NCBI GenBank assembly: GCA_020629715.1 | Contig: JAHDCU010000005.1 | Coordinates: 186,001 to 250,000, forward strand | DNA: 64,000 bases | Reading direction: 5' to 3' | DNA from: Saprospiraceae bacterium | GTDB taxonomy: Bacteria; Bacteroidota; Bacteroidia; Chitinophagales; Saprospiraceae | Shown: positions 1 through 64,000 of the stretch, in pieces | Layout: each line of letters opens with the position of its first letter | Numbering within the stretch: the first letter of the stretch is position 1 | Position numbers and translations under genes: made by a program | Notes under the pieces: generated by a model | The model's database searches: none | Seen by the model: the letters and a program-made list of their open reading frames with translations, nothing else | What the model was told of the DNA's origin: nothing

Positions 1-167
1 GTAAACTCAAAAATCAAGATCCTTCGCAACGTGACTTTGGAGTAGGCGCCCAAATTCTCAGACATTTAGGTGCTCAACAAATAAAACTTCTAACTAATAA
101 CCCTAAAAAACGAATAGGATTGATTGGTTATGGATTAGAAATTGTAGAGAATATCAATCTAGTTTAA
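1..167 (+). CDS. ribA: GTP cyclohydrolase II (RibA/RibBA), 3' end only
   Basis: Open from the left edge (first complete codon at 3) to TAA at 165-167. The visible C-terminal 54 residues carry [24 protein letters not shown] and GYGLEIVE, which match the end of GTP cyclohydrolase II, the first committed step of riboflavin synthesis (GTP to a diamino-pyrimidinone phosphate plus formate). In Bacteroidota this domain is often fused behind DHBP synthase (RibBA); the N-terminal part lies outside the window, so fusion cannot be judged. The stop overlaps the convergent PorP-like gene by 4 bases. Confidence 0.88.
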
Positions 168-1234
168 AAAGTAGGGCAATACCCCGAATCATTGTCGTAA
201 TTACCTCTATAAGTAACCGAAAATTCAAAGGAGCTTAACCCAAGTCTGCTGTCAAAAGCATCTTGTAATCCTATGTCATAAGAGACTCCAAATAAGAAGT
301 TTTTATAATCAAGTCCGATCATAGGTATGAAACTCTCAGGACTTATTCCAGAGGTATCATCAACGATGCGCAACCATGCTCCGAAGTGGATGGCCATATA
401 ATCTCGCTCATAAAACTCTATTCGAAAATCATTTCCTAGTGATAGCTCAGTATGATCTCCTTGGCTCAAGATCAATAGTCGAGGACTAATTGCAAATAAT
501 TCACTTAGCTTAAGAGACAGCGATGTGTTGAATACCATCCGACTATAAAGGTTGTTTTCCTTTTCAAGTGCAGGATCGGGGATGGTACTATTTTTATAAA
601 AAGAAACATTGGGTTGATTGAAATGGTACATGGCTACTCCAATGTTATAACTCAACGATTTGCTCGGAGATGAGGAGTAGTTTAAACCAACAGAAAAATC
701 GGGAACCGCATAATTGTTTTCAGGTAATACTTCAGAGGTATTAAGTGTATACCCATCCAGTGAATTGAATTGATCTTGAAAGAAAAGATCTTCATAGCTT
801 ATACTCCGCTGCATGACACCTAGCTGAGCTCCTAATCCCAAAAAGCTCTTCTTTTTAGCATTGATAGTTTTATGATAGGCTACGGTAAGATTAATTGCTG
901 TCGTATTGAAGTCAAATCCATTGACCCGATCACCGAAAAAGCTAAAACCTACGCCTATATAATCTTCATTAGATTTACTACCAAGTCCAAGGTCAAGCTT
1001 TAGGTCACCAGAAAAATTGGTGGTTTTAAAGGGACTCTCAAGAGCTGATCGCCACTGTTCTCGATACACCGTTCCTATTCTATAGCTGCCCGTATGTACC
1101 CCAGCTAAGGCAGGATTGATCGCAAGAGGTGTAGCATAGAATTGTGAAAAATGTGCATCTTGACCATGGGTGCTTTGGATATAGAAGATGGACAATATAC
1201 TTGTGCCGATTATCAATAAAAGGTATCTTTTCAT
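164..1234 (-). CDS. PorP/SprF family type IX secretion system membrane protein
   Basis: Predicted outer-membrane beta-barrel of the PorP/SprF family, associated with type IX secretion and gliding. A signal peptide ([20 protein letters not shown]) is followed by the family hallmark [22 protein letters not shown], then many alternating amphipathic strands, ending in a short segment after a final FSVTYRG strand. I chose the ATG at 1234 over the one at 1249. The shorter form begins with a normal signal peptide, and a TAATTTTG promoter -7 element (1247-1254) overlaps the upstream ATG. Many genomes hold several PorP-like paralogues, some fused or linked to PKD/adhesin genes. Here no such partner is adjacent, so its cargo or partner is unknown. 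Confidence 0.9.
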
Positions 1235-1246
1235 GTAAAGCATGGC

Positions 1247-1254
1247 CAAAATTA
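1247..1254 (-). promoter_or_regulatory. Bacteroidota-type -7 element (TAATTTTG)
   Basis: On the minus strand this reads TAATTTTG, matching the Bacteroidota sigma-A -7 consensus TAnnTTTG. It lies 12 bases upstream of the ATG at 1234 of the PorP-like gene. No clear TTTG -33 box is seen at the usual spacing, so this is a half-site call. Confidence 0.4.
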
Positions 1255-1328
1255 CTTAAAAACTAGGTGGATTGGTACGATTGCTGTAATCTTATAAGAC
1301 AATTAACGAGCAACACTAAAGACATCAC

Positions 1329-2132
1329 TTGGCAAAAAAACTGAAAAGAGAAGAGACTCCATATGGGATATGTCATTTATCCTCCATTCCTATAAGGAGC
1401 CATGCCAACGATCGATCTGAGATTGTTTCACAGGTTTTATTTGGAGAATGCGTATTTATACTGTCCAAAAGATCAAAAAACTGGATATACATACGATGTG
1501 CATGGGATGGCTATGAAGGATGGATAGATACTAAGCAAATCCAATATGTCTCAGAAAAAGAGTTTAATAAATATAATGCATGTTCTCACTTTGCTCTTGA
1601 GATTTGTCAACCAGTGCTAGATGAGCAAGGCCCTACACAGGTCTTACTTGGGTCTAGCTTATCAGGATTTGACGGTATGTCATTTGAGATGTTGAATCAT
1701 AAATATGTCTATACGGGTCAGGTATATGGTGCTGCCAATGAAAAGAGAATTGAATTTGTAGAGAAGATCGCTCGTAAATATCTCAAAACACCATATTTAT
1801 GGGGGGGACGGAGTCCATTTGGAATAGATTGCTCTGGTTTTGTACAGGTCGTATTTAAGATTCTTGGTATTCCGTTGAACAGAGATGCTTCACAACAGAT
1901 CAATCATGGACAAACCATTGATTTTATACATGAAGCCAAGTTAGGTGATTTAGCATTTTTCGATAATAAAGAAGGGAAGATCATACATGTGGGTATTATA
2001 CTCAATGATCAGAAGATTATACATGCCTCGGGAGAGGTACGTATCGACGATATCGACCATCAGGGAATCTTTAATGGTGATAGACGTAGCTACTCTCATC
2101 AATTAAGATTGATTAAAAGAGTAATCTGGTAA
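1329..2132 (+). CDS. SH3-domain NlpC/P60 peptidoglycan endopeptidase
   Basis: Cell-wall cysteine peptidase, expected to cut peptide stems of peptidoglycan. Residues about 10-75 form a bacterial SH3-like domain. Residues about 140-267 are the NlpC/P60 domain, with the catalytic Cys168 in GIDCSGF, His220 in IIHVGI and a third polar residue His232 in IIHAS. The frame has no ATG before about residue 117, so a TTG at 1329 is the best start that keeps the SH3 domain. No signal peptide is obvious, which is common in the Bacteroidota versions of this family (YkfC-like). It stands alone, divergent from the PorP-like gene. A role in peptide recycling is possible. Confidence 0.88.
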   Translation: MAKKLKREETPYGICHLSSIPIRSHANDRSEIVSQVLFGECVFILSKRSKNWIYIRCAWDGYEGWIDTKQIQYVSEKEFNKYNACSHFALEICQPVLDEQGPTQVLLGSSLSGFDGMSFEMLNHKYVYTGQVYGAANEKRIEFVEKIARKYLKTPYLWGGRSPFGIDCSGFVQVVFKILGIPLNRDASQQINHGQTIDFIHEAKLGDLAFFDNKEGKIIHVGIILNDQKIIHASGEVRIDDIDHQGIFNGDRRSYSHQLRLIKRVIW

Positions 2133-2223
2133 ATGCACGGATTGCTCTGTGATCTGATAATTTTATGACGGCTTTTAATTTTAACAATCTTTACTTCCTA
2201 GTTTTTATACCTAAATTAATAGT

Positions 2224-5112
2224 ATGAAAAATTTACTAGTTACACTTTTTCTTATCAGCAGTTCGTTCTTGATTGCTCAGTCAGATATGACACCAAAGGC
2301 CCAATCTGCAACGGAACGAAATGATCAATCGCTAAAGAATCAGATCATCGAACGTTCGATATTGAAGAATATAAAGTCTGAAAATATAGGACCAACCATT
2401 ATGAGCGGTCGTATCACAGATCTAGCCGTAAACCCAAATGATCCAACACATTTTTATATAGCTTATGCATCTGGTGGATTATGGGTGACGCATAATAATG
2501 GAACTACATTTTCACCAATTTTTGATCATGAAGCGGTGATGACCATAGGAGCTATAGCAGTAAATTGGGATAACGATATCATCTGGGTAGGTACTGGTGA
2601 AGTCAACTCAAGTAGATCATCATATGCAGGAAATGGTGTATATAAAAGCAGTAATCAAGGCGAATCTTGGGAATACCTTGGATTACCTGAAAGTCATCAT
2701 ATAGGACGTATTATCTTGCATCCGTCAGATGAAAATATTGCCTGGATAGCAGTTTTAGGTCACCTATATTCTGACAATGAGGAGAGAGGAGTTTATATGA
2801 CTAGTGATCAAGGTAAGACCTGGACTAAAACGTTATATGTAGATGAGAAAACAGGAGTTGTAGATCTGATCATTGATCCACAAAATGATGATCACCTTTA
2901 TGCTGCCACATGGCAACGTGAACGAAGAGCTTGGAATTTTGTAGAAGCAGGAAAAGGCTCAGGAATACATGAATCTACTGATGGAGGGAAGAATTGGACT
3001 ATGGTCTCTGGTGGAACATCAGGATTTCCACAAAATGAAGGTGTAGGTCGTATAGGTCTAGCCATGTACAATGATGGAGAAAGTTCAAAACTGTATGCAT
3101 TTTTAGATAACTACAATCGACGACCCAAGGAAGATGATAAAGATTTGAAAGATCAACTAGTAAAGGATGATTTCAAATCGATGACCAAAGAGAGCTTTGC
3201 ATCTCTAGAAGATGACCAACTAGAATCGTTTTTGAGAGACAATCGATTTCCTAAAAAATATTCAGCAAGTTCTGTAAAGTCAGATATTGCAAGTGGAAAG
3301 ATTAAGCCTTCAGCGGTAGCAGAATATCTCGAAGATGCTAATAGCCTATTGTTTGATACTCCTGTAGTAGGCGCAGAGGTATATGTGAGTGATGATTTTG
3401 GAGCATCATGGAATAAAACTCACGAAGGATATTTTGATGGTTTGATATATTCTTACGGTTATTATTTTGGACAGATTCGAGTAGCTCCGTACGATGCGGA
3501 TCGAGTCTATATCATGGGAGTTCCTATCTTAAAATCGGAGGATGGTGGAAAGTCATTCAAAAGTATCAATGGCCAAAATGTACATGTAGATCATCATGCG
3601 CTTTGGGTCAACCCTAATAAAAAAGGTCATTTGATCAATGGAAATGATGGAGGTATCAATATAAGCTACGATGATGGTGAAAACTGGATTAAGTGCAATA
3701 GCCCTGCGGTAGGACAGTTTTATTATATCAATGCAGATATGGCTGAGCCATATAATGTATATGGAGGATTGCAGGATAATGGAGTTTGGGTTGGGTCTCA
3801 TCAATATCGTGATGGAGTACGTTGGCACCAGAAAGGTAAATATCCTTACCAGGAAATCATGGGTGGAGATGGCATGCAGATCCAGATTGACAATCGAGAT
3901 AATAACACCGTGTATACGGGCTATCAATTTGGCAACTACTTTAGGATGAATGGCGATGGATCTAATAGAACATATATTACTCCCAAACATGAGCTGGGCG
4001 AGCGACCATATCGATGGAATTGGCAATCACCAATATTAATATCTCCGCACAATCAAGATATTATTTATCTAGGCTGTAATCTGCTGATGCGCAGTTTTAA
4101 CCAGGGAGAAGATTTTCAAGCAATCTCTGAAGATCTTACCAATGGTGGAAGAAAAGGGGATGTTCCTTATGGAACGCTAAGTACCATTGATGAATCGGTC
4201 TTAAAGTTTGGTTTGATTTATACAGGAAGTGATGATGGCTTGATCTATAGAACTAAAGATGCTGGAAATACTTGGAATCTCATCTCAGATAAGCTTCCTG
4301 AAAATATGTGGATCAGTAGGGTACAAGCTTCAAAGCATCAAGAGGGCCGAGTATATGCATCTCTTAACGGATACCGATGGGATGATTTTAATTCATATGT
4401 ATATCGTAGTGATGACTATGGTGATACTTGGACACATATTGGCCTCGCTCTGCCTAACGAACCCATCAATGTGATCAAAGAAGATCCTAAAAATGAAAAT
4501 ATCATCTATGTCGGATCAGATCATGGCACCTATGTTAGTCTTGATCAAGGTAACAGCTACATGTCGATCTCAAATGATATACCTCATGTTGCAGTACATG
4601 ATTTAGTGTTACATCCCAGGGAACCACATTTATTAGTGGGTACTCATGGGCGTAGTATTTATAAACTGGATATAGATCACCTACGTAGTATCGCTGATAT
4701 GGCTCAGGCGGAGTTAGTCATTTTAGAAGACTCCACAGTCAAGTATAGATCTAATGCAGGTAAAATCAGAAATATTTATTCTGAGCCTATTGAGTTTGAA
4801 ACAGAGATCGATTACTATTCTCCGACAAGCCAAACGGCGACGCTTTTGATCCAAAGCCCAAAAGGAAAGGTATTCAAAAAGATGGATGTTCAATTGGAGA
4901 AAGGCTTAGGAAGCATAAAAGTAGCTTTGGATATAGCATCCAATAAGGTGAAAGATGTTTTAAAATATGCTAATCAGGATAAAGAAAAAGATGATAAGCT
5001 AAACCTTGAAAAATCTGATGATGGCAAGTACTATTTACCTGTAGGACTTTACGAAATAGTGCTTAATTCAAAAGCTAAAAAGTCTATTAAAAAACTTGCT
5101 ATTGAAGATTAG
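2224..5112 (+). CDS. Secreted VPS10/sortilin-type BNR-repeat propeller protein
   Basis: A 962-residue exported protein of the family usually auto-named glycosyl hydrolase or sortilin-like. The signal peptide is MKNLLVTLFLISSSFLIAQ. The body is a beta-propeller with at least eight BNR/Asp-box motifs (SxDxGxxW type), for example SSNQGESW, TSDQGKTW, STDGGKNW, SDDFGASW, SYDDGENW, TKDAGNTW and SDDYGDTW. Residues about 300-375 form a charged helical insertion between blades. The last 130 residues look like a beta-sandwich and end in a lysine-rich tail. There is no T9SS sorting domain, so it is probably periplasmic or exported another way. No catalytic residues can be assigned. It probably shares a transcript with the serine hydrolase, whose start overlaps its 3' end. 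Confidence 0.85.
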   Translation: MKNLLVTLFLISSSFLIAQSDMTPKAQSATERNDQSLKNQIIERSILKNIKSENIGPTIMSGRITDLAVNPNDPTHFYIAYASGGLWVTHNNGTTFSPIFDHEAVMTIGAIAVNWDNDIIWVGTGEVNSSRSSYAGNGVYKSSNQGESWEYLGLPESHHIGRIILHPSDENIAWIAVLGHLYSDNEERGVYMTSDQGKTWTKTLYVDEKTGVVDLIIDPQNDDHLYAATWQRERRAWNFVEAGKGSGIHESTDGGKNWTMVSGGTSGFPQNEGVGRIGLAMYNDGESSKLYAFLDNYNRRPKEDDKDLKDQLVKDDFKSMTKESFASLEDDQLESFLRDNRFPKKYSASSVKSDIASGKIKPSAVAEYLEDANSLLFDTPVVGAEVYVSDDFGASWNKTHEGYFDGLIYSYGYYFGQIRVAPYDADRVYIMGVPILKSEDGGKSFKSINGQNVHVDHHALWVNPNKKGHLINGNDGGINISYDDGENWIKCNSPAVGQFYYINADMAEPYNVYGGLQDNGVWVGSHQYRDGVRWHQKGKYPYQEIMGGDGMQIQIDNRDNNTVYTGYQFGNYFRMNGDGSNRTYITPKHELGERPYRWNWQSPILISPHNQDIIYLGCNLLMRSFNQGEDFQAISEDLTNGGRKGDVPYGTLSTIDESVLKFGLIYTGSDDGLIYRTKDAGNTWNLISDKLPENMWISRVQASKHQEGRVYASLNGYRWDDFNSYVYRSDDYGDTWTHIGLALPNEPINVIKEDPKNENIIYVGSDHGTYVSLDQGNSYMSISNDIPHVAVHDLVLHPREPHLLVGTHGRSIYKLDIDHLRSIADMAQAELVILEDSTVKYRSNAGKIRNIYSEPIEFETEIDYYSPTSQTATLLIQSPKGKVFKKMDVQLEKGLGSIKVALDIASNKVKDVLKYANQDKEKDDKLNLEKSDDGKYYLPVGLYEIVLNSKAKKSIKKLAIED

Positions 5113-6403
5113 AACAAAGAGGATACTTGGGGCTATATTTCTATTTATCCTACTTATTGGATTTGTACTTTACAAGGTATACGCTGCTCCCATGCTCGGA
5201 GTATTGAATGGATACGCGGCAAAGAAAGCATGTACATGTTACTTTGCACAGGGTAAATCCTTAGATCAGATCAAAGAAATCGATCTTTCTTTTGAGCCTA
5301 TTGATATGGCAAGTCTTGATGTAAATGATAGTAACAAGTCGATGCAATCTTCAGTATATGGACTAGCAAAAAGAACCGCGGTATATCGTGGAAATTTAGG
5401 ATGTATACTTTTGAAAGGAAAGGATGACTACAATATTAGCTTCGAAAAACAAATAGGACCTTCTATTGAGCGAGAATTGGTTAAGCAGACTTCTGATAAT
5501 TTATCTTTTTTGGATAGTATGGCATTCAAGCCAGAGTGGAAAACTGAAGCTGTTTTAGTCCTGCATAGTGATACGATTGTGTATGAAAAGTATAGCGAAG
5601 GAGTCGATGAAACAACACCTTTGCTTGGATGGTCGATGACCAAAAGTATCACTAGTACATTGATAGGTATGTTGGTCAAAGAAGGGAAGCTGAGCCTTGA
5701 TGATAAGGGGCTATTCCAGGAGTGGAGTAGAGATCAGAGATCAACAATAGCTCTGAGGCAACTATTACACATGAATTCAGGACTTTACTGGGAAGAAGTA
5801 TATGACCAGATATCTACAGCTACCAATATGCTGTACAATTCCGATGATATGGTAGCATACGTCAGCAGCCAAGCTCTTCAAAATGGTCCAGGTACTTTAT
5901 GGAAATACAGCAGTGGTACATCTAATTTACTCATGGAATTAGCTCGACGTCAATTTTCATCAGATCTAGAATTTTATGATTATGTGCATGACTTCTTTGA
6001 GGAGCTGGGCATGCATTCAGCTTTCATAGAACCAGATGAATCTGGTAATCTGATAGGATCATCCTATGGTTATGCATCGGCACGAGATTGGGCTAGATTT
6101 GGTAAGTTGTATTTAGACGATGGTTTTACAAATAACAAGCAGCTCATCGATACGAGTTGGGTGGACTTCTCAAGAACTGCTGTGGATGATAAAAATCCGC
6201 AATACGGTGGTCATTTTTGGCTCAGAGCGAATATGGATAATTCTTACGAGTTGCCTGATGATTTGTACTCAGCGAATGGTTTTCAGGGGCAATATGTGAT
6301 TATTATTCCCTCTCATGACTTAGTCCTTGTAAGATTGGGGAATAATGATGCTTTCGAGGTAGAACGTTTTGTAAAAAGCACTATCGATGCATTAAAAAAT
6401 TAG
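5096..6403 (+). CDS. Membrane-anchored beta-lactamase-fold serine hydrolase
   Basis: Class C beta-lactamase/penicillin-binding-fold hydrolase, 435 residues. An N-terminal hydrophobic segment (about 10-30) suggests a membrane anchor facing the periplasm. The catalytic SxxK motif is Ser180-Met-Thr-Lys183, and the second motif is Tyr271-Ser-Ser273 (YSSG), as in the 6-aminohexanoate-dimer hydrolase/esterase branch. NGFQGQY near residue 395 fits the third active-site strand. Only TTG starts (5096 or 5102) keep the membrane segment, because the first ATG is about residue 33. The start overlaps the upstream propeller gene by 17 bases, which implies translational coupling. The substrate (ester, amide or peptide) cannot be read from sequence. 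Confidence 0.85.
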   Translation: MLLKIRTKRILGAIFLFILLIGFVLYKVYAAPMLGVLNGYAAKKACTCYFAQGKSLDQIKEIDLSFEPIDMASLDVNDSNKSMQSSVYGLAKRTAVYRGNLGCILLKGKDDYNISFEKQIGPSIERELVKQTSDNLSFLDSMAFKPEWKTEAVLVLHSDTIVYEKYSEGVDETTPLLGWSMTKSITSTLIGMLVKEGKLSLDDKGLFQEWSRDQRSTIALRQLLHMNSGLYWEEVYDQISTATNMLYNSDDMVAYVSSQALQNGPGTLWKYSSGTSNLLMELARRQFSSDLEFYDYVHDFFEELGMHSAFIEPDESGNLIGSSYGYASARDWARFGKLYLDDGFTNNKQLIDTSWVDFSRTAVDDKNPQYGGHFWLRANMDNSYELPDDLYSANGFQGQYVIIIPSHDLVLVRLGNNDAFEVERFVKSTIDALKN

Positions 6404-6412
6404 GAAGCGGGC

Positions 6413-7735
6413 TCAATCCAACTGATAGATCCTTACTTTCCTACCTTTTATTTTTTGGTTGTTGAGTCTCTTGATTATGGCATGGGTTTTTGTATTCGCT
6501 ACGGCAACAAATGCGCAATCTGTTTTTAATTCAATAACGCCTAGCTCTCCTTTTTCTAGCTCTCCCTTTTTCATGAAGAAACCTGCAATATCTCCTTTGG
6601 ATATTTTATCCCGACGACCTCCAGATACAAAGATGGTCTGCCATTGTGGGTAAGTTATTTTAGCATCATCAGTATTGAGCTCGATCCTTTCTAATGGAGG
6701 CATGTAATCTGGTAGATCTCTTTTCACCCATTTGATGATAAATGCCACCCCATGATCATGCATACGGGCAGTACGACCATTTCTATGAGTAAATTCTGGT
6801 AGTCTCTGGGGTATTTCAAAATGTATCACAAAATCCAAGGCTGGAACATCTATACCGCGACTAGCGAGATCGGTTGAGAGTAGTATATTGCTTGTACCAT
6901 TTCTAAATTTGATCAATCCTCGTTCGCGATCTCGCTGCTCTAGACCTCCATAGAAGCAAGAATGTTTCAAACGCAACTGGTCTAGATATTCACTGACTTC
7001 ATGTATGGTGTCTTTGAAGTTACAAAATACTATTCCTCTGCCTTTTGCTTCGGTTTGAAGTAAAAGTGATAGGGTTTCAAGCTTTGCCTTGTCTGGACTC
7101 TCTACCACCTTTATCTGAAGTCGATCGCTTCTTTGATCAAGATAGTTGATCGTGATCGGATCTTTAAGACCAATAAACTCTGGTAGGATTTTTAAGTCAG
7201 TCGCAGAAGTCAATATCTTTTTTTGGAGCGCATTCAGCTTTCGCAAAATCTGACTCATCTCTTTTTCAAAACCTATTTCCAAAGACTTATCGTACTCATC
7301 CAAAACAAGTATGGATACCGAGTGGGGATCTATGGTCTTAGATCTGATGTGATCGGCTATTCTACCTGGAGTACCGACTAATATGGCTGGGCTTGTTTGT
7401 AGTTCTTCTCGATCTTTACTTGCAGAGCGACCGCCATATACGACATTGATTTTGTATCCGCTGCCCATCTTACGAGCAACTTGTTCTATTTGTATAGCTA
7501 ACTCCCGCGTAGGAGTGATAATGATGGCTTGTATATCCGTCCGTTTGGGTGATAATTGATCCAATAGCGGTAATAAAAATGCCAATGTTTTCCCTGATCC
7601 GGTGGGCGAGAGGAGTACGACCTCATCATTATTACGGATAGTTTTGCGGGCCTCAAGTTGCATAGCATTGAGACGCTGTATATCAAACTTCTTAAGGATA
7701 CTATCTAATTGCTCTTGTGACATGCTCATAGCCAT
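6413..7735 (-). CDS. DbpA-like DEAD-box ATP-dependent RNA helicase
   Basis: RNA helicase with two RecA-like domains and a C-terminal DbpA-type RNA-binding (RRM-like) domain (about 365-440), so a role in 23S rRNA or ribosome assembly is likely. Motifs seen: I PTGSGKT (44-50), Ia PTRELA, Ib TPGR, II Asp146-Glu-Tyr-Asp149 (DEYD instead of DEAD), III SAT, V STDLASRGID and VI HRNGRTAR. The Ala-to-Tyr change in motif II leaves the Mg-binding acidic residues intact, so activity should be retained. ATGs at residues 1, 3 and 5 all precede the helicase fold closely; the choice is open. It is convergent with the serine hydrolase gene, 9 bases apart. Confidence 0.93.
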   Translation of the reverse strand: MAMSMSQEQLDSILKKFDIQRLNAMQLEARKTIRNNDEVVLLSPTGSGKTLAFLLPLLDQLSPKRTDIQAIIITPTRELAIQIEQVARKMGSGYKINVVYGGRSASKDREELQTSPAILVGTPGRIADHIRSKTIDPHSVSILVLDEYDKSLEIGFEKEMSQILRKLNALQKKILTSATDLKILPEFIGLKDPITINYLDQRSDRLQIKVVESPDKAKLETLSLLLQTEAKGRGIVFCNFKDTIHEVSEYLDQLRLKHSCFYGGLEQRDRERGLIKFRNGTSNILLSTDLASRGIDVPALDFVIHFEIPQRLPEFTHRNGRTARMHDHGVAFIIKWVKRDLPDYMPPLERIELNTDDAKITYPQWQTIFVSGGRRDKISKGDIAGFFMKKGELEKGELGVIELKTDCAFVAVANTKTHAIIKRLNNQKIKGRKVRIYQLD

Positions 7736-7780
7736 AAAGGTAGTGCTTGTTGCAAGAGCGGTCGCTTATCTAAGACATTA

Positions 7781-10159
7781 TTATCGGCTTACTACAGAAA
7801 TCGTAGTAGCATACTGCATCATATCTTCTGTAGTCACTTGTACCATATACAATCCAGTGGCCCAAGAAGATATATCTATCGTTGTTTTTAGTCTTTCGAT
7901 TTTGCTGGTCCAAATTTGCTGTCCAAGCGTATTGACGATGACTAGTTCACCCTGTTTTGCTCCTAAATCCTGATCAAGGCTAATATTGAAAAAATCAGTG
8001 CTTGGGTTAGGGCTTACTTTAAAAAGATTAGGAGCCCAAGTCAGATCAGCCGTACCAGAGGCTTGTTCATTATTGAAACCAATAGTCGCATCTTTAATCA
8101 CAAAATCTCCTGTTCCATTCGGTATTCTTGAGCTTGACATATTGGTGACCTGCTCTTCAGTATAGCTAGTCTCGTCTATGATACTTCCATCATCGTTAGA
8201 TAGTATGATCTCCTCTGCTTCTTTACTTAGCTTAAAGTCGGCATGTAGGCCCGGTTGATCTTCATCTTTATCAGCCCAAATGATCAAGTAGTCGTTAGGG
8301 CCGATAGTAGTACCGCTAGGGAATTGCCATTTTTCAAGATTAGCAGGGTCATCTGATAAGAATGTTTCGCTGAGGTCGATCTCAAATTCTGTGATATTAT
8401 ATAATTCTATCCAATCATCCGTCTCACCTGCCTGGTCTACTATAGTACTCGTAGAATCATTAGATGCCATAAATTCATTGATGACAATATCGCCAGGAGC
8501 AATAGTCGTCGATATTATGTTACAAACACCTAACTCCTCTAAAGATGCATTGAGATTGTCAATTCTATCTCTAAGATAACTGGGTAGTCCAAGCTCTCCA
8601 ATATCCGCTAAAAATGAATCATAAGAATCTAGTGGATGAGGATCATCTTGCAGTGCATCTTGGATGAGTAGTTTATTATCATCCATCATCGTTTGATAGC
8701 GATCCATCACGAAATGATCTTCCATCATGCTACAAAACTCCCGATAATATTGATCTTTTAATGCGGGTATCGCTAGTATCCTATTGATCAAAACCCCTTG
8801 GTTTTCGCTTTGGTCGATCGCAAAATTACCACCGCCACCACTACTGCCTGTGATGTCATCATAAAATTGTTGGCAATCTGCTGTCCAACTTCCACAACAC
8901 CCTTCACTAAACGAAATGATCTGTGCGAATACCTCGAAGTTAGATCCTGAAAAATCACCACTTGTAATAGCATGACAGTCATAGTGGCTATAGCTTGTAT
9001 TTACATTTTCGCATCGCTGATCGGAGCAATCTCCTGCTACATCAATCGCAGAGACACAGACTTGATAGTTGCCTGCCAGATCATAAGTATGTGTAGGGTT
9101 CTTTTCTGTACTTGTATTTCCATCACCAAAGTCCCATACATAACTGAGTCCAGTATTTGGCCATGAGGCATCTATGAACTGCACCGTGTTACTTCCATCT
9201 TGCAGGGTATAATAATTGGCAAATACAAAGCAATCATCACCTCCAAATCCGAGCTGTCCTCCCAGCGCCAAGTTGTAATCCCATGGGATCCAATGTATCT
9301 GACCAGTGTTGGTATCTTCATACATGTACCAGTTACGACCATGCTCCATGTAAGAATCCCAATTATTGGTAGCTACATCTACAGCTAAGGTTTTTAGGAA
9401 TAAGGGTACATTAAAGGCAGATTGTATGTTTTCTTCAAACTCGGTATCTGATGAATTATTGAGCATATCTACAAAATCAATAAATCCACTCCAATCATCT
9501 TCTTCTCTATTGGTTTTTAGGCTAAAAATATTATTGTAGTTAAATGTATTTGGACCGTTATATTCAAGCTTGCTCCAAGATAGATTTTTGAATAAGTTAC
9601 CTTCTGCATTACTAAAGTTATTCTGCAAAAATTCCTTATCGACCTGCTCTATGACTTGGTAGAGTCCCCAATACACATCATTGAAATATACTTTGGCAAA
9701 CGAAGTACGAGGTGCTTTGACCCCAACTGCTCTCAATAGATCATAGCATATTATATCTCGATGCATAGCCGGATCAGCAGTGGCATTATTGAGATTTAGC
9801 TTTCGGAGTCCATTATATCGTTTTCCAGGTACGAATTCATTAAAGTCTATTTTAAGTGGTTTTTTATCGGAATTCCACTGATATGAGGTAAAGCCTTTAA
9901 ATCGAAGACCAATGGAATCTACAACTTCTCCATTGATCTCAACACTACCCATGAGATAAGGCTTATCAGCAAATACATCGGCGTTGTTTTCATAGTTGGA
10001 TGTTAAGATCTGCCAGTAATCTGGTTCATCAAACTCAAATTTGATCTCATGCAAAGTATTAGGCGCAAATATCTGATCACCGGAGTCTTGACTCATTACT
10101 AATACATAAGAAAATATAACCAGCTGTAAGGAGAGAAAGACTGTCTTCATGGATTGCAT
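7781..10159 (-). CDS. Secreted CotH-kinase protein with PKD, lamin-tail and T9SS domains
   Basis: A 792-residue T9SS cargo protein. A signal peptide (start at Met1 or Met4) is followed by a CotH-kinase-like domain (about 25-310 and again about 446-545). CotH proteins of spores phosphorylate Ser on other proteins. Visible motifs are YWGLYQVIEQVDKEF and IPWDYNLALGG. A PKD domain (WDFGDGNTS, about 320-388) and a Cys-rich stretch (about 395-445) interrupt the CotH domain. A lamin-tail domain (INEFMASN ... DDWIELYN, about 552-690) and a type A sorting domain (VSPNPSTDFF ... SSWATGLYMVQV) end the protein. It is probably anchored at or released from the cell surface. The substrate is unknown. Confidence 0.85.
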   Translation of the reverse strand: MQSMKTVFLSLQLVIFSYVLVMSQDSGDQIFAPNTLHEIKFEFDEPDYWQILTSNYENNADVFADKPYLMGSVEINGEVVDSIGLRFKGFTSYQWNSDKKPLKIDFNEFVPGKRYNGLRKLNLNNATADPAMHRDIICYDLLRAVGVKAPRTSFAKVYFNDVYWGLYQVIEQVDKEFLQNNFSNAEGNLFKNLSWSKLEYNGPNTFNYNNIFSLKTNREEDDWSGFIDFVDMLNNSSDTEFEENIQSAFNVPLFLKTLAVDVATNNWDSYMEHGRNWYMYEDTNTGQIHWIPWDYNLALGGQLGFGGDDCFVFANYYTLQDGSNTVQFIDASWPNTGLSYVWDFGDGNTSTEKNPTHTYDLAGNYQVCVSAIDVAGDCSDQRCENVNTSYSHYDCHAITSGDFSGSNFEVFAQIISFSEGCCGSWTADCQQFYDDITGSSGGGGNFAIDQSENQGVLINRILAIPALKDQYYREFCSMMEDHFVMDRYQTMMDDNKLLIQDALQDDPHPLDSYDSFLADIGELGLPSYLRDRIDNLNASLEELGVCNIISTTIAPGDIVINEFMASNDSTSTIVDQAGETDDWIELYNITEFEIDLSETFLSDDPANLEKWQFPSGTTIGPNDYLIIWADKDEDQPGLHADFKLSKEAEEIILSNDDGSIIDETSYTEEQVTNMSSSRIPNGTGDFVIKDATIGFNNEQASGTADLTWAPNLFKVSPNPSTDFFNISLDQDLGAKQGELVIVNTLGQQIWTSKIERLKTTIDISSWATGLYMVQVTTEDMMQYATTISVVSR

Positions 10160-10408
10160 TTTTCAGTTCTATATCAAGTATATAGAAATATAGTCAAAAG
10201 TGCTGCGAGTTAAGATATGTACATAGTTGTTTTTCAGATTAACGCTAATTGGTGACATGTAAAGCTTGAAATTAACTTTAGAGATCCAGTTAGGTTTCGT
10301 ATATATGACTAATCGTATTATTACTAGGGTTGTAAAATCAGTCTTTTAAGTATTACGGATACAACTATGGATAATTTATTGGTGTTAAATATACGAAGCA
10401 ACAGCAGC

Positions 10409-11941
10409 ATGAATAAACGGATCTTGTTAACATTATTATCTCTCTTTCAACTATCGCTTTTGTCTGCCCAAAAACAGGATTATATATGGTTAATGGGTAA
10501 GGATCAGAATGTAGTTCAAGACGGACTACAAGGGATGAGACTTGACTTCAATGAAACTATGATTCAGCCCAAAATTGAAACTAACGCCTTAAACTTTGAC
10601 CGAAACAATGCTGTATTATGTGATCATGAGGGTAATTTATTAGCTTATACCAATGGCTGTGCTGTTGCCAATGCTAATCACGAAATCATGATGAATGGAG
10701 ATAGCCTCAATTGGGGATTGTTTCACGAGCATTGGTGGATGGATGATGGGGATTGCCGCAAAGGTTACCCAGGGAGGCAAGATATTCTGATGCTTACAGA
10801 TCCTGGATATGAAAAAGGCGTATATGTATTACAAAAGCCACAGGAATTCAATTTTGGAACTGATTTTGAGCTTTTTCGTAAATATCTTTTATATAGTTAC
10901 ATAGATCTTGATGCTAATAATGGTTTAGGATTGGTGACCTTAAAGAATGATACCTTCTACACTGGTAATCCACATTGGGGATATTTATCAGCAATTCATC
11001 ATGAAAATGGTAATGACTGGTGGATCATACAACCCGAGGATACACTTAATCAATACAATCGATTTTTGATTAATTCTGAAGGAATACATCATCAAGAGGC
11101 ATTAAGAATAGGCCCAACTTGGCATGAAAATACGGGTTCAAGTGGAGAGAGTAAATTCAGTCCAGATGGTTTGAAGTATGCCTTGTATTCAAGAGATAAC
11201 GGTTTGCTCTTATATGATTTTGATCGATCTACGGGCTTACTCAGTAATTTAAAACAGTTAGAAGGTTTAGAAATCGATGAGACCTTCAGCGGCTTAGAGT
11301 TTTCACCTAATAGCGAGATACTCTATATCGTTAACGGTCAGTATCTATATCAAGTAGATTTATTAGAAGAAGACTTATCGCAAGGAGTAACCCTTATTGA
11401 TATATATGATGGTACTCCAGATCCCTTTAATAATCGCTTTATGCAAGCAGCCTTAGCACCTAATTGTAAAATCTATATACGGTCAGGAAGTGGCAATCAG
11501 AGCTGGCACGTGATCCATCAACCTAATGAACGAGGTAAGGCATGTGACTTCGAACAACGAGGTTTACTGTTTCCACAACAATTTGCAACGGGCAGCTTCC
11601 CCAATGTACCGAGATGGCGAGTAGATGAGGAGGAGAAATGTGATCCGAGTATCATGACGATGTTTGGTGAGACAGTATATTATCGTAGAGAGCTAAGTGT
11701 ATATCCCAATCCTGTGCATGACTATTTACAAATCAATTATCCTGGTAGCGACAGTAATCGGGATAGAGGGAAGTTACTTGTGTATGATATGCAGGGACAA
11801 GTGCTATTAGAACAATCAGCCGGCACTACGCAGCTTGATCTAAGCCATCTAGCTAAGGGTAGCTATGTGGTGGAGTATATACCCGAGTATGTAAGTGGTC
11901 AAGAGCGAATATTATATAATGAGGTGATTGTGAAAATGTGA
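10409..11941 (+). CDS. Secreted propeller-like protein with T9SS sorting domain
   Basis: A 510-residue exported protein. The ATG at 10409 starts a clean signal peptide (MNKRILLTLLSLFQLSLLSA); an in-frame ATG 14 codons upstream would give an unusual N-terminus. The middle has WD40/YVTN-like beta-propeller character (SKFSPDGLKYALY, GLEFSPNSEILYIV, TNGCAVANANHEIM), as in surface proteins that report on accumulated blades. The end is a type A T9SS sorting domain (LSVYPNPVHDYLQINY ... LSHLAKGSYVVEYI). No catalytic motif is visible. It is transcribed divergently from the CotH-kinase gene across a 249-base gap in which I see no complete promoter match. Confidence 0.75.
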   Translation: MNKRILLTLLSLFQLSLLSAQKQDYIWLMGKDQNVVQDGLQGMRLDFNETMIQPKIETNALNFDRNNAVLCDHEGNLLAYTNGCAVANANHEIMMNGDSLNWGLFHEHWWMDDGDCRKGYPGRQDILMLTDPGYEKGVYVLQKPQEFNFGTDFELFRKYLLYSYIDLDANNGLGLVTLKNDTFYTGNPHWGYLSAIHHENGNDWWIIQPEDTLNQYNRFLINSEGIHHQEALRIGPTWHENTGSSGESKFSPDGLKYALYSRDNGLLLYDFDRSTGLLSNLKQLEGLEIDETFSGLEFSPNSEILYIVNGQYLYQVDLLEEDLSQGVTLIDIYDGTPDPFNNRFMQAALAPNCKIYIRSGSGNQSWHVIHQPNERGKACDFEQRGLLFPQQFATGSFPNVPRWRVDEEEKCDPSIMTMFGETVYYRRELSVYPNPVHDYLQINYPGSDSNRDRGKLLVYDMQGQVLLEQSAGTTQLDLSHLAKGSYVVEYIPEYVSGQERILYNEVIVKM

Positions 11942-12152
11942 TAAGCCGCGGGAGTGATAAGATTCATATCTACGTCAACTTGGTAGCTTATCGATTTGAC
12001 GAGCTGGGATATGATCAAGAGCATAATGAGGTGATTACTGTTTTATCTTATAATCCTCTTTGTTCTGAATGCCTCTATGGTCACCAAAAAAATAGCTTGG
12101 TTTCGTACTATTAATATGATCAAATCACCAAATTATCAAATGCTCATAAATT

Positions 12153-14783
12153 CTATTCATGCATATGCCCATGCCCATGCGCATCATCACCCGTAGTACC
12201 CGTACTTAGGATATCTCCAAATAAGATTGCATTATTAAATACTCGGAATCCTCCCCACCAATATCCTCGGAATAATGGATTATCAGAGAAGCAAATAATT
12301 TTTCCACGGCCTTGACCAAAAACGGTCACTGCAGCGCTATTGGCTAGCATCTTGATCTGTGATTTATGAATGTATCCGCTGACTAGAGGATTATCCGTAT
12401 ATCGGGCTGGAGTAGCATATGGGTTGGCAATAGGATCGTAAAATGTCGTCCCTCTCTTCATAAATGCCACTTGATCATCTTCATATCCGTAGAATAAAGG
12501 ATGACTCAGATCTACCTGTGTATTGAAAATACTACCACCTATCCGTCTGGCACCCCAAGTACTTGATGATTTAGAGTAGGGTAGTTGCATGGTCTTTCCT
12601 TTGGATTCACTTTTGCTACGTGATATCTGTATGAGCTTTTTAGCATTTAGCCAATCTATCGCTCGTTTGAATGCCATGATTTTCCCACCTGACTTCACCC
12701 AATGTGTCAGGTGATGTAGTTGATCTTCACTTAGGCTAGTGTATCGGCCGTCTGCCATGATCAGTGTATTATAAGATTGCAGTGAAGCTGCTCCGATATC
12801 TTCGACATTGAGTAAGGTCACAGGCATGGACATCGTATGGTCGAGGTGGTGCCAGATGTGTCCCGCGTCGTAAGCATTCACTCCACTACCCACCACCAAG
12901 GCTATCGTAGGAGTATTCAATGGTCGTTGACTCGGGCTACCCAACATAGGGCCTTTAGTATTGAGACCCGTTGAGACAGGGTAGACCTTGATACCATATT
13001 GCGATACTTGATCACTTATCATAGAGATGACTTCGCTGGTACTCATATTTTTTTGAGTAGTAGGTATGATGACCGTACCAGCTTCAAATAGTTGATCATA
13101 TTCTGGGTGCATAACATCCTTGGTCAAAACTTTTAGGTTTAGTCCTTCACGGAGTAAATTGTAGGATGCACTTGCCGCCATGGTATTTTCCCAGTTCATT
13201 AAATACGCATATGGAACTTCTCCTTCACTAGGATTATTAAAAACCTTGTTATAGGCATGTCCACTGACTCGATCACCAATCATTCCTGATCTTAGTTGAC
13301 CAGATTTCAAAGCATCGTATTGAAGGTCAAAGGCTGCTGGGAAGGTCCATGCCGATACATCATAAAATAAACTGTCATTGAAGCTAGTCACTTTCTCAAA
13401 CATCGCTTTGATCAATTTTGACTGTTGCTGGTCAGTTGGGATGATATAAGAATTGCCATCTGATGGATAACTAGAAGAACCTGCATTGACATCTGACTTT
13501 AGGCTAAATACATCGATCTGATGTTGACTCAATTTATCTATGAAAGCATCTAGCTTAGCATCATCACGTGATTTTATGACATATCCTTTTATTGCATCGG
13601 AAGATCTTTCAGAGGCGGCATTTTTATAAAAATCTCTTTTATAACTCAAGAGATCATTTTTAATAGCCAGCGAAGCATCCTGAGTACTGAGTGAGGTCAC
13701 GACTTGATTACGTATCGTAAATGGAAAATCCAAGTCGCCATTGACAGTCGATTGCTTATGTCCTCGAGAGCTAGCCTGCTCAAAAAGTATTCCGATAGCC
13801 CCATTGATATCTGGATAGGTAGAACCCTTACCATAATAGAAATCATCAAAAGACTCCTTGGTGTAATAGAGTGATCCTATGCTATCTAATGCTTTCGCAT
13901 GAAACTCTCCAATCTTACCGGTCAAATCTTGATTCTTTTGCGGCGTATTAGGATTAGTCCTAGAAGGTATACCTGGTTGAAAAAAGAAGGTATTGTTTGA
14001 TCCCATTTCATGGTGATCCGTTAATACAGTAGGTTTCCACTCGTGGAAGGTTTTTACACGTCCCTGTGATTCAGGATGAGTCAATAACAACCAATCTCGG
14101 TTGAGGTCAAACCAATAATGATTCGTACGTCCTCTAGGCCATGGTTCATTGAGCTCTCGACTATGTACATCAGCAATGGTATGCACTCCTTTGTTACTGT
14201 TGACCCAGCTAGAAAATCGTTGCTGACCATCGGGATTATAGCTCGGGTCGAGTAGTATGACCATCTCCGAAAGTAATGAATCTACATGATCGCCTTGCCC
14301 TGCCGTTAGATAGTAAGCGACCAAAGGCGCTGCATTGGCACCGCTGGATTCGTTACCATGGATGGTATATCCTTGATAGATAACCATGGGGGTATTCTCA
14401 ATATCAACTTGACTACCTTGATCTGATTTGCAAAGCTTTTGTTGAGCAGCTTTTATATCATTAATGTTGTCATGATTAGCTTCATTGGTGATTATACAGT
14501 ATACCAGCGGTCTGTCTTCATGGGATCGAGCATACTCCACTAGTTTTACTCTTGGTGATTCGGTGGCTAGATTTTTTAAATAAAAATATAACTGATCATG
14601 CGTGATATGCCATTCGCCAATCTGATATCCTAAAAATTCTTCAGGTGTAGTGATCGATTGATCATATTCTATTTGCGGTAGGTAATAATTCAAATCTCGC
14701 TTTAGATCATCTTGTGCATATGCTACATTGATAAAAACAATTAACAGCAGCAAAAAGAGTAATTTCTGGGCTTTGAAGTTCAT
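12153..14783 (-). CDS. Secreted M14-family zinc carboxypeptidase
   Basis: Zinc metallopeptidase of the M14 (carboxypeptidase A) clan, 876 residues with signal peptide MNFKAQKLLFLLLLIVFINVAYA. Zinc ligands fit His142-Gly-Asn-Glu145 (TIHGNESSG) and a histidine in DHHEMG (257/258). Asn183-Pro-Asp-Gly and Arg229 (LNRDW) match substrate-binding residues. Glu335 in FEQASSRG is the likely general base. A long C-terminal region (about 390-860) has a class I glutamine-amidotransferase-like fold pattern (TPTIALVVGSG, LIMADGRYTSL) often seen in this Bacteroidota subgroup. The protein ends in a His-rich tail (DDAHGHGHMHE). There is no sorting domain. It likely degrades peptides in the periplasm or outside the cell. 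Confidence 0.9.
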   Translation of the reverse strand: MNFKAQKLLFLLLLIVFINVAYAQDDLKRDLNYYLPQIEYDQSITTPEEFLGYQIGEWHITHDQLYFYLKNLATESPRVKLVEYARSHEDRPLVYCIITNEANHDNINDIKAAQQKLCKSDQGSQVDIENTPMVIYQGYTIHGNESSGANAAPLVAYYLTAGQGDHVDSLLSEMVILLDPSYNPDGQQRFSSWVNSNKGVHTIADVHSRELNEPWPRGRTNHYWFDLNRDWLLLTHPESQGRVKTFHEWKPTVLTDHHEMGSNNTFFFQPGIPSRTNPNTPQKNQDLTGKIGEFHAKALDSIGSLYYTKESFDDFYYGKGSTYPDINGAIGILFEQASSRGHKQSTVNGDLDFPFTIRNQVVTSLSTQDASLAIKNDLLSYKRDFYKNAASERSSDAIKGYVIKSRDDAKLDAFIDKLSQHQIDVFSLKSDVNAGSSSYPSDGNSYIIPTDQQQSKLIKAMFEKVTSFNDSLFYDVSAWTFPAAFDLQYDALKSGQLRSGMIGDRVSGHAYNKVFNNPSEGEVPYAYLMNWENTMAASASYNLLREGLNLKVLTKDVMHPEYDQLFEAGTVIIPTTQKNMSTSEVISMISDQVSQYGIKVYPVSTGLNTKGPMLGSPSQRPLNTPTIALVVGSGVNAYDAGHIWHHLDHTMSMPVTLLNVEDIGAASLQSYNTLIMADGRYTSLSEDQLHHLTHWVKSGGKIMAFKRAIDWLNAKKLIQISRSKSESKGKTMQLPYSKSSSTWGARRIGGSIFNTQVDLSHPLFYGYEDDQVAFMKRGTTFYDPIANPYATPARYTDNPLVSGYIHKSQIKMLANSAAVTVFGQGRGKIICFSDNPLFRGYWWGGFRVFNNAILFGDILSTGTTGDDAHGHGHMHE

Positions 14784-14804
14784 GATACCAGTTGTAATTT
14801 TTAA

Positions 14805-14812
14805 TAACTTTG
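14805..14812 (+). promoter_or_regulatory. -7 element (TAACTTTG) ahead of the 14.8-20.3 kb operon
   Basis: TAACTTTG matches TAnnTTTG and lies 15 bases before the ATG at 14828. No convincing -33 TTTG at 19-23 bases is seen. It would serve the small membrane protein gene and, by its tight spacing, the five genes after it. Confidence 0.4.
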
Positions 14813-14827
14813 GTTAAAATAAGACTA

Positions 14828-15127
14828 ATGTTCCAATTTGGTTACTTTTTGTTGATTGGCTTTGTAGTTTCTCTGCTGTTTCTGAACTTATTCTTCAGGG
14901 TTAAGGTGCTCAAATTGTATCGCCATTTGGTTAATAATCGGATACAGTTTGAAGCTAAGCATATGCTTGATCAATCAAGACTAGAGTCCGAAATCATTCC
15001 ACAGTACCCAGAACATGCTGATCAAATAAGAGAATTCGTAAGAAAAGTGAGATTGTCTATTTCGATAGCTTCTTTGATTTTTATTTGTATTGTATCCATG
15101 GGCTTGTTAATGAAATATTACTTTTGA
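14828..15127 (+). CDS. Small two-helix membrane protein of unknown function
   Basis: A 99-residue protein from ATG 14828 (a TTG six codons upstream is possible but lies at the promoter element). Two hydrophobic segments (about 5-22 and 77-97) flank a charged, Glu/Gln/Arg-rich helical middle, so it should be a small inner-membrane protein with a coiled central part. I do not recognise the family. It ends 2 bases before the oxidoreductase gene, so it is probably the first gene of a six-gene operon that includes a sugar-phosphate transferase. No function is assigned. Confidence 0.7.
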   Translation: MFQFGYFLLIGFVVSLLFLNLFFRVKVLKLYRHLVNNRIQFEAKHMLDQSRLESEIIPQYPEHADQIREFVRKVRLSISIASLIFICIVSMGLLMKYYF

Positions 15128-15129
15128 GT

Positions 15130-16101
15130 ATGATAAAACTAGCCTTGTTAGGTTTGGGACATCTGGGTAAAATACATGCAAGATGTCTTCATCAAACTTC
15201 ATTCGATGTCATTGGTTTTTACGATCCTAGCCCCAGTTTACGGCCAGAGGATTATCAAGGCTTGGAGCGCTATGATGATTTAGATTTATTACTATCAAAA
15301 GTAGATGCGGTGGATGTAGTCACGAGCACGGCTACTCACTTCGATATGATAGAAAAAGCAGTCTCTTATGGTCTTCATATTTTTGTAGAGAAGCCATTTG
15401 TACATCGATTAGCCCATGCTTATGAGGTCCAACAATCATTACAAAATAAAGATCTTGTCTTTCAAATAGGGCATGTTGAGCGGTTTAATCCAGCATACAT
15501 TGATTTCGATACTCAAAGCTTAAACCCTAAATTTATTGAAGGTCATCGTTTGGCACCTTTCAATCCGAGAGGGACCGATGCCAGTGTTATTTTGGATTTA
15601 ATGATTCATGATATCGATATCGTATTAGATATTGTAAAATCTAAGGTAGATCGTGTGGATGCTAATGGGGTTAAGGTAGTTTCAGATTCCTATGATATAT
15701 GTAATGCTAGGATAAGATTTGAAAATGGCTGTGTCGCCAATCTTACCGCAAGTAGGATCAGCCTCAAACAAATGCGAAAGATCAGAATGGTACAGAAAGA
15801 TGCCTATATCAATATTGATTTCCTCAATAAGGAAACCCAGATTTTTAGATTAGAAACGGTCAAAGAAGGGGAGGACGTAGGCGATGCCATTACCTTGGAT
15901 ACAGCTCAAGGTGTAAAAAAAGTGCATGTAGAGTCGCCCAAGAGTATAAATAATAACGCAATAGTCGATGAGCTTTCCGAATTTTATGAATCTATCAAAA
16001 ATGGTACAAGCGTAAGAGTAGGAATAGAGGAAGGGATTGCTTCGATAGAGCTTGCCGCTGAAATATATAAACAAGTAGAAAAGAATGAGATTGCTCAATA
16101 A
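15130..16101 (+). CDS. Gfo/Idh/MocA-family NAD(P)-dependent oxidoreductase
   Basis: Sugar or sugar-nucleotide dehydrogenase with an N-terminal Rossmann domain (LALLGLGHLGKIHARCL) and the family signature EKPF at the end of the nucleotide-binding part. GHVERFNPA and MIHDIDIVLD follow in the C-terminal alpha/beta domain, and His and Asp there are usual catalytic positions. The ATG at 15130 starts directly at the Rossmann strand; the longer frame from 15085 would overlap the upstream gene. The GHVERFNPA motif resembles dehydrogenases acting on UDP-amino sugars (GnnA-like), which would fit an envelope role, but the substrate is an inference. It overlaps the lipoprotein gene by 17 bases. Confidence 0.85.
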   Translation: MIKLALLGLGHLGKIHARCLHQTSFDVIGFYDPSPSLRPEDYQGLERYDDLDLLLSKVDAVDVVTSTATHFDMIEKAVSYGLHIFVEKPFVHRLAHAYEVQQSLQNKDLVFQIGHVERFNPAYIDFDTQSLNPKFIEGHRLAPFNPRGTDASVILDLMIHDIDIVLDIVKSKVDRVDANGVKVVSDSYDICNARIRFENGCVANLTASRISLKQMRKIRMVQKDAYINIDFLNKETQIFRLETVKEGEDVGDAITLDTAQGVKKVHVESPKSINNNAIVDELSEFYESIKNGTSVRVGIEEGIASIELAAEIYKQVEKNEIAQ

Positions 16102-16948
16102 ATTTATCCTAGGCTTATTGATCTTATGGAGTATACACTCTTGTGGGTTTCGAGACGATTTTGACGAGGTTCCCACTATCCTTGAAATCAATGAGCTCAG
16201 CCTTACCACCAAGGCTGGTCAAGGTGCAGATACAGAAGCTTTCAAAGATGTTTGGGTATCTGCAAACGGTGATTTATTGGGAGTATTTACACCTCCGGTA
16301 AAAATTCCAATATTATCAGAGCAAGATGAGATAGAGATATTTGCCTTTGCAGGCATCAGAAACAATGGTGATAATCAGGCTCCATTTCAGTATAGTATGA
16401 CTTCATCAGAAGTATTTTCTATAAATAGAAATCCTGGTGAAACGATTACCAAAAATCTAGAATTTGAGTATCGCGATGATATTATTTTTGAGATGGTAGA
16501 AGGATTTGAAGGATCTAATATTATTCTCAATGATGATCGTGATGAAGACTTAGAAACCAATATAGAAAGAACTACCGACGTGACTAGATCAGGTAATTAT
16601 GCTGCATATCTCGAGGTCAGTGAGGATCACTCAGCCATGGAAGTAGCTACTCAGTTTAGTTACAATACCGATAACATTATTGCCACCGCTTATATTGAAT
16701 TAGATTATTTATCGGAGACTAATATGCTCATGGGTATTATCGCAGAGGCACAGGGTGTGGTAGCACCGATTGATTTTATAGTGATGCCTCCTCGTGAGGA
16801 GTGGAATAAGATTTATATTGATTTGACATTATTGCTGAGACAATCCAATGCGGAGAGCTTTAGGATCTATTTTCGTACCGTTTATGATGGCATAGACGGA
16901 AATCCTCAAAGAGTATATCTTGATAATTTAAAATATATTGTCTTCTAG
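16085..16948 (+). CDS. Lipoprotein of unknown function
   Basis: A 287-residue protein with an N-terminal signal peptide and a probable lipobox (WSIHSC, Cys at about 20), so likely a lipoprotein. The remainder is predicted beta-rich: an N-terminal domain with FTPPVKIPIL and a C-terminal part (about 140-287, MVEGFEG ... YLDNLKYIVF) resembling a carbohydrate-binding jelly-roll. I do not recognise the exact family. It overlaps the oxidoreductase gene and ends 8 bases before the sugar transferase gene, suggesting a shared role in surface glycan or cell-surface assembly. The function is open. Confidence 0.75.
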   Translation: MRLLNKFILGLLILWSIHSCGFRDDFDEVPTILEINELSLTTKAGQGADTEAFKDVWVSANGDLLGVFTPPVKIPILSEQDEIEIFAFAGIRNNGDNQAPFQYSMTSSEVFSINRNPGETITKNLEFEYRDDIIFEMVEGFEGSNIILNDDRDEDLETNIERTTDVTRSGNYAAYLEVSEDHSAMEVATQFSYNTDNIIATAYIELDYLSETNMLMGIIAEAQGVVAPIDFIVMPPREEWNKIYIDLTLLLRQSNAESFRIYFRTVYDGIDGNPQRVYLDNLKYIVF

Positions 16949-16956
16949 ATATACAT

Positions 16957-18378
16957 ATGAAGGATAATAGAAAATTCGAACAATGGTTATATCGTTTAGG
17001 TGATTACATCGCTGCGTTGATCGCTTGGTTGTGTTTTTTTATTTATCGTAAGGAGGTCGAATTTCCTGGAATATCATACAACGCCATTTTACAAGACGAA
17101 AAGCTTGGTATTGGGCTGGTATTAATTCCAGTTTTTTGGATGATATTATTTTCCATTTTTGGAAAGTATAAGGACATATATCGTTATTCCAGACTAGCTA
17201 CCATTAAAAGGACAGCTGCCATATCGTTTATGGGGGTACTGATTTTATTTTTTTCCATTTTATTGGATGATACCAGCAATTCTTATGCAGGTTATAGTTC
17301 ATCCTTTATCAGATTGTTATTATTACAGTTTGGGATCACAGTCGCCTTTAGGATGATCATATTGACCATCGCAAATCGCAGGCTAAAATCTGGAAAGGTG
17401 GCATATAACACTCTCATCATCGGTGGTGATACTAGCGCTGTTGAACTTTATCAAGAACTCATCAATCGTCCTCACAGCATGGGTCATCGTTTCGTTGGAT
17501 TTATTGATTCTAATGGATCTAGTTCCAATCTTATAGAATCTTATATTCCGAAGCTTGGAAAAGTAGATGATCTTTCATCAATTATTGTTGAACATGGGAT
17601 AGAAGAAGTCATCATTGCTGTTGAAACATCAGAACATGATCAACTCAAAGGAATTTTGGATATTCTATATGATTTCAAAGAAGAGCTGTTGATCAAAGTG
17701 ATCCCTGATATGTACGATATCATAATAGGTACGGTACAGATGAATCATGTATATGGTGCTGTTCTTATTGAGATCGATCAAAATATCATGCCTCAGTGGG
17801 AACGCATCTTGAAAAGGCTCATAGATATTGTAGTGAGTATCTTGGCTATCCTATTTCTTAGTCCTTTGATACTTTATATTATGATCAGAGTAAAGTATTC
17901 GAGTAAGGGGCCTATCTTTTATATGCAAGAGAGAGTAGGTAAATCTGGTATTTCGTTTAAAATCATCAAGTTCAGATCCATGATCGTCAATGCAGAAAAT
18001 GGAGTGCCACAATTGTCTAGTGAGACAGATAGCCGAATTACCTCGTGGGGAAAGACCATGAGGACATATCGATTGGATGAAATTCCGCAATTTTTTAATG
18101 TACTCAAAGGAGAAATGTCACTTGTAGGCCCTAGACCAGAGAGAGCGTATTACATAGAGAAAATAAGAGAAAAAGCACCGCATTATAAGCATTTGCTAAA
18201 GGTAAGGCCGGGGATAACGTCTTGGGGTCAAGTGAAATATGGATATGCCAGTAATATTGAACAAATGATACAAAGACTTAAATTTGATATTTTGTATATT
18301 GAAAACATGTCGATTGGATTGGATATCAAAATTTTATTCTACACATTACTCGTATTAGTACAAGGAAAAGGAAAGTGA
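16957..18378 (+). CDS. Polyprenyl glycosylphosphotransferase (exopolysaccharide initiating enzyme)
   Basis: Bacterial sugar transferase that moves a sugar-1-phosphate from a nucleotide sugar to undecaprenyl phosphate, starting surface-polysaccharide repeat synthesis. Several N-terminal membrane helices (within about 12-130) precede a Rossmann-like domain (YNTLIIGGDTSAVELYQEL, about 150-270), another hydrophobic segment (about 285-310), and the catalytic domain with FKIIKFRSM, RLDEIPQFFNVLKGEMSLVG, PRPERAYY and VRPGITSWGQ. At 473 residues it matches the WbaP/WcaJ-like class. The polysaccharide is not known; the SLBB exporter near 47-49.6 kb is a plausible downstream partner. Confidence 0.93.
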   Translation: MKDNRKFEQWLYRLGDYIAALIAWLCFFIYRKEVEFPGISYNAILQDEKLGIGLVLIPVFWMILFSIFGKYKDIYRYSRLATIKRTAAISFMGVLILFFSILLDDTSNSYAGYSSSFIRLLLLQFGITVAFRMIILTIANRRLKSGKVAYNTLIIGGDTSAVELYQELINRPHSMGHRFVGFIDSNGSSSNLIESYIPKLGKVDDLSSIIVEHGIEEVIIAVETSEHDQLKGILDILYDFKEELLIKVIPDMYDIIIGTVQMNHVYGAVLIEIDQNIMPQWERILKRLIDIVVSILAILFLSPLILYIMIRVKYSSKGPIFYMQERVGKSGISFKIIKFRSMIVNAENGVPQLSSETDSRITSWGKTMRTYRLDEIPQFFNVLKGEMSLVGPRPERAYYIEKIREKAPHYKHLLKVRPGITSWGQVKYGYASNIEQMIQRLKFDILYIENMSIGLDIKILFYTLLVLVQGKGK

Positions 18379-18379
18379 T

Positions 18380-19120
18380 ATGCGTAGATATGGTCTAATC
18401 GGAAAATCGCTCAAACATACATTTTCACCTAGTTATTTTGCAAAGAAGTTTGTTGATGAGCATATAGCTGATGCTTCTTATGGTATTTTTGAATTGAGTG
18501 ATATTTCAGATATTAAAGAAGTATTCAATCAGTCACCTGCTGGATTGAATGTTACTATTCCTTATAAAGAAGCGGTACTTCCATATATGGATTATTTATC
18601 AGATGCAGCCCGAGGTATAGGAGCAGTCAATACTATTCTTTTTCAGGAGAATAATATTATTGGTCACAATACTGACGTATCTGGGTTTACTAAAAGCTTA
18701 TTGCAACATCTCGATCATGAGACTGGAAGTCAATCAGCACTCATTCTAGGTTCAGGAGGAGCTTCAAAGGCCGTTCAATTTGCTTTCAAGCAGTTGGATA
18801 TCCCTTATCACGTAGTATCTCGGTCAAAAGGAGAATATAAATATGAAGACCTTTCATCACAGATCTTCGATCAAAACACCATTATAGTCAATACGACGCC
18901 ACTTGGAATGTACCCCAATATAGATGGTTGCCCAGCTATCCCAATACAATTTCTTAGTGCTCATCATCTTGTCTTTGATCTAGTATATAACCCACCGAAA
19001 ACAAAACTACTCTTACAAGCAGAACAAAAAGGAGCTACTATTGTAAATGGTTATGACATGCTAGTATATCAAGCTGAAGAATCATGGTATGCTTGGAATC
19101 ATTCTAAAGAATTTATGTAG
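18380..19120 (+). CDS. aroE: Shikimate dehydrogenase
   Basis: NADPH-dependent reduction of 3-dehydroshikimate in chorismate synthesis. The N-terminal substrate-binding motif is GLIGKSLKHTFSPSYF, the catalytic lysine is Lys63 in NVTIPYKEAV, and GHNTDVSGF carries the catalytic Asp. LILGSGGASKAVQFAF is the NADP-binding glycine loop, and YDMLVYQAEESWYAW closes the fold. At 246 residues it has the compact size seen in Bacteroidota. It starts 1 base after the sugar transferase stop and ends 2 bases before proline dehydrogenase, so expression is probably coupled, although the functions are unrelated. Confidence 0.95.
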   Translation: MRRYGLIGKSLKHTFSPSYFAKKFVDEHIADASYGIFELSDISDIKEVFNQSPAGLNVTIPYKEAVLPYMDYLSDAARGIGAVNTILFQENNIIGHNTDVSGFTKSLLQHLDHETGSQSALILGSGGASKAVQFAFKQLDIPYHVVSRSKGEYKYEDLSSQIFDQNTIIVNTTPLGMYPNIDGCPAIPIQFLSAHHLVFDLVYNPPKTKLLLQAEQKGATIVNGYDMLVYQAEESWYAWNHSKEFM

Positions 19121-19122
19121 TT

Positions 19123-20313
19123 ATGAGTAAAACAGAACGATTGATATTAGATTTAGAAAATACTAAAATTGCTTTTTCAACTAAGTCGGATAAAGCTCTT
19201 AATAAGATGTATAGACTTTTTCAATTAATGAAAAATAACTTTTTGGTAAATGCTGGATCATCTCTTGGGTTGATTGCTCTGAAACTAAAAGTACCTTTCA
19301 CAAAATACTTTATTAGAAATACAATTTTCAAGCAATTCGTAGGTGGTGAAACATTGGATGAATGCAAGCAAGAGATTGACCTTTTATCAAAGTATAATAC
19401 AAAAACAGTTTTGGATTATGGAGCTGAAGCTAAAAATGCAAAGGAGGAACTGGATAAGGTAATGAATGAAGTCATTAGAGCTTTAGAATTTGGTGGTCAA
19501 AACGAAACTGTGACCGTGGCAACGGTAAAGCTTACAGGTCTCGTACAGGATGGTGTTCTAGAAGAGCTACAAGCCAAAGGAAGCCTCTCCGCAGTGAATA
19601 ATGAGCGACTGGAACAATTATTAGAAAGATTACATACCATCTGCAGCATGGCAAAAGCTAGCGATGTAGCTATCTACATCGATGCAGAGGAAAGTTGGAT
19701 ACAGGACAGTATTGATCAAATAACGAATAAGCTGATGCAGCAATATAATCGAGATAAAGTTGTTGTTTTCAATACTTTTCAGATGTATAGACATGATAGG
19801 TTGGATTTTTTAAAAGAAAGTTATAACAATGCTATCAATTATGGATATAAGCTTGGAGCAAAAATAGTGCGGGGAGCATATATGGAGAAAGAACGTGCTT
19901 ATGCTGCTCAACACGGTAAGGTATCTCCAATACAAAAAGACAAAGCATCTACTGATAGAGATTACGATCTTGCGATTTCATATTGTTTAGATCATGTCGA
20001 TACCATAAGCTTTTGTTGTGCTACGCATAATATGGCTAGTACAATTAAATGTGCAGAGAGCATTCATAAACTAGAGATCTCTAAAGACCACGAAAACATT
20101 TCATTTAGTCAATTATATGGAATGAGTGATTATATAACCTTCAATCTAGCAGATGCTGGATTTAACGTCTCTAAGTATGTTCCATACGGACCTATAGCAG
20201 ATGTGATTCCTTATTTGATCAGAAGAGCGGAAGAAAATACATCTGTGGCGGGTGAAATGACAAGAGAGCTTAAATATATTAGGGAAGAAATCAATCGTAG
20301 ATCTAAAAATTAG
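19123..20313 (+). CDS. Proline dehydrogenase
   Basis: FAD-dependent oxidation of proline to pyrroline-5-carboxylate. The TIM-barrel motifs GAKIVRGAYMEKERAYA, the VAIYIDAEESW region, FCCATHNMAST and YGPIADVIPYLIRRAEENTS are the usual substrate and flavin contacts of the PutA/PRODH family. It is a stand-alone enzyme of 396 residues and lacks the P5C dehydrogenase domain of bifunctional PutA, so that step must be elsewhere. It is the last gene of the 14.8-20.3 kb operon. Its stop codon lies inside the left arm of an inverted repeat. Confidence 0.93.
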   Translation: MSKTERLILDLENTKIAFSTKSDKALNKMYRLFQLMKNNFLVNAGSSLGLIALKLKVPFTKYFIRNTIFKQFVGGETLDECKQEIDLLSKYNTKTVLDYGAEAKNAKEELDKVMNEVIRALEFGGQNETVTVATVKLTGLVQDGVLEELQAKGSLSAVNNERLEQLLERLHTICSMAKASDVAIYIDAEESWIQDSIDQITNKLMQQYNRDKVVVFNTFQMYRHDRLDFLKESYNNAINYGYKLGAKIVRGAYMEKERAYAAQHGKVSPIQKDKASTDRDYDLAISYCLDHVDTISFCCATHNMASTIKCAESIHKLEISKDHENISFSQLYGMSDYITFNLADAGFNVSKYVPYGPIADVIPYLIRRAEENTSVAGEMTRELKYIREEINRRSKN

Positions 20314-20349
20314 AGGTGCGACTATGACGATTCATAATCAACACCTCTA
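20311..20349. repeat. 8-bp perfect inverted repeat at the end of the proline dehydrogenase gene
   Basis: TAGAGGTG (20311-20318) and CACCTCTA (20342-20349) are perfect complements with a 23-base loop; the left arm includes the stop codon. On the plus strand no U-tract follows. On the minus strand the second arm is followed by ATTTTT, so it might act as a weak terminator for the MCE gene transcript coming from the right. The rest of the gap to 20557 holds nothing I can name. Confidence 0.35.
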
Positions 20350-20557
20350 GAAAACACCCTTCAAGTAAGTTCTTTTCCCGTTTATCGTGCATGCTTTTTG
20401 AATTCAACACCGCTTGCTATCCAAAGGAAAGAAATATTATTCAAATCATCTTAATAATACTAATAATCTTAGACGAGTTGACATATAAAAATTACTAATA
20501 TGGGTAAAACTACGGCAAAACTTACAGAACTAACGTTCGATTTACCAGTTGTTTTGA

Positions 20558-21610
20558 TCATTCCTTCTTAGCAGGGTCACCATCTGGATAATCGTATGGT
20601 TCAGCTTTCTTACGACCAAATACTGAAACTTTAATATACCGATCAGGATTAAGCCTAAGGTCTTGAAGCAGGAGAGACATCTCCCTTGAGGTCGCATTTA
20701 AATTATCATAAAGCTCTTGATCATTTAACATTTTGGATAAACTTCCCTCTCCGCTAGATACTTCATTTAGTAATTCTGATAATTTGGTAAAGCTTGTATT
20801 TGCTTCAGCAAGAGTTTGATCAAGAGATTTAAGGCTTCTACTAGCATCTGACATAGTAGACGAACTGTTATCTACAAGCTTTTTGATATCTGTATCAGCC
20901 AGTTGAGCCATAGTTCTATCAATATTCGTGAGAACCGAGGTTATTTTTTGATTATTATCACTAAGGTTTTTTGATACGGACGCCATATTACTTAAAGTAT
21001 TAGTAATATTTCGGTTGTTATTTTTAATGAGTTCATTTGTGCTCATACTGAGCGATGCAAGATTTTGAGTAGTTTTAGATAACTCTCGGATCATGATATC
21101 TAGCTTTGCTTCGCTATCCTCATTACCAAGGTCATCAATGATAGATCGAGCACTACTGACTAATTGTCCACTGACTTCTTCCATTTCTCCCTCACCCATT
21201 AAACTTCCTATAAGACCTAGGACTTGGCTATTTAAGTGGTCACCTGATTCGACACAGTTGCCGTTACAGACCTTATCATAGCTGATTGCTAGTCCATTAC
21301 CACCTACTAATCCCTCACTTCTCATTGCTACTATTGCAGTTTTAGGGATTTTATAGTCGCCTTCAACTTTAAAGCTTACGATCATTTCTGTAAGATTTTC
21401 TTCGTTGATATTGATATCGGTCACAGTTCCGATTTTCATTCCTCTGATATACACCGGGGACGATACTGCAAGTTGCGTGACATCTTCAAAGCTTGTAGTC
21501 AAGATCATACTCCGACTAAACAGATTTTCTCCCTTTACAAACTTATAACCCCATATGGTACCAAGTATTGCTATAAAGGTGAGTATACCTATTTTTAATT
21601 CTTTAGACAT
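20558..21610 (-). CDS. MlaD/MCE-domain lipid transport protein
   Basis: Single-pass inner-membrane protein with a periplasmic MCE domain, the substrate-binding component of Mla-type phospholipid transport. A transmembrane helix (about 7-23, LKIGILTFIAILGTIWGYKF) is followed by the MCE domain (about 35-120, VSSPVYIRGMKIGTVTDI ... GLVGGNGLAI). A long helical coiled region (about 150-310) contains repeated Asn/Ser-rich heptads. The last 20 residues are charged. At 350 residues it fits the Bacteroidota MlaD type. Its permease and ATPase partners are not in the window. It follows the amidase gene on the same strand after 121 bases. Confidence 0.92.
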   Translation of the reverse strand: MSKELKIGILTFIAILGTIWGYKFVKGENLFSRSMILTTSFEDVTQLAVSSPVYIRGMKIGTVTDININEENLTEMIVSFKVEGDYKIPKTAIVAMRSEGLVGGNGLAISYDKVCNGNCVESGDHLNSQVLGLIGSLMGEGEMEEVSGQLVSSARSIIDDLGNEDSEAKLDIMIRELSKTTQNLASLSMSTNELIKNNNRNITNTLSNMASVSKNLSDNNQKITSVLTNIDRTMAQLADTDIKKLVDNSSSTMSDASRSLKSLDQTLAEANTSFTKLSELLNEVSSGEGSLSKMLNDQELYDNLNATSREMSLLLQDLRLNPDRYIKVSVFGRKKAEPYDYPDGDPAKKE

Positions 21611-21731
21611 GGTGGTATTTGATTTACCTAAGTATTATTTTCAAAAGTGTAAAACTAGACATTAATGCAGAGATTACACAGATAGTAAACCATGAGGATA
21701 ATAAAAAGATCAGAAGACCAGTCTGCTGGAT

Positions 21732-22898
21732 TCATTTTTTGACCAAAAAAGCATCTGTAAATCCTATACCTTTAAGATACTCTAGATGTTGATAGGCACT
21801 TGACATATCTGAGAAAGTTCCTGTGGTATACTTATACATACCATCTATCTCCTTTATTTCTAGATCTGTAATGCTTTGCCAATTAGCTGCCTGTTGTAAT
21901 ATAGGACGTCCATTAGAAGCTGCAATTTGTACTGAGTATTTTATTTCTTCTTCTTCTTCTTCTTCTTCTTCTTCTTCTTCTTCTTCAAAACTAACCTTTG
22001 TCGATAGGGTATTAGCAACGTTGCTAACTTTCAAAACATCAGCAGCTAGATCTATTCGATTAGGAACATCTTTAGTGTTCGGAATGATAATGTTGGTATT
22101 TCTATAGTCCAATATGCTACTCCACAGTGACTGAGCGATTTCTGTTTGTCCTGTTTCACTGTTGAGATAGTAAGCTTCTTCACGATTGGAGAGATATCCT
22201 GCCTCAAACAATATCGAAGGCATAGTTGCATTTTTGAGCACTACGAAACCAGCTTGTCTGACCCCTCTGCTTTTTTTATTTAAGTGCTCTATTTGGTATT
22301 GTTCTAGTAAGTCTGCTAGTTCGAGACTTTGACTGAGATATGCGCTCTGATTGAGCGACAGCATAATATGACCTATCGTAGATTCAGGATCATAGCCATC
22401 ATAATGCATTGCGTAGTCGTTTTCAAATAATATTGATGCATTTTCGCGTTTTGCAACAGCTAGATTTTCTTCAAGTTTATGTGTTCCCATGACATAGGTC
22501 TCCGTTCCACGTATGTCTTGATCTTTAAAGTAATTGCAGTGTATAGATATGAATAAATCCGCTTTTGCTTCATTGGCAACTGCTATTCTGTCTTTTAATG
22601 GTATGAAAATGTCTTTTTCTCTCGTGAGACGAATTTCGATGTCATCTATATTTCTTTGACTTATTTGGAAAACTTTTTGTGCAATCGCCAGGGCAAGATT
22701 CTTTTCCTGTAATCCATAGCTCATGCAGCCGGGGTCTTTTCCTCCGTGCCCTGCATCTATATAAACTACGAATCTTTCGGTATGAGATACATTTTGACAT
22801 ACTCCTGCGTTAAATTGAATGAGAAATCCAATGATCAATAATTTCAATCTAATCCCTAAGGAGTAGTTATGGATGTTTGTGATATCAAGTTTTCTCAT
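21732..22898 (-). CDS. N-acetylmuramoyl-L-alanine amidase with poly-Glu linker and SPOR-like tail
   Basis: Amidase_3 family zinc enzyme that cleaves the MurNAc-L-Ala bond, acting in daughter-cell separation. An N-terminal signal segment (LLIIGFLIQFNAGVCQ) precedes the catalytic domain: first zinc ligand in YIDAGHGGKDPGC, Glu in GLQEKNLALAIA, His in LFISIHCNYF, and the general-base Glu in SILFEAGYLSN. A run of 14 glutamates from a GAA microsatellite links it to a C-terminal SPOR-like domain (YSVQIAASNGRPIL ... GFTDAFLVKK) that would bind denuded septal peptidoglycan. I use ATG 22898 rather than 22919, because it keeps a shorter n-region and leaves room upstream of divergent LptD. Confidence 0.92.
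   Translation of the reverse strand: MRKLDITNIHNYSLGIRLKLLIIGFLIQFNAGVCQNVSHTERFVVYIDAGHGGKDPGCMSYGLQEKNLALAIAQKVFQISQRNIDDIEIRLTREKDIFIPLKDRIAVANEAKADLFISIHCNYFKDQDIRGTETYVMGTHKLEENLAVAKRENASILFENDYAMHYDGYDPESTIGHIMLSLNQSAYLSQSLELADLLEQYQIEHLNKKSRGVRQAGFVVLKNATMPSILFEAGYLSNREEAYYLNSETGQTEIAQSLWSSILDYRNTNIIIPNTKDVPNRIDLAADVLKVSNVANTLSTKVSFEEEEEEEEEEEEEEIKYSVQIAASNGRPILQQAANWQSITDLEIKEIDGMYKYTTGTFSDMSSAYQHLEYLKGIGFTDAFLVKK
21945..21986. repeat. (TTC)14 trinucleotide microsatellite
   Basis: Fourteen uninterrupted TTC units on the plus strand, read as GAA (Glu) codons in the amidase gene on the minus strand. Because the unit is 3 bases, slippage would change linker length without a frameshift. 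Confidence 0.97.
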
Positions 22899-22937
22899 AA
22901 TTTTACGCAGCCTTCGCACTATAAAAGTAAAGATAAT

Positions 22938-25706
22938 TTGATATTAAATAAAAAAATATGTGTAAATAGATTTATAAGAACTACTTATATCTTATGGTTT
23001 TTGTTAATGTCTAGTAGTCTTCTTCTTTCACAAAAGGTAAAACCTTCCGTCGATCTGACGATTGATAACTCAAAAAAAAGTGCTGTCAAAGACTCAGCAG
23101 AGATTTCCAATACCCCTTTAGATCGAGAAGTGATTGACGATACCACGACTAGACCTCAGCTTGTCGCTGCGGAGGATGGTATTGATAAACCAGTCAACTA
23201 TGGAGCTATTGATACTCAAAGGCTTGATGTCATCAATAACGAAATGCATTTGTATGGTGATGCATATGTGAAATATGAAAATTATGAAATAAGAGCAGGT
23301 TATATAAGACTCAATTTAGATGAAAACATAGCCTTTGCCCAAATGGTGACTGATGATAATGGGGATATGGTAGGTAGGCCTGTTTTTAAAGATGGGACCC
23401 AAGAAGTAGGTTACGATGAATTAAAATATAATTTTAAAACAAAAAAAGGTATTGTAAAAAACTCGGTTGCTCAAGAGGGAGAATTTTTTCTACATGGTGC
23501 CCGTACTAAGTTTGTAAGTAAGGATTCTGATAGTTTATATTTTGAGGATAAAGTCTATAACTCCAATGCACTCATTACGACTTGTGATGCAGATCACCCG
23601 CATTATGGAATACGGTCTAGAAAGCTTAAATTAATACCAGATCGAGTAGCTGTTATGGGGCCAGCAAATCTCGAAATTGCAGGGGTGCCTACTCCTCTTG
23701 TATTGCCTTTTGGTTTTTTCCCGTTGACTTCAGGGGTTTCTTCAGGGTTTATCTTTCCGAAAGATTATGAATATTCTCCAACTAGAGGCTTTGGTTTTAG
23801 AGGTATGGGCTACTATTTTCCTATTAATGAACGATTTGATCTTACAGTGACTGGTGACTATTATACACGTGGTAGTTATGGTTTAAGATTTCATAGCAAA
23901 TACAAAAAGCGATATGCTTATAATGGAAATCTAACTTTAGGATTTGCCAATAATAGATTTGAGAACCTGGAGACAGGTCAGTTTGATGGAGATGCCACCT
24001 TTCGTATAGATTGGACACATAATCAGGATAGTAAAGCGCATCCTTATCGGAAATTGAGTGGAGGTGTAAATTTTGAAACAGGAAATTACCGTCAAAACAA
24101 TTTCAATGATGCAGATGCACAATTAACCAATACATACAAGTCTAATCTCAACTTTACACATAGTCTACCAGGAACTCCTTTTTCACTGCGATCTTCATTT
24201 AGCCATGATCAAAATACGCAAACTAATGTGGTCAATGTTAGTTTCCCAAATATCAGGCTCAATATGAATAGTATAAACCCATTTGAAAGAAAGGGTAGTG
24301 GAGGAAACAAAAAATGGTATGAAAAAATCACATTGAAGTATGATGCGGAGGTCAAGGCGTATGTTAAAGCAACGGATACTACAATGTTTACGCAGCAGAC
24401 GATTGATGATATTCAATACGGTATTTCTCAGACCGCTAAGACTGATGCCTCCTTTAGAATGCTTAAATATCTCAACGTATCGCCAAGTGCTTCTGTAGAT
24501 GAAGTTTGGTTTTTCAAAACTCTCGAAAAGCAACTCAATCCAGAGGCCATTCTAGATAGTACTTTAGTTGATAGCCTTGCTACTGGTGAATATATTTACG
24601 ATATCGATACGAGTTATGTAGTGGAGGATAATATTGTTAGAGGTTTTCAGCCGTATCGTCGTTTCAATACTGGGATATCCATGAATACTCAGATTTTCGG
24701 TACCAAGACCTTTAAAAGAGGAAAGATAAGAGGTATACGACATATCATGAAACCTACTGTAAGCTTCAATTATAGCCCTGATACGGAGTTAAAATACCAA
24801 GAATTTGTGGATACTGATTTAAGAGAGGAAGAGAATGATCCTTTTTCTTATAACCCATTTTCAGGGGGAGTCTTTAGTAATGCAAGACTGTCTGGCGAGC
24901 AGAAATCAGTAGCTTTTAGTATTATCAATATTTTTGAGGCGAAATATTTTTCTAAAAAAGATAGTACAAACAAGAAGCTGAAACTTTTTGATAATATCAC
25001 TATGAGAGGTAATTATAATTTTGCCGCTGATAGCTTAAACTGGAGTAATATAACAGTAGGAGGACGTACTCGTATGTTTGGTGGTAAAACTACAGTCAAC
25101 TTGGCTGCAGCTTTCAATCCGTACGAAAAAAACGGTAGTTCTTTTACTAATACATACTCAAAAGATGTAGGTGGGCCGATTTTGAATTTCGAGTCTTTTA
25201 CAGCAAATATAAATACCCGATTTTCGGTATCTGATCTTCGTTCACTCTTTCAAAGTGAGGAAAAGAAAGAAGAAAAAAAATCTAAAAATGTAAAGCGTCA
25301 GGATAAACCTGGCGAAAATAAACCTAGAAAAATTCAACAAGAATCAATTCTCGATCTTATCGATAATCTTACATTTAGCCACGATTTTAGATATACAGGA
25401 AGGCGTATTGGAGATGAGAAAAGCTTTGAGGTAAGTACCCATACCTTGAGTGTAACTGGATCTATCCAGCTTACAGATAACTGGAAATTTGGTTTTTCTA
25501 GGATATCTTATGATATAAAAAATCGATCGATGTTGGTCCCATCCTTTACATTAGAAAGAGACCTCCATTGCTGGCGCATGAATTTTTCTTGGCAGCCTAA
25601 CTTAGGCAGTTATAGTTTTTTTGTAGGTGTAAAATCATCTCAATTGAGCTTCTTGAAATACAACTACGGCCAAACTCAGTTTGACGGTTTTGGAAATAGG
25701 TTTTAA
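22938..25706 (+). CDS. lptD: LptD-like LPS-assembly outer-membrane protein
   Basis: Outer-membrane translocon that inserts lipopolysaccharide into the outer leaflet. After a signal segment (YILWFLLMSSSLLLSQ), residues about 90-230 form an OstA/LptA-like beta-jellyroll (RLDVINNEMHLYGDAYVKYENYEI). About 650 residues of beta-barrel strands follow, including VLPFGFFPLTSGVSSGFIFP. An internal Lys/Glu-rich loop lies near 25,255-25,340. The protein ends on an aromatic strand. An ATG at 22869 is in frame but would give a 54-residue n-region and overlap the divergent amidase gene, so I prefer the TTG at 22938. It complements the lpx genes at 32.7 kb. Confidence 0.88.
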   Translation: MILNKKICVNRFIRTTYILWFLLMSSSLLLSQKVKPSVDLTIDNSKKSAVKDSAEISNTPLDREVIDDTTTRPQLVAAEDGIDKPVNYGAIDTQRLDVINNEMHLYGDAYVKYENYEIRAGYIRLNLDENIAFAQMVTDDNGDMVGRPVFKDGTQEVGYDELKYNFKTKKGIVKNSVAQEGEFFLHGARTKFVSKDSDSLYFEDKVYNSNALITTCDADHPHYGIRSRKLKLIPDRVAVMGPANLEIAGVPTPLVLPFGFFPLTSGVSSGFIFPKDYEYSPTRGFGFRGMGYYFPINERFDLTVTGDYYTRGSYGLRFHSKYKKRYAYNGNLTLGFANNRFENLETGQFDGDATFRIDWTHNQDSKAHPYRKLSGGVNFETGNYRQNNFNDADAQLTNTYKSNLNFTHSLPGTPFSLRSSFSHDQNTQTNVVNVSFPNIRLNMNSINPFERKGSGGNKKWYEKITLKYDAEVKAYVKATDTTMFTQQTIDDIQYGISQTAKTDASFRMLKYLNVSPSASVDEVWFFKTLEKQLNPEAILDSTLVDSLATGEYIYDIDTSYVVEDNIVRGFQPYRRFNTGISMNTQIFGTKTFKRGKIRGIRHIMKPTVSFNYSPDTELKYQEFVDTDLREEENDPFSYNPFSGGVFSNARLSGEQKSVAFSIINIFEAKYFSKKDSTNKKLKLFDNITMRGNYNFAADSLNWSNITVGGRTRMFGGKTTVNLAAAFNPYEKNGSSFTNTYSKDVGGPILNFESFTANINTRFSVSDLRSLFQSEEKKEEKKSKNVKRQDKPGENKPRKIQQESILDLIDNLTFSHDFRYTGRRIGDEKSFEVSTHTLSVTGSIQLTDNWKFGFSRISYDIKNRSMLVPSFTLERDLHCWRMNFSWQPNLGSYSFFVGVKSSQLSFLKYNYGQTQFDGFGNRF

Positions 25707-25747
25707 AATGATTGTAGACGTATCACTAGACGTAAAAGAGAAAGCGC

Positions 25748-26569
25748 TTAGGCTTCCTCTTTTTTAAGTAAATCAAATACCGCGGGGTTCATTCCCATAT
25801 TATTGAATCCTCCGTCATGGAAGAGATTTTGCATAGTGACCATACGAGTAAGGTCCGAAAATAAGCTGATACAATAAGCGGCACAATCATCTGCGGTGGC
25901 ATTTCCTAATGGGCTCATTTTATCTGCATAATCATAAAACTCTTGAAATCCTTTTACGCCCGATCCAGCCGTGGTCCATGTTGGTGATTGAGATACGGTA
26001 TTGACTCGTACCTTATTTTTAAGTGCATAGTGATATCCGAAGCTTCTCGCGAAACTCTCTAATAAGGCCTTGGACTCAGCCATTTCATTATAATCAGGGA
26101 ATACCCGTTGAGCAGCGATATAAGTAAGTGCCACGATAGATCCCCATTCTGCCATGGCGTCATGCTTCATAGCAGTCTGCATCAATCGATGAAAGGACAT
26201 AGCGGAGATATCGAATGTTTTATGCATCCAATCATGGTTAAGATTAGTGTATTCTTTCTTTTTTCTCACATTGATGGACATACCTATTGAATGCAGTACG
26301 AAGTCTAACTTACCACCGAGGATTTCTACAGACTTGGTGATTAGGTTTTCTAGATCTTCCATGCTAGTGGCATCAGCTGCGATGACTTCTGCATTTAGCT
26401 TTTCGCCTAGTTTTTGGATACCTCCCATTCTAAGAGCTACTGGAGCATTGGTTAGTACGATTTGAGCACCTTCAGCGACGGCTTGTTCGGCTATTTTCCA
26501 TGCTATAGACTGCTCGTCAAGAGCACCGAATATAATTCCTTTTTTTCCTTTTAGTAGTCCGTATGCCAT
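25748..26569 (-). CDS. fabI: Enoyl-[acyl-carrier-protein] reductase (NADH)
   Basis: Reduces trans-2-enoyl-ACP in the final step of each fatty-acid elongation round and is the usual triclosan target. It is a short-chain dehydrogenase with FGALDEQSIAWKIA at the nucleotide site and SIGMS near residue 94. The active-site trio Tyr150, Tyr160 and Lys167 (YIAAQRVFPDYNEMAESK) lines up with the E. coli FabI residues. RVNTVSQSPTWTTAGSGVKGF is the substrate-binding loop. Its length of 273 residues is in the normal range. It lies 21 bases after recN on the same strand, so the two may be co-transcribed. Confidence 0.96.
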   Translation of the reverse strand: MAYGLLKGKKGIIFGALDEQSIAWKIAEQAVAEGAQIVLTNAPVALRMGGIQKLGEKLNAEVIAADATSMEDLENLITKSVEILGGKLDFVLHSIGMSINVRKKKEYTNLNHDWMHKTFDISAMSFHRLMQTAMKHDAMAEWGSIVALTYIAAQRVFPDYNEMAESKALLESFARSFGYHYALKNKVRVNTVSQSPTWTTAGSGVKGFQEFYDYADKMSPLGNATADDCAAYCISLFSDLTRMVTMQNLFHDGGFNNMGMNPAVFDLLKKEEA

Positions 26570-26590
26570 AGTAATATGATTATTGGTTTT

Positions 26591-28249
26591 TTATAAAAGT
26601 ATTAGTTCTTGAGCATTGGTAATAGCTGCCTGACTAGGAGGATCACCACTCAATATTTTTGCTAATTCAGTAATACGCTCTTCCTTATCTAGTTGACGTA
26701 CTTTGGTATATGTTCTTGTTTTATCAGATTGCTTATAGATAAAAAAGTGTTGATCAGCTCTTGATGCTATTTGAGCAGAGTGGGTAATGCTAATGACTTG
26801 TTTGCCCATGGAGAGCGCTTTTAAGATGTTACCCATTTTTAAAGCGACAGCACCAGATACGCCCGTATCGATTTCATCATAAATCTGAGTACCAAGGGCA
26901 AGATGTTTAGCTGCTATAGACTTGATAGCTAAGGTCAATCTAGATATTTCACCTCCTGAGGCCGTGTCTTTTATTGGGTTGGACTTGCTACCTGGATTTG
27001 GTTTGAAATAAAACTCCATAAGATCAATACCATTGCTACTGATGGTGTCAGTGATTTTATGTTGTATTTCAAAACTTGCTTGCTCCATGCCTAAATTGTG
27101 TATCAAGTCGTCTACTTCTTTTTGTAATGGCTTGATGCTTTTCTTTCGATTTGATGAGAGTTTTTTGGCCAATGCATAGCTTTGCTTTAGAGAGGCTTCG
27201 ATTCGCTTTTTTGTTTCAACAATCTTATGATCGAGACCTATGGTCTCAGATAGTTGATTACTTATCTTTTCTTTTATTTCTGCTAATTCCAGTATATCTG
27301 CGGCTTGATGCTTTTGTAAAAGCTTGTAAATCCCAGATAATATTTCTTCTAATTTTAGCTTTTGCTCTTCGTCTCCACTTATACCGTCTGCATACCGAGT
27401 CAACTCATCTGCTAACTCTCGTACTTGTTCTGTAATATGATCGGTCTGTTCTAATAGCTTTTCGAGTTTGGCATTACCTCCGGATAAATTAGAGATATTT
27501 TTAGAGATTAAGATTAATTGATCTTGGACCGAATTTTCATCCTCTAGTAAGCAACTCTGAGCAAGACTTCCTAGCTGACTGATTTCATCGGCATTCTCAA
27601 GCATATTTAATTCTGCTTCCATAGCGACCTGATCTAGGTCATCGAAATCATATACTTCTAGCTCGTTATATTGAAATTGCAAAAACTCTTGTTCTTTTTG
27701 GGATTCTCTTTGCTTTTCGATCAAAGCTTCAAGTTCATTCTCTAACTTCTGTAAATTCTTATATTCCTTTTTAAATGCACTAAGTTCTTTTAAAGTCCCG
27801 GCATATACGTCCATCATTTTCTGTTGAAAGGGGACTTTTTGAATTTCTAAAAGATCAAATTGCTGGTGCAAATCAATAATAAGTGAAGTAACTTCTCTGA
27901 GTTTACCTAATGTTACAGGGCTATCATTGATAAAAGCTCTTGACTTACCACTAGTCGATATTTCTCTTCTGATGATGGATTCGTCATCATAATCAAGATC
28001 TAGTTGTTCGAAAAGGGGTCGTAAATTTTCGTAGCTACTCAGATCAAATGTTGCTTCTACATAACTCTTTTTGCTCTCATCGAATAATACCGAACTATCA
28101 GCTCTATTACCTAATATTAAACCTAGGGCGCCGAGTATGATGGACTTTCCAGCTCCAGTCTCACCAGTAAATACGGTAAAACCAGTATCGAAATGGATAT
28201 CGATATGCTCAATAATTGCGTAATTGGATATTTGTAATGCTCTTATCAT
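26591..28249 (-). CDS. recN: DNA repair protein RecN
   Basis: SMC-like ATPase that acts early in double-strand-break repair. The N-terminal Walker A is GETGAGKS (29-36), followed by the zinc-free coiled-coil arms (about 150-380, rich in Glu, Lys and Leu). The C-terminal half carries DTASGGEISRLTLAIKSI (signature) and Walker B IYDEIDTGVSG, then ITHSAQIASRADQHF. At 552 residues it is full length. It begins just downstream of a TATTTTTG -7 element, which is probably its own promoter, and it precedes fabI. Confidence 0.96.
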   Translation of the reverse strand: MIRALQISNYAIIEHIDIHFDTGFTVFTGETGAGKSIILGALGLILGNRADSSVLFDESKKSYVEATFDLSSYENLRPLFEQLDLDYDDESIIRREISTSGKSRAFINDSPVTLGKLREVTSLIIDLHQQFDLLEIQKVPFQQKMMDVYAGTLKELSAFKKEYKNLQKLENELEALIEKQRESQKEQEFLQFQYNELEVYDFDDLDQVAMEAELNMLENADEISQLGSLAQSCLLEDENSVQDQLILISKNISNLSGGNAKLEKLLEQTDHITEQVRELADELTRYADGISGDEEQKLKLEEILSGIYKLLQKHQAADILELAEIKEKISNQLSETIGLDHKIVETKKRIEASLKQSYALAKKLSSNRKKSIKPLQKEVDDLIHNLGMEQASFEIQHKITDTISSNGIDLMEFYFKPNPGSKSNPIKDTASGGEISRLTLAIKSIAAKHLALGTQIYDEIDTGVSGAVALKMGNILKALSMGKQVISITHSAQIASRADQHFFIYKQSDKTRTYTKVRQLDKEERITELAKILSGDPPSQAAITNAQELILL

Positions 28250-28256
28250 CCGAAAT

Positions 28257-28264
28257 CAAAAATA
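28257..28264 (-). promoter_or_regulatory. -7 element (TATTTTTG) upstream of recN
   Basis: Minus-strand TATTTTTG fits TAnnTTTG, 7 bases upstream of the recN ATG. No clear -33 box. A very short leader would result. Confidence 0.4.
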
Positions 28265-28333
28265 TACATTTTCTATGCTCTTGTAGCACTTTTATCGAGC
28301 TATTAATTAAGCACCGTGATATGAGTGATTTTC

Positions 28334-30352
28334 TTATCCATTTAACAATAATTGTTCATACGCAGGATCCACTTGATGACCTAGCTGTCGAGCATAATTT
28401 AGATCATTTTTAGCCTTAGCTAATTGATTTAAGTTGTAATGAAGTTTTGATCTTTCGTAATAAAAAAGACCATTGTTTGGATTGAGCTCAATGGCTCGGT
28501 TATAATCGGGGAGTGCTTCACTATTGCGGCCCAATATTGATTTTAATCTACCTGCTTCGTAGTGAGAGTTAGCCGCATAAGGTTCATATTTGAGGTGGGT
28601 CTGAATATCATTCAAAGCCTCTTTATAGTTGCCAAGATTAGTGTTGAGTACAAATCTATTGATGTAACCTGACGCATGATTAGGTTTGAGCTCGAGCCCT
28701 TTATTGATATCTTTTAGGGCATTTGGATAGTCACCAAGTCTTGCATATACGGCACCTCTGTTGATGTGATATTCACCTAGATTGTCACGAGTATCTTGAT
28801 GGTTCGGTGCTTTATCGAGTTTGTTTTGAGCTAACTCTATCGCTTTCGAATAATCATTGAAGGCTAACCTTAATGTATCTTGGTTATTAACAGTATTGAA
28901 ATATAATTTAGCCCTACTATTGAAAGGGGCAGCCTTTGTGGGATCTAATTTGATGGAAGCGCTATAATCTGCTAATGCTTCTTTTTGCCTTCCTTCATCT
29001 CGGAGATAATTGGCACGATTACCATAAGGCAAGGTTATATTATCGTAACACTTTAGTACATGGGTCCATAGGGTTTCGCTATTTTTCCAAACCTTACATT
29101 GCTGGTGACTGATTATTCCAAAAACCAACGTCACAACTGCTACGGTTGATGAAAAAACATAAGATTTCATCTTAAGGCTTAGGTTGGAAGTTTCTAGTAC
29201 TCGCTCCAGTAGATATCCGTATAAAAAGAATAAGCCAAAATAAGCTACATAGGTAAATCGATCTGCCAAAAATCCCTGACCTGCTCCAAGTATCTGAAGT
29301 AAGAAAACAACATTAACACTAAAGAATAAAATACCGAAAACGGCATGTCTCCATTGGAGCTTCCACATCTTCCAAAGCCCCCAAAGTGTCATAAAAAAGA
29401 TTACTATACTAGGGTAGAAATAAGCAGGCATCACTTTAGGATAAGGGTAGAGTGGTACCATTCTAAATGGAATGATCGATTTGACCAAATAGATAAGATA
29501 AGACCATGACCCTATGAATGGTCGCTGCCAAAGATCATAGGTGACATTGCTTTCTAGAGAACCCTGTCCCTGGAGCATGACTATTCCAAGGATACCAAAG
29601 CCCAACGACATTCCAAAAAACATCCACTTAGAGACGATTTGCTTGAATGAAAACTCATTATCTATTAAATAATCAATACATATCATACTCAAGGGAAGAG
29701 CGACGGCTTGTATTTTGGAAAATAGAGAAAGTGCAAATAATACTATGATCCCGATCAAGCGCTTGTTAGTATAGCCTTCTGTTTTTTGTTTGATATATAA
29801 GTACAGCGCTCCAAAGTAAAAACTTGCAAAGAGTACATCTTTTCTTTCGGTGACCCATGCTACGGATTCTACACGTAAAGGATGTATCGCAAAAAGAAGG
29901 GTGGCAAATACGCTACCTCGCCAACCCAATCCAAGCAAAAGACAAATCTTAAAAACTAATAAAACACATAGAAGATGAAGTAACAAATTATCTAAATGCC
30001 AATAAAAAGGATTGTCTAATCCAAAGAGTTTATTTTCAATCAAAAAAGTCCATATAGTCAATGGATTATAATTTCCAATGACATCAGAGGTAAAAATTTC
30101 TTTCGTGTTTGACCAAAAATTATCATTGTTTAGGGTAGTGATATTATCGTTCTCGTAAAAATTACGATCGTCATCCCAATTGACGAACTCATTCTGAAGA
30201 CTAGGTAAAAATACCGTAATTGTTAAAGCTAATATGGCTAATATGGATGGCCAGTGATTGTTTTTCTTTATCGGCTTTTTAGGACTTAAGTTTTGCTTAC
30301 GTTCCAGCTTTTGTTGTTTTTTAAGCTGTTTTTTAGTCAGTTTTTTTGCCAT
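28334..30352 (-). CDS. TMTC-like polytopic membrane protein with C-terminal TPRs
   Basis: A 672-residue membrane protein resembling the O-mannosyltransferase-like TMTC group and related dolichol-type glycosyltransferases (GT-C fold). After a Lys-rich cytoplasmic tail, helix 1 is followed by a large first loop with NEFVNWDDDRNFYENDN, holding the acidic motif typical of GT-C enzymes. YNPLTIWTFLIENKLFG, AIHPLRVESVAWVTERKDVL and many further helices follow up to residue about 400. The last 260 residues hold about six TPR units (YADYSASIKLDPTKAAPFNS-like repeats). A role in glycosylating exported proteins or lipids is likely by family; donor and acceptor are unknown. Confidence 0.82.
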   Translation of the reverse strand: MAKKLTKKQLKKQQKLERKQNLSPKKPIKKNNHWPSILAILALTITVFLPSLQNEFVNWDDDRNFYENDNITTLNNDNFWSNTKEIFTSDVIGNYNPLTIWTFLIENKLFGLDNPFYWHLDNLLLHLLCVLLVFKICLLLGLGWRGSVFATLLFAIHPLRVESVAWVTERKDVLFASFYFGALYLYIKQKTEGYTNKRLIGIIVLFALSLFSKIQAVALPLSMICIDYLIDNEFSFKQIVSKWMFFGMSLGFGILGIVMLQGQGSLESNVTYDLWQRPFIGSWSYLIYLVKSIIPFRMVPLYPYPKVMPAYFYPSIVIFFMTLWGLWKMWKLQWRHAVFGILFFSVNVVFLLQILGAGQGFLADRFTYVAYFGLFFLYGYLLERVLETSNLSLKMKSYVFSSTVAVVTLVFGIISHQQCKVWKNSETLWTHVLKCYDNITLPYGNRANYLRDEGRQKEALADYSASIKLDPTKAAPFNSRAKLYFNTVNNQDTLRLAFNDYSKAIELAQNKLDKAPNHQDTRDNLGEYHINRGAVYARLGDYPNALKDINKGLELKPNHASGYINRFVLNTNLGNYKEALNDIQTHLKYEPYAANSHYEAGRLKSILGRNSEALPDYNRAIELNPNNGLFYYERSKLHYNLNQLAKAKNDLNYARQLGHQVDPAYEQLLLNG

Positions 30353-30383
30353 GTTCCTTATTCTCTGATGAGACTAAGATAGT

Positions 30384-30416
30384 CAAATATAAATTTTTAT
30401 AATATAAATGAATCAA
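30384..30416 (-). promoter_or_regulatory. Promoter (-33 TTG, -7 TATATTTG) of the TMTC-like gene
   Basis: Minus-strand TATATTTG (30391-30384) matches TAnnTTTG, with a TTG at 30416-30414 some 22 bases upstream, near the usual Bacteroidota spacing. It overlaps the 3' end of hemD, so the TMTC-like gene may be expressed separately from the haem genes. Confidence 0.45.
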
Positions 30417-31065
30417 GCAACTGCTTAAGGCTTTCTTCTGATGCTGATTGACTTTGATGTATTTTCCCTTTATAATGCTTTTGGAGTTCGTTTGTAGTAC
30501 TACTTCCTATAGACAAGATGATCGCATGAGGAGGTAGTATTTGATGGGTGAAGAAAGACAAGGTATTCCTTGGGCTGGTAAAAATGTAATAATCACAAGC
30601 TGGGATAATAGAATCTAAAAATCTCGTATTATCATATACGATACATTGTTCTATTTGCCTTTCAGGTAACGATGATTGAAATCTCTCAAATGAAAATTTT
30701 CCCTGTATAAAACAGATTTTATCTTGACCGATAAGCTTTGTAATAACATCGTCATCGTGAAAATCCTTGACAATAAATTGCACAGTAAGTCCTGTTTTTA
30801 TCTCAAAATGTTCTGCTGTTTTTTTTCCAATACAAATAACATTAAAGGATCGAATCTCAAGGTCATCGTTAAGTTGAGTTACGAAAAAGTCAATGGATTT
30901 TTTTGAGTAAAAAAATAGCCAAAGGCACTCTTTTATCTTATTGAAGTCAAATGGTATTGATTTATACTCAATGAGATAGCGATCCACAAACTGAACACCT
31001 AAAAGTTGATGAAGTACTGAATCAGGAGTCAAATTTCTAGATATGAAAACCTTAGTCTTCATCAA
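30397..31065 (-). CDS. hemD: Uroporphyrinogen-III synthase
   Basis: Closes and inverts ring D of hydroxymethylbilane in tetrapyrrole synthesis. HemD proteins diverge strongly, so the call leans on overall pattern. MKTKVFISRNLTPDS begins the first half, FFYSKKSIDFF and VICIGKKTAEHFEIKTG mark the interface, and DYYIFTSPRNTLSFF plus ILSIGSSTTNEL are typical of the second half. Length 222 residues is slightly short. The pathway partner hemC lies two genes upstream. The start overlaps the degenerate DnaQ-fold gene by 14 bases, implying translational coupling. Confidence 0.88.
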   Translation of the reverse strand: MMKTKVFISRNLTPDSVLHQLLGVQFVDRYLIEYKSIPFDFNKIKECLWLFFYSKKSIDFFVTQLNDDLEIRSFNVICIGKKTAEHFEIKTGLTVQFIVKDFHDDDVITKLIGQDKICFIQGKFSFERFQSSLPERQIEQCIVYDNTRFLDSIIPACDYYIFTSPRNTLSFFTHQILPPHAIILSIGSSTTNELQKHYKGKIHQSQSASEESLKQLLDSFIL

Positions 31066-31654
31066 ATAGATCTTCTAGTTGATTGTACTTCTTTAAGGCA
31101 ATAAAACATCTCGTAGCAGCTATGACATCTGCTCTGGCGTTATTGGCAGGACTATATTGCTTGTTAAATATTTTAGCATGCAATTCATTTAGTGTAGGCC
31201 ATTTATAACCACCCGTTTTACTCGGTATTTTACAAAACCAAGTACTTTCCTGCATCAAGCAATAGCTGTTGGCATATGCCAGTTTGTTTTTCATTTTCTT
31301 CCTAACAAATTCGGCACCTGCTATGCTCTCATTACCTTTTAGGTTATGGGCAAATACATGGGTTGCTTTATCAAGTGCCTCTGAAAATAGCTTGAGTACT
31401 TCTACAAGATCTTTCGCCTTTTTCTCGATGTCATCTTCATCTATTTTAGCAAATTTGCTTACTGCCCCAGTCAGTGAGATACCCTCCGGTTGAATAATGT
31501 AATCGTGATCCTCGATAGGTTTTAATTCCTCGTTGAGTAGTATCCAACTCAGATGTACCATACGTGGCCATGCATGTGTTTCTGTAGTTAGTGCTTTATA
31601 GCTTTTGGGTTTACGAGCAGGAGTGGCATCGAAGACTAAATAAGTATTACTCAT
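31052..31654 (-). CDS. DnaQ-fold protein with a degenerate exonuclease site
   Basis: A 200-residue protein clearly related to the Bacteroidota DnaQ/Exo-X-like 3'-5' exonucleases: YLVFDATPARKPKSYKA, HAWPRMVHLSWIL, FAHNLKGNESIAGAEFVR and NNARADVIAATRCFIAL occupy the usual motif positions. Key residues are changed. The DxE motif is Asp9-Ala-Thr11 (Glu lost), the second catalytic Asp is Asn108, and the general-base His is Asn171. Asp9 and Asp176 remain. It is therefore probably catalytically inactive, acting as a binding or structural protein, unless metal binding is rebuilt by other residues. The fold positions and length are otherwise intact, so it is not a decayed pseudogene. It sits between hemC and hemD. 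Confidence 0.85.
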   Translation of the reverse strand: MSNTYLVFDATPARKPKSYKALTTETHAWPRMVHLSWILLNEELKPIEDHDYIIQPEGISLTGAVSKFAKIDEDDIEKKAKDLVEVLKLFSEALDKATHVFAHNLKGNESIAGAEFVRKKMKNKLAYANSYCLMQESTWFCKIPSKTGGYKWPTLNELHAKIFNKQYSPANNARADVIAATRCFIALKKYNQLEDLFDED

Positions 31655-31698
31655 GGTGAAAATTATAAATATAGATACAATGATAGATTATGTATAGT

Positions 31699-32595
31699 TT
31701 AGTAACCTAGCTGGGATAAAATTGATTCTGCCAAGCCTGCAGTTGTATTTTGAGATGCGAAGACTCTTTTTAGTACTGTATCATTTGATCCTAGATAGGC
31801 TGCGGATACGTGGTAATAATTTGATTGATCTACATGACAATATACACCTAGAGGCAATTGACAACCACCATCCATTGCTTGCAGTACTTTACGTTCTACA
31901 TTGGTGCATTTCGCAACACTTGCATGATGGATTTTTCTTATTATTTTAATAGAAGAGCGATCATCTTCTCGGCATTGAAATGCAATTACTCCTTGACCTG
32001 GCGCTGAAGGAAATTCCCTATGATGTAAATCGTATACGAAATGATCACTTAAATTAATTTTCAGTCGATTAATGCCGGCTTTTGCAAGTATTATGGCATC
32101 CATATCCTCATCTACTAATTTTTGGATACGTGTAGGTACATTTCCACGGATATCTACGGTAGAAATAGTTGGAAATAGCGCTTTTATAAATGCTTTTCTT
32201 CGAGCAGATGAAGTTCCAATTCTCGCATTTTCAGCTAGACCCATGATACGATCCTTTTGATGATGCTTGGCATTGACAATTAGACAATCATTGGCCTGTT
32301 CGCGGTATGATAAACCGGCAATAGATAAGCCGTCAGGTGACACTGTCGGTAGATCTTTGAGTGAGTGTACCGCTACGTCTATTTTGTTTTCTAGTAATGC
32401 ATCTTCTATTTCTTTGGTAAAAAAGCCTTTACCCTCAAGTTTGTCAAAGGAAAGATCCTGTATGCGATCACCTTTTGTTTGTATCACAATAATTTCACTT
32501 TCAATCTGATGTTCTAAGAGCAGTGACTGCACATGGTTGGCTTGCCACAATGCAAGCTTACTTCCTCTTGTACCTATTCTAAACATAGCCGGCAA
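31699..32595 (-). CDS. hemC: Porphobilinogen deaminase (hydroxymethylbilane synthase)
   Basis: Joins four porphobilinogens into hydroxymethylbilane. Motifs seen: FRIGTRGSKLALWQANHV, HSLKDLPT, SSARRKAF, VDIRGNVPTRI, FPSAPGQGVIAFQCR and GGCQLPLG, where Cys245 carries the dipyrromethane cofactor. Length 298 residues is normal. ATGs at residues 1 and 4 are both plausible. A TATCTTTG -7 element lies about 17 bases upstream. hemD follows after the DnaQ-fold gene; other haem genes are not in the window. Confidence 0.95.
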   Translation of the reverse strand: MPAMFRIGTRGSKLALWQANHVQSLLLEHQIESEIIVIQTKGDRIQDLSFDKLEGKGFFTKEIEDALLENKIDVAVHSLKDLPTVSPDGLSIAGLSYREQANDCLIVNAKHHQKDRIMGLAENARIGTSSARRKAFIKALFPTISTVDIRGNVPTRIQKLVDEDMDAIILAKAGINRLKINLSDHFVYDLHHREFPSAPGQGVIAFQCREDDRSSIKIIRKIHHASVAKCTNVERKVLQAMDGGCQLPLGVYCHVDQSNYYHVSAAYLGSNDTVLKRVFASQNTTAGLAESILSQLGY

Positions 32596-32612
32596 TTAGT
32601 TTTTTGCTTAAA

Positions 32613-32620
32613 CAAAGATA
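32613..32620 (-). promoter_or_regulatory. -7 element (TATCTTTG) of hemC
   Basis: Minus-strand TATCTTTG fits TAnnTTTG, 17 bases upstream of the hemC ATG. No strong -33 box. It would drive hemC and probably the DnaQ-fold and hemD genes. Confidence 0.45.
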
Positions 32621-32707
32621 TGGAGACTGAGGTGTGACTGAGTCATATTTTGGTCTAATAGTTTTTATTTCTTCATTAGGATTCGTAATCCACATTATCT
32701 TTAAGGT

Positions 32708-33757
32708 ATGAATGAAGTAAGTGCTCAGCAAATTGCACATCTAATCTCAGGGCGTATAGTCGGTGATCCGAATGTAAAAGTATCGGGTCCTAGTAAAATA
32801 GATGACAGCCAAGAAGGAACAATCAGCTTCTTAGCTAATCCCAAATATGAATCATATATCTATGATTGTCTGGCAGATATAGTTTTGGTCTCCGAAAGTT
32901 TCGAGCCTAAAAAGGAATTGAACTGTACCTTGATCCACGTACCCAATGTATACGAATCCCTCGCAGTACTGATGGACACTTTCGGTGCAAAATCAAAAGA
33001 AGATCATTTTATTGCTAGTCAAGCATGTATACATGATACTGTGCAGATTGGTGACAATGTGCATATAGAAGCTTTCGTCAATATCAATCGTGGATCCTCC
33101 GTTGGTGCTGACACCCGTATTTATAGCAATGTAAGCATAGGCGCCAATGTCAAGATTGGTTCAAATACAATCATTTATCCTGGCGTAAGAATTTATGATA
33201 ATTGTGAAATTGGTAATGATGTTATACTGCATGCTAATGTAGTGATTGGGGCAGATGGTTTTGGTTTTAGTAGAGCAGAGGATGGCTCCTACAAAAAAAT
33301 CAATCACCTTGGCAATGTAATTATTAAAGATAAAGTCGAGATAGGAGCCAATACTACAGTAGATCGTGGTAGTATCGGCTCTACTGTGATTGGAGAAGGG
33401 GTCAAACTTGATAATTTAATTCAAGTTGCCCACAACGTAGAAATTGGAAAAAATACGGTGATCGCCGCTCAGACCGGTATTGCCGGTAGTGCAAAGTTAG
33501 GAGAGTCCAACATCATAGGTGGACAAGTTGGGATTGCAGGTCATAAAAAAATAGGGAATAGAATACAGGTGCAAGCGCAGACCGGTATCATAGGTGATAT
33601 CAAAGATGATGCTCGACTATCAGGAAGCCCAGCAATTGAATATGCGAACTATTATAAGTCTTACGCAGCGTTCAAAAATCTTCCTGATTTATTAGTTGAG
33701 ATCCGTAAGATGAAACAAAAGCTTGCCAAGTTGGAGGATGCATCACCCAACTTATAG
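32708..33757 (+). CDS. lpxD: UDP-3-O-acylglucosamine N-acyltransferase
   Basis: Third enzyme of lipid A synthesis; adds the second hydroxyacyl chain to UDP-3-O-acyl-glucosamine. The N-terminal uridine-binding domain (about 1-100, SFLANPKYESYIYDC) leads into a left-handed beta-helix of hexapeptide repeats (TRIYSNVSIGANVKIGSNTIIY, IGNDVILHANVVIG). The catalytic His is His242 in AHNVEIGKNT. The C-terminal helix (KMKQKLAKLED) ends the protein at 349 residues, a normal size. First gene of the lpxD-lpxC/fabZ-lpxA-ABC cluster. Confidence 0.96.
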   Translation: MNEVSAQQIAHLISGRIVGDPNVKVSGPSKIDDSQEGTISFLANPKYESYIYDCLADIVLVSESFEPKKELNCTLIHVPNVYESLAVLMDTFGAKSKEDHFIASQACIHDTVQIGDNVHIEAFVNINRGSSVGADTRIYSNVSIGANVKIGSNTIIYPGVRIYDNCEIGNDVILHANVVIGADGFGFSRAEDGSYKKINHLGNVIIKDKVEIGANTTVDRGSIGSTVIGEGVKLDNLIQVAHNVEIGKNTVIAAQTGIAGSAKLGESNIIGGQVGIAGHKKIGNRIQVQAQTGIIGDIKDDARLSGSPAIEYANYYKSYAAFKNLPDLLVEIRKMKQKLAKLEDASPNL

Positions 33758-33805
33758 TTACCTTTACTAACTAAATTATCTTCAGATTATAAGTTTCAAA
33801 ATATT

Positions 33806-35197
33806 ATGAAGCGAAAGACCATACAACATTCAGTCAGCATAAGCGGTACGGGTTTACATACTGGACAAACCGTTAATATGAAACTAAATCCAACGGAGTC
33901 TGGACAGGGCATTAGTTTTAAAAGAGTTGATTTAGAAAGTCCTGTAAAGCTTAAGGCTGATGTATCATTAGTGACTAGAACCGAGCGGGGCACGACTATA
34001 GCTAAGGGTGATGTAGAAGTTTCTACTATAGAACATTTAATGGCTGCGATCGCTGGTGCTCAGATAACTGATTTAGAAATTGAACTGGATGCATCTGAGG
34101 TGCCTATCTTAGATGGTTCTTCATATCCTTTTGTACAATTACTAAAGCAAGCAAGTTTTACAGATTTAGAAGGTGACATTGAATGTTTCGAAATCAAAGA
34201 AATATTTACCTATCGAGATGAGAATACTCATACTGAAATTACGGTAGTGCCATATGATGGATTTGAGCTGAACGTGATGATTGATTTCGAATCTGAAATG
34301 GTTGCTGCTCAGTCAGCAAGGCTTCAAGATATTTCACAATTTAGTGAGGATATAGCTGACTCAAGAACATTTGTATTCATAGAAGATTTAGAGCGTCTTT
34401 ATGATGCCGGCCTAATCCAAGGAGGAGATGTTGATAATGCTGTAGTAATCACCAAAAACATCATGGAACCTCAAGAATTGGATAGGATCAAAAAGAAATT
34501 TGGGAAAGAGGATTTAGAAATAGATGATAACGGTATTGCAAGCCTGACATCATTGCGAAGTCCCAATGAGTTAGCTAAGCACAAATTATTGGATTTATTA
34601 GGAGACTTATATTTATTAGGTAGACCTATAAAAGGTAAGATTTTTGCCAATAGACCAGGGCATAAAGCCAATACCACCTTCACTAAATTACTGAAGTCAG
34701 AATTTCAAAAGGCTAGGAAATATAAAGGAAAACCTGATTATAATCCGAATATAGATCCTGTCATGGGTATCGCCGATATTCAAAATATGCTTCCTCATAG
34801 GCATCCATTCTTATTGGTAGATAAAATAATTGATATCAAGGATAATTATGTTGTTGGTGTAAAATCGATTTCATTCGGTGAGTGGTATTTTAGAGGGCAT
34901 TTTCCAGATAATCCGGTATTCCCCGGTGTATTACAGATGGAAGCACTTGCGCAGACTGGAGGTATATTAGCATTAACGCTGGCAGGAGACGGCGGAAAAT
35001 GGGATACATACTTTCTCAAAATGGATAACGTTAAATTTAAGTACAAAGTAGTACCAGGAGACGTTATGATTATGAAATTAGAGTTATTAGCTCCTATCAG
35101 AAGGGGAATTGTCCATATGAAGGGAACAATTTTCGTTGGAAACAGATTAGTTTCGGAAGGAGAGCTTACCGCTCAAATAGTAAAAAGAGAAGAATAG
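33806..35197 (+). CDS. lpxC/fabZ: Bifunctional UDP-3-O-acyl-GlcNAc deacetylase / 3-hydroxyacyl-ACP dehydratase
   Basis: Fusion typical of Bacteroidota. Residues 1-305 are LpxC, the zinc deacetylase that commits lipid A synthesis: HSVSISGTGLHTG, zinc ligands His77 (IEHLMAA) and His259/Asp263 (HKLLDLLGD). Residues about 315-463 are FabZ, the hydroxyacyl-ACP dehydratase of fatty-acid synthesis, with catalytic His331 (LPHRHPFLLVDKI) and Glu379 (FPGVLQMEALAQ). The two domains draw on the same 3-hydroxyacyl-ACP pool, so the fusion may balance lipid A against phospholipid. It is 3 bases ahead of lpxA. Confidence 0.97.
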   Translation: MKRKTIQHSVSISGTGLHTGQTVNMKLNPTESGQGISFKRVDLESPVKLKADVSLVTRTERGTTIAKGDVEVSTIEHLMAAIAGAQITDLEIELDASEVPILDGSSYPFVQLLKQASFTDLEGDIECFEIKEIFTYRDENTHTEITVVPYDGFELNVMIDFESEMVAAQSARLQDISQFSEDIADSRTFVFIEDLERLYDAGLIQGGDVDNAVVITKNIMEPQELDRIKKKFGKEDLEIDDNGIASLTSLRSPNELAKHKLLDLLGDLYLLGRPIKGKIFANRPGHKANTTFTKLLKSEFQKARKYKGKPDYNPNIDPVMGIADIQNMLPHRHPFLLVDKIIDIKDNYVVGVKSISFGEWYFRGHFPDNPVFPGVLQMEALAQTGGILALTLAGDGGKWDTYFLKMDNVKFKYKVVPGDVMIMKLELLAPIRRGIVHMKGTIFVGNRLVSEGELTAQIVKREE

Positions 35198-35200
35198 GAT

Positions 35201-35977
35201 ATGTCGAAGTTTGTGGATGTTAGTCATAAAGCTACAATTGGTAGCAACATTCAAATAGGATCTTTTACCACCATCGAAGATGATGTGGTCATTGGTGATA
35301 ACTGTGAAATTGGCCCTAATGTGGTCATCATGAATGGTACCAGAATAGGAGATAATTGTAAAATATTCCCTGGTGCAGTCATCGGAGCTATACCACAAGA
35401 TCTGAAATTTAAGAACGAAAAATCTCTTCTGAAAATCGGGAATAATGTAATCGTTAGAGAGTACTGCACTCTTAATAGGGGTACCGAGGCCAATCATCAA
35501 ACAGTCATAGAAGATAATGTTCTTTTGATGGCATATGTGCATATAGCACATGATTGTCATGTACGTCATCATGCCATATTAGCTAATAATGCGACACTTG
35601 CAGGCCATATTGAAGTTGGTAAGTATTGTGTTTTAGGCGGAATGACAGCAGTCCATCAGTTTGTAAAAATTGGTAATCATGCTATGATCGGCGGTGGCTC
35701 TTTAGTACGTAAAGATGTACCTCCTTACGTCAAAGCGGCCCGCGAACCATTATCTTACGTTGGAGTCAATAGTGTTGGTTTACGTCGCAGAGGTTTCAAC
35801 AATGAAAGTATAAACCATATTCAAGATATTTACCGCATTCTTTTTGTGAAAGAAAGAAATGTTAGAAAAGCCGTGAATACAATAGAGGCCACTATTCCAG
35901 CTTCAGAGTATCGAGCCAAAGTACTGAATTTCTTGGGTGAAGCAGATCGAGGATTGATGAAAGGTTTTAGACCTTAA
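35201..35977 (+). CDS. lpxA: UDP-N-acetylglucosamine O-acyltransferase
   Basis: First enzyme of lipid A synthesis. The left-handed beta-helix hexapeptide repeats (IGSNIQIGSFTTIEDDVVIG, ILANNATLAGHIEVGKY) carry His114 and the catalytic His117 in VHIAHDCHV. The C-terminal helical domain (SINHIQDIYRILFVKERNVRKA) is normal, and the protein is 258 residues. Acyl-chain length selectivity cannot be read here. It starts 3 bases after lpxC/fabZ and ends 3 bases before the ABC ATPase gene. Confidence 0.96.
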   Translation: MSKFVDVSHKATIGSNIQIGSFTTIEDDVVIGDNCEIGPNVVIMNGTRIGDNCKIFPGAVIGAIPQDLKFKNEKSLLKIGNNVIVREYCTLNRGTEANHQTVIEDNVLLMAYVHIAHDCHVRHHAILANNATLAGHIEVGKYCVLGGMTAVHQFVKIGNHAMIGGGSLVRKDVPPYVKAAREPLSYVGVNSVGLRRRGFNNESINHIQDIYRILFVKERNVRKAVNTIEATIPASEYRAKVLNFLGEADRGLMKGFRP

Positions 35978-35980
35978 TCT

Positions 35981-36595
35981 ATGATATCCGTCCACCTCGA
36001 TAAAGTTGCTAAACGCTTTGGATATAGATATATATTCAAAAATTTAAGTTTTAAGTTTTCGGATGGCATTTATGGCATATCTGGGAAAAATGGCTCGGGT
36101 AAATCTACGTTGTTGAAAGTGATATCAGGCTTCATGAGCTATACTGATGGGCATATAAGTTATAGCTTTGATTCACAACAGATAAAACGATCGAATATTT
36201 ACCAGAAAGTTAGTGTTGCTGCACCATATGTAAACTTAATCGACGAATTTACGCTACCAGAGATTTTTTTATTTCACCAAGATCATAAGAGATTGGACTG
36301 CAATGGCTATGACGATTTTTTAGAGATATTAGATTATCCTTATCGTCCAGATACATTTTGGAAAGAATATTCGTCAGGTATGCAGCAACGTGTAAAGCTA
36401 GGACTCGCTTTGCTTGGCGACGCTTCACTTCTTATTTTAGATGAACCCACTAGTTTCTTAGATGATAAGGCGTCGGATTGGTTCTATAGTTTGCTCAGTC
36501 AAAAAAACAATGGGAGATTGATCCTTATTGGTAGCAATGATAAACGTGATTTTTTACAATGTCGGTCAATCATTAATATAGAAGATTATCACTAG
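35981..36595 (+). CDS. Stand-alone ABC ATPase in the lpx operon
   Basis: A 204-residue ABC-type ATP-binding protein. Walker A is Gly35-Lys-Asn-Gly-Ser-Gly-Lys-Ser-Thr43, the signature SSGMQQR begins at 131, and Walker B is LLILDEP (150-156). The usual Q-loop glutamine is missing (VAAPYVN at 79-85), and the switch histidine position reads Ser-Asn186-Asp. It ends 4 bases past the start of the convergent aspartate kinase stop. No permease gene adjoins. By position a lipid A or envelope lipid function is an inference; the CcmA-like family is an alternative. Confidence 0.85.
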   Translation: MISVHLDKVAKRFGYRYIFKNLSFKFSDGIYGISGKNGSGKSTLLKVISGFMSYTDGHISYSFDSQQIKRSNIYQKVSVAAPYVNLIDEFTLPEIFLFHQDHKRLDCNGYDDFLEILDYPYRPDTFWKEYSSGMQQRVKLGLALLGDASLLILDEPTSFLDDKASDWFYSLLSQKNNGRLILIGSNDKRDFLQCRSIINIEDYH

Positions 36596-37845
36596 TCAGA
36601 GCAGAGGTATTGAAGTGTCGTCCCATCTTGCATTTGATATTTGATTGATTTCATTTTTAATTCATCCAAAGTGTTTGCCGTATAATGCCTGACTGTGGTA
36701 AGCCTCAGATTCATATGGATGTTAATATTATAATGATTGTTTAAAGTCTCCTTTATTTCATTTATCACTGCCTCATTATGATCTAAGCAAATAATTATTT
36801 CTCGGGCTTTGGTCATGATTAGATTAGCTTTCACATGATTATTTGCTAAGGAATCAAAAATTCGAGAACTGTCCTTGGAGCTGATATGAGAATAGTCTTT
36901 CGTTTTAAAAATTAAGACTGATTGATCCTTTTTGATTACCGTGAGTGGAGGATACTCAAGATTTTCCTCCGAAGAAATTGTAGTTCCGAGCTCATTTGGA
37001 TGTAGAAATGACTTAACAAAAAATGGTATTTCCTGCTTAATGATAGGTTTGATGGTTTTTGGGTGGATTACTTTTGCTCCATAGTAAGTCATTTCAATTG
37101 CTTCTTCATACGATAGCTTTTTTAGTTTGGTAGCACCCATATCCAACTTAGGGTCAGATGACATGATACCAGGTACATCCTTCCAGAAAGTTACTGAATC
37201 TGCTTGCAACCTGCTGGAGAGTATAGACGCAGTATAGTCAGAGCCCTCACGACCGAGTGTAGTAGAAAAATTTTCAGTACTACTTGCTATGAATCCCTGA
37301 GTGACCAAAATTTTACTAGTATGATTATCCCATAGCTTTTTTAGTCGCATCTCCGTTTCTGTCCAAAGTACATTAGCATTATTATACTTATTGTCGGTAA
37401 TGATATAGTCTCTGATATCTACCCAATTATTATCAATGGATTGTTGGTTCAGAAAATGGCTTACAATACGAGAAGATATAATCTCTCCCGTCACCAAGAT
37501 TTGATCTAGACTATAACTAAAGTCTTCTTCAGGCTGATCTTCTATAAACCATTCAGTCTCCATGAATAGGTCATTGAGATCATCCTGCAGATCTTGGCGA
37601 TTAGGTACGAGATGATCTAGGACTTGATGGTGCTTGGCTTTTAGTTTATGAAAATCCTCTAAGGTATTTTCTTTATGCTGGTAATAAGATTTTGCTAGAG
37701 CTGTCAATTCATTGGTGACATTTTGAAATGCAGAGCATACAATCACTAGACGATCATACTCTTCATTTTGAATGATTTCACATAAAGCTCGGATGCGTTC
37801 AACATTGCCCAAAGCTGCACCTCCAAATTTGAAAATTTTAATCAT
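36592..37845 (-). CDS. lysC: Aspartate kinase
   Basis: Phosphorylates aspartate at the head of the lysine/threonine/methionine pathway. The N-terminal amino-acid kinase motif is KFGGAALGN (variant of KFGGTSV). TTLGREGSDYTASILSS and KDVPGIMSSDPK are the family's nucleotide and aspartate-binding segments, and MTYYGAKVIHPKTIKP closes the catalytic domain. Residues about 310-417 form a short ACT regulatory region. At 417 residues it is a monofunctional enzyme. It overlaps the ABC ATPase gene 3' end by 4 bases, convergently. Confidence 0.93.
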   Translation of the reverse strand: MIKIFKFGGAALGNVERIRALCEIIQNEEYDRLVIVCSAFQNVTNELTALAKSYYQHKENTLEDFHKLKAKHHQVLDHLVPNRQDLQDDLNDLFMETEWFIEDQPEEDFSYSLDQILVTGEIISSRIVSHFLNQQSIDNNWVDIRDYIITDNKYNNANVLWTETEMRLKKLWDNHTSKILVTQGFIASSTENFSTTLGREGSDYTASILSSRLQADSVTFWKDVPGIMSSDPKLDMGATKLKKLSYEEAIEMTYYGAKVIHPKTIKPIIKQEIPFFVKSFLHPNELGTTISSEENLEYPPLTVIKKDQSVLIFKTKDYSHISSKDSSRIFDSLANNHVKANLIMTKAREIIICLDHNEAVINEIKETLNNHYNINIHMNLRLTTVRHYTANTLDELKMKSIKYQMQDGTTLQYLCSD

Positions 37846-38026
37846 GTTGTAAAAATGCCTCTTTCTTAGAATAGTTTAGTAACCAAAAGAATTGAAAAGA
37901 AAATAGAATATTACAAGCTTATTTCAAGCCAATATTATTTTGTAAATTCTTACAAATACAAGATTTTATTATTTTGAAATCATATAAGTATTTGTAGATT
38001 CGTCACGTCTAACTAAGCAAATATTT

Positions 38027-38251
38027 ATGTCAACAGACCTTCATGAGTCACTAGTACTAATGATGGTGGGCATGGTCACCGTGTTCATTATTCTTTTATT
38101 AGTCGTACTACTAGGTAGATTCCTAATATTGATTACCAATAAATACAATTCAGCTCATGCTGATAGAGAAAAGAATCATCATCTGGTGATCACCAAGGCT
38201 ATGGAATCGATAGGTGTACGTATTGAAAAAATCGAATTGATAGAAAAGTAA
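38027..38251 (+). CDS. OadG-family small subunit of sodium-pumping decarboxylase
   Basis: A 74-residue protein with one hydrophobic helix (about 10-37, LVLMMVGMVTVFIILLLVVL) and a polar C-terminal tail. This fits the gamma subunit that holds the alpha and beta subunits together. The context is decisive: alpha (9 bases downstream) and beta follow. Its size is typical for the Bacteroidota form, which lacks a long Pro/Ala-rich linker. Confidence 0.82.
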   Translation: MSTDLHESLVLMMVGMVTVFIILLLVVLLGRFLILITNKYNSAHADREKNHHLVITKAMESIGVRIEKIELIEK

Positions 38252-38260
38252 GCCCATTTT

Positions 38261-40102
38261 ATGAAAAAGGAAATCAGATTAGCGCTGGTATATCGTGATA
38301 TGTGGCAGTCTTCGGGTAAATATGTACCTCGTGTCGATCAGCTTGTAAGAGTCGCTCAACCGATTATTGATATCGGTTGCTTTGCAAGAGTAGAGACTAA
38401 TGGTGGTGGTTTTGAGCAGGTAAATTTACTATTTGGAGAAAACCCAAATAAATCAGTTAGAGAATGGACGACTCCTTTCAATAATGCTGGTATACAAACT
38501 CAGATGCTAGAACGTGGACTCAATGGAATAAGAATGAGTCCTGTGCCAGCAGATGTAAGGCGACTGATGTTTAAGGTCAAAAAAAAACAAGGTACGGATA
38601 TCTCAAGATCATTCGATGGATTAAATAATCCTGCCAACTTAGCCAACTCCTTTAAATTTGCCAAAGAGGCTGGTATGATAGCGCAGGGAGCACTTAGTGT
38701 AACGCATTCTCCCGTGCATACGGTTGATTATTATATAGGTTTAGCGGATTCATATATAGATCTTGGAGCAGAAGAAATCTGTATAAAGGATATGGCGGGT
38801 ATCGGTAGGCCTGTATCTATAGGTAAAATTGTAGGTGGAATCCGCAAAAGACATCCTGATATTTTGATACAATATCATGGACACTCTACGACGGGTTTCT
38901 CGGTTGTAAGTTCTTTAGAAGCAGCTCGAAACGGTGCAGATATCATAGATGTGGGCATGGAACCGCTTTCATGGGGTACTGGTCATGCTGATTTGCTTAC
39001 CGTGCATGAGATGCTCAAAGATGCAGGTTTTATTTTACCTGATATTAATAATAAAGCATACATGGAAGTGCGATCTTTGAGTCAAGAATTTATCGATGAT
39101 TTTCTAGGAGAATATATCAATCCTCGCAATAGGTTTATGAATTCACTGCTCATTGGACCAGGACTACCAGGAGGTATGATGGGTAGCTTGATGGCTGATC
39201 TCGAAAAAAATCTATCTAGTCTCAATAAGTGGCTTGTCAAAAGAGACAAAGCTCCTATGACTCAAGAGCAATTATTGATTAAGTTGTTTGAGGAGGTAGA
39301 GTATGCATGGCCAAGATTAGGTTATCCGCCTCTAGTAACCCCATTTAGCCAATATGTGAAAAATGTATCTCTCATGAATGCGCTTCAAACCATCAAGGGT
39401 AAAGAACGCTGGAGTATGATAGATGAGAATACTTGGGGAATGATACTTGGTCGATCTGGTCAATTGCTAGGTGAATTGGGCGATGAGATCAAGGCATTGG
39501 CTGAGAAACAAAATCGAGAATATTATGAAGGAATTCCACAAGACCTTTATCCAGATGAGCTAGAAATATATAAGAAGAAGATGGATGAGAAAGGATGGGA
39601 TTATGGTCAGGATGATGAAGAGTTGATGGAGTATGCTATGCATCCACAGCAGTACGAAACCTTCAAAAGTGGAGAAGCTAAAATTAATTTTACTAAAGAT
39701 TTAGAAGCGAGAAGAACTGCAAAACTTGCGAAAAGTGATGCCCATCTGCCTTCAGAAATTTTTGTGGAATTAGAAGGGAAAAAATATAAAGTTACCGTCG
39801 ACAACGGTGATAAAAATGAGACTTCTTCTAAGGATACAAAGACTCCGATATCAACTAGTCCATCGGGCGAGGAAAAATTTGTGGTTGCTCCATTGGAAGG
39901 TAAGTTTTATGCCACAAAAGATAACTCCGACAAGCCTGTTCAGGTAGGTGACAAAGTAGAAATAGGAGATACTATAGGTTACATTGAAGCCATGAAAGTG
40001 ATCAATGCTATCAAAAGTGATGTGTCGGGTACCATATTAGAAATATACCCTAATCATGGAGATGAAATTGAAGAAGATGATCAAATCATAAAACTAAACT
40101 AG
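38261..40102 (+). CDS. Biotin-dependent decarboxylase alpha subunit (carboxyltransferase + biotin carrier)
   Basis: Transfers CO2 from a carboxylated substrate to biotin before the membrane subunit couples its release to sodium export. The carboxyltransferase TIM barrel starts with YRDMWQSSGKY (Asp13), unlike the classic TLRDAHQS. The active-site lysine fits Lys176 (CIKDMAG), and metal ligands fit His206 and His208 (YHGHSTTG). A hinge rich in Ser/Thr/Lys (about 510-540) leads to the biotin domain with Lys579 in EAMKV, 34 residues from the C-terminus as expected. Oxaloacetate is the default substrate; methylmalonyl-CoA or another acid cannot be excluded. Confidence 0.88.
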   Translation: MKKEIRLALVYRDMWQSSGKYVPRVDQLVRVAQPIIDIGCFARVETNGGGFEQVNLLFGENPNKSVREWTTPFNNAGIQTQMLERGLNGIRMSPVPADVRRLMFKVKKKQGTDISRSFDGLNNPANLANSFKFAKEAGMIAQGALSVTHSPVHTVDYYIGLADSYIDLGAEEICIKDMAGIGRPVSIGKIVGGIRKRHPDILIQYHGHSTTGFSVVSSLEAARNGADIIDVGMEPLSWGTGHADLLTVHEMLKDAGFILPDINNKAYMEVRSLSQEFIDDFLGEYINPRNRFMNSLLIGPGLPGGMMGSLMADLEKNLSSLNKWLVKRDKAPMTQEQLLIKLFEEVEYAWPRLGYPPLVTPFSQYVKNVSLMNALQTIKGKERWSMIDENTWGMILGRSGQLLGELGDEIKALAEKQNREYYEGIPQDLYPDELEIYKKKMDEKGWDYGQDDEELMEYAMHPQQYETFKSGEAKINFTKDLEARRTAKLAKSDAHLPSEIFVELEGKKYKVTVDNGDKNETSSKDTKTPISTSPSGEEKFVVAPLEGKFYATKDNSDKPVQVGDKVEIGDTIGYIEAMKVINAIKSDVSGTILEIYPNHGDEIEEDDQIIKLN

Positions 40103-41307
40103 TGGAGATCCTACACAAGTTATATGAAATGACAGCCTTTGGTGATCTGTGGAGTCAACCATTGACTTTATTAATGATCATGGTAGCATGTATTTTACTC
40201 TATTTAGGGATATACAAAAAGTTTGAGCCATTACTGTTAGTTCCGATAGCTTTTGGGGTATTACTTGCCAATTTACCCGGTGGTAATATGAGTGTTACAC
40301 CTGCTGAAGAAATTGCGAACCTTTCAAGCATGAGTATTGTCACGATTGCAAAGGAGCATGGCATTATGAATATGCTTTACTATCTATTAATCAAGACAGG
40401 TTTATTACCTCCATTGATTTTTATGGGAGTCGGGGCAATGACTGATTTTGGACCTATGCTACGTAATCTTAGATTAGCATTTTTTGGCGCTGCGGCACAG
40501 ATAGGGATTTTTACAGTGATGATTACAGCCGTACTGTTTGGATTTACATTGCAACAAGCTGGAGCATTAGGTATCATCGGTGGAGCGGATGGTCCCACGG
40601 CTATTTTTACAGCTATCAAGCTAGCGCCAGAGTTATTAGGACCTATTGCCATAGCTGCTTATTCTTATATGGCTTTGGTTCCAGTTATCATCCCTTTTGT
40701 AGTTAAGTTTAGCATGACTAAAAAAGAATTGCTTATCAATATGAAGCAACAGGATCGGGAGTTTCCTAATAAGTTAGAAATCAAGAATATAAAAACACTC
40801 AAGATCATATTCCCGATAGCACTGATTATTGTAGTTGCTCTATTAGTACCAAGTTCTGTTCCATTGGTGGGGCTTTTACTATTTGGTAATTTGGTCAAAG
40901 AGATAGGATCTGACACCAATAGATTATTTGAAGCGGCATCTAGCACCATTATGAATACTGCCACAGTGTTTTTAGGTCTTACCGTAGGGGCTACCATGAC
41001 CGCTTCTTCATTTCTCAACTTGCAGACACTCATGATCATCGGTGGTGGATTGATAGCATTTATTATTTCAATACTAGGAGGAATAGTTGCCGTAAAAATC
41101 TATAACCTTTTCGCCAAAAAGAAAATCAATCCTTTAATCGGTGCTACTGGCCTTAGTGCCGTACCTATGGCGTCTCGTGTAGCTAATGATATTGCATTAA
41201 AACATGATCCCACTAATCATATTTTGCAGTATGCTATGTCTAGTAATATCTCTGGAGTGATCGGTTCGGCGGTAGCAGCAGGTGTATTGATCTCATTTTT
41301 AGCTTAG
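40102..41307 (+). CDS. oadB: Sodium-pumping decarboxylase beta subunit (OadB)
   Basis: Integral membrane subunit that decarboxylates carboxybiotin while exporting sodium. About ten hydrophobic helices are seen, with the hallmarks PPLIFMGVGAMTDFGP, GGADGPTAIFTA and GATGLSAVPMASRVAND. The Asp in GADGPTAIF is the known sodium-site residue. At 401 residues it is full length. A GTG at 40102 overlaps the alpha stop by 1 base; an ATG at 40129 would lose little and is also possible. With alpha and gamma this is a complete pump, so an anaplerotic or energy-conserving use of dicarboxylates linked to a sodium gradient is expected. Confidence 0.95.
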   Translation: MEILHKLYEMTAFGDLWSQPLTLLMIMVACILLYLGIYKKFEPLLLVPIAFGVLLANLPGGNMSVTPAEEIANLSSMSIVTIAKEHGIMNMLYYLLIKTGLLPPLIFMGVGAMTDFGPMLRNLRLAFFGAAAQIGIFTVMITAVLFGFTLQQAGALGIIGGADGPTAIFTAIKLAPELLGPIAIAAYSYMALVPVIIPFVVKFSMTKKELLINMKQQDREFPNKLEIKNIKTLKIIFPIALIIVVALLVPSSVPLVGLLLFGNLVKEIGSDTNRLFEAASSTIMNTATVFLGLTVGATMTASSFLNLQTLMIIGGGLIAFIISILGGIVAVKIYNLFAKKKINPLIGATGLSAVPMASRVANDIALKHDPTNHILQYAMSSNISGVIGSAVAAGVLISFLA

Positions 41308-41448
41308 AATTCATCATTTTAAGCTTTTGTTGTTAAATCTTAACACCCTCTTAACAGGTAAAACGAGGGATTGACTGTTATATAAGTGTCTTTAAGAGAA
41401 AAAAACGTCAAGATAATAGTTAGTAGTTTTTTCATGCTTTTTCGATTT

Positions 41449-41481
41449 AGAAGCTATCGGTTTGGTAGCTTCTTTTTTTTT
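41449..41481 (+). terminator. Rho-independent terminator downstream of oadB
   Basis: Perfect 8-bp stem AGAAGCTA (41449-41456) and TAGCTTCT (41466-41473) with a 9-base loop, followed by a run of T to 41481. It lies about 140 bases after the oadB stop and 49 bases before the glycosyltransferase gene. The stretch between the oadB stop and this hairpin holds no reading frame, so it could be a long 3' UTR or a small RNA. Confidence 0.85.
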
Positions 41482-41530
41482 ATCTATCCTCTAGGTACTT
41501 TAGCAATTGAATTGTAATTAGGTATTCGAT

Positions 41531-42403
41531 ATGAAGGTATGTGGCTTTAGTTTTATTAGAAATGCGATCAAGTATGATTATCCTATACGTGAGGCCTTAC
41601 TTTCGATAGCGCCGTTATGCGATAAGATATTTGTTGCGGTGGGGCAATCTGAAGATGAAACCATGTCTTACATCGAAAAACTACTACCTGAAAAGATAAT
41701 TATACTTCCGACCATATGGAACGATGATTTGAGGGAGGGAGGTCGTGTATTGGCTCTAGAGACTAATAAAGCATATCAATCGTTAGAAGGAAAATTCGAT
41801 TGGTGTATTTACATCCAAGGAGATGAAGTTATACACGAAAAAGATTATCAAGAGATCCAAGCGTCGATGAGTCGTTTTCAAAACATGGATGTGGTCGAAG
41901 GTTTGCTTTTTAAATACAAACATTTCTATGGTAGTTATGATTACGTTGCTACCTCTTCTAATTGGTATAAAAATGAAATAAGGATAATCCGTCAGAACAA
42001 GAAAATAAGTTCTTACAAAGATGCACAAGGTTTCAGATGGACTGACGATCGTAAATTAAACGTCAAAGCAATAAACGCGTCTATATATCATTATGGATGG
42101 GTGAAACCGCCAAAAGCGATGCAGGATAAGCAAAAATCATTTAATAAATATTGGCATGATGATCAATGGATTGATCGAGTGGTAGGTCAAGCCGAGGATT
42201 TTGACTATTCACAGATTGATAGACTTCAGAGGTTTGAAGATTCACATCCAAAAGTGATGAAAGACCGTATATCTGCACAGAACTGGAAATTCGATTATGA
42301 TATAAGTATGAATAAAACCAATTTTAAGCAAAGAGTGAAGGATTGGTCTCGAAAGGCTCTAGGGATCGAATTTGGTGAGTATAAAAATTATAAATTGATA
42401 TAA
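41531..42403 (+). CDS. Family 2-type glycosyltransferase
   Basis: A 290-residue GT-A-like protein. The N-terminus carries CGFSFIRNAIKYDYPIREAL and KIFVAVGQSEDET, then REGGRVLALETNKA. WCIYIQGDEVIHEKDY supplies an acidic metal/nucleotide motif (QGDE in place of DxD). A His-rich part (YHYGWVKPPKAMQDKQK) follows and the C-terminus is basic. There is no signal or membrane helix, so it is probably cytoplasmic, using a nucleotide sugar. Acceptor unknown. It is directly followed, with no gap, by the thioredoxin gene; the shared transcript with a secreted copper enzyme is unexplained. Confidence 0.82.
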   Translation: MKVCGFSFIRNAIKYDYPIREALLSIAPLCDKIFVAVGQSEDETMSYIEKLLPEKIIILPTIWNDDLREGGRVLALETNKAYQSLEGKFDWCIYIQGDEVIHEKDYQEIQASMSRFQNMDVVEGLLFKYKHFYGSYDYVATSSNWYKNEIRIIRQNKKISSYKDAQGFRWTDDRKLNVKAINASIYHYGWVKPPKAMQDKQKSFNKYWHDDQWIDRVVGQAEDFDYSQIDRLQRFEDSHPKVMKDRISAQNWKFDYDISMNKTNFKQRVKDWSRKALGIEFGEYKNYKLI

Positions 42404-42940
42404 ATGAAAAGTAAAATACTCATTATCCTATCCTTGGTTATAAGTCAATTTTCTCTAGTAAAGGCACAGGAGATTGGTGATGCTTCGAAAGAGTATACGC
42501 TTTACATATTTTTATTGGATGAATGTATTATTTGCCAACAATATGCACCCTTGCTTAATTCTTACTTTGAATCTTACAAAGAAGATGTAGACTTCGTTGG
42601 AGTTTTTCCCAATTTTGCTTCTAAAAGAAAAGGGATTTCACAATTCAAGAAAAAATATAGTATCAATTATCCTCTGAGGACTGATCACTACAAACGCTTA
42701 GCATCAAAGTATAATGTCACCGTTACTCCCGAGGTGGTAATGGTTGATAATCAAAACGATCGAGTCGTCTATCAAGGTAGAATAGATAATGGTTATGTAA
42801 GAATAGGAAAAAAAAGAAGGGTAATAACGTCACATGAACTACAAAAAACCCTAGAGTCTGCCAGTCTAGGAATTTCTTCTTGGCCAAAGAGCACAGAAGC
42901 TATCGGATGCTTTATTAACTTTAACGAAAGAAATCACTGA
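42404..42940 (+). CDS. Periplasmic thioredoxin-fold protein
   Basis: A 178-residue exported thioredoxin-like protein. The signal peptide (about 1-22) is followed by the redox motif Cys41-Ile-Ile-Cys44 in LLDECIICQQYAP, the strand DVDFVGVFP and the cis-proline in VTVTPEVVMVD (Pro109). The RIDNGYVRIGKKRR segment near residue 128 is shared with AhpC/TSA-type proteins fused to copper monooxygenases in other phyla. It starts immediately after the glycosyltransferase stop and ends 2 bases before the cytochrome/monooxygenase gene, its likely partner, perhaps handling disulfides or copper delivery. Confidence 0.85.
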   Translation: MKSKILIILSLVISQFSLVKAQEIGDASKEYTLYIFLLDECIICQQYAPLLNSYFESYKEDVDFVGVFPNFASKRKGISQFKKKYSINYPLRTDHYKRLASKYNVTVTPEVVMVDNQNDRVVYQGRIDNGYVRIGKKRRVITSHELQKTLESASLGISSWPKSTEAIGCFINFNERNH

Positions 42941-42942
42941 TT

Positions 42943-44529
42943 ATGAGATATAAAATTATTGCTTTGATACTTTCAATAGTATCTTCTTCATGTCTAATAA
43001 TTGCACAGCCTACCTTCAGTAAAGATATAGCTCCGATTATTTATAATCAATGTACGGTATGTCATAGATCAGGTGAGATAGGCCCTATGTCGTTTACTTC
43101 GTATGATGAGGTCAAAAATTGGGCAAGTACTATAAAGTATGTTACAAGCATTAAATATATGCCGCCTTGGAAGGCAGATCCAGAGTATTCCAATTTTTTA
43201 GGAGAGAACTACTTAACTGATGAGCAAATCGAACTGATCAAACAATGGGCTGATGCTGGAGCACCACAAGGAGATGTTTCTGATGAGCCGCCTTTGCCAG
43301 ATTTTCCCTCGGGATCACTGCTAGGAGAACCTGATTTGGTCTTAGAAATGGAAGAAGCGTGGCTGCATAGAGGTGATAATAAAGATGAGTACAGGTATTT
43401 CGTCATACCTACGGGTCTTACCGAGGATAAGGTGGTAAAAGCTATAGAGCTCAGGCCGGGCAACCCTAAAATCGTTCACCATTGCTTGTTTTTTGAAGAC
43501 ATCACAGGAGAAGCCGCAGCCAATGATGCAGCTACTCCAGAATATGGATTTGATGGATTCGGTAGTTTCACTAGCGACCAAACAGCTGTATTAACGGCGA
43601 AGCAGTATCAGGGATATGTACCAGGACAGAAACCGAGATTTTATCAAGATGGGGTAGGACAAGTACTTAGCGCTGGATCAGATTTAGTATTACAGATGCA
43701 CTATGCTCCATGGTCTGTAGATGAATTAGATAAATCTACAATCAACATCTTTTTTGCAGATGAAAACGAAGATGTAGAGCGCTATGTAGAAAGCCATATT
43801 ATGGTGCCATTGGGCAATGTATTGATTAATGGGCCATTCTTTATTCCAGCTAACCAGACTCGATCATTTCATGGTATTTGGGATGTACCTTCGGATCTAA
43901 GTTTAGTGGGTATCGCTCCTCATATGCACTTATTGGGGACCGATTGGACAGTATATCTAGAATCTCCGGATGGAACTATTACGAATCTGATAAGTATCCC
44001 AGACTGGGATTTCAACTGGCAAGGATATTACAACTTCAATAGATATATCAAAGCTGAGCAGGGAAGTAAAATTCATGCAATTGCCAGCTATGATAATACC
44101 TCAGAAAACCCAAATAATCCTAATAATCCTCCACAATGGACTTCATGGGGCGAGGGCACAGAAGATGAAATGTACTATTTACCAATTCTATATATTCCTT
44201 ATCAAAACGGAGATGAGGATATCATATTTGAAGATGTAAGTACATCCATAGATCATGTAGCATTTGATGAAGATAATGATCTAGCTCTGCTACCTAATCC
44301 TGCCGATGAACGGACTCGGTTAGAATTTGATTTACGCAGAGGGCAGTCGATTAGTGTTGGGATTTATGATATCCACGGAAAACTTGTAAGAATGGTACGA
44401 AATAATGAATTTTTTCCAAAGGGAAAGAACATCGTAAATTTGGCTATTTCAAGTCTTGAAAAAGGAATCTATTCTGTTTCGCTTATAACCAAAGATTATA
44501 TTAGGTCACAACAACTTGTGAAGAATTAA
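42943..44529 (+). CDS. Secreted cytochrome c-type copper (type II, ascorbate-dependent-like) monooxygenase with T9SS domain
   Basis: A 528-residue exported protein. After the signal peptide comes a c-type haem site Cys37-x-x-Cys40-His41 (CTVCH), with MPPW a likely Met-ligand region. The middle and C-terminal parts match peptidylglycine-hydroxylating (PHM) type monooxygenases, with all six copper ligands visible: His179 and His180 (VHHC), His253 (QMHY), His327 and His329 (PHMH) and Met410 (DEM). A T9SS sorting domain (LALLPNPADERTRLEF ... SSLEKGIYSVSLI) ends the chain. Enzyme activity is likely; the substrate (peptide, lipid, or other) is unknown. It forms an operon with the thioredoxin and glycosyltransferase genes. 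Confidence 0.85.
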   Translation: MRYKIIALILSIVSSSCLIIAQPTFSKDIAPIIYNQCTVCHRSGEIGPMSFTSYDEVKNWASTIKYVTSIKYMPPWKADPEYSNFLGENYLTDEQIELIKQWADAGAPQGDVSDEPPLPDFPSGSLLGEPDLVLEMEEAWLHRGDNKDEYRYFVIPTGLTEDKVVKAIELRPGNPKIVHHCLFFEDITGEAAANDAATPEYGFDGFGSFTSDQTAVLTAKQYQGYVPGQKPRFYQDGVGQVLSAGSDLVLQMHYAPWSVDELDKSTINIFFADENEDVERYVESHIMVPLGNVLINGPFFIPANQTRSFHGIWDVPSDLSLVGIAPHMHLLGTDWTVYLESPDGTITNLISIPDWDFNWQGYYNFNRYIKAEQGSKIHAIASYDNTSENPNNPNNPPQWTSWGEGTEDEMYYLPILYIPYQNGDEDIIFEDVSTSIDHVAFDEDNDLALLPNPADERTRLEFDLRRGQSISVGIYDIHGKLVRMVRNNEFFPKGKNIVNLAISSLEKGIYSVSLITKDYIRSQQLVKN

Positions 44530-44546
44530 TTACAGAAATTATACTT

Positions 44547-44583
44547 AATTTTGCGCCGCAATCCTCTCGTATATAGAGGATTG
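44547..44583 (+). promoter_or_regulatory. gapA promoter -7 element and leader hairpin
   Basis: TAATTTTG (44547-44554) fits TAnnTTTG; no good -33 box is found. Just downstream an inverted repeat, CAATCCTC then GAGGATTG (about 44560-44583), can form a hairpin in the leader, some 27 bases before the gapA ATG. The hairpin could affect mRNA stability. Confidence 0.45.
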
Positions 44584-44609
44584 TAACTTTCTTAACTAAC
44601 TATACAAAC

Positions 44610-45602
44610 ATGTCTAAAAAAAGAATTGCAATTAATGGATTTGGAAGAATAGGTCGTCTAACTTTCAGAAATCTATTTGCTAATGATGCAGTGGAAGTAG
44701 TAGCTATTAATGATCTTACAGATAATGCAACACTTGCTCACCTACTGAAATTTGATAGTGCTCACGGCAAGTTTAATCATAATGTTGAATCTACAGATAC
44801 TCACATTATCATTGATGGACATAAAATTGCTTCAACAGCTGAAAGAGATCCTTCTAAATTGGATTGGAAGTCTCAAAATATAGATGTAGTCATAGAATCT
44901 ACCGGATTTTTTAGAACAAAGGAAGCTGCAAGCAAGCATATCGATGCTGGGGCAAAAAAAGTATTGATTTCAGCTCCTGCAAAAGGAGAAGGAGTTGATA
45001 CCGTTGTGCTAGGTGTAAATGGAGAAAGTATCACAGATGATATGTGTATCATTTCAAATGCAAGTTGTACCACTAACTGCCTTGCACCAGTGGTGAAAAT
45101 TTTGGATGAAAACTGGGGTATAGAATACGGATCACTCACAACGACTCATGCTTATACTTCAGATCAAAGAATTCAGGATGCTCCACATAGTGATCTGAGA
45201 AGAGCACGAGCGGCAGCATATAATATCATACCTACTAGTACTGGAGCAGCAAGTGCGGTCGGAAAAGTATATCCAAATGTTGCGGGTAAATTATTCGCAA
45301 TTGCAGTAAGGGTACCTGTTATTACAGGTTCTATGATTGAACTTAATGTAGTATTAGACAAAGAAGTATCCAAGGAAGAAATCAATGCTAAATTTAAAGC
45401 GGCAGCAGATGGTCCTATGAAAGGTGTACTTGAGTACAGCACAGATCCATTAGTTTCTTCAGATATCGTAGGGAATAAGCACTCAAGTATATTTGATTCG
45501 TTGCTTACGGATGTAAAAGGTAAGATGGTGAAAGTTGTAAGTTGGTATGATAATGAGGCTGGATATTCAGCTCGTTTAGCAGATTTAGCAGCTTCAGTAT
45601 AA
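44610..45602 (+). CDS. gapA: Glyceraldehyde-3-phosphate dehydrogenase
   Basis: NAD-dependent glycolytic enzyme converting glyceraldehyde-3-phosphate to 1,3-bisphosphoglycerate. INGFGRIGRLTFRN is the nucleotide-binding start, SNASCTTNCLAP holds the catalytic Cys153, and TTTHAYTSDQRIQDAPH has the catalytic His. NIIPTSTGAASAVGKVYP and SWYDNEAGYSARL complete the family signature. At 330 residues it is a normal type I enzyme. It is followed by a terminator and then pgk, the next glycolytic step, which may still be read through. Confidence 0.97.
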   Translation: MSKKRIAINGFGRIGRLTFRNLFANDAVEVVAINDLTDNATLAHLLKFDSAHGKFNHNVESTDTHIIIDGHKIASTAERDPSKLDWKSQNIDVVIESTGFFRTKEAASKHIDAGAKKVLISAPAKGEGVDTVVLGVNGESITDDMCIISNASCTTNCLAPVVKILDENWGIEYGSLTTTHAYTSDQRIQDAPHSDLRRARAAAYNIIPTSTGAASAVGKVYPNVAGKLFAIAVRVPVITGSMIELNVVLDKEVSKEEINAKFKAAADGPMKGVLEYSTDPLVSSDIVGNKHSSIFDSLLTDVKGKMVKVVSWYDNEAGYSARLADLAASV

Positions 45603-45635
45603 TTTGAAAAGATAATTTTTATTAATGATATTAAG

Positions 45636-45671
45636 AGCCTTGTCGGATTATTATTCGATAAGGCTTTTTTT
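45636..45671 (+). terminator. Rho-independent terminator between gapA and pgk
   Basis: A 10-bp stem (AGCCTTGTCG at 45636-45645 with CGATAAGGCT at 45656-45665, one G-U pair) and 10-base loop, then seven T. It lies 33 bases after the gapA stop and only 16 before pgk, so pgk must rely on read-through or a promoter in this gap. Confidence 0.85.
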
Positions 45672-45686
45672 ATAATTGACCCCATT

Positions 45687-46898
45687 ATGTATTTAAAAGA
45701 ATTAAAACTGGATAAGAGAACTGTTTTGCTTCGTGTTGACTTTAATGTTCCTCTCAATGAAAACTATGAGATTACGGATGATACGCGGATGCGACGAGCT
45801 ATTCCAACGATTAAGCACTTACAAGACAAATCTTGTAAAATCATCATTATGTCTCACCTCGGGAGACCACAAAAGAAGCTAAATGATGATGGTACTCTCA
45901 ATGTTGAAAAATTTACCTTAAAACATTTAGTTGATCATCTAAGATCACTGACTGGTATGAATACAGCATTTTGTGACAGTCACGATGTAGACAAAATGAC
46001 TAGTGCTTCAAAGAATCTAAACTTTGGAGAAATATTGTTATTGGAAAACACAAGGTTTCATAAAGGAGAGACTAAGGGTGATGAATCCTTTGCCAAAGAT
46101 CTGTCTTCATTGGCTGATGTATTTGTTAATGATGCTTTTGGTACGGCACATAGAGCACATAGCAGTACTACTGTAGTGGCAAGATACTTTGATAAAACTC
46201 AAAAGTCTTTTGGTCTTCTTATGGAAGCAGAAATCGAAAACGCTAATCGAGTATTAAATGGTGCAGAGTCTCCTGTGACGGCTATTATTGGCGGAGCTAA
46301 AGTGAGTGATAAGATTCAACTAATAGAAAAACTATTGGATATTTCAGACAATATCATCATCGGTGGTGGTATGGCCTATACGTTCAAGAAGGCACTTGGT
46401 GGACAAGTAGGAAATTCTCTATGTGAAGATGATTATTTGGATTTGGCGAAAAGGCTAATAGAGAAGGCAGCGATAGCCAATACTAAAATATGGCTTCCAG
46501 AAGATTCTGTCGCAGCCGATGCATTTAGCAATGAAGCAAATATCAAAATAAAGCCTAGCGATGATATCGATAGTGGATGGATGGGGTTGGATATAGGACC
46601 GAAAGCTATAGAAGCATACAAGAAGGTAATATCATCGTCAAAAACAATCCTTTGGAATGGCCCTATGGGAGTATTTGAAATGTCTAACTATAGCAATGGA
46701 ACCTTTACAGTTGCTCGAGAGGTTGCCGATGCTACACAGCTGGGGGCATTTTCTTTGATAGGAGGCGGAGACTCAGTTGCGGCGATCAATAAAGCTAATC
46801 TTTCCGATAAAGTCAGCTATGTAAGCACCGGTGGTGGAGCCATGCTAGAATATCTAGAAGGGAAAATCCTACCAGGTATACAGGCTATCCTATCATAG
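45687..46898 (+). CDS. pgk: Phosphoglycerate kinase
   Basis: ATP-forming step after GAPDH. LLRVDFNVPLNENYEITDDTRMRRAIPTI-type N-terminus holds the substrate-binding segment, MSHLGRP follows, and LLENTRFHKGETKGDESFAK and VNDAFGTAHRAHSST are family hallmarks. IGGAKVSDKI and FSLIGGGDSVAAIN are the nucleotide-binding parts. At 403 residues it is full length. It ends 2 bases from the convergent SLBB gene stop. Confidence 0.97.
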   Translation: MYLKELKLDKRTVLLRVDFNVPLNENYEITDDTRMRRAIPTIKHLQDKSCKIIIMSHLGRPQKKLNDDGTLNVEKFTLKHLVDHLRSLTGMNTAFCDSHDVDKMTSASKNLNFGEILLLENTRFHKGETKGDESFAKDLSSLADVFVNDAFGTAHRAHSSTTVVARYFDKTQKSFGLLMEAEIENANRVLNGAESPVTAIIGGAKVSDKIQLIEKLLDISDNIIIGGGMAYTFKKALGGQVGNSLCEDDYLDLAKRLIEKAAIANTKIWLPEDSVAADAFSNEANIKIKPSDDIDSGWMGLDIGPKAIEAYKKVISSSKTILWNGPMGVFEMSNYSNGTFTVAREVADATQLGAFSLIGGGDSVAAINKANLSDKVSYVSTGGGAMLEYLEGKILPGIQAILS

Positions 46899-46900
46899 AT

Positions 46901-49615
46901 CTAGTTGAGTTGCCGAGCCAATAAAATTAATGTTAGTACAGATGTTGCTTGGACTACAGTATCGCTCAATATTTTGGTCCAATCAACATCTTCTTTTTCT
47001 TCCTCTTCTTTTTTTACTTCTGCAGGTTTTGCTTTTACGACTATTGTTGATCCCTTCATCACTTTGGGATATTTTCTACCTAGAGGAAACCTAAATTTTG
47101 ACCTTTCTATCTGACCATTAGGTTGCTCAACATATACATATTTTCCAGAAGATAGGTCGGAATCTATACCGCCAGCATATTCATCGATATAAAATTTTGC
47201 AGTTTTTCCTTTATGAAATGGAACAGAAATAGAGTTTCCGCTAGAGATATTATCCTCAATTTGAAAGTCTCTGACTCTAGTAGCGCCTCTTATCGTTACA
47301 AACTCCTTCTTTTTAGGAATAAGAATTACGTCTCCATCTCGAACGGTGAAGTTGAATTTAGATTTTCTATCTTCTAGTATATCCGCAAGTTTAATAATGA
47401 CATTCCCTATGTTGTCTTGTGCTCTATAAAGGGTTGCTCCTTCAGGAAATGCATCTTCATTGATTCCACCTGCTCTATTTATAATGCTAGATATTCTTTC
47501 ATTTTTATTGATAATGGGATATTTGCCGGCATATTTTACCTGTCCTTGCAACTCAACAAATTCCTGCAATTCAAATTCAGGTACGTATCTAACTTGAATG
47601 ATATCAAAGGGTGCAAGCTTAAATTCTTGATCAGTCGAAATAACGTTTAGGTCTCGATCTATTTCAATAGATGCGATTATGGTTTTAGTAGGCTCATTAT
47701 TCTTGATGATAACTCGAGATATTTCTACTTTATCTAAAGCAGCTGCAATTTTCAGACCTTGAGCCAAAACCAATGCATCTTTTACTGTCATATCCTCACC
47801 ATATGGGAATGTCCCAGGCTCATTAACAGCACCACCTACGCCTATGAACGCTTTTTCATAAAACACATCCTTTTGGTATATCGTCAATCGATCAAAAGGT
47901 CTAATTTTTATATTTTGATCACTTTCGGGGTTATTCACTATTTCGTCAAGGTCTAATACAACATAGTTAGGTTCGGCAAGTAATGAATCCACTCGTTGGA
48001 CATAAGCAATACTAGATGCATCTCGTCGTAATCCGCCCGAGAGATAGATGGCATCTGAAATTCTTAAATTTTGATTGGAATCAAATTCAAATTGATCGGG
48101 GTTTCTTACAGCTCCTCTTACGCTAAAGCTGATCTGGTCAGCAAAAGTATTCTTACTATACAAAATGATCTTATCTCGATCTTGTAGTACGTAATTTTGA
48201 GGAGAAGAGATATTATTCAAAACATACCTGTAGTCAAACTCTAAATATGAGTACGTACCGTCAGTTGCAAGTCGTTGTATGTAAGCTCTCGAAGTTTCCG
48301 CATTATCTGAGATTCCTGCCAGATTGATGGCATCCACGACTTTCATATTAGGAGTTCTTTCATAGTCTCCTGGATTTTTAAAAGCACCGCTAAGAGAGAT
48401 GTAGTTTTTCGCAGCTTGACTGATGGTTGATATGTCTAATACGTCCCCATTTTCCAAATCGTAATTTGATCTACTAGCTAAAACTTGAGCATAAGGAATT
48501 GTCAATATTTCATTTTGATCTATTCCAAATCTGTTTACTTTAATTGTTTTTTTGATAGCATTTTTACTCATGCCACCTGCAAATTCTATGGCTTCAATTA
48601 TTCCTTCTCCTTCCTTCAGTTCATACTTCATAGGCCTATTTACAGCTCCTTTTAACTCAACTATTTTTTGAGCAACGGGTACATGTAGGTAATCGCCATC
48701 ATTTAAATAGTAGTTTTTGGCAATAGATGGGTTACTTATATATTCGTAGACATCTAAGTTTTCGATTTCACCACTTGATCTTATCAGTTTTATGTTTCTT
48801 ACACTACCCAGATTAGTTGGTCCATTAACTGCAACAAGTGCTGAAAATGCGGTATTGATAGCTGGAATTGTTATAGGTCCTTGATTCAAAACTTCTCCGT
48901 AAACACTTACTTGGATCGTCCTGCTATAATTTAGAGTTACCGCAAATTCACCTTTTTTATAATTGTAAAACTGACGATAGTTTTTGTCTAGTTTCTTTCT
49001 TGCTTGTTCAAGAGAAAGACCTTTCAAATAAATTCTTTTATACCCGTCCCTGATGGAGATAAATCCATCTTTAGTGATCGTATGTTCTTCATCCAGTATA
49101 GAGTTGCCGAATATAGAGATGGCCAACTCATCACCTACTCCGAGTATATAATTGTCAGGAGCTTTTATTTCTTCGGACTGTTGATATACTCTGATAGTCT
49201 TATTTCGAAATAGCTGTTGGCCATAAGTATTAACTTCAACCTCTTCGTCTTCTGTGATTTCTTCAAATATCTCTTCTACTTCTGGGATGAGGGTATCTTG
49301 TACGGAGTCAGTTTCTTTTAAATTTTTAATAGAAGTTTCATTTTCTTGAGGGGCATCGATACTTTGTTGAGCTGACAGCTCCTCTATGATACTTTTTATT
49401 TCAAGTAATTCTGCTTGCGTCAGATTTTCAAGGTTATTGATATCATAACCTCTATCATTAAGTGCTTGAGTGACTTCTTCTTCACTAAGATTACGTTCTT
49501 TTAATTCTGCTTTAATTTGAGCATCCGAAAATTCGGGTAATTGAGCTTTAAGGGCTACAATCCCTAAAAATAAAAATATGATGGAAGTGAAAAATATTCT
49601 TTTACTGTGTTTCAT
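46901..49615 (-). CDS. SLBB-domain polysaccharide export protein
   Basis: A 904-residue outer-envelope protein of the Wza/KpsD-like group that exports surface polysaccharide. The signal peptide is followed by an acidic stretch with helical repeats (about 25-140), then the polysaccharide export domain (YILGVGDELAISIFGNSIL, about 153-240) and a series of roughly six SLBB modules (GAVNRPMKYELKEGEGIIEAI, GAFKNPGDYERTPNMKVVDAI, GAVNEPGTFPYGEDMTVKDAL). A C-terminal hydrophobic helix (TSVLTLILLARQL) may anchor it. It is downstream of the UDP-glucuronate decarboxylase gene on the same strand. Confidence 0.92.
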   Translation of the reverse strand: MKHSKRIFFTSIIFLFLGIVALKAQLPEFSDAQIKAELKERNLSEEEVTQALNDRGYDINNLENLTQAELLEIKSIIEELSAQQSIDAPQENETSIKNLKETDSVQDTLIPEVEEIFEEITEDEEVEVNTYGQQLFRNKTIRVYQQSEEIKAPDNYILGVGDELAISIFGNSILDEEHTITKDGFISIRDGYKRIYLKGLSLEQARKKLDKNYRQFYNYKKGEFAVTLNYSRTIQVSVYGEVLNQGPITIPAINTAFSALVAVNGPTNLGSVRNIKLIRSSGEIENLDVYEYISNPSIAKNYYLNDGDYLHVPVAQKIVELKGAVNRPMKYELKEGEGIIEAIEFAGGMSKNAIKKTIKVNRFGIDQNEILTIPYAQVLASRSNYDLENGDVLDISTISQAAKNYISLSGAFKNPGDYERTPNMKVVDAINLAGISDNAETSRAYIQRLATDGTYSYLEFDYRYVLNNISSPQNYVLQDRDKIILYSKNTFADQISFSVRGAVRNPDQFEFDSNQNLRISDAIYLSGGLRRDASSIAYVQRVDSLLAEPNYVVLDLDEIVNNPESDQNIKIRPFDRLTIYQKDVFYEKAFIGVGGAVNEPGTFPYGEDMTVKDALVLAQGLKIAAALDKVEISRVIIKNNEPTKTIIASIEIDRDLNVISTDQEFKLAPFDIIQVRYVPEFELQEFVELQGQVKYAGKYPIINKNERISSIINRAGGINEDAFPEGATLYRAQDNIGNVIIKLADILEDRKSKFNFTVRDGDVILIPKKKEFVTIRGATRVRDFQIEDNISSGNSISVPFHKGKTAKFYIDEYAGGIDSDLSSGKYVYVEQPNGQIERSKFRFPLGRKYPKVMKGSTIVVKAKPAEVKKEEEEKEDVDWTKILSDTVVQATSVLTLILLARQLN

Positions 49616-49662
49616 GTCGGAGTTCTTAACCGTACTTTGTAATTGAACGTAGAAATAGGCTT

Positions 49663-49670
49663 CAAATATA
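49663..49670 (-). promoter_or_regulatory. -7 element (TATATTTG) of the SLBB exporter gene
   Basis: Minus-strand TATATTTG fits TAnnTTTG, about 47 bases before the ATG at 49615, in the gap after the UDP-glucuronate decarboxylase gene. No clear -33 box. It suggests a separate promoter for the exporter. Confidence 0.4.
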
Positions 49671-49694
49671 CAATATGCTATTTATTTAGAACTG

Positions 49695-50630
49695 TTAAAG
49701 TACTGCTTTGAAATATTCAAGCGTTTTTATCATACCCTCTCTTCTTCCTACCTTAGGCGACCAGTTCAATATCTGCTTAGCCCTTGCAATATCGGGTTGT
49801 CTTTTTTTGGGGTCGTCTTTCGGTAAGTCTTGATAAGAAATTTCTGCTCTCGGGTTATTTACGAGCGCTAATACTTCTTCAGCAACTTCTTTAATTGTTA
49901 TCTCGACTGGATTGCCAATATTCACTGGTAAATGATAATCGCTAAGTAGAAGCTTATAAATACCTTCAACAAGATCAGATACATAGCAGAAGGATCTCGT
50001 TTGGCTACCATCTCCATAGATTGTTATTTTTTCTCCTCGTATGGCTTGGGAGAAAAAGTTTGGTAGAGCACGTCCGTCTTGGACTCTCATCCTTGGGCCG
50101 TACGTGTTAAATATTCTTACAATCCGAGTTTCTAGTCCATGATAATTATGATATGCCATGGTTATCGCTTCTTGGAATCGCTTAGCTTCGTCATATACAC
50201 CTCGTGGACCGATAGGATTTACATTGCCCCAATATTCCTCATTTTGTGGGTGGATAAGCGGATCACCATATACCTCTGAGGTACTTGCAATCAGTAATCG
50301 AGCATTCTTTTCCTTAGCTAAGCCGAGAAGATTATGAGTACCTAGCGAACCAACTTTCAAGGTTTGTATCGGCATCTCTAAATAATCAACAGGACTTGCA
50401 GGTGATGCAAAGTGCAATATATAGTCCAAATCTCCAGGGATATGTACGAACTTACTTACATCATGATGATAATACTCAAAGTTTTTAAGTCGGAATAAAT
50501 GATCAATATTATCTAATGAACCCGTGAGGAGATTATCCATTGCGATTACATGATACCCTTCATCGATAAATTTATCACAAAGGTGGCTCCCTAAAAATCC
50601 AGCTCCTCCAGTAATCAATACTTTTTTCAT
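49695..50630 (-). CDS. UDP-glucuronate decarboxylase (UDP-xylose synthase)
   Basis: Extended short-chain dehydrogenase that converts UDP-glucuronate to UDP-xylose. The NAD-binding loop is GGAGFLGS (8-15), SSE-type [20 protein letters not shown] is characteristic of this subfamily, and the catalytic Tyr146/Lys150 lie in [35 protein letters not shown] and LPVNIGNP support the call. At 311 residues it is the short bacterial type, without an N-terminal arm. It supplies UDP-xylose for a surface polysaccharide, probably together with the SLBB exporter. Confidence 0.93.
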
Positions 50631-50710
50631 TTTTACTTAAACTCTTATCGTTAAGGACGTATTATACCACTTACACGTTATCCTATCAAATTATTTTAAG
50701 ACCTTTGTTG

Positions 50711-50718
50711 CAAAGATA
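50711..50718 (-). promoter_or_regulatory. -7 element (TATCTTTG) upstream of the UDP-glucuronate decarboxylase gene
   Basis: Minus-strand TATCTTTG fits TAnnTTTG and would give a leader of roughly 75 bases. No -33 box is clear. It is part of a short CTTTG/CAAAG dyad, so a regulator site is also possible. Confidence 0.3.
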
Positions 50719-50750
50719 GAATTATTGAATACTCACGACTCATTCATTAA

Positions 50751-51521
50751 ATGCTAAAGATCAAACCATATTTGAAAAAAGTATCATGCTGCTTTTCTGC
50801 TTTGATGCTCGTGATTAACCATAGTTCAGGGCAGGACAATCAAAATTTGAACGACCCCCTTTGGGCTTTTCACGTGTCCTATGGTGTTGAGTTGCCTTTT
50901 GGCGATGTTGCGGATAGATTCGGAGCTAATCTTCAGTTTGGCTCAGGGATTGAGAGAGTCACAAGGTCTAATTATATTTTCGGATTAGATTACAAATTCC
51001 AATTTAGCAATAACGTAAAAGAAGATCCGTTGGAGCTGCTGAGGTTCAATGATGGGCAGATCTTAAATATTCAAAATGGTGAATCATTTGTGCTTTTAAG
51101 ACAAAGAGGAGCCTATATAGGAGTACTGGGAGGTAAATTATTTCAGCTTTTTCCTACACTGCGGGGTGGTTTAAGATTGACTGCTGGTGCAGGGTACTGG
51201 TATCATTATATACGTCTCCAAGATGATTCTAATGCTGTGCCTCAGGTATTCGGTGATTATGCTAAAGGATATGACAAGAGATCGGGAGGATTTACATTAA
51301 AGCAACAAATCTTTTATCAACAACTCTCTCGAAAGACTAAGCTGAATTTCTATGCAGGTTTTGAGCTGATGCAAGGATTTACAAAAGGCCTAAGACCATT
51401 TGATTATGATACTTTGAGTATAAATGATGAAAGTAGGCTAGACTTAAGCATAGGCTTTAAGGTAGGTTGGATTTTACCCTTCTATTCTGGTAACTATGTA
51501 AGTGAAGAAGTCTTTTATTAG
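50751..51521 (+). CDS. Outer-membrane beta-barrel-like protein
   Basis: A 256-residue exported protein. A signal peptide (about 8-27, SCCFSALMLVINHSSGQ) is followed by alternating strands with aromatic ends typical of an eight- to ten-strand barrel: WAFHVSYGVELPFGDVADRFG, FIFGLDYKFQF, YIGVLGGKLFQLFP, GLRLTAGAGYWYHYI, LNFYAGFELMQGF and LSIGFKVGWILPF. I do not recognise a named family. It is followed after 11 bases by the Kdo transferase gene, so an envelope role is likely. A porin-like or structural function is possible, but unproven. Confidence 0.75.
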   Translation: MLKIKPYLKKVSCCFSALMLVINHSSGQDNQNLNDPLWAFHVSYGVELPFGDVADRFGANLQFGSGIERVTRSNYIFGLDYKFQFSNNVKEDPLELLRFNDGQILNIQNGESFVLLRQRGAYIGVLGGKLFQLFPTLRGGLRLTAGAGYWYHYIRLQDDSNAVPQVFGDYAKGYDKRSGGFTLKQQIFYQQLSRKTKLNFYAGFELMQGFTKGLRPFDYDTLSINDESRLDLSIGFKVGWILPFYSGNYVSEEVFY

Positions 51522-51532
51522 GCCCTGGGTTC

Positions 51533-52750
51533 GTGAGGTATTTATATATAATATCGATGTTTTTCCTATTTGGTATTGAGAAGATAGGATCGCTATTCAA
51601 TAAGAAACTAAGAAAAAGACAAAAAGGTATTGTCGCCCAACAGAGTTGTTATAATGTCGATCAGGCAAAACGATTTGGCAAAGTTGTGGTGTGGTCTCAC
51701 TGCAGTTCGCTGGGTGAATTTGAACAAGCTAGATCGGTTTTAAAATTATTAAAAGATTCTCACGAGGATATTTATATCATTCAAAGTTTTTATTCTTCTT
51801 CCGGTTACGAAAATTGTAATAGGTCATTGGTCGATGAGATGTACTATCTACCTAATGACGTGATCCAGAGTAGGTCTTTTTTAAAAACCATATCACCTGA
51901 TATCGTTATTTGGTGTAAGTACGATTTTTGGTTTCATTATTTCGAGTTATTAAATAGCAAGTCTATACCATTGATATTTTACTCTACTATATTTGGTGAT
52001 GATCATTGGTTATTTAAATTTTGGAGTCATTTTTTTTTAAAAACTATTACTTCCTCTAGAGCTATTATTACCCAAGATCAAGACTCGTATAATCGATTGA
52101 TTAATAGGAATTATCAGAATATTGTATTTGCTGGTGATACTCGGATTGATGGTGTTTTATATCGAAAGCAATCTAGTCAGCCTGATGAAAGATTAAGACT
52201 TTTTATAAATGCTAAAAAGACATTGATAATAGCTAGCAGCCATCAGGAAGATGTTGAGGTCATCGATAAATTAATTCAATTGGATAGCTTCCAGAAAATC
52301 TTAATTTTCCCTCACGAAGTAAAAGGAAAGCATCTGAATCATCTAGTTTCGCAATTTCCTAATGCTAGTATTTGGAGCAATGATAAGCCTCTTAATGGCC
52401 AAATAGCCATTATAGATACCGTGGGACTATTATTCGATAGCTATTCGATGGCATCCATGGTCTATGTCGGTGGTGGTTTTGGGTCTGGTGTTCACAATAC
52501 CTTAGAACCTGCAGTATTTGGAAAACCTATTTTGGTCGGGCCGAAATACAAAAAATTTCCAGAGATTATAGAATTTATCAATAGAGGTATTTGCTATCCG
52601 ATCGAGCATCTTGAAGATATTTCAAACGCTATACAGCATTTTAATAAAAATACGACTATAATTGAAAAATTAGCTAGTTCATATTTTGAAACACATAAAG
52701 GAGCAAGTGGAATAGTTGTTGAGTCTATAATTCAAAATATACCAAAATGA
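51533..52750 (+). CDS. waaA: 3-deoxy-D-manno-octulosonic-acid (Kdo) transferase
   Basis: Adds Kdo from CMP-Kdo to lipid IVA, joining lipid A to the LPS core. A short N-terminal hydrophobic anchor (YLYIISMFFLFGIEKIG) precedes the GT30 glycosyltransferase domains. The catalytic Glu lies in SSLGEFEQAR, IIASSHQEDVEVI is the second-domain strand, and VYVGGGFGSGVHNTLEPAVFGKPILVGP is a family signature. At 405 residues it is normal. The start is GTG at 51533, 11 bases after the barrel protein; the stop overlaps the heptose kinase gene by 4 bases. Confidence 0.94.
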   Translation: MRYLYIISMFFLFGIEKIGSLFNKKLRKRQKGIVAQQSCYNVDQAKRFGKVVVWSHCSSLGEFEQARSVLKLLKDSHEDIYIIQSFYSSSGYENCNRSLVDEMYYLPNDVIQSRSFLKTISPDIVIWCKYDFWFHYFELLNSKSIPLIFYSTIFGDDHWLFKFWSHFFLKTITSSRAIITQDQDSYNRLINRNYQNIVFAGDTRIDGVLYRKQSSQPDERLRLFINAKKTLIIASSHQEDVEVIDKLIQLDSFQKILIFPHEVKGKHLNHLVSQFPNASIWSNDKPLNGQIAIIDTVGLLFDSYSMASMVYVGGGFGSGVHNTLEPAVFGKPILVGPKYKKFPEIIEFINRGICYPIEHLEDISNAIQHFNKNTTIIEKLASSYFETHKGASGIVVESIIQNIPK

Positions 52751-53673
52751 ATCTTGACTTCAGTAAGTATCATGTGCTAGTTATAGGGGATGTAATGTTA
52801 GATAGATACATACACGGAAGCGTTGACCGTATTTCGCCTGAGGCACCGGTACCCATCTTAGGAGTTGAAAAGCGAGAAAATAGACTCGGTGGTGCTGCAA
52901 ATGTCGCCTTAAATCTAAAAGGTTTAGGAGCAGAAGTAAGTGTAATATCAATCATCGGTGACGATGTTGCAGGAAAGGACCTCGTAAGTTTATTTATCGA
53001 AAATAATATTGATGTAAACTTAATCACTGATAAGTCACGACCTAGCACTTGTAAAACTAGAGTCATGTCTAGTTCACAGCATCTACTACGTGTAGATGAA
53101 GAGTCTTCGGAAAATATAAGTCCAACAATAGAGTCTAAACTATTAGAAAGTCTAACTACGCTAATAAAGAATAAAAATATAGATCTAGTTATTCTTCAGG
53201 ATTATAATAAGGGAGTTTTTACAACGACAAGTATCGTTAAAATTATCAATGTATTACGGGATAATACAATTAAGTATGCCGTAGACCCTAAATTTGTAAA
53301 TTCAGAATTATATCGTGATGCCTTTTTATTTAAGCCTAATTTATTGGAAGCAAAAGCGATTTCTAATAAAGACAACTATAGCGCAATAGCTGACGAAATA
53401 AAGGTAATGCTGAACGCTAAAAATGTAGTATTAACATTAGCCGCTGAGGGAATGTATTGCGTTTCTGATGAAGGCGGCTACCATGTAAAGACCATGTCCA
53501 AAGATATAGTTGATGTTTGTGGAGCAGGAGATACGGTAATAGCTACCCTAAGTTTAGCACTCTTGGAAGGATTTAGTTTAGAGCTTGCTACAAGGCTGGC
53601 AAATAGAGCAGCTGGTATTGTATGTCAAAAGTCAGGAGTAGCTCCCATTTATAAAGAGGATCTTGTAGAATAA
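52747..53673 (+). CDS. D-glycero-beta-D-manno-heptose-7-phosphate kinase (HldE kinase domain only)
   Basis: PfkB/ribokinase-fold sugar kinase, likely RfaE1-like, phosphorylating heptose-7-phosphate for LPS core heptose. VLVIGDVMLDRYIHGSVDRISPEAPVPILGV is the N-terminal hallmark, ENRLGGAANVALNL follows, LLRVDEES is the family loop, and CGAGDTVIATLSLAL is the ATP/anion-hole motif with the catalytic Asp. At 308 residues it is the kinase domain alone; the adenylyltransferase half of bifunctional HldE is missing and must be encoded elsewhere. Overlap with waaA implies co-translation. Confidence 0.9.
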   Translation: MNLDFSKYHVLVIGDVMLDRYIHGSVDRISPEAPVPILGVEKRENRLGGAANVALNLKGLGAEVSVISIIGDDVAGKDLVSLFIENNIDVNLITDKSRPSTCKTRVMSSSQHLLRVDEESSENISPTIESKLLESLTTLIKNKNIDLVILQDYNKGVFTTTSIVKIINVLRDNTIKYAVDPKFVNSELYRDAFLFKPNLLEAKAISNKDNYSAIADEIKVMLNAKNVVLTLAAEGMYCVSDEGGYHVKTMSKDIVDVCGAGDTVIATLSLALLEGFSLELATRLANRAAGIVCQKSGVAPIYKEDLVE

Positions 53674-53679
53674 TAGCTA

Positions 53680-53716
53680 AGCAATGTTAATTATCAATAT
53701 AATCCACAACATTGCT
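53680..53716 (+). terminator. Possible terminator after the heptose kinase gene
   Basis: Perfect 9-bp inverted repeat AGCAATGTT (53680-53688) and AACATTGCT (53708-53716) with a 19-base loop, 7 bases after the stop codon. The following CTTTG is a weak U-tract, so the efficiency is uncertain. Confidence 0.45.
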
Positions 53717-53726
53717 CTTTGCGACA

Positions 53727-53756
53727 TTTGAGATCCAATTGTTTTTATTATTTTTA
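53727..53756 (+). promoter_or_regulatory. Promoter of the PA-domain surface protein gene
   Basis: TTTG at 53727-53730 and TATTTTTA at 53749-53756, 18 bases apart, resemble the Bacteroidota TTTG / TAnnTTTG promoter with one mismatch (final A for G). It gives a leader of about 27 bases before the ATG at 53790. Confidence 0.5.
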
Positions 53757-53789
53757 GGTCAATAGAACTTTTTGAATAAAAAACTTAAT

Positions 53790-56207
53790 ATGAAAAGAAA
53801 TTTTACTCGTTTAACATCTGCATTTATGATGACGGTGATGGTTTGTTTTTCACTGATGGCTCAGGAAAGAAATACCATGACAATTACAGCACCAATTTCT
53901 GTTGCTGGTGATTATGAGGTCAGAGCAGCGGCGTTTGGAGATCTTACAACAACAGTTGCTGGAGGTACATTAGTACTTGCAGATGATGGAGACGCTACCG
54001 AAGGTACTCTTACTGATGCATGTCAACCACTAGTAAATGATTTGACAGGATTTGTTGGATTGATTGATCGTGGTACTTGTGCCTTTGTTGATAAATGTAG
54101 AAATGCTCAAACTGCAGGTGCAGTTGCAGTTTTAGTTTGTAATGATGCTCCTGAGTCTGATCCTGATAGAGGAGGATTGATCACTATGGCGGATTCAGAT
54201 CCTCCAGCAAATGATATCACTATACCTTGTCTTTTTGCAACATTGGAAACCTGTAATATATTCAGAGCAGAAGTTGCTAATGGTGTTGATGTAACATTTA
54301 GCTACGTACAGCCAGAGTGTGGTGATTTCGGTTACCCTGCTTCAGCAGTTTGGGGAACAGAAAATGGTGAAGGTAACTTTGATGGAGGTCTAAATGGTTG
54401 GACAACTGATACAAACAATGGATGGATTTGGGATGCAGAAGGTAGAATTGATAGAGGCCAGTTTAACTCTACACAACCTTTTATCGTGTCTCCGTCAGTT
54501 TGTAATGGAGCCGTTGTTTTTGATTCTGATTTCTTAGATAATGGAGGTGGTGGACCTTTCGGATCTGGAGACTGTCCGAATAGTGATGCGAATGGCTCTT
54601 TTGTGCAGTTTTGTGAGGGATCTATGATTTCTCCGGTGATTGATCTCAGTGGAGTAAATAGTCAAGGTTTTATTATTCAATGGAATCAAGCTTTGAGACA
54701 ATTCAATAGTGAGTATGACTTATTATTGAGTAGAGATGGAGGTAGCACATGGGCTGATACCATTAATATCAATACTGAATTTGTAACTAATAGTGCTCAC
54801 TTTACGGATAATGTACAAAGAATCCCAGTATGTGGATTTGATGGCGAGTCTCAGTTTAGAATGAGATTTGTATACAGAGGTAACTATTATTACTGGGCAA
54901 TTGATGATGTACTCATTTTAAATGAAGGATTCTCTGATCCAGCTACTGTTCCTAACTTTGTATCCGTAGCTACTAACTTTAAGACACCTGCTTCTCAGGT
55001 AGAACCACTTGCGTTCTTGAGTAGTATTGTAAACAATGGTAACCAAGATGCTGCGAATACCGACGTAACTATCGATATATTAAATAATTCAACGTTATCC
55101 ACAGAATATTCTGGTTCTGAGACTTTTGGTACCTTAGACGGATGTGGTAGACAAGATAATATTGTATTCATGGATACATACGCTCCGACACCAGGAACGG
55201 TAACTGGAAACGACGTAGTCTACACGGGTACATATTCTGTAGCATCAGATGCGAATGCTGATTTAACAAATGATGAGCAAACTTTCGAGTTTAGATATAC
55301 AGAAAACTTATTTTCTAAAGTAAGAACTGAAGCTGAAGTAGGAGAAGCTTACCTTGCTGCTATTGCTCCTACGGATGGAACAGAGTACTTCTCATTAGGT
55401 AATCACTATCATGTAGTCAACGGTACTGGACTTGCAGCTAAAACATTAACAGTTGGTATTGGAAATGATGTAGCTACGGATATGTTGAGTGGTTTTGTAA
55501 CTGCACAGATATATAGATGGATTGATCTTGATGATGATGGAGCTGTGGGTACTACTGAGAGAATTCTCTTAGGAGAAGGTCAAGAAGTAATTTTTGACGG
55601 TTCTACTGGTACAAGAAGTATTACTATACCTCTTACTTCTACCCAAGGATTAGAGGATGTGGTTTTGGAGGATAATACTGACTACGTAGTAATGGTACAT
55701 ACTGGACCTATCTCTACAGGGGGTGAACAATGGAGATTACTAGCCGCTGAAGCAGCAGATGAGTATAATTACTTCGAAATGAATGTCGCTACAACGGCAG
55801 CAGGTTTCCCTAGACATGGTTCATTCTTTGCTAACGGTTCAGCTGGTACACAAGATGATATAGATGAGAGAACGTTTGGTCCTCTATTTGGATTTAGTAC
55901 ATATGCTGATTTGGAAATTGGTCCTTCTGTGACTTCTACAGAAGACTTAAATAGAAATATAAATATATCAGTATTCCCTAATCCAGCAGATGAGTTTGTT
56001 TACTTTGCAGTAGAGTTAATCGATGCTTCAGATGTACAAATTGACCTTGTAAACCTCGAAGGTAAGCTTGTGAAAACTCAAAAGTATAACTCTATACTCA
56101 GTGATAGACTTAGCATGAATGTAAGTGATATTCCTAATGGAGTATACATGGCTAACATCAGAACTGAGGAAGGATTTACCTCGAAAAGAATTGTAGTTCA
56201 GAACTAA
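53790..56207 (+). CDS. Large T9SS surface protein with PA domain
   Basis: An 805-residue exported protein. The signal peptide follows the ATG at 53790 (MKRNFTRLTSAFMMTVMVCF); a TTG 6 codons earlier is less likely. Residues about 70-170 form a protease-associated (PA) domain (GFVGLIDRGTCAFVDKCRNAQ, AGAVAVLVCND). A jelly-roll-like domain follows (FDGGLNGWTTDTNNGWIWD ... YYWAIDDVLILNEG, about 200-390), then CARDB/Ig-like beta modules. The end is a type A sorting domain (ISVFPNPADEFVYFAVELI ... VSDIPNGVYMANI). There is no peptidase catalytic domain, so it is probably a surface or matrix protein rather than an enzyme. A promoter and a strong terminator enclose it as a single-gene unit. Confidence 0.82.
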   Translation: MKRNFTRLTSAFMMTVMVCFSLMAQERNTMTITAPISVAGDYEVRAAAFGDLTTTVAGGTLVLADDGDATEGTLTDACQPLVNDLTGFVGLIDRGTCAFVDKCRNAQTAGAVAVLVCNDAPESDPDRGGLITMADSDPPANDITIPCLFATLETCNIFRAEVANGVDVTFSYVQPECGDFGYPASAVWGTENGEGNFDGGLNGWTTDTNNGWIWDAEGRIDRGQFNSTQPFIVSPSVCNGAVVFDSDFLDNGGGGPFGSGDCPNSDANGSFVQFCEGSMISPVIDLSGVNSQGFIIQWNQALRQFNSEYDLLLSRDGGSTWADTININTEFVTNSAHFTDNVQRIPVCGFDGESQFRMRFVYRGNYYYWAIDDVLILNEGFSDPATVPNFVSVATNFKTPASQVEPLAFLSSIVNNGNQDAANTDVTIDILNNSTLSTEYSGSETFGTLDGCGRQDNIVFMDTYAPTPGTVTGNDVVYTGTYSVASDANADLTNDEQTFEFRYTENLFSKVRTEAEVGEAYLAAIAPTDGTEYFSLGNHYHVVNGTGLAAKTLTVGIGNDVATDMLSGFVTAQIYRWIDLDDDGAVGTTERILLGEGQEVIFDGSTGTRSITIPLTSTQGLEDVVLEDNTDYVVMVHTGPISTGGEQWRLLAAEAADEYNYFEMNVATTAAGFPRHGSFFANGSAGTQDDIDERTFGPLFGFSTYADLEIGPSVTSTEDLNRNINISVFPNPADEFVYFAVELIDASDVQIDLVNLEGKLVKTQKYNSILSDRLSMNVSDIPNGVYMANIRTEEGFTSKRIVVQN

Positions 56208-56230
56208 TTTAGATCTGAATAAAATTAATA

Positions 56231-56261
56231 AAGCCTCGAAGTTTTGCTTCGGGGCTTTTTT
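56231..56261 (+). terminator. Rho-independent terminator of the PA-domain protein gene
   Basis: An 11-bp stem (AAGCCTCGAAG at 56231-56241 with CTTCGGGGCTT at 56247-56257, one G-U pair), 5-base loop and a T run to 56261. It lies between two convergent genes. Confidence 0.92.
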
Positions 56262-56266
56262 ATTCT

Positions 56267-56623
56267 CTAGAATTGGTTTGTCCTCAACATAACTAAGGTA
56301 CATGCGTTTAAAACTTCACTACCATTTTCCTTAAACGCTTTTGCCAGTTCAGCACTTTCTGTACCCGGATTGAATATTACTCGTTTTGCCTCTAGACCTA
56401 TTAAATAATCTTGATGTTCTAGAAGAGCAGTAGGATTCATGTATAGGGTGAGTGTATCTATCTGATCTACTTTTGGATGTCCAGCTAGAATGGGATGATC
56501 GTTGGCATGACCTTCTCTTCGACCTACTTGTACTATTTCATGACCATACTGTAATAGCATTTCAGAAGCTTTATATGAATACCGTTCTGGATTAGTAGAT
56601 GAACCAAAAATTAAGACTTTCAT
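56267..56623 (-). CDS. CoA-binding (YccU-like) protein
   Basis: A 118-residue Rossmann-fold protein of the CoA_binding_2/YccU family. VLIFGSSTNPERYSYKASEMLLQYGHEIVQVG is the expected N-terminus, HPKVDQIDTLTLYMNP the middle, and KRVIFNPGTESAEL plus GSEVLNACTLVML the end; the usual W/QPG motif reads FNPGTES. The biological role of the family is poorly known, and CoA or nucleotide binding is inferred. It is a single gene, convergent with the surface protein gene. Confidence 0.9.
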   Translation of the reverse strand: MKVLIFGSSTNPERYSYKASEMLLQYGHEIVQVGRREGHANDHPILAGHPKVDQIDTLTLYMNPTALLEHQDYLIGLEAKRVIFNPGTESAELAKAFKENGSEVLNACTLVMLRTNQF

Positions 56624-56861
56624 GGATTAGCTGTTTTATCTGATGGATATATTTGACATCTGTTTATCATCAAGTATAACTCAAAATGTCAAATTAAGAT
56701 GATTTCAAGTGATTCTTTAGTAGAGTTTTGAGTATTAAATTGTGCTATAAAAGATAATTCTACCGTTAAAGAGCATATTTAGTACTGAAGTAAGTACTTT
56801 TAGAATAGAATCAGCAGTATAGATGGTATAGATGCTGTTACTTTTTAAAACCTGACTTTAC

Positions 56862-57641
56862 ATGTTTCGTAGGATAATAGTTTTTCTTTTGCTTACCCTT
56901 CTTACTCAATTTGGTGGAGTGGTATATCTCATCAATGGATATTTATTCAAGAAATGGAATTTTTTGAATAAGCTGTTTTCATTTGCCATGTTGTATACGC
57001 TAGCATTGTTTATTGTAGTGCCGTTGTTAGCTAAACTAGTAGATAGGGTTCCGCTGCCAGCACATAATTCTGAATATATAGGTCCTGCCAATTACATGAC
57101 CATAGCACTCGGTAGAAATTACGTAAAATCAGATTTATATCAAGCAATCATCAATGCTGCAGTGAAGTTTGGAGATAAGCACCCTGATGCCAAGATTACC
57201 TATCTTGACGCAGGCTTTGCTTTGTCAAAGTATATTCCGATGTATCCTCATAAGTCTCATAATACAGGAAAGAGCCTAGATTTAGGTTTTATTTATAAAA
57301 ATGCTGAAGGAGATGTCATGAAAGGAAGTCCATCTTGGACTGGATATGGTATTTTTACAAAAGAAAAATTAACCAAGCGTCAGAAAAAGTGCCTAGAAGA
57401 AAATAGTCTTTATGATTTCACTAAATACTTTGGTTTAGGTATCGGTAAAGGAGAATACAAGCTTGAAGGAAGGTTAACCCAAGACTTGATCAAGACTATC
57501 CATAGAGAAGCGAAGATTAAGCAGATATTTATCGAACCCTACTTGAAAGCATCCCTTGGACTTTCTAGGTTTGGAAAAATTAAATTTCATGGATGTGACG
57601 CAGTTAGACACGATGATCATTTCCATATCGAGATAGAATAA
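56862..57641 (+). CDS. Membrane-anchored MepA/LAS-type metallopeptidase
   Basis: A 259-residue protein with two N-terminal hydrophobic segments (about 5-25 and 40-58), then a catalytic part with the LAS-superfamily signature. His133 and Asp140 lie in SHNTGKSLDLGF (HxxxxxxD), and His253 and His255 in RHDDHFHIEIE, as in penicillin-insensitive murein endopeptidase MepA and D,D/L,D-peptidases. It probably cuts peptidoglycan crosslinks from the periplasmic side of the membrane. Length and the double membrane segment differ from soluble periplasmic MepA. No operon partner is adjacent. Confidence 0.78.
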   Translation: MFRRIIVFLLLTLLTQFGGVVYLINGYLFKKWNFLNKLFSFAMLYTLALFIVVPLLAKLVDRVPLPAHNSEYIGPANYMTIALGRNYVKSDLYQAIINAAVKFGDKHPDAKITYLDAGFALSKYIPMYPHKSHNTGKSLDLGFIYKNAEGDVMKGSPSWTGYGIFTKEKLTKRQKKCLEENSLYDFTKYFGLGIGKGEYKLEGRLTQDLIKTIHREAKIKQIFIEPYLKASLGLSRFGKIKFHGCDAVRHDDHFHIEIE

Positions 57642-57766
57642 GATTACGAATAGTAGATTTCTTTAATATCTCAATACATTCACTAACTTTATCATGTAAT
57701 TTATACTATGCGCGATTTTGGTATCGTTCATCACTCATAAAATCAAAACCATAAAATCACAGATTT

Positions 57767-58447
57767 ATGATGTCATTGAGTTTCTTTTTATTTCAAACGG
57801 CCGATAACTCCGAAGCAGTTCAAGAAAATATTTTAGATCTAATCACCAAAGGTGGTCCACTTGGTATTGGTATCATCGTAATATTAATCGTTCTCTCCAT
57901 ACTAGCGGTTTATATTTTTGCTGAACGTTGGATGACCATCAAAACTGCGGGAAAGATAGACGATAGCTTTATGAATAATATTAAAGCTGCTGTAGTCGCG
58001 GGAAATATTGAAGGTGCCAAGACACTTTGTAAATCAACAGACACTCCTGTAGCTAGAATGGTAGAAAAAGGGATCATGAGAGTAGGGAAGCCGCTAAAAG
58101 ACATAGAAGCAGCAATTGAAAACGTTGGGAATCTTGAAATTTTCAAATTAGAAAAACATTTGTCTTCACTAGCAAGTATTGCAGGGGCAGCACCGATGAT
58201 TGGATTTTTTGGTACTGTAACGGGTATGATTGCTGCCTTTTATACCATGGCTAACAGTAACAGTGTAGGGCCTAAAGAGCTTGCAGACGGTATATATACG
58301 GCGTTGATCACGACTGCATTTGGTCTATTTGTTGGTATTTTTGCTTTTGTAGCATATAACATTCTTGTTGCTAAGGTTGATAAAGTAGTATTCGAAATGG
58401 AAAGAATAACTACAGAATTTATGGATCTTTTGCAGGAGCCCCAATAG
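57767..58447 (+). CDS. exbB: MotA/TolQ/ExbB proton-channel protein
   Basis: Inner-membrane proton-channel subunit that energises TonB or Tol systems. Three transmembrane helices are seen: about 30-52 (GIGIIVILIVLSILAVYIFAE), about 135-160 (IAGAAPMIGFFGTVTGMIAAF) and about 175-205. GTVTGMIAAF is the MotA/TolQ/ExbB signature. At 226 residues it is the short bacterial type. Gene order exbB-exbD-exbD-tonB with 15, 8 and 72 base gaps supports the TonB assignment over TolQ; both remain possible. Confidence 0.9.
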   Translation: MMSLSFFLFQTADNSEAVQENILDLITKGGPLGIGIIVILIVLSILAVYIFAERWMTIKTAGKIDDSFMNNIKAAVVAGNIEGAKTLCKSTDTPVARMVEKGIMRVGKPLKDIEAAIENVGNLEIFKLEKHLSSLASIAGAAPMIGFFGTVTGMIAAFYTMANSNSVGPKELADGIYTALITTAFGLFVGIFAFVAYNILVAKVDKVVFEMERITTEFMDLLQEPQ

Positions 58448-58462
58448 CAGAATACTAGTTAT

Positions 58463-58858
58463 ATGGCGATTAAAAAACGAAATAAAGTAAGTGCAGAATT
58501 TAGCATGTCATCATTGACTGACATTATATTTTTGTTGTTGATCTTCTTTATGCTCACTTCTTCTGCTGTTCAAGTCAATGTAGAATTACCCGAGTCAGAT
58601 TCTGAAACGGTAGCTCCTACTGATATGGCTGTTATGATCAAGAAAAACGGAGAAGTTACATTCAATAGTCAAAAGGTGTCTCTCAAAAATCTTGAAAAAA
58701 GGATTGCATTTGAGGTAAGATATTCGGAAAATAAGCAAAATGCAACCGTTACGATTATATCTGAGGTCGGTGTCCCTTGGAGCAAAGTAAAGGAAGTAAT
58801 GAGCGTTGCGGCGAGACTCAAGCTTAAGGCGATCATTGCCACCCAAGCACGTAAATAG
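58463..58858 (+). CDS. ExbD/TolR biopolymer transport protein (first copy)
   Basis: Single-pass protein with the critical Asp in its N-terminal helix: FSMSSLTDIIFLLLIFFMLTSSAV (helix about 17-38). The periplasmic domain (about 45-131) binds TonB/TolA-like partners or the cell wall. It is 131 residues, lies 15 bases after ExbB and is paralogous to the next gene, sharing nearly identical first 40 residues (SAEFSMSSLTDIIFLLLIFF). Confidence 0.93.
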   Translation: MAIKKRNKVSAEFSMSSLTDIIFLLLIFFMLTSSAVQVNVELPESDSETVAPTDMAVMIKKNGEVTFNSQKVSLKNLEKRIAFEVRYSENKQNATVTIISEVGVPWSKVKEVMSVAARLKLKAIIATQARK

Positions 58859-58866
58859 AATTGATC

Positions 58867-59268
58867 ATGGGACTAAAAAAAAGAAGTAAAGTAAGTGCAG
58901 AGTTCAGTATGTCATCCTTGACAGACATTATTTTTCTATTGTTGATCTTTTTTATGTTGACATCATCAATAGTCACTCCCAATGCGCTTAATCTCAAGTT
59001 GCCAGGTAAAAGTAAAGCACCATCGACACCGTCTAATGTAGTTCCCCTTGCTGTCTCCATAGATGCAAGAGGTGTATTTTACATTAATGGATCCCAAACT
59101 AGTTATAGTAAATTGAGTTCGAGAATTCAATCTGAAAAGAAAAAACGAAAAAACAAAGCTACGGTGACCATCAAGCCAAATGGTAAGGCTCCTTCTGAAA
59201 AAGTCGTCCAAGTGATGGATTTATGCTTTCAATATGGTGTTGCGTCAGTGATGTCGGAATCAAGATAA
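58867..59268 (+). CDS. ExbD/TolR biopolymer transport protein (second copy)
   Basis: Second paralogue, 133 residues from the ATG at 58867 (a TTG two codons upstream is less likely). It keeps the Asp-containing helix (SSLTDIIFLLLIFFMLTSS), but its periplasmic domain (NALNLKLPGKSKAP, KATVTIKPNGKAPSEKVVQV) differs from copy one. Two non-identical ExbD proteins likely form a heteromeric complex with ExbB, as in other Bacteroidota. Confidence 0.93.
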   Translation: MGLKKRSKVSAEFSMSSLTDIIFLLLIFFMLTSSIVTPNALNLKLPGKSKAPSTPSNVVPLAVSIDARGVFYINGSQTSYSKLSSRIQSEKKKRKNKATVTIKPNGKAPSEKVVQVMDLCFQYGVASVMSESR

Positions 59269-59340
59269 TACTTTATATTAATAACTATTGCTATATATAA
59301 CTTGATTAATTTCAGGTAATTACTGACCTTTGCTTAGCAT

Positions 59341-60216
59341 ATGGATATATTGGTATTAGATAACGAAAAGAAAAAGAAAAGTATGACGTGGAGTATTATA
59401 CTTCATTTACTAGTACTTCTTCTGTTTTTTTTGCCATACTTTGAGCATCAAGATCCGCCGCCAGAGATGTACGGTGTAGTAGTCAATTTCGGTAAAGAAG
59501 TCTTTGAAAAAAAAGCTGAATCTACTGAATCTCCAATAAAAGGAGATCCTAAAGCAGCTCCGCTTAGACAACAAACTAAGACCAAACCCCAAACTCAAGA
59601 CAAGAGTTCTCCAACAAAAACAACCATAAAGAAAGTAGAGAAGGCAATAGAAAATAAGTCCGAAATTGTTGAAGAAAAATCTATCGTAAAAGCTGCTTCA
59701 ATATCCTCCGAGAAAAATAGAGCTGCAGAAGCCGCTGCCAAAGAAGCTCAAAAGAAATCAGAGGCGGCGAAGCAGGCAAGAATGGAAGAAGCAAAGCGTC
59801 AAGAAGAGGCCAAAAAGTTTGAAGAGTCTAAAAATAAATTTGGAAGTTTATTTGGTAAATCAGACGGTAAAGTATCGGAATCTTCCAAAGGCAATCCAGA
59901 TGGTATTCCTGATCAAGAAAAACTTGTGGGCTTGGTGACAGGCGTTAACAACATTGAGGGAGGATTGAAAGGTAGGGGAGTATTATATGTACCTACCATC
60001 AAGGATAATAGCCAGAAAATAGGAAAGGTAGTGGTGAAAGTATGTGTCAATAATCGTGGAGATGTAATATCAAGTCAATTTACCCAACGAGGATCTACCA
60101 CTACCGATAGCGAACTAATCAATATAGCGGAGTCAGGCGCTAAAAAGTATAAATTTACACCGAGCAGTACTGATCGTCAATGTGGCAGTATTATGATAGA
60201 GTTTAAGGTGAAATAA
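59341..60216 (+). CDS. TonB-like energy transducer
   Basis: A 291-residue protein with a single N-terminal transmembrane helix (about 17-35, SIILHLLVLLLFFLPYF), a long charged linker rich in Lys, Glu and Ala with a helical coiled segment (about 115-165, RAAEAAAKEAQKKSEAAKQ), and a C-terminal domain (about 205-291, IGKVVVKVCVNNRGDVISSQF ... GAKKYKFTPSS) of the TonB family type. It transfers proton-motive energy from ExbB/ExbD to outer-membrane receptors. Unlike E. coli TonB the linker is not proline-dominated, resembling TolA-like forms. It ends 6 bases from the convergent lycopene cyclase gene stop. Confidence 0.85.
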   Translation: MDILVLDNEKKKKSMTWSIILHLLVLLLFFLPYFEHQDPPPEMYGVVVNFGKEVFEKKAESTESPIKGDPKAAPLRQQTKTKPQTQDKSSPTKTTIKKVEKAIENKSEIVEEKSIVKAASISSEKNRAAEAAAKEAQKKSEAAKQARMEEAKRQEEAKKFEESKNKFGSLFGKSDGKVSESSKGNPDGIPDQEKLVGLVTGVNNIEGGLKGRGVLYVPTIKDNSQKIGKVVVKVCVNNRGDVISSQFTQRGSTTTDSELINIAESGAKKYKFTPSSTDRQCGSIMIEFKVK

Positions 60217-60222
60217 GCTTGA

Positions 60223-61362
60223 TTATATTATTTCTTCCATCATTGCTTTAGTAAACGGAGCCCAAGGTGGAGCAGTGAATATCTTTATTTCTTGAGCAAG
60301 ATTGGTTTCTTCATTGAGAAAGGTCAACACATTCTCAACAGGCAATTTTCTGAATAAATCTGTAAATACTTTATCCCCTGCAACTTTCTTTGTTAAGAGC
60401 ACATTAAGCATGATTTGGTCATAGAAACTAAATCGATCCTTCTTAAAAAAAGAAGTAAGCTTATTTCCTGCCTTAAGAGAATCAACAATATGCTGACATT
60501 GTTTTTGAATCCTATAAAAGGCATATCCCGACGAGGCTTTTACTGCTCCCGATGGAGTACCGATATTGATAATCTTTGTACTATGCTTAGCATCATTTAT
60601 AAACTGTGAGGTCATTGGTATAACACCATATTCTCTTTCTTCTATGTCATATTCATCAGTATGGATATATTCTTTTATATAGTTGGCAATCAATTTGTCA
60701 TACTCTTGTTGAGTCATGAGATCATTGCTGAATATTGCGATCTCTACAAGTGCCTCGGTCTTGCTTCTAGGCAGTACATAAAAAAATCTGATATCATCTG
60801 CTTGATCAATCCTAAAGTCCATGAAAACAGCCTGATGGGGATCAAATTTATGTTCTTTAGTTTTGATAAACCATCCGCCAAAATGTTGATCTACATACCA
60901 AGGTTTACTTTTATCCAATGCCTTATTATGGAAATTTTTAAATACATGATCTCCTGTAAAAATACCATGGTCGGTATGGACAGTTACGTACTCAGATGAT
61001 TCTTCAATAGTTTTGACTCGGCCAGATATCCATTCAATATTACCGTGAGTACTTATTTTTTCTTTACAATGTTCATAAAAGTCAGAAGCCTTTATCATTT
61101 TATACTCGTACTCATCTAGCTGTAACTCTTTACTCATATATTGACTGTGAAATTCGAGTATTTTCCAACGCTTGCTGACTATAGAATCGAATATTCCTTG
61201 ATCTTTTTCCCAAAAACTCCATGTACGATCATTTTGGGTTTTTGCTTCAGGTTCTATGATAAGTATAGAGAGGTTTTTCAAAGAAGGATCACAAAGTCTG
61301 TAGGCTAGAGAAAGTCCAGCACAACCAGCTCCACAGATAATGATATCATAGCTTTTTTTCAT
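60223..61362 (-). CDS. crtY: Lycopene cyclase family protein (CrtY-type)
   Basis: FAD/NAD(P)-dependent cyclase that forms beta-ionone rings on lycopene, giving beta-carotene-type pigments. The dinucleotide loop is DIIICGAGCAGLSLAYRL at the N-terminus, followed by NDRTWSFWE, the family's second motif. FMDFRI, GVIPMTSQ and GTPSGAVKASSGYAFYRIQKQ are further CrtY-type features. At 379 residues it is the usual bacterial size. Other carotenoid genes are not in the window. It is divergent from folC. Confidence 0.92.
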   Translation of the reverse strand: MKKSYDIIICGAGCAGLSLAYRLCDPSLKNLSILIIEPEAKTQNDRTWSFWEKDQGIFDSIVSKRWKILEFHSQYMSKELQLDEYEYKMIKASDFYEHCKEKISTHGNIEWISGRVKTIEESSEYVTVHTDHGIFTGDHVFKNFHNKALDKSKPWYVDQHFGGWFIKTKEHKFDPHQAVFMDFRIDQADDIRFFYVLPRSKTEALVEIAIFSNDLMTQQEYDKLIANYIKEYIHTDEYDIEEREYGVIPMTSQFINDAKHSTKIINIGTPSGAVKASSGYAFYRIQKQCQHIVDSLKAGNKLTSFFKKDRFSFYDQIMLNVLLTKKVAGDKVFTDLFRKLPVENVLTFLNEETNLAQEIKIFTAPPWAPFTKAMMEEII

Positions 61363-61411
61363 GAGAAGATGAAGTTAAGCCTGAGTAGGATTATTTTCAT
61401 ATAATACCATG

Positions 61412-61419
61412 TATTTTTG
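61412..61419 (+). promoter_or_regulatory. -7 element (TATTTTTG) of folC
   Basis: TATTTTTG matches TAnnTTTG and lies 11 bases before the folC ATG (61431). No clear -33 box. Confidence 0.45.
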
Positions 61420-61430
61420 CATTTACAGTC

Positions 61431-62690
61431 ATGATGAAGAATTACAACGATACAGTTCAGTATATGTTTTCGCTTTTACCTATGTATCAGCGACAAGGAA
61501 GGTCAGCGTTTAAAAAGACTCTAGATAATATCTATGCTTTACTAGCGGATCTTGATAATCCTCATGAGAAAATGAGGTGTATACACGTGGCAGGTACTAA
61601 TGGAAAGGGCAGCACAAGCCATTTTCTAGCATCTATTTTACAAGAGCAAGGTCTCCGAGTAGGCTTATATACTTCTCCACATTATCAAGACTTTAGAGAA
61701 CGTATAAAGATTAATGGTGAATTCATCGGAAGGCAAGAGGTAGTGAACTTTATCGAAAAGATTGAGGAATCAATAAAAGCTATTCGTCCTTCTTTTTTTG
61801 AAATCACCGTGGCCTTAGCTTTTGATTATTTTGCCAAACAAAAGCCAGATATCGTAATCGTGGAAACGGGCTTAGGAGGGAGATTGGATTCTACCAATGT
61901 TGTGCATCCGATTTTAAGTATTATAACTAATATAGGTTGGGATCATCAAAATATGTTGGGTAATACACTGCCTCTCATCGCAGGAGAAAAAGCTGGAATT
62001 ATTAAAAACCAAGTTCCAGTCCTTATAGGTGAATATCAACAAGAGCTTATGTCTGTTTTTAGTTCTAAAGCTGCTTCAGTAAACTCCGATCTTAGGTATG
62101 CCCAAGAACTCATTAAATCAGATGATTCAAGTATTGAGTTTGAGAAAAGTATTAAATTGGATATTTCGGATCAGATTTCTTACCAAAAGAAAAACATCAA
62201 AACTGCTGTAGCTGCTGCAAAATTACTGTCAGCTAGTGACCTTTTAAAGATTGATTATAAGTCTATTGAAGCAGGGATAAGGAATGTTGTCAAGAATACG
62301 TATTTCATAGGTAGGTGGATGTCTTTATCTGACAGACGCATGATATTCGCGGATAGTGCTCATAATCAAGACGGTTTGAAAGCCTTATTTGATCATATTG
62401 CTACGTTAGATTTTGGCAAACTGCATGTCGTATGTGGTTTTGTAAATGATAAAAAGATAGATGATGTGATCACTTTTTTCCCACCTTCAGCTAAGTACTA
62501 TTTTGCAAAAGCAAATATCCCAAGAGGCTTAGACTGTATTACTCTAAAAAATCGTTTTTCAGAGTATGGTAGATCAGGTAAGTCATATATTTCTGTTCGA
62601 AAAGCGTTTGCAGCATCAAGGGCTACCGCAAAATCAAATGATTTAATATTAGTATGTGGATCCATATTTGTTGTTGCCGAGGTTTTATAA
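61431..62690 (+). CDS. folC: Folylpolyglutamate/dihydrofolate synthase
   Basis: Mur-ligase-type enzyme that adds glutamate to dihydropteroate or folate. HVAGTNGKGSTSHFLASIL is the ATP-binding P-loop, TSPHYQDFRERIKINGE the omega region, and ETGLGGRLDSTNVVHPILSIITNIGWDHQNMLG the magnesium and substrate-binding segment. The C-terminal domain has FADSAHNQDGL and HVVCGFVNDKKIDDVI. At 419 residues it is normal. Start ATGs at residues 1 and 2 are adjacent. ubiX follows after 59 bases. Confidence 0.95.
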   Translation: MMKNYNDTVQYMFSLLPMYQRQGRSAFKKTLDNIYALLADLDNPHEKMRCIHVAGTNGKGSTSHFLASILQEQGLRVGLYTSPHYQDFRERIKINGEFIGRQEVVNFIEKIEESIKAIRPSFFEITVALAFDYFAKQKPDIVIVETGLGGRLDSTNVVHPILSIITNIGWDHQNMLGNTLPLIAGEKAGIIKNQVPVLIGEYQQELMSVFSSKAASVNSDLRYAQELIKSDDSSIEFEKSIKLDISDQISYQKKNIKTAVAAAKLLSASDLLKIDYKSIEAGIRNVVKNTYFIGRWMSLSDRRMIFADSAHNQDGLKALFDHIATLDFGKLHVVCGFVNDKKIDDVITFFPPSAKYYFAKANIPRGLDCITLKNRFSEYGRSGKSYISVRKAFAASRATAKSNDLILVCGSIFVVAEVL

Positions 62691-62749
62691 TTCATGACCA
62701 TATTTGGATGCCAAGTCAACCTTTATTTGAATTTTAAAGTTTTATATGC

Positions 62750-63316
62750 ATGAATAAGCGAAAGCGTAAAATCGTAGTGGCAATTGCAGGATCTAGTGGT
62801 TCGATTTATGCCAAAGTACTATTAGATAAGTTGAGTCAAATGACTGATGTTGTGGTAGGTCTAGTGCTTAGTGATAATGCAAGAGTCAACTGGAAGCTTG
62901 AAAATCATGAAGACTTTAATGCTGTAGGATACTCATTTAAAGAATATGGAAAACAGGATTTTTATGCACCTTTTGCATCGGGTAGTGCTCAGTACGATAC
63001 TATGATTATTTGTCCTGCAAGCATGGGAATTGTCGGTCGGGTAGCGGCGGGGATTTCCAATGATTTGATGACACGAGCTGCAGATGTTATTCTTAAAGAA
63101 AGGAGAAAGTTGATTGTGGTACCTCGTGAAACACCATTTAGCCTTATCCATCTACGCAACATGACTTCTCTCACCGAGGCTGGAGCGATTATTTGTCCTG
63201 CGATACCTTCATTTTACTCTGATCCTAAATCGCCTGAAGAAATTGCAGCTACCGTGGTAGATAGGGTATTAGATTTGGCTCAATTGGAGCATGAGAGCTA
63301 TCGGTGGGGAGAATAG
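62750..63316 (+). CDS. ubiX: Flavin prenyltransferase
   Basis: Attaches a dimethylallyl group to FMN, making the prenylated FMN cofactor of UbiD-type decarboxylases, including those of menaquinone/ubiquinone synthesis. VAIAGSSGSIYAKVLLDKL is the flavin-binding start, TMIICPASMGIVGRVAAGISNDLMTRAADVILKERRKLIVVPRETPFSLIHLRNM is the hallmark segment (only part quoted elsewhere), and PAIPSFYSDPKSPEEI follows. At 188 residues it is full size. The matching UbiD gene is not here. Confidence 0.95.
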   Translation: MNKRKRKIVVAIAGSSGSIYAKVLLDKLSQMTDVVVGLVLSDNARVNWKLENHEDFNAVGYSFKEYGKQDFYAPFASGSAQYDTMIICPASMGIVGRVAAGISNDLMTRAADVILKERRKLIVVPRETPFSLIHLRNMTSLTEAGAIICPAIPSFYSDPKSPEEIAATVVDRVLDLAQLEHESYRWGE

Positions 63317-63318
63317 TA

Positions 63319-64000
63319 TTAATCATCAGAAGCTCTAAGTATATTTTTATTGACGGCGATACTCGCGTTGAGCTCAAATCCAATAAGTATAATGAATGCA
63401 TTGATTTGTATCCAAATTAATAATACGATGAGCGCTCCTATAGATCCATATATCTCATTATACTTTCCGAAATTATCTACAAAATAAGCAAAGCCTAATG
63501 AACTCATAATGCTCAGTGCGGTGGCTAAGTAGGCCCCAACATTAAAAAATTTTATCCTTCGATACATCGAGGGTCCATAGCGATAGATAATCGTAATGAT
63601 GCTATACAGGAGGACAATGATGACTAACCATTTAGAGATGGAAATGATGGTCGAATAATAATTGCTAAGATTGACAGTTTCAATCAGTAGATTGAGCAAA
63701 GGTTTTCCTAGTATGATCAAGATGATAGATGCAATCAGTACCGTTCCTAGTAGTGCGGTAAGCATAATGGCAACAGACCACTTTTTGAAATATCCTCGAC
63801 TTTTAAATGTATGATCATAGGACTTATCGAAACCTGCCATTAAGGTGAGCATACCGTTAGATGCAAAGACCAATGCCAAGAAAAAACCTAATGAGAGCAA
63901 ACCACCACGTTTTACGGATAAGATATCATTGATAATTTCATTGAGGTAACTAGATGCCTCATACGGAAGTACCTCACTTATACTCTGTTGTATGATCGAC
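63319..64000 (-). CDS. YihY/BrkB-family membrane protein, 5' end beyond the window
   Basis: The reading frame continues through the right edge: residues encoded by 63901-64000 (LPYEASSYLNEII and NDILSVKRGG) join directly to GLLSLGFFLALVFASNGMLTLM, so the apparent start at 63900 is not the real one. About six hydrophobic segments are expected; visible ones include VFASNGMLTLMAGF, IMLTALLGTVLIASIILIIL, ISKWLVIIVLLYSI and IYGSIGALIVLLIWIQINAFIILIG. It belongs to the YihY (formerly ribonuclease BN)/BrkB membrane family; function uncertain. It overlaps nothing and lies 2 bases from the ubiX stop, convergent. Confidence 0.92.
   Translation of the reverse strand, partial: SIIQQSISEVLPYEASSYLNEIINDILSVKRGGLLSLGFFLALVFASNGMLTLMAGFDKSYDHTFKSRGYFKKWSVAIMLTALLGTVLIASIILIILGKPLLNLLIETVNLSNYYSTIISISKWLVIIVLLYSIITIIYRYGPSMYRRIKFFNVGAYLATALSIMSSLGFAYFVDNFGKYNEIYGSIGALIVLLIWIQINAFIILIGFELNASIAVNKNILRASDD

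Follow-up and report, generated by a model that had tools for sequence, protein, structure and literature searches.

Three consecutive open reading frames on the plus strand of a Saprospiraceae genome raise the question of which of their products work together, and at what. They lie at positions 41531-42403 (290 aa), 42404-42940 (178 aa) and 42943-44529 (528 aa) of the window, by which we mean the whole stretch of 64,000 nucleotides that was analysed; the sites described within these genes and the two hairpins are on the plus strand as well. The initial annotation had read them as an operon for a glycosyltransferase, a thioredoxin and a haem-copper monooxygenase with intergenic gaps of 0 and 2 bases, and the coordinates agree with this layout (0 bases between the glycosyltransferase and redoxin genes, 2 bases between the redoxin and copper genes). 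A terminator-like hairpin (11 pairs, loop of 3, T tail) at 41449..41473 ends the upstream unit and another terminator-like hairpin lies behind the copper gene at 44558..44584; the scan of the region found 4 such sites, compared with 1.8 expected. The genes on both sides look like units separate from the three-gene stretch. Upstream, at 38261-41307, are genes for the alpha/biotin and beta subunits of a sodium-pump-like oxaloacetate decarboxylase, named from the sequence, with the first hairpin between them and the glycosyltransferase gene. Downstream, gapA-pgk (44610-46898) is found 3' of the copper gene, as it is in three other loci (L032, L033 and L094, the last by length).

The third gene (42943..44529) encodes a protein with an N-terminal c-type haem domain, a dicopper module and a C-terminal T9SS type A tail. 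For the window protein Pfam alone is weak: PF03712 reaches 18.1 bits and stays below its cut-off of 23, and Cytochrome_CBB3 is below its cut-off as well. The assignment to PHM and DBH, the copper type II ascorbate-dependent monooxygenases, therefore rests on the family and on the model. PF03712 is matched by 35 of 41 homologues (E<=0.01), and a profile built from these 41 finds human DBH at 3.4e-8 and human PHM at 1.5e-7. In the profile alignments the HH, H and HxH ligands pair with both enzymes, and DEM with the Met ligand pairs with PHM, the Met ligand of DBH lying outside the aligned stretch. When the AlphaFold model (mean pLDDT 89.6) was compared with the PDB, the best 31 matches were all PHM or DBH (E from 7e-13, for PHM, to 2e-9), with TM-scores normalised to the PHM targets of about 0.58-0.67; by this comparison the protein has the two-domain PHM fold. 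Family profile, model and ligand conservation are three independent lines that point the same way, and the initial call of a PHM-type protein is a good one.

The metal ligands were followed through an alignment of 124 homologues. The haem-binding motif C37-T-V-C40-H41 (43051..43065) is present in 123 of 123 aligned homologues, and Met73 of M-P-P-W (43159..43161), probably the distal haem ligand, is a methionine in 124 of 124; together they would make the N-terminal part a mono-haem cytochrome c domain. Invariant in all 124 are also the predicted CuH ligands His179-His180 (43477..43482; PHM His107-His108, DBH His262-His263) and His253 (43699..43701; PHM His172, DBH His333), and His327-x-His329 (43921..43929; PHM His242/His244, DBH His412/His414), which would form CuM together with Met410 (44170..44172; PHM Met314, DBH Met487; 123 of 124, one gap). 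The DBH copper ligands are listed as His262/263/333 and His412/414/Met487 (PMC4846438). Three histidines at CuH and two histidines plus a methionine at CuM would be the ligand set of the PHM/DBH class. The six PHM-type ligands and the CxxCH site claimed initially are all at the positions given for them and essentially invariant. Fold, ligand order and spacing are shared with PHM and DBH, and so is the glutamine ahead of the third CuH histidine, Q251, kept in 106 of the 124 homologues. The protein differs from both enzymes by its additional haem domain and T9SS tail and by the lack of conserved structural cysteines; across the family the CxxCH cysteines are the only ones conserved. It also differs from PHM at the positions of PHM Arg240, Asn316 and Tyr318, which we take to be the anchors of the peptide carboxylate. 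Here they correspond to Ala325, Tyr412 and Pro414 and vary among the 124 homologues, so that a peptidylglycine substrate is unlikely and the protein is not PHM proper. Tandem copper-protein paralogues with no linked redoxin occur in two further loci (L045:7570-10904, L048:7586-10778).

Does the glycosyltransferase belong to the system? Its gene (41531..42403) had been counted as part of the operon, with glycan attachment to T9SS cargo as one idea for its role. The 290-aa product scores 16.5 against a Pfam cut-off of 27.5 and is thus sub-threshold; its model has a GT-A fold and matches the S-glycosyltransferase SunS (5e-10), TarS and SpsA. A working part in glycan attachment would be consistent with this confirmed fold and with the gaps to the redoxin gene, 0 bases in the window and 1 base in a sister species of the same genus (79% identical), which suggest translational coupling. 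However, the sister species is the only other place where the gene adjoins the pair. It is absent beside the pair at every locus outside the genus, and a conserved three-gene operon is rejected. Homologues occur in 22 of 61 genomes of relatives, at unrelated loci except in the sister species, no common neighbours and no tie to T9SS were seen around six homologue loci, and the enzyme would act in the cytoplasm. Because adjacency is limited to the genus and homologues lie at unrelated loci, the glycan idea finds no evidence, and we consider such a role very improbable. Since L033 and L094 lack the upstream glycosyltransferase and have gapA-pgk downstream, its arrival can be placed within the genus, and we regard the gene as a local insertion, probably a hitchhiker.

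The redoxin and copper genes are genuinely linked. In the 61 genomes of relatives, 34 with and 27 without the copper gene, the redoxin clade was defined at E<1e-35, with a clean gap to the paralogues (>1e-23); it gives best E values of 1e-67 to 1e-38 in 23 genomes, the next paralogues being at 1e-22 or weaker. In 20 of the 23 the redoxin adjoins the copper gene, the exceptions being G034, G033 and, at a contig end, G057. Of the 34 genomes that carry the copper gene 22 have the redoxin, compared with 1 of the 27 that lack it (Fisher p 5e-7, kinship uncorrected). Redoxin neighbours were called by six-frame HMM searches at 119 non-truncated copper loci, 80 named ones plus those of the relatives, the named set being biased towards the window's own clade: 71 have a split redoxin neighbour on the same strand, 7 a fused one and 41 no linked redoxin. 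Split pairs are found in Bacteroidota (Saprospiraceae, Hymenobacter, Spirosoma, Crocinitomicaceae, Chitinophaga), Latescibacterota and Verrucomicrobiota, with the redoxin mostly upstream and in four loci (L043, L122, L220, L224) downstream of the copper gene. On a tree of the 119 copper modules there are 9 changes of the redoxin label, compared with 40 in shuffles, and one clade of 25 lacks the redoxin, with every haem and copper ligand retained. When the phylum was sampled evenly, the copper protein occurred in 21 of 297 genomes, and the 17 loci fetched comprise 1 fused, 4 split and 12 without redoxin. The pair is thus characteristic of much of the copper-protein family, not of all its members.

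The initial annotation had pointed to thioredoxin-type domains fused in front of such modules in other phyla, and single chains with a redoxin domain ahead of the same haem/copper module indeed exist. They were found at L164-L171, in genomes holding Verrucomicrobiota and Latescibacterota loci, at L216, in a further genome from the Verrucomicrobiota sample, and at L215, in the window's own phylum, Bacteroidota; some fusion-bearing genomes have split forms as well. One could argue that the two genes are neighbours by chance or simple inheritance with no functional link, given the 41 of 119 loci without linked redoxin and the linked or fused redoxin in only 5 of the 17 loci of the even sample. 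Adjacency in three phyla and in two gene orders, co-occurrence and the fusions argue against this reading, which the fusions largely refute and which we find scarcely credible.

What kind of protein is the redoxin? The product of the second gene (42404..42940) had been labelled thioredoxin-type, which implies CxxC chemistry, yet the invariant pair of cysteines is a different one. Cys41 (42524..42526) is found in 69 of 69 split and 8 of 8 fused redoxins, and Cys169 in A-I-G-C-F-I (42908..42910) in 71 of 71 and 8 of 8, whereas Cys44 (42533..42535), the second cysteine of CIIC, is not conserved: the 69 split redoxins have Cys in 31, Ser in 30, Thr in 5 and Ala in 3 cases, and the eight fused ones have no cysteine here, always reading C-P-x-S/V and retaining the GC. 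Because Cys41 and Cys169 are invariant while the second CxxC cysteine is not, PRX-like two-cysteine redoxin is the better name. The closest solved structures are PDB 2cvb, 2ywi and 3u5r (E 1.7e-21), which we take to be a PRX-like group. They have the thioredoxin-fold region, the first cysteine (in C-P-x-V) and the cysteine of a C-terminal GC-x-I in common with the redoxin, which by this pattern falls into the group of 2cvb. It differs from them in its signal peptide, in its adjacency or fusion to the haem/copper module and, in the split forms, in its conserved G-K-R-R and Y-x-G-R-I-D-N segments. A classical thioredoxin can be dismissed, as CxxC is not conserved and TIGR01068 gives 18.3 against 96.8 bits, and so can a typical peroxiredoxin, the sequence read directly having no PxxxTxxC motif. 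Two further PRX-like redoxins, both from one genome, are unlinked to copper proteins (L173:4162-4719 and L174:4775-5380, with C-P-F-V / C-P-Y-A and GC-x-I). As these paralogues share the cysteine pair, the chemistry of the pair is not peculiar to partners of copper proteins.

The localisation of the two partners bears directly on their relation. Residues 451-528 of the copper protein (44293..44526) form the T9SS type A sorting domain noted at the outset, which passes both curated cut-offs (TIGR04183, 30.6 against 23 bits; PF18962, 36.7 against 27). A signal peptide can be read from the redoxin sequence, and Pfam and NCBIfam scans show no T9SS tail on the protein; contact with the enzyme is therefore expected in the periplasm and not outside the cell in this organism. 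A redox unit of which both proteins are secreted, as first envisaged, is unlikely here with the tail on the copper protein only. One clade is without the T9SS tail and has lipoprotein-type signals on both partners (L061 and L066 by scan; L047, L055 and L059 by scan and eye). The looser scan behind this is rough: it also flagged Cys17 of the window copper protein, where we read an ordinary signal peptide; the stricter regex misses Bacteroidota lipoboxes.

Taken together, our best reading is that of a two-gene unit in which a dicopper monooxygenase fed by a c-type haem would be serviced, before export, by a periplasmic two-cysteine redoxin; we hold it tentatively, at slightly below an even chance. 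PHM and DBH are known from animals, where ascorbate supplies their electrons. In the bacterial protein the N-terminal cytochrome domain would replace ascorbate as the entry point for electrons, which may then pass from haem to CuH and on to CuM, where O2 would be activated and a substrate, probably not a peptidylglycine, hydroxylated. The copper protein would acquire its haem and copper in the periplasm before the type IX system exports it, and Cys41/Cys169 of the redoxin would act on the haem/copper module ahead of this export. The likeliest task would be to maintain the cysteines of the haem site in the reduced state or to deliver Cu(I). Because CxxCH contains the partner's only conserved cysteines, haem attachment is the one process that could be the target of thiol exchange with a conserved site; a role of the redoxin in forming disulfides in the copper protein is ruled out on the same ground. 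Copper domains free of cysteine seemed to be commoner where a redoxin is linked (43 of 78 compared with 9 of 41, p 0.0008), an effect that was gone once kinship was allowed for.

Haem-site reduction has a parallel in the thiol-disulfide oxidoreductases ResA/CcmG of cytochrome c maturation: the best NCBIfam similarity of the redoxin is to ResA (NF002854, E 3.7e-7) and CxxCH is a plausible client. The redoxin differs from ResA in that it scores 30 bits against a cut-off of 170 and the second active-site cysteine is dispensable in its family. For Cu(I) delivery the SCO-type copper chaperones, periplasmic proteins of thioredoxin fold that have two cysteines and are found near a copper enzyme, offer an analogy only; the two invariant cysteines of the redoxin are 128 residues apart in sequence, unlike those of SCO, and no SCO family match was obtained in Pfam or NCBIfam scans.

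The fusions also suggest something else, namely that the redoxin is a partner in turnover whose Cys41/Cys169 dithiol passes electrons to the haem and on to the copper sites in place of ascorbate. Permanent fusion of a maturation factor to its client would be unusual, and turnover accounts better for single chains in which the redoxin is stably joined directly ahead of the haem domain, the invariant GC cysteine being 25-31 residues ahead of CxxCH in 10 of 10 fusions, as it does for the clade with shared lipoprotein-type signals, which point to a common compartment. However, the T9SS form should have its partners in separate locations after export, a dithiol gives up two electrons and usually reduces c-type haem poorly without a mediator, and the haem is kept in the redoxin-less clade, so that we consider a turnover role unlikely. 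Maturation satisfies the restriction of conserved partner cysteines to the haem site, the invariant cysteine pair without CxxC and the shared periplasm, and we prefer it with modest confidence. The copper proteins without redoxin (the clade of 25 and others) keep their ligands; for maturation the redoxin must then be dispensable or supplied from elsewhere. A third task would be protection, the redoxin removing H2O2 or repairing oxidative damage after uncoupled copper turnover like a peroxidase with two cysteines. Its nearest solved relatives are PRX-like and a first cysteine with a distant C-terminal one resembles a peroxidatic/resolving pair; the missing peroxiredoxin motif, and the fact that a soluble periplasmic protein would leave an exported enzyme unprotected, make this quite improbable.

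The copper type II monooxygenase class has been described as found in eukaryotes (PMC4846438). A search of the open-access literature, with subscription papers and preprints outside its scope, found no paper characterising such a haem-copper protein; as far as this literature goes the domains are known, and their combination, its spread and the split or fused partner are uncharacterised. It is tempting to speculate that these proteins form a class of bacterial dicopper monooxygenases that receive their electrons through haem and do without ascorbate, a prokaryotic branch of PHM/DBH with a separate source of electrons and with new substrates, whose module is fed or loaded by a dedicated two-cysteine PRX-like partner, split or fused, although we are inclined to doubt the proposal in this general form. 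If true, a branch that is widespread in bacteria, carries its own c-type haem and has a conserved redox partner would show that this copper chemistry can be driven by a different route. The split and fused pairs give a direct handle on the task of the partner.

Other genes accompany the copper gene at some loci. In two genomes of another family (L070:5170-12391, L066:2382-10745) the redoxin-copper pair is flanked on one side by ATP-grasp/amidotransferase/glutamate-cysteine-ligase-like genes and on the other by a gene resembling haem A synthase (CtaA), all named from their sequences. In three Flavobacteriales loci (L126:4677-5168, L134:7617-8111, L137:7614-8108) a protein of 163-164 aa with a T9SS-like tail is encoded directly 3' of the copper gene; at two of these loci its gene overlaps the stop codon of the copper gene by 4 bases.
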